A stretch of DNA of 5,372 nt from Selenomonadaceae bacterium (GTDB lineage: Bacteria; Bacillota; Negativicutes; Selenomonadales; Selenomonadaceae): the NCBI GenBank assembly GCA_017453765.1, contig JAFTEG010000079.1, positions 1 through 5,372 on the forward strand. The letters are read 5' to 3'. The stretch's first letter is position 1. The number at the start of each line of letters is the position of its first letter. Positions 1-5,372 of this stretch are shown here, piece by piece. Position numbers and translations under genes: made by a program. The notes under the pieces are model-generated. The model was not told where the DNA came from. It did no database searches and saw only the letters and a program-made list of their open reading frames with translations.

Positions 1-1152
1 ATAATGATTATGTCCCTGCCTGTCCGCAACGAAGTAAAGATAATCCGTCGGCGCAGGATTCAGCACGGCTTCTATCGCGTCCATGCCGGGATTTGCAATA
101 GGTCCCGGCGGCAATCCCGCGTTTTTGTACGTGTTGTAAGGCGACTCAATTTCCGTGTCCTCAATCGTTAAATCTTCTTTCGGCTCGTCAAGCAGGTATT
201 GTAAGCTTGCGTCGGTCTGCAACGGCATATTCAATTTCAAGCGCTTAAGAAAAACCTGCGCGACAATCGCTCTGTCTTCGGGGTAGCGAACTTCCCTTTC
301 AACAAGCGACGCAAGCGTAGTTAAATCGTACAGCGACAAGCCCAACTCTTTAGCCTTTTCACGCATTGCAGGCGTTACGCGCTTGTCAAATTCTCCCGCC
401 ATCATTTTCAAAATATCTTCAATCGACGTGTCACTTTCCACCGAATATGTTTCAGGGAAGAGAAAACCTTCCGCCGCGTATCGTACATTTTTATGTTTGC
501 GCATATAGCCGTACGGCGCAAAATTCTCCGCCGCCTTCAAAAAATCTTCCTTGTCGATAAGGTCAAGACTGTACAGACGCTCGGCAATTTCCTTGACGCC
601 GAAACCTTCGGGAATTGTGAAACGTACGAGATATTTTTCGCCGGTTAAAAGTTTTGCGAAAACGTCCTCATCATTCATACCGGTGTAAAAAACGTACGTG
701 CCGGGTTTAAGCTGTCCGTCGTAACTGCGCAGTCTTGAAACGATTCTGAATTTTAAACTGCTGGCAATTACTTCCTTCGCCTCAAGGATATCGGCAATTT
801 CGGCGGTGGACATACCTTCACTGATTTTAACGTGTACGCGCTTGCCTTCGTCCTCTTCATAAGTTTGCGGGTGCAGTTCACTTTGCGGCTTTATTGCGAA
901 CGGGTCGACGAAGATTAAAACCGCGCCGACTATCGCAATGCAAAAAATTAGCCCGCCGATTATTGATAAAATAAATTTCCAAGACACTTCTGCAAAAAGA
1001 GATTTAAGCCACTTGAAAGGCGCCAGTAAAATGCCGACAAGCCTTGACGCGATATTTTTTTTGCCGGCACTTCGACTGCCTAAGTTGCTTATGTTCGTCA
1101 CTTTCTTGTTAGAGTTAGATTTTTTACCTGAGTTGAAAAATGGAAATTTCAT
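1..1152 (-). CDS. mltG: Endolytic murein transglycosylase MltG (YceG family), 3' end beyond window
   Basis: MltG cleaves nascent peptidoglycan strands at the outer face of the cytoplasmic membrane, releasing them from the synthesis machinery and so setting glycan length. The 384 codons read open from the ATG at 1152 to the left edge. A basic cytoplasmic N-terminus (about residues 1-57) is followed by one membrane segment (about 59-82), a LysM-like part (about 105-175), and the catalytic domain. The motif ASLVERE gives the catalytic Glu at 285, followed by LQTDASLQYLL (311-321) and the conserved stretch SPYNTYKNAGLPPGPIANPG (337-356). The last visible residues, YFVAD then HNHY, are close to the usual C-terminus, so probably only a few tens of residues are missing. 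The gene starts 8 bp after the DUF1292 stop, with only a weak purine-rich ribosome site; an in-frame TAA at 1165-1167 excludes a longer start. It is very likely cotranscribed with the genes upstream of it. Confidence 0.95.
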   Translation of the reverse strand, partial: MKFPFFNSGKKSNSNKKVTNISNLGSRSAGKKNIASRLVGILLAPFKWLKSLFAEVSWKFILSIIGGLIFCIAIVGAVLIFVDPFAIKPQSELHPQTYEEDEGKRVHVKISEGMSTAEIADILEAKEVIASSLKFRIVSRLRSYDGQLKPGTYVFYTGMNDEDVFAKLLTGEKYLVRFTIPEGFGVKEIAERLYSLDLIDKEDFLKAAENFAPYGYMRKHKNVRYAAEGFLFPETYSVESDTSIEDILKMMAGEFDKRVTPAMREKAKELGLSLYDLTTLASLVEREVRYPEDRAIVAQVFLKRLKLNMPLQTDASLQYLLDEPKEDLTIEDTEIESPYNTYKNAGLPPGPIANPGMDAIEAVLNPAPTDYLYFVADRQGHNHY

Positions 1153-1160
1153 TTTCCCGC

Positions 1161-1598
1161 TTACTTAAGGTCTTCGTCTTCGTCAAAATCATCAAAAACC
1201 ATTTCGTCATACGCCTTTTGCACGGCGTCAAATTCTTCGTCAGTCGGCTCCACGTAAATATCTTCGCCGTTTTCGTCTTGAACGATTTTGGCAATGATAA
1301 CGTCGCCGTCTTCGCAGCCGCACTCACAGCCTTCATGGTCGTGGTGGTGACCGCCGCAACATTCATGATCATGGTCGGGAATTTCAACAAGCAGAGCAAA
1401 ATCTTGATCGCCTACGGGAATAATCATTTGCTCGACGTAGTAATAAGAGTTGCCTTCTTCGTCCTGCATTTCAACTACAACGTCGCCGAAATCTTCGTCG
1501 TCGTAATTATCCTCGTCGATATCCTCTTCATCAACGTCAACCTCGACGTCCGGAATTTCCTTTGAAACATTTTCTTCAATATTTTTTTTCTTAGCCAT
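1161..1598 (-). CDS. DUF1292 (YrzB-like) acidic protein with a Cys/His-rich insert
   Basis: This is a 145-residue, very acidic, soluble protein with no signal peptide or membrane segment. Its function is unknown. The DUF1292 pattern is visible in two halves: EMQDEEGNSYYYVEQMI then FALLVEI (about 43-73), and VIIAKIVQDENGEDIYVEP then EEFDAVQKAYDE (about 100-132). Family members such as B. subtilis YrzB are around 90 residues. The extra length here is an Asp/Glu-rich N-terminus (about 8-37) and an insert at 76-95 with Cys 80, 81, 91, 93, 95 and His 76, 78, 84, 85, 86, 88, which looks metal-binding. The ATG at 1598 has AGGAG eight bases upstream, right beside the repeat array. The ruvX - DUF1292 - mltG order is common in Bacillota. 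Family assignment is good; metal binding is inferred from composition only. Confidence 0.88.
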   Translation of the reverse strand: MAKKKNIEENVSKEIPDVEVDVDEEDIDEDNYDDEDFGDVVVEMQDEEGNSYYYVEQMIIPVGDQDFALLVEIPDHDHECCGGHHHDHEGCECGCEDGDVIIAKIVQDENGEDIYVEPTDEEFDAVQKAYDEMVFDDFDEDEDLK

Positions 1599-1615
1599 TA
1601 AAATTTCTCCTTTTT

Positions 1616-1710
1616 TAGATCGCTAGATCGATAGTGACTAGATCGATAGTGACTAGATCGCTAGATCGATAGTGACTAGATCGATAGTGACTAGATCGAT
1701 AAATCGATAG
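1616..1710. repeat. Tandem repeat array with 38-bp higher-order unit (8+15+15)
   Basis: The ruvX-DUF1292 spacer is almost entirely repeat. The order is an 8-mer TAGATCGC, then the 15-mer TAGATCGATAGTGAC twice, and this 38-bp set is repeated exactly (1616-1653 and 1654-1691). A decayed tail (1692-1710) follows, running up to the ruvX stop. The 15-mer itself reads as TAGATCGA plus TAGTGAC, so the basic step is 7-8 bp starting with TAG. It contains many GATC and ATCGAT sites. The array lies in the 5' leader of the DUF1292 message and ends just before its ribosome binding site. Confidence 0.95.
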
Positions 1711-1711
1711 T

Positions 1712-2137
1712 TTATAGATTGTTAGTCGGCAAACCGTCAAGATAGCCTTGCAAAATGTAAACCGCCGCCATTTTGTCAATAACCTTTTTGCGCTTTTTGC
1801 GACTCACGTCCGCCGCGATTAAAGATTTTTCAGCTGCAACGGTGCTTAATCTTTCGTCCCAAAAAATTTGATTTACGGCAGGATACGCCGCCTGAACTTT
1901 CGCCGCAAATTTTCTGACCAATTCGCAACGTTCGCCTTCCGTGCCGTTCATATGTTTTGGCAGACCGATTATCAGCGTTTCGACTTCGTATTGTGAAATT
2001 AAATCGCCGAGTTCCTTAACGTCATTTTTGTTGGACGTACGCTGAATGGTTTTGACGCCCTGCGCGGTAAAGCCCAAAGGATCGCTTACGGCAATGCCAA
2101 TGGTTTTGTCGCCGATATCAAGTGAAAGGTATCTCAA
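1712..2137 (-). CDS. ruvX: RuvX/YqgF family RNase H-fold nuclease (16S rRNA 5'-end processing / Holliday junction resolvase homologue)
   Basis: YqgF (RuvX) is an RNase H-fold protein. In E. coli it acts in maturation of the 16S rRNA 5' end and was also proposed as a Holliday junction resolvase. The product has 141 residues, the usual length. The visible motifs are [15 protein letters not shown] (6-20, Asp7), [11 protein letters not shown] (58-68), [11 protein letters not shown] (93-103, Asp94/Glu95) and [18 protein letters not shown] (117-134, Asp121). The acidic set Asp7, Glu95 and Asp121 is intact, so it should be active. The start is a TTG overlapping the ireB stop as TTGA, with GGAG eight bases upstream inside the ireB end. 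This points to translational coupling with ireB. The 3' end runs into the tandem array. Confidence 0.95.
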
Positions 2138-2394
2138 CTTTTTTTCTCCAAATGATTTAAATACGTTCGCACGAGTTCTTCCAAAAGTTCATCGCGTTCA
2201 ACCTTTCGGATTTTACTGCGTGCATCAAGGTGGCTTGTAATGTACGCGGGGTCGCCGCTTAAAAGGTAGCCTACCAGTTGGTGTACCGGATTGTAGCCTT
2301 TTTCGTTCATCGCCTGATACGCCGTCTTTATGACTTTTTCAGCGCGGTTTTCTTCCGAACCCAAACTGAAAGTCATCGTTTCATCACTAACCAC
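2134..2394 (-). CDS. ireB: IreB family regulatory phosphoprotein (DUF965/YrzL)
   Basis: In Enterococcus faecalis, IreB is a small cytoplasmic substrate of the PASTA Ser/Thr kinase IreK and a negative regulator of cephalosporin resistance. B. subtilis YrzL is a homologue. This protein has 86 residues, the normal size, with the family core [20 protein letters not shown] (31-50), then [19 protein letters not shown] (58-76). The N-terminus SDETMTF lines up with the enterococcal phosphosite region TDETVRF, placing Ser3 and Thr6 at the reported threonines; phosphorylation here is an inference. The start is GTG at 2394, chosen because a near-perfect ribosome site, GGAGGTGA, ends a few bases upstream. 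Its stop overlaps the ruvX start by 4 nt. The usual upstream neighbour alaS is not here; asd takes its place. Confidence 0.93.
2146..2149 (-). promoter_or_regulatory. Ribosome binding site of ruvX (TTG start)
   Basis: GGAG lies inside the last codons of ireB, eight bases before the TTG at 2137-2135. It supports the non-ATG start and coupled translation, as no in-frame ATG lies near it. Confidence 0.7.
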
Positions 2395-2401
2395 GTAATC
2401 A

Positions 2402-2406
2402 CCTCC
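2402..2406 (-). promoter_or_regulatory. Strong ribosome binding site of ireB (GTG start)
   Basis: GGAGG, extended to GGAGGTGA, lies seven bases before the GTG at 2394. It fixes the start upstream of the first ATG (residue 7). The heptamer array begins only six bases further upstream. Confidence 0.8.
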
Positions 2407-2411
2407 ATAGT

Positions 2412-2467
2412 AGCTTGGAGCTTAGAGCTTAGAGACTCTTCACTCCTAACTCTTCACTCTTCACTAA
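2412..2467. repeat. Degenerate 7-bp repeat array, asd-ireB junction
   Basis: Eight units follow each other in strict 7-bp phase: AGCTTGG, AGCTTAG, AGCTTAG, AGACTCT, TCACTCC, TAACTCT, TCACTCT, TCACTAA. The array fills nearly all of the asd-ireB spacer and extends 14 bp into asd, so the last asd codons (Ser-Glu-Glu) and the TGA stop at 2454-2456 are made of repeat. On the asd coding strand almost every unit holds TGA, TAG or TAA. Its right half is an inverted copy of the array on the other side of asd. Confidence 0.9.
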
Positions 2468-3479
2468 TCAACTTTTCTGCAATCTGCAACGCATTGAGCG
2501 CCGCGCCTTTACGAATTTGGTCGCCGCAAACCCAAAAATTCAAGCCGTGTTCAACTGAATAATCTTTGCGCAGTCTGCCGACTTCCACATTATCTTTGCC
2601 GGACGTCTCCAAAGGCTGAGGGTAAATCATTTCGGCGGGATTATCGCGCACCGTGACGCCTTCAAAATTTTCAAGCGCCTTCCGCGCAGATTCGGCGCTG
2701 ACTTCGTCGTAAAATTCCACGTTGACTGATTCGGCATGACTTCTGTAAACCGGTACGCGCACCGTCGTAGCCGTAATTTTCATGTCGGCATCTTCCATAA
2801 TTTTACGCGTCTCGTCAATCATTTTCATTTCTTCTTTTGTATAATCATTGTCCATGAAAATATCAATCTGCGGAAGAAGGTTGGACGCAATTTGATAGTG
2901 TTTGTCCAAAGACGCGACGGGTAAAATTTTTGCTTGCGGCGTTTTACCTTCGGCTAAATCTTCAAGCTGCGTTTTAAGCTCGTCCATACCCTCACGCCCT
3001 GCGCCGCTTACAGCTTGGTACGTAGAAACAACAACGCGCTTAATTTTTGCAAGGTCGTACAGCGGCTTAAGCGCCATAACCATGATAATCGTTGAGCAAT
3101 TCGGATTGGCGATAATGCCTTTGTGTTTGGCGATAGCTTGCGGATTTACTTCCGGCACTACAAGCGGGACGTCGGGATCCATTCTGTACGTGCTGGAATT
3201 GTCGATAACCACAGCACCGGCTTTAACTGCGGCGGGACCGAAAAGTTTACTTGCCTTGCCGCCTGCAAAAAGTGCAATGTCAACGCCGTCAAAAGAATTT
3301 TCCGTAGTTTCTTCAACCGTGTATTCTTTGCCCATAAAATTTATTTTTTTACCGGCAGATCGCGCAGAGGCAAGCATTTTTAAATTTGCGTATGGAAAAT
3401 TCCGCTCCTCAATTAATTTTAAAAATTCCTGTCCTACGGCGCCGGTAACTCCGACTATTGCCAAATTTACTTTTTTCAT
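2454..3479 (-). CDS. asd: Aspartate-semialdehyde dehydrogenase
   Basis: Asd reduces L-aspartyl phosphate to aspartate semialdehyde with NADPH, the branch point to diaminopimelate/lysine and to threonine and methionine. The product has 341 residues, typical of the Gram-positive-type enzyme. The nucleotide-binding start reads GVTGAVGQ (10-17). The catalytic cysteine is Cys128 in NPNCSTI, Gln155 lies in STYQAVSGAG, and the substrate Arg241 and acid-base His248 sit in RVPVYRSHAES. The ATG at 3479 has an AAGGAAG ribosome site. dapB lies 111 bp upstream and catalyses a later step of the same pathway. The C-terminus reads normally to IAEKLI and then ends SEE, encoded by the heptamer array, so the native end may have been replaced by repeat. 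The enzyme appears intact. Confidence 0.97.
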   Translation of the reverse strand: MKKVNLAIVGVTGAVGQEFLKLIEERNFPYANLKMLASARSAGKKINFMGKEYTVEETTENSFDGVDIALFAGGKASKLFGPAAVKAGAVVIDNSSTYRMDPDVPLVVPEVNPQAIAKHKGIIANPNCSTIIMVMALKPLYDLAKIKRVVVSTYQAVSGAGREGMDELKTQLEDLAEGKTPQAKILPVASLDKHYQIASNLLPQIDIFMDNDYTKEEMKMIDETRKIMEDADMKITATTVRVPVYRSHAESVNVEFYDEVSAESARKALENFEGVTVRDNPAEMIYPQPLETSGKDNVEVGRLRKDYSVEHGLNFWVCGDQIRKGAALNALQIAEKLISEE

Positions 3480-3500
3480 GTTTACTTCCTTTCGGTGGTT

Positions 3501-3598
3501 AGTTAAGAGTGAAGAGTTAGGAGTTAGGAGTGAAGAGGGTTCTAACCCCTAACCCCTAATTCCTAGCCCCTAGCCCTTAATACCTCTTCCCTAATCCA
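3501..3598. repeat. Degenerate 7-bp repeat array, dapB-asd junction
   Basis: Fourteen consecutive units keep an exact 7-bp phase. They change in kind along the array: AGTTAAG, AGTGAAG, AGTTAGG twice, AGTGAAG, AGGGTTC, then TAACCCC twice, TAATTCC, TAGCCCC, TAGCCCT, TAATACC, TCTTCCC, TAATCCA. It fills nearly the whole spacer between dapB and asd and crosses the dapB stop (3591-3593). The two halves are complementary: 3517-3528 can pair with 3548-3559 with one mismatch, giving a long hairpin in the transcript. The first half is an inverted copy of the array at 2436-2461. Confidence 0.93.
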
Positions 3599-4355
3599 AC
3601 AATTTATCAAGACCGATTGTCAAGCCCTGAAGTGAACGAACTTTTTTGCACGCAAGCAACACGCCCGGCATAAATGAATCACGTCCGGTAGAATCGTGCC
3701 GAATTGTCAAAGTCTGTCCCAAGCCGCCGAAAATAACTTCTTGATGAGCGACGTAGCCCGGCAACCTTACGCTGTGAATTCTAATGCCGTCGTAATCGGC
3801 GCCGCGAACATTTTTAAGCCGCTCCACTTCGTCGGGGTGACCTTGCTTGTGAGAGGGACGAACTTCAGAAATCATCTTCGCGGTAAGTTCCGCCGTGCCG
3901 CTGGGCGCGTCAAGTTTTTTGTCGTGGTGCAACTCGATAATTTCAACGTCCGGCATGTACTTTGCAACCTGCTTTGAAATTAACATCATAAGCACGGCGC
4001 CTATTGCAAAATTCGGCGCAATGAATGCGGGAGTTTGAAATTTTTCTGCCGCCGCACGAATTTTTTCTTTCGCGTCGTCACTCAAGCCCGTTGTACCGAC
4101 TACCGGCGAAACTTTTTTTTCAAGCGCCGTCATTACGTTTTTGAAAACGGAATCGGGACGCGTGAAGTCAACCATTACATCGGGTTTGTGCAGTTCAAGT
4201 GCCGCGTCAAGATTTTTTTCGACTTTCAAGCCGGCAACTTCGCCGTCGAACACGTCAACCGCGCCAACAAGTTCCAATTCCGAATCATTTTTCACCGCGT
4301 CCGCTACGGTACGTCCCATTCTGCCGAGTGCGCCGCTTACCAAAACTTTTATCAA
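3591..4355 (-). CDS. dapB: 4-hydroxy-tetrahydrodipicolinate reductase (dihydrodipicolinate reductase)
   Basis: DapB reduces the dapA product with NAD(P)H to tetrahydrodipicolinate on the way to diaminopimelate and lysine. The product has 254 residues, slightly short but within the family range. The Rossmann motif SGALGRMGR is at 7-15, VDFTRPDS at 62-69, VVGTTGLS at 85-92, and APNFAIGA at 113-120. The signature ELHHDKKLDAPSGTA (141-155) has His143 and Lys147 in the places of the E. coli catalytic His159 and Lys163. The start is TTG at 4355, supported by GGAGG eight bases upstream; the first in-frame ATG is residue 13, inside the Rossmann motif, and is excluded. The stop lies in a heptamer array. 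It is the first gene after the minus-strand promoter at 4486-4514, and asd follows. Confidence 0.97.
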   Translation of the reverse strand: MIKVLVSGALGRMGRTVADAVKNDSELELVGAVDVFDGEVAGLKVEKNLDAALELHKPDVMVDFTRPDSVFKNVMTALEKKVSPVVGTTGLSDDAKEKIRAAAEKFQTPAFIAPNFAIGAVLMMLISKQVAKYMPDVEIIELHHDKKLDAPSGTAELTAKMISEVRPSHKQGHPDEVERLKNVRGADYDGIRIHSVRLPGYVAHQEVIFGGLGQTLTIRHDSTGRDSFMPGVLLACKKVRSLQGLTIGLDKLLD

Positions 4356-4363
4356 TTAATACG

Positions 4364-4368
4364 CCTCC
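4364..4368 (-). promoter_or_regulatory. Ribosome binding site of dapB (TTG start)
   Basis: GGAGG lies eight bases before the TTG at 4355-4353 and immediately after the heptamer array in the direction of transcription. It decides the non-ATG start. Confidence 0.8.
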
Positions 4369-4370
4369 GT

Positions 4371-4424
4371 TTAGCTTTTAGCGATTAGCTTTTAGCCGGT
4401 AACTGTCAGCGATTAGTTTTTAAT
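4371..4424. repeat. Degenerate 7-bp repeat array in the dapB leader
   Basis: Pentamers recur at exact 7-bp steps from 4371: TTAGC four times, then GTAAC, TCAGC, TTAGT, TTAAT. After that the period fades, though TTAGC-like words recur to about 4497. On the dapB coding strand this gives TAA or similar about every seven bases. The array lies between the dapB promoter and its ribosome site, so it is transcribed as leader. Confidence 0.85.
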
Positions 4425-4441
4425 TACAAGATACCGGCTAA
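4392..4441 (-). repeat. 10-bp perfect inverted repeat in the dapB leader
   Basis: TTAGCCGGTA at 4392-4401 is exactly complementary to TACCGGCTAA at 4432-4441, with a 30-nt loop. The same arms also look like a direct repeat (CCGG, TAACTG). It could fold in the dapB leader RNA, or be an operator-like site, or simply be a product of repeat growth. There is no T-run, so it is not an intrinsic terminator. Confidence 0.6.
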
Positions 4442-4485
4442 CTGCTGATAAAAAAATTTATCGTTCAACTTTTAATTAACGGCTA

Positions 4486-4514
4486 ATTTTAGCTTATGGG
4501 CTTTTTCGCGTCAA
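4486..4514 (-). promoter_or_regulatory. Sigma-A-type promoter for dapB and downstream genes
   Basis: On the minus strand, TTGACG (4514-4509) is followed after exactly 17 bp by TAAAAT (4491-4486). Each box differs from consensus by one base. Transcription would start near 4479 and give a leader of roughly 125 nt containing the heptamer array. No other convincing promoter is seen upstream of asd or ireB, so dapB to mltG may form one transcript. Confidence 0.7.
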
Positions 4515-4585
4515 CAAATTTTAATCAATATTCGCGCAGGTTCATATTACGTAAAATGATTTTCGTGATATACTTTCAAAAAATA

Positions 4586-4614
4586 TTGCGAAAAAAATTT
4601 TGCTATGATATAAT
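4586..4614 (+). promoter_or_regulatory. Sigma-A-type promoter for rimP
   Basis: TTGCGA (4586-4591), a 17-bp spacer, and a perfect TATAAT (4609-4614) preceded by the extended TG motif at 4606-4607 make a strong rightward promoter. Transcription would begin near 4621, about 100 nt before rimP. A second extended -10 (TGA plus TATACT, 4569-4574) lies 40 bp upstream without a good -35 box. Confidence 0.8.
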
Positions 4615-4662
4615 CGCCGCGTTTAAAAATGAAAGGGCTGATTTTGTCCGAAAAGATTTGTT

Positions 4663-4690
4663 AGTGGAAGTGGGCGTGTGTCCACTTTTT
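4663..4690 (+). promoter_or_regulatory. Hairpin plus T-run in the rimP leader, candidate attenuator
   Basis: AAGTGGG (4668-4674) can pair with TCCACTT (4681-4687, one G-U pair) around a six-base loop, followed by a T-run to 4690, as in an intrinsic terminator. An overlapping alternative, AGTGGA (4663-4668) with TCCACT (4681-4686), uses the same right arm. The hairpin lies between the promoter and the rimP ribosome site, so it may set read-through into rimP. The stem is short and the T-run is only five, so termination would be partial. Confidence 0.55.
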
Positions 4691-4711
4691 AATATTGCGC
4701 AGAAAAAAATT

Positions 4712-4716
4712 GGAGG
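4712..4716 (+). promoter_or_regulatory. Ribosome binding site of rimP
   Basis: GGAGG lies seven bases before the ATG at 4724. It decides the rimP start against the much longer open frame that begins upstream. Confidence 0.85.
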
Positions 4717-4723
4717 TAATGCG

Positions 4724-5170
4724 ATGCCCGGTAAAATTGAAACGCGGGTTGAAGAATTGATGAAAAAAATTTTGGATGACACCGAATTTGAATTGGTCGA
4801 CACCGAATTTGTCAAGGAGAAGGATTGGTACTTGAGAGTTTTCGTCGACAAAATGGGCGGCATTGATTTGGACGATTGCCAACTTTTGAGCGAAAGACTC
4901 GGCAACCTTTTGGACGACGAATTGGTAATTGACGGTCCTTACATTTTGGAAGTGTCATCGCCGGGACTTGACCGCGTGCTTAAAAAGGACAAAGATTTTC
5001 TGCGCGAAGCAGGAAAGGCGGTTGACGTGACACTTTACGCGCCGATTGACGATACTAAAAATTTTACCGGCACGCTTGAACGCCGCGACAAAGATTTTTT
5101 GTACTTGAAAGAATTTGAACCCATACCGCGTGAAAAAATTTCGCAAGTCAGATTGCATATTGAATTTTAG
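4724..5170 (+). CDS. rimP: Ribosome maturation factor RimP
   Basis: RimP binds the 30S subunit and is needed for its late maturation. The product has 148 residues, the usual size. The N-terminal alpha/beta domain includes YLRVFVDK (36-43) and the family signature VSSPGLDR (77-84) in EVSSPGLDRVLKKD; the C-terminal SH3-like domain (about 95-148) includes FTGTLERRDKDFLYL. The ATG at 4724 is fixed by GGAGG and by the family N-terminus; codons upstream of it in the same frame lie in promoter and leader. rimP normally leads a nusA - infB operon, but no nusA start is seen in the 202 bp after its stop. Its TAG stop is the first element of a short heptamer array. Confidence 0.95.
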   Translation: MPGKIETRVEELMKKILDDTEFELVDTEFVKEKDWYLRVFVDKMGGIDLDDCQLLSERLGNLLDDELVIDGPYILEVSSPGLDRVLKKDKDFLREAGKAVDVTLYAPIDDTKNFTGTLERRDKDFLYLKEFEPIPREKISQVRLHIEF

Positions 5171-5199
5171 GGATTAGGGAAGAGATCTACCAGCTAGGG
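5167..5199. repeat. Short 7-bp repeat array at the rimP stop
   Basis: TTAGG occurs at 5167 and 5174 and CTAGG at 5195, all in 7-bp phase, with decayed units between them. The first TTAGG contains the rimP stop codon. The 14 bases 5171-5184 (GGATTAGGGAAGAG) are an exact inverted copy of 3584-3597 at the dapB stop, showing that the arrays belong to one family. Confidence 0.75.
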
Positions 5200-5260
5200 C
5201 GTGTTGAATAAAGTCAAAATTTAAAACGTTACAAATTACGTAACAGCCGCAATTATGGCG

Positions 5261-5317
5261 GGGCGCACAAGGACGTGCGCCCGTCCGCGCAAGTCGCCGG
5301 ACGCGACTTCTGCGGAC
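5261..5317. repeat. GC-rich double hairpin block
   Basis: Two hairpins sit side by side. The first is GGGCGCAC (5261-5268) with GTGCGCCC (5275-5282). The second has an outer stem GTCCGC/GCGGAC (5283-5288, 5312-5317), a small internal loop, and an inner stem AAGTCGC/GCGACTT (5291-5297, 5303-5309). I count 45 G or C among the 60 bases 5258-5317, far above the flanking A/T-rich sequence. There is no T-run, so this is not a classical terminator. It may be part of a dispersed palindromic repeat together with the hairpin at 5331. Confidence 0.8.
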
Positions 5318-5330
5318 ATGTTTCTTTTTG

Positions 5331-5361
5331 TTACTTTTTCTTTGCGCCAAAGAAAAAGTAA
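5331..5361. repeat. 14-bp perfect A/T-rich hairpin
   Basis: TTACTTTTTCTTTG (5331-5344) is exactly complementary to 5348-5361, with the loop CGC. T-rich sequence precedes it and A-rich sequence follows, so the pairing may continue weakly outward. Similar hairpins with a TTTCTTTG-GCGC-CAAAGAAA core are, to my memory, dispersed in many bacterial genomes; this copy has not been compared. An ATG at 5318 opens a small frame through the hairpin, which I do not regard as a gene. Confidence 0.8.
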
Positions 5362-5372
5362 GTTAAAAAACC

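Follow-up and report, generated by a model that had tools for sequence, protein, structure and literature searches.

Degenerate heptad arrays with a TAG/CTA core at gene junctions of rumen Selenomonadaceae

The 7-bp arrays detected in the window (the whole stretch of 5,372 nucleotides analysed here) are real and genome-wide, and the array-bearing rumen bacteria probably represent the genus Quinella. The arrays show a 7-nt step, accompanied in some genomes by an 8-nt step, a TAG/CTA core, more chains sharing the register of the stop codon than expected, and a preferred order of the two arms; their predicted hairpins are stronger than those of shuffled sequences, units differ at common sites, and empty sites occur in relatives. 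The suggestion of the first-pass annotation, namely a common process that favours 7-bp steps and involves no single amplified sequence, is borne out by 64 intergenic lag-7 arrays and by unit dialects that vary by genome among the matches listed.

Arrays in the window

The arrays and associated signals of the window are the following.

1616..1711, minus strand: junction between ruvX/yqgF and ORF 1161-1598, array whose CTA core recurs every 7 or 8 nt (CTATCGAT CTAGTCA ...)
2412..2434, minus strand: asd-ireB junction, second arm, CTCTAAG CTCTAAG CTCCAAG CT, preceding the ireB Shine-Dalgarno
2435..2469, minus strand: asd-ireB junction, first arm, ATTAGTG AAGAGTG AAGAGTT AGGAGTG AAGAGT; predicted fold z -2.08
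3485..3491, minus strand: Shine-Dalgarno-like AAGGAAG of asd (from the sequence and our own ORF script), a small gap 3' of the second arm
3501..3537, minus strand: dapB-asd junction, second (3') arm, CTCTTCA CTCCTAA CTCCTAA CTCTTCA CTCTTAA CT
3542..3593, minus strand: dapB-asd junction, first (5') arm, TAGGGAA GAGGTAT TAAGGGC TAGGGGC TAGGAAT TAGGGGT TAGGGGT TAG
4370..4422, plus strand: dapB/rimP divergent region, TTTAGCT / TTAGCGA heptads
5165..5184, plus strand: rimP stop codon (TAG 5168-5170) and two in-phase units, TTTTAG GGATTAG GGAAGAG

In a sliding lag scan of the window with a threshold of 20 of 28 matches, 38 positions pass at lag 7 and no position passes at the remaining lags from 3 to 13; lags 14, 15, 21 and 23 likewise have matches. 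Of the four strictly phased arrays initially described, those at 2412-2467, 3501-3598 and 4371-4424 are prominent at lag 7, whereas the one at 5167-5199 is weak: only about 2.5 units are in phase (5165-5184). From about 5192-5197 onward a dispersed element adjoins this short array, for which no hairpin is predicted (z +1.43). The step itself is not strictly 7, because the array at 1616-1711, absent from the first-pass annotation, keeps its core at both spacings (CTA at 7, 16, 7, 8, 7, 8, 8, 7, 8, 7, 8 and 8; periods 15, 23 and 38 by Tandem Repeats Finder; predicted fold z only -1.11). Beyond their location at gene junctions, the arrays show a tendency to use the stop codon as an anchor, and many units have in common the TAG/CTA core; both features had been overlooked.

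The change of unit kind noted at 3536-3543 corresponds to the tip of an inverted repeat, the two heptad arms of which are paired in part. The first arm at dapB-asd includes the dapB TAG stop codon (3591-3593), with the heptads in phase with it, and the second terminates ahead of the asd Shine-Dalgarno; the predicted hairpin has -40.6 kcal/mol and z -2.89. At asd-ireB, the first arm overlaps the final asd codons and the TGA stop (2454-2456), and in the divergent region a stem is predicted at 4384-4449 (TTAGCCGGTA..TACCGGCTAA; fold z -3.04 on the plus and -2.08 on the minus strand). A known RNA family is disfavoured for the window, which has no Rfam match at the gathering score.

Genome-wide abundance and host range

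The genome of the window (G000) is a draft, 69% complete, sampled as 80 of its 431 contigs plus the window (222 intergenic pieces; 57 kb of N within the sample), with genes called by our own ORF script and no trained gene finder. The lag-7 scan over intergenic regions proposed in the initial annotation revealed an excess elsewhere in the sampled genome: besides the lag-7 arrays, there are 1 at lag 6 and 11 at lag 8, against a mean of 0.05 arrays and a maximum of 1 in 20 rounds of dinucleotide shuffling, so that the lag-7 pattern is far beyond chance. Coding DNA of the sample holds 6 lag-7 arrays vs 64 in intergenic DNA. This rarity is compatible with ordinary neutral slippage of a polymerase that prefers 7-nt steps, a possible if doubtful explanation under which hairpins are by-products and arrays are confined to the gap between stop and Shine-Dalgarno because inserts elsewhere are purged. 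Furthermore, among long simple repeats 7-mers were reported to predominate in most surveyed genomes, and a 7-nt polymerase contact has been proposed (Mrazek 2007, as cited in PMC4679880 and PMC4692102). Neutral slippage, however, predicts neither the retained TAG core with free N4, nor the 91:5 order of arms, nor the matching of arms of the same junction described below.

The attribution of the window to a Firmicute holds, the relatives of its Asd being those of Selenomonadaceae. Across 66 genomes of the genus, pattern matches range from none (9/66) to 2565 in one genome, and an order-wide search among genomes of at least 90% completeness yields matches in 23 of 108, all of the same family. 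The 26 outgroup loci examined, from Selenomonas, Anaerovibrio and others, have no lag-7 arrays. That the arrays are generally permitted by loss of the hairpin nuclease SbcCD is disfavoured: SbcD is matched in 65 of the 66 genomes, 63 of them above the cut-off, and among the array-rich genomes it is above the cut-off in G041 and G007 and below it in G000 (69% complete) and G010 (80% complete).

Unit, core and step

The best unit across the samples is, for the first arm, TAG followed by four free bases and, for the second, four free bases followed by CTA. In G041, TAG has the highest enrichment of all 64 triplets in pairs spaced by 7, 25.6-fold above background; it also ranks first in the relatives' loci, whereas CTA does so in G007, and in G000 TAG is just seventh (16-fold), with GAG and AGG at 27-fold. 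Column agreement singles out TAG in G041 and G007, places it level with AGT in G000, and does not single it out in G010 or in the relatives' loci. Units are of many kinds and contain G runs only in some cases (e.g., TAGGGAT, TAGGGGC). G041 has 48 different N4, and neighbouring N4 are identical in 18% of 295 cases. The persistence of TAG while the N4 turn over is unexplained by plain slippage.

The diversity of N4 also bears on a mobile source, be it REP/RAYT-type transposition or excision footprints of a TA-target insertion element. REP/REPIN are intergenic palindromes with a RAYT transposase; the arrays are intergenic palindromes as well but, unlike REP/REPIN, have no single conserved palindrome, and RAYT is absent from most genomes of the genus (drafts). 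The dispersed element that adjoins the rimP array, with its end TA|GGGCGTGTTGA, is present in 12 of the 80 sampled G000 contigs, as such a source might suggest. Nevertheless, 48 different N4 in one genome do not stem from one element end, and a Y1/RAYT transposase is matched in just 7 of 66 draft genomes of the genus (array-rich G010 included), with no match in the drafts of G000, G041 or G007. A mobile source is thus highly improbable, and the case for excision footprints of a TA-target element is weak.

Two arms, pairing and predicted folding

Arrays are present at 295 of 1314 junctions. The arms follow the order TAG-then-CTA, or purine-then-pyrimidine, in 91 cases and the reverse in 5; a first pass based on purine content, without the TAG core, agreed in polarity (29 to 1). 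Among 239 co-directional array-bearing junctions, 76 have two arms in the prevailing order. Two-arm arrays also occur at 6 convergent junctions and at 9 divergent ones, where there is no translational coupling, an observation that speaks against a coupling role.

Arms pair with their own partners better than with arms swapped within the genome: with 66 TAG pairs, only 21 of 5000 permutations were as good, and with those of G041 alone 145 of 5000 (locus L031 is counted twice in this set). Earlier sets gave 21 of 5000 (23 purine-arm pairs) and 81 of 5000 (42 TAG pairs); for G041 alone within the 42-pair test the result was not clear (589 of 5000).

The folding predictions cover junctions of 45-220 nt, with the array-free ones sampled at 40%. 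The median predicted fold z of two-arm junctions is -3.08, with 50 of 68 below -2 vs 28 of 150 array-free junctions (L031 counted twice); the latter are also predicted to fold somewhat better than their shuffles. The predicted path from stop codon to Shine-Dalgarno in two-arm junctions takes 15 steps vs 22 in shuffles (p 3e-5, L031 counted twice), a p-value that, like the others here, overstates independence because the arrays are kin. The mean share of shuffles with a path no longer than the real one is 34% for two-arm junctions and 49% for array-free ones, so the distance effect of predicted folding appears modest.

Strong predicted hairpins, including those at the convergent junctions, would be expected also if selection at gene ends had favoured the inverted arrays as transcription terminators, as attenuators or as hairpins that stabilise mRNA, and a role in transcript stability has been suggested for cyanobacterial STRR hairpins (PMC2670836). 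However, the predicted dapB-asd hairpin of the window is followed by a Shine-Dalgarno and lacks the U run of an intrinsic terminator, and five orthologous dapB-asd junctions manage without a hairpin; we consider such functions quite unlikely.

Register with the stop codon

TAG chains that lie only downstream of the stop codon and start within 25 nt of it number 112; 69 of them are in its 7-nt register vs 16 expected. The stop codon is TAG in 63 of these 69 genes, vs 11 of the 43 with out-of-register chains and 85 of 709 array-free genes. Because TAG stops rise where arrays are in register, the arrays bear on stop codon choice. Only 16 of the 69 in-register chains have TAG at -7, and therefore the array starts at the stop codon in most of them. 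In the window, the asd array comes after a TGA stop, not TAG. The 43 of 112 chains out of register and the predominance of single arms at co-directional array-bearing junctions (163/239) speak against the origin and role proposed below.

That sense arms tend to start directly after the stop codon, and that a 7-nt spacing places stops in all frames, could suggest a stop-codon fence that catches read-through ribosomes in all three frames. Among 474 middle triplets of sense chains, however, TAG is replaced by CAG 21 times vs 12 times by TAA and 3 times by TGA, and antisense chains are similar (CAG 21, TAA 11; 523 middle triplets). The fence is disfavoured, CAG substituting for TAG oftener than TAA and TGA combined, and we find it scarcely credible.

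Relatives at the same sites

In related genomes, the sites are common and the units different; arrays at the same junctions differ, contrary to the identical arrays that the first-pass annotation named as a refutation. The dapB-asd junction of five relatives (L035, L037, L038, L043 and L080) is array-free, with 10-16 nt from stop to start (a gap of 15 nt in L038). The comparison of G000 with its relatives favours the class with an array in G000 only, because the G000 side also included 30 loci chosen for carrying arrays.

Between L181 and L207, one common junction has six TAG offsets in common with N4 agreement at 6 of 20 positions; among their four common junctions, this six-offset agreement occurs at one, and two have no TAG offset in common. 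A constant TAG with differing N4 at one site, together with survival of the core at 8-nt spacing in G000 and the relatives' loci, is what would be expected of a putative protein binding-site array, with the TAG/CTA core at 7-8 nt under selection and recognized by a regulator that binds DNA or RNA, or else by an architectural protein. Such an array is difficult to reconcile with a copy number that ranges within the genus from none to 2565 pattern matches, and we regard it as unlikely.

Proposed origin and role

As a tentative but plausible model, we propose that the heptads grow from the stop codon by 7-nt slippage, acquire a snap-back second arm and form a folded spacer that is tolerated or selected. 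Slippage in 7-nt steps would be seeded at the stop codon of the upstream gene, with the array extending outward; in part of the junctions, the CTA-core arm before the next Shine-Dalgarno might result from snap-back copying or template switching. The folded spacer would hold the stop codon near the next Shine-Dalgarno and would keep translation of the second gene in the operon linked to that of the first; the array could be tolerated because the hairpin keeps the two close.

A rather doubtful variant is a TAG-specific process seeded by stop codons, in which the stop would become TAG, TAGNNNN units would follow downstream, and then the complementary arm. If true, the bacterium would continually turn its stop codons into sources of additional folded intergenic DNA. 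The genus combines none-to-thousands of pattern matches with a retained core, an anchor that is preferred and orthologous sites that are empty, and therefore the growth step, the seed and the effect on operon translation are testable; it would also show how intergenic DNA of bacteria arises anew.

Comparison with known heptamer systems

Bacterial repeats of heptamers are an old observation, and in the available sources their role is unsettled. The arrays described here are a variant of the known bacterial heptamers of cyanobacteria, Xanthomonas and Beggiatoaceae. Among the literature matches listed, none concerns heptad arrays of Quinella or Selenomonadaceae; a term search of the available text of the paper on Quinella genomes (PMC9585023) gives no instance of 'intergenic' and a single one of 'repeat', which refers to a washing step.

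The likeness to cyanobacterial STRR, already proposed in the first-pass annotation, is supported: both consist of degenerate tandem 7-bp units dispersed in intergenic DNA and, by prediction and in part of the junctions, form hairpins between co-directional genes. STRR usually have one or few fixed unit sequences, unlike the arrays analysed here, with the 48 N4 of G041 and the dialects among the matches listed. STRR units are usually 7 bp and lie between genes such as hupS and hupL, where a predicted hairpin was suggested to function in transcript stability or translational coupling; the available part of this cyanobacterial account does not describe stop anchoring or a retained core with free bases (PMC2670836).

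TAACTGA repeats, found in Beggiatoaceae, some cyanobacteria and Bacteroidetes, are likewise intergenic heptamers that hold a stop triplet, and indels between two Cyanothece strains are mostly in 7-nt increments (MacGregor 2015, PMC4679880). In BOGUAY, they are located mostly right ahead of start codons with no particular predicted RNA structure, and related heptamers are rarely or never repeated; translational regulation was suggested, without a test (PMC4679880). The present arrays have no invariant TAACTGA unit.

The heptamers of Xanthomonas and Nostoc (GGGAATC / GGGGA(C/T)T) are degenerate 7-bp intergenic repeats; inverted convergent pairs that could fold into stem-loops number 70-75 in Xanthomonas and are few in Nostoc (Rehm et al. 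2015, PMC4692102). Their length and sequence differ between species, and their function was left open. The G-rich strand is the coding strand up to 50 bp past the stop, overlap with the stop included, and the non-coding strand ahead of starts. That account, which concerns other lineages and emphasizes G-quadruplexes and a GGGANTN or GGGGA(C/T)T unit, does not, in the part available, describe a stop-codon register, a TAG core or 8-bp relatives; Quinella-type units are of many kinds and do not conform to GGGANTN. What the two systems share are degenerate 7-bp intergenic arrays, a purine-rich strand after the stop codon and inverted pairs.

Heptad arrays in intergenic DNA

The window, contig 365 of a 431-contig draft genome (2.09 Mb, 69% complete), carries seven genes, six of them named from NCBIfam matches:

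1-1152, minus strand, mltG
1161-1598, minus strand, ORF with no NCBIfam match
1712-2137, minus strand, ruvX/yqgF
2134-2394, minus strand, gene for an IreB-family protein
2454-3479, minus strand, asd
3591-4355, minus strand, dapB
4724-5170, plus strand, rimP (top match, below that model's own cut-off)

Across lags 3 to 13, lag 7 alone stands out in the window. The first-pass annotation had proposed that excess lag-7 periodicity should extend to other intergenic regions, and this is borne out by 222 intergenic pieces from the window and 80 further contigs of its genome: they contain 64 lag-7 arrays (lag 6, 1; lag 8, 11), vs 0.05 on average in dinucleotide shuffles (20 rounds), and coding DNA of the same sample contains 6. 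At least one array is present in 55 of the 222 pieces, in 35 of 457 pieces from 54 loci of close relatives, and in none of 271 pieces from 26 outgroup loci (Selenomonas, Anaerovibrio, Mitsuokella and other Selenomonadales). The heptad arrays are thus real.

Directly after the rimP array starts a dispersed element (5192-5372; end TA|GGGCGTGTTGA), matched in 12 of the 80 sampled contigs at 78-96% identity; TA precedes the end motif GGGCGTGTTGA in 6 of 8 matches in this genome, as for a TA target.

Unit core, step size and lineage

Pairs of all 64 triplets 7 nt apart were counted in intergenic DNA with no preset motif. TAG is the top triplet in the relatives' loci and in the sister genome G041 (199 pairs, background 7.8), and CTA in G007, another genome of the genus; in the window's genome TAG is 16-fold above background and ranks seventh, after GAG, AGG and others. 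Of the 66 genomes in the genus, 57 contain four TAGs spaced by 7 nt and the other 9 have no match. The pattern far exceeds its reversed control in G041 (2565 vs 47 matches), G007 (736 vs 1) and the window's genome (501 vs 32); the family's remaining 29 genera contribute 123 genomes, of which 13 have a match, with at most 7 per genome. The four free bases after TAG (N4) vary by genome among the matches listed, e.g., TAGCTGT in G006, TAGGAAT in G001, TAGGGAC in G004 and TAGGAAC in G007. Separately, in G011, G018, G072 and G077 the reversed pattern (GATNNNN) is unusually frequent and in three of the four exceeds TAGNNNN; the dominant heptads of these genomes may thus have other cores.

The 7-bp phase, previously described as strict, holds as the main peak of neighboring-TAG distances in every set, but some sets also use a step of 8: the window's genome has 119 distances of 7, 38 of 8, and 2 each of 6 and 9, the relatives' loci likewise show a second peak at 8, and the array at 1616-1711 mixes both spacings. 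TAG triples spaced by 8 number 14 in the window's genome, 16 in the relatives' loci and none in G041 or G007.

By Asd, the top relatives are uncultured Selenomonadaceae or Selenomonadales of the rumen (identity up to 96%), and Quinella sp. 1Q7 (83%) and 2Q5 (82%) are also among the relatives. Because the pattern counts and listed places of 1Q7 and 2Q5 equal those of G004 and G003 from the window's genus, this genus is probably Quinella. The closest relative by Asd is locus L031, whose genome has the pattern counts of G041.

Inverted arms and predicted folding

In the dapB-asd transcript, heptads like TTAGGGG fill the stretch between the dapB stop codon and a short loop, and heptads like CTCCTAA that between the loop and the asd Shine-Dalgarno sequence. 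The change of unit kind noted earlier at 3536-3543 (AGTKARG to TARCCCC) is the tip of a palindrome, with heptad arms inverted around the loop. The predicted fold is -40.6 kcal/mol vs a shuffle mean of -31.1. The asd-ireB junction has the same two-arm build (z -2.08). Folding is weak for the array at 1616-1711 (z -1.11), and at the rimP end it does not surpass that of shuffles (z +1.43).

Arm order is nearly fixed: in the window's genome and the relatives' loci, purine-then-pyrimidine order occurs 29 times and the opposite once. Arrays are present at 295 of 1314 junctions, with TAG-then-CTA (or purine-then-pyrimidine) order at 76 co-directional, 6 convergent and 9 divergent junctions, the opposite order at 3, 0 and 2, and one arm at 163, 28 and 12, respectively. 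Upstream of asd in locus L107 lies an inverted repeat without 7-nt phase, its pyrimidine arm preceding the purine arm.

Predicted folding of co-directional junctions of 45-220 nt (path, stop codon to Shine-Dalgarno sequence, in steps)
Junctions; median fold z; z below -2; path vs shuffled path (p)
Two-arm (n=68); -3.08; 50; 15 vs 22 (3e-5)
One-arm (n=112); -1.12; 36; 18 vs 24 (8e-4)
Array-free, sampled (n=150); -0.63; 28; 22 vs 24 (0.10)

In array-bearing junctions the predicted stop-to-Shine-Dalgarno path is shorter than in shuffles, a modest effect given that on average 34% of shuffles of two-arm junctions are equal or shorter. Arms pair better with their own partners than with arms swapped within the genome (an equally good result came from 21 of 5000 permutations for 66 pairs and from 145 of 5000 for G041 alone), and N4 sharing is likewise greater within a junction than between swapped arms (6 of 5000 permutations).

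Anchoring at the stop codon

With one count per locus and the stop codon itself left out, 69 of 112 TAG chains that start within 25 nt past the stop are in 7-nt register with it, vs 16 expected (binomial p 1e-30, a value that ignores relatedness of arrays). TAG stops precede 63 of the 69 in-register chains and 11 of the 43 out-of-register chains, and they end 85 of 709 genes without arrays. In genes lacking arrays, TAG is common among the stops of the window's genome (31 of 129) vs the relatives' loci (19 of 337). A further TAG lies 7 nt before the stop in only 16 of the 69, so most arrays have their beginning at the stop codon and do not extend into the gene. The 7 bases preceding the stop resemble the next unit above chance (0.37-0.52, vs 0.23-0.38 further up). 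Single arms obey the same geometry as arm pairs: TAG arms are stop-proximal at 34 of 42 junctions and CTA arms at 13 of 43.

Matching junctions in related genomes

At the dapB-asd junction DapB ends in a conserved sequence (GLDK[LI][LM]D), and the window, L031 and L034 each have an array that begins at its stop codon. Among the other relatives' loci, L033 has a DapB one residue longer, L083 carries at the same site, directly after the stop, a two-arm array of 8-nt units (GATAGTTA ... ACACTAAC), the array of L036 is short and lies 24 nt further in, and L035, L037, L038, L043 and L080 have a stop-to-start gap of just 10-16 nt and TAA or TGA stops.

Of 21 junctions matched with G041, arrays are present in both genomes at 4, in the window's genome only at 2 and in neither at 15; for 26 matched with other relatives the counts are 6, 6 and 14, where 11 of the 12 rows with arrays come from comparing just two junctions, both in the window, with several relatives. 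Loci L181 and L207 have six TAGs at equal offsets, with N4 agreement close to chance (6 of 20 bases); the window and L031 have three common offsets (N4 agreement 2 of 8), and the remaining two junctions with arrays in both have none. Arrays at matching junctions are not identical, as the proposal of a common growth mechanism had anticipated: TAG offsets are partly shared, N4 differs and some sites are empty. In locus L141, two junctions separated by 10 kb (4481-4525 and 14521-14564) share ~45 nt of identical array and Shine-Dalgarno flank, which looks from the sequence like conversion or transfer between arrays.

A possible origin

We propose that an array would begin with duplication of 7 nt (sometimes 8) starting at the stop codon, and that copying inside the array would then extend TAG over the first unit. 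The second arm could arise when synthesis switches template onto the first, hence the fixed arm order. Where both genes run in the same direction, the fold of the two arms would hold stop codon and following Shine-Dalgarno sequence close together, and for this reason the insert would be tolerated. Candidates for the retention of TAG are a recognition step in growth and a binding protein. A stop-codon fence is disfavored because in sense chains TAG is replaced by CAG (21) more often than by TAA (12) or TGA (3). A RAYT transposase as source is without a match in 59 of 66 genomes, and absence of SbcD as the cause is countered by SbcD scoring above cut-off in 63 of 66.

Comparison with known heptameric repeats

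Published work describes cyanobacterial STRR with predicted hairpins between genes (PMC2670836), TAACTGA arrays (MacGregor 2015, PMC4679880) and the idea of 7-nt slippage, which is Mrazek's as quoted in PMC4692102 and PMC4679880. In Rehm et al. 2015 (PMC4692102), heptamer arrays of Xanthomonas and Nostoc show strand bias around stops and starts, and those of Xanthomonas also form inverted pairs, both as here. As far as our searches go, new features are the lineage, a TAG core followed by free N4, register with the stop codon, an arm order that is quantified, 8-nt relatives, and orthologous sites that are empty or otherwise filled.
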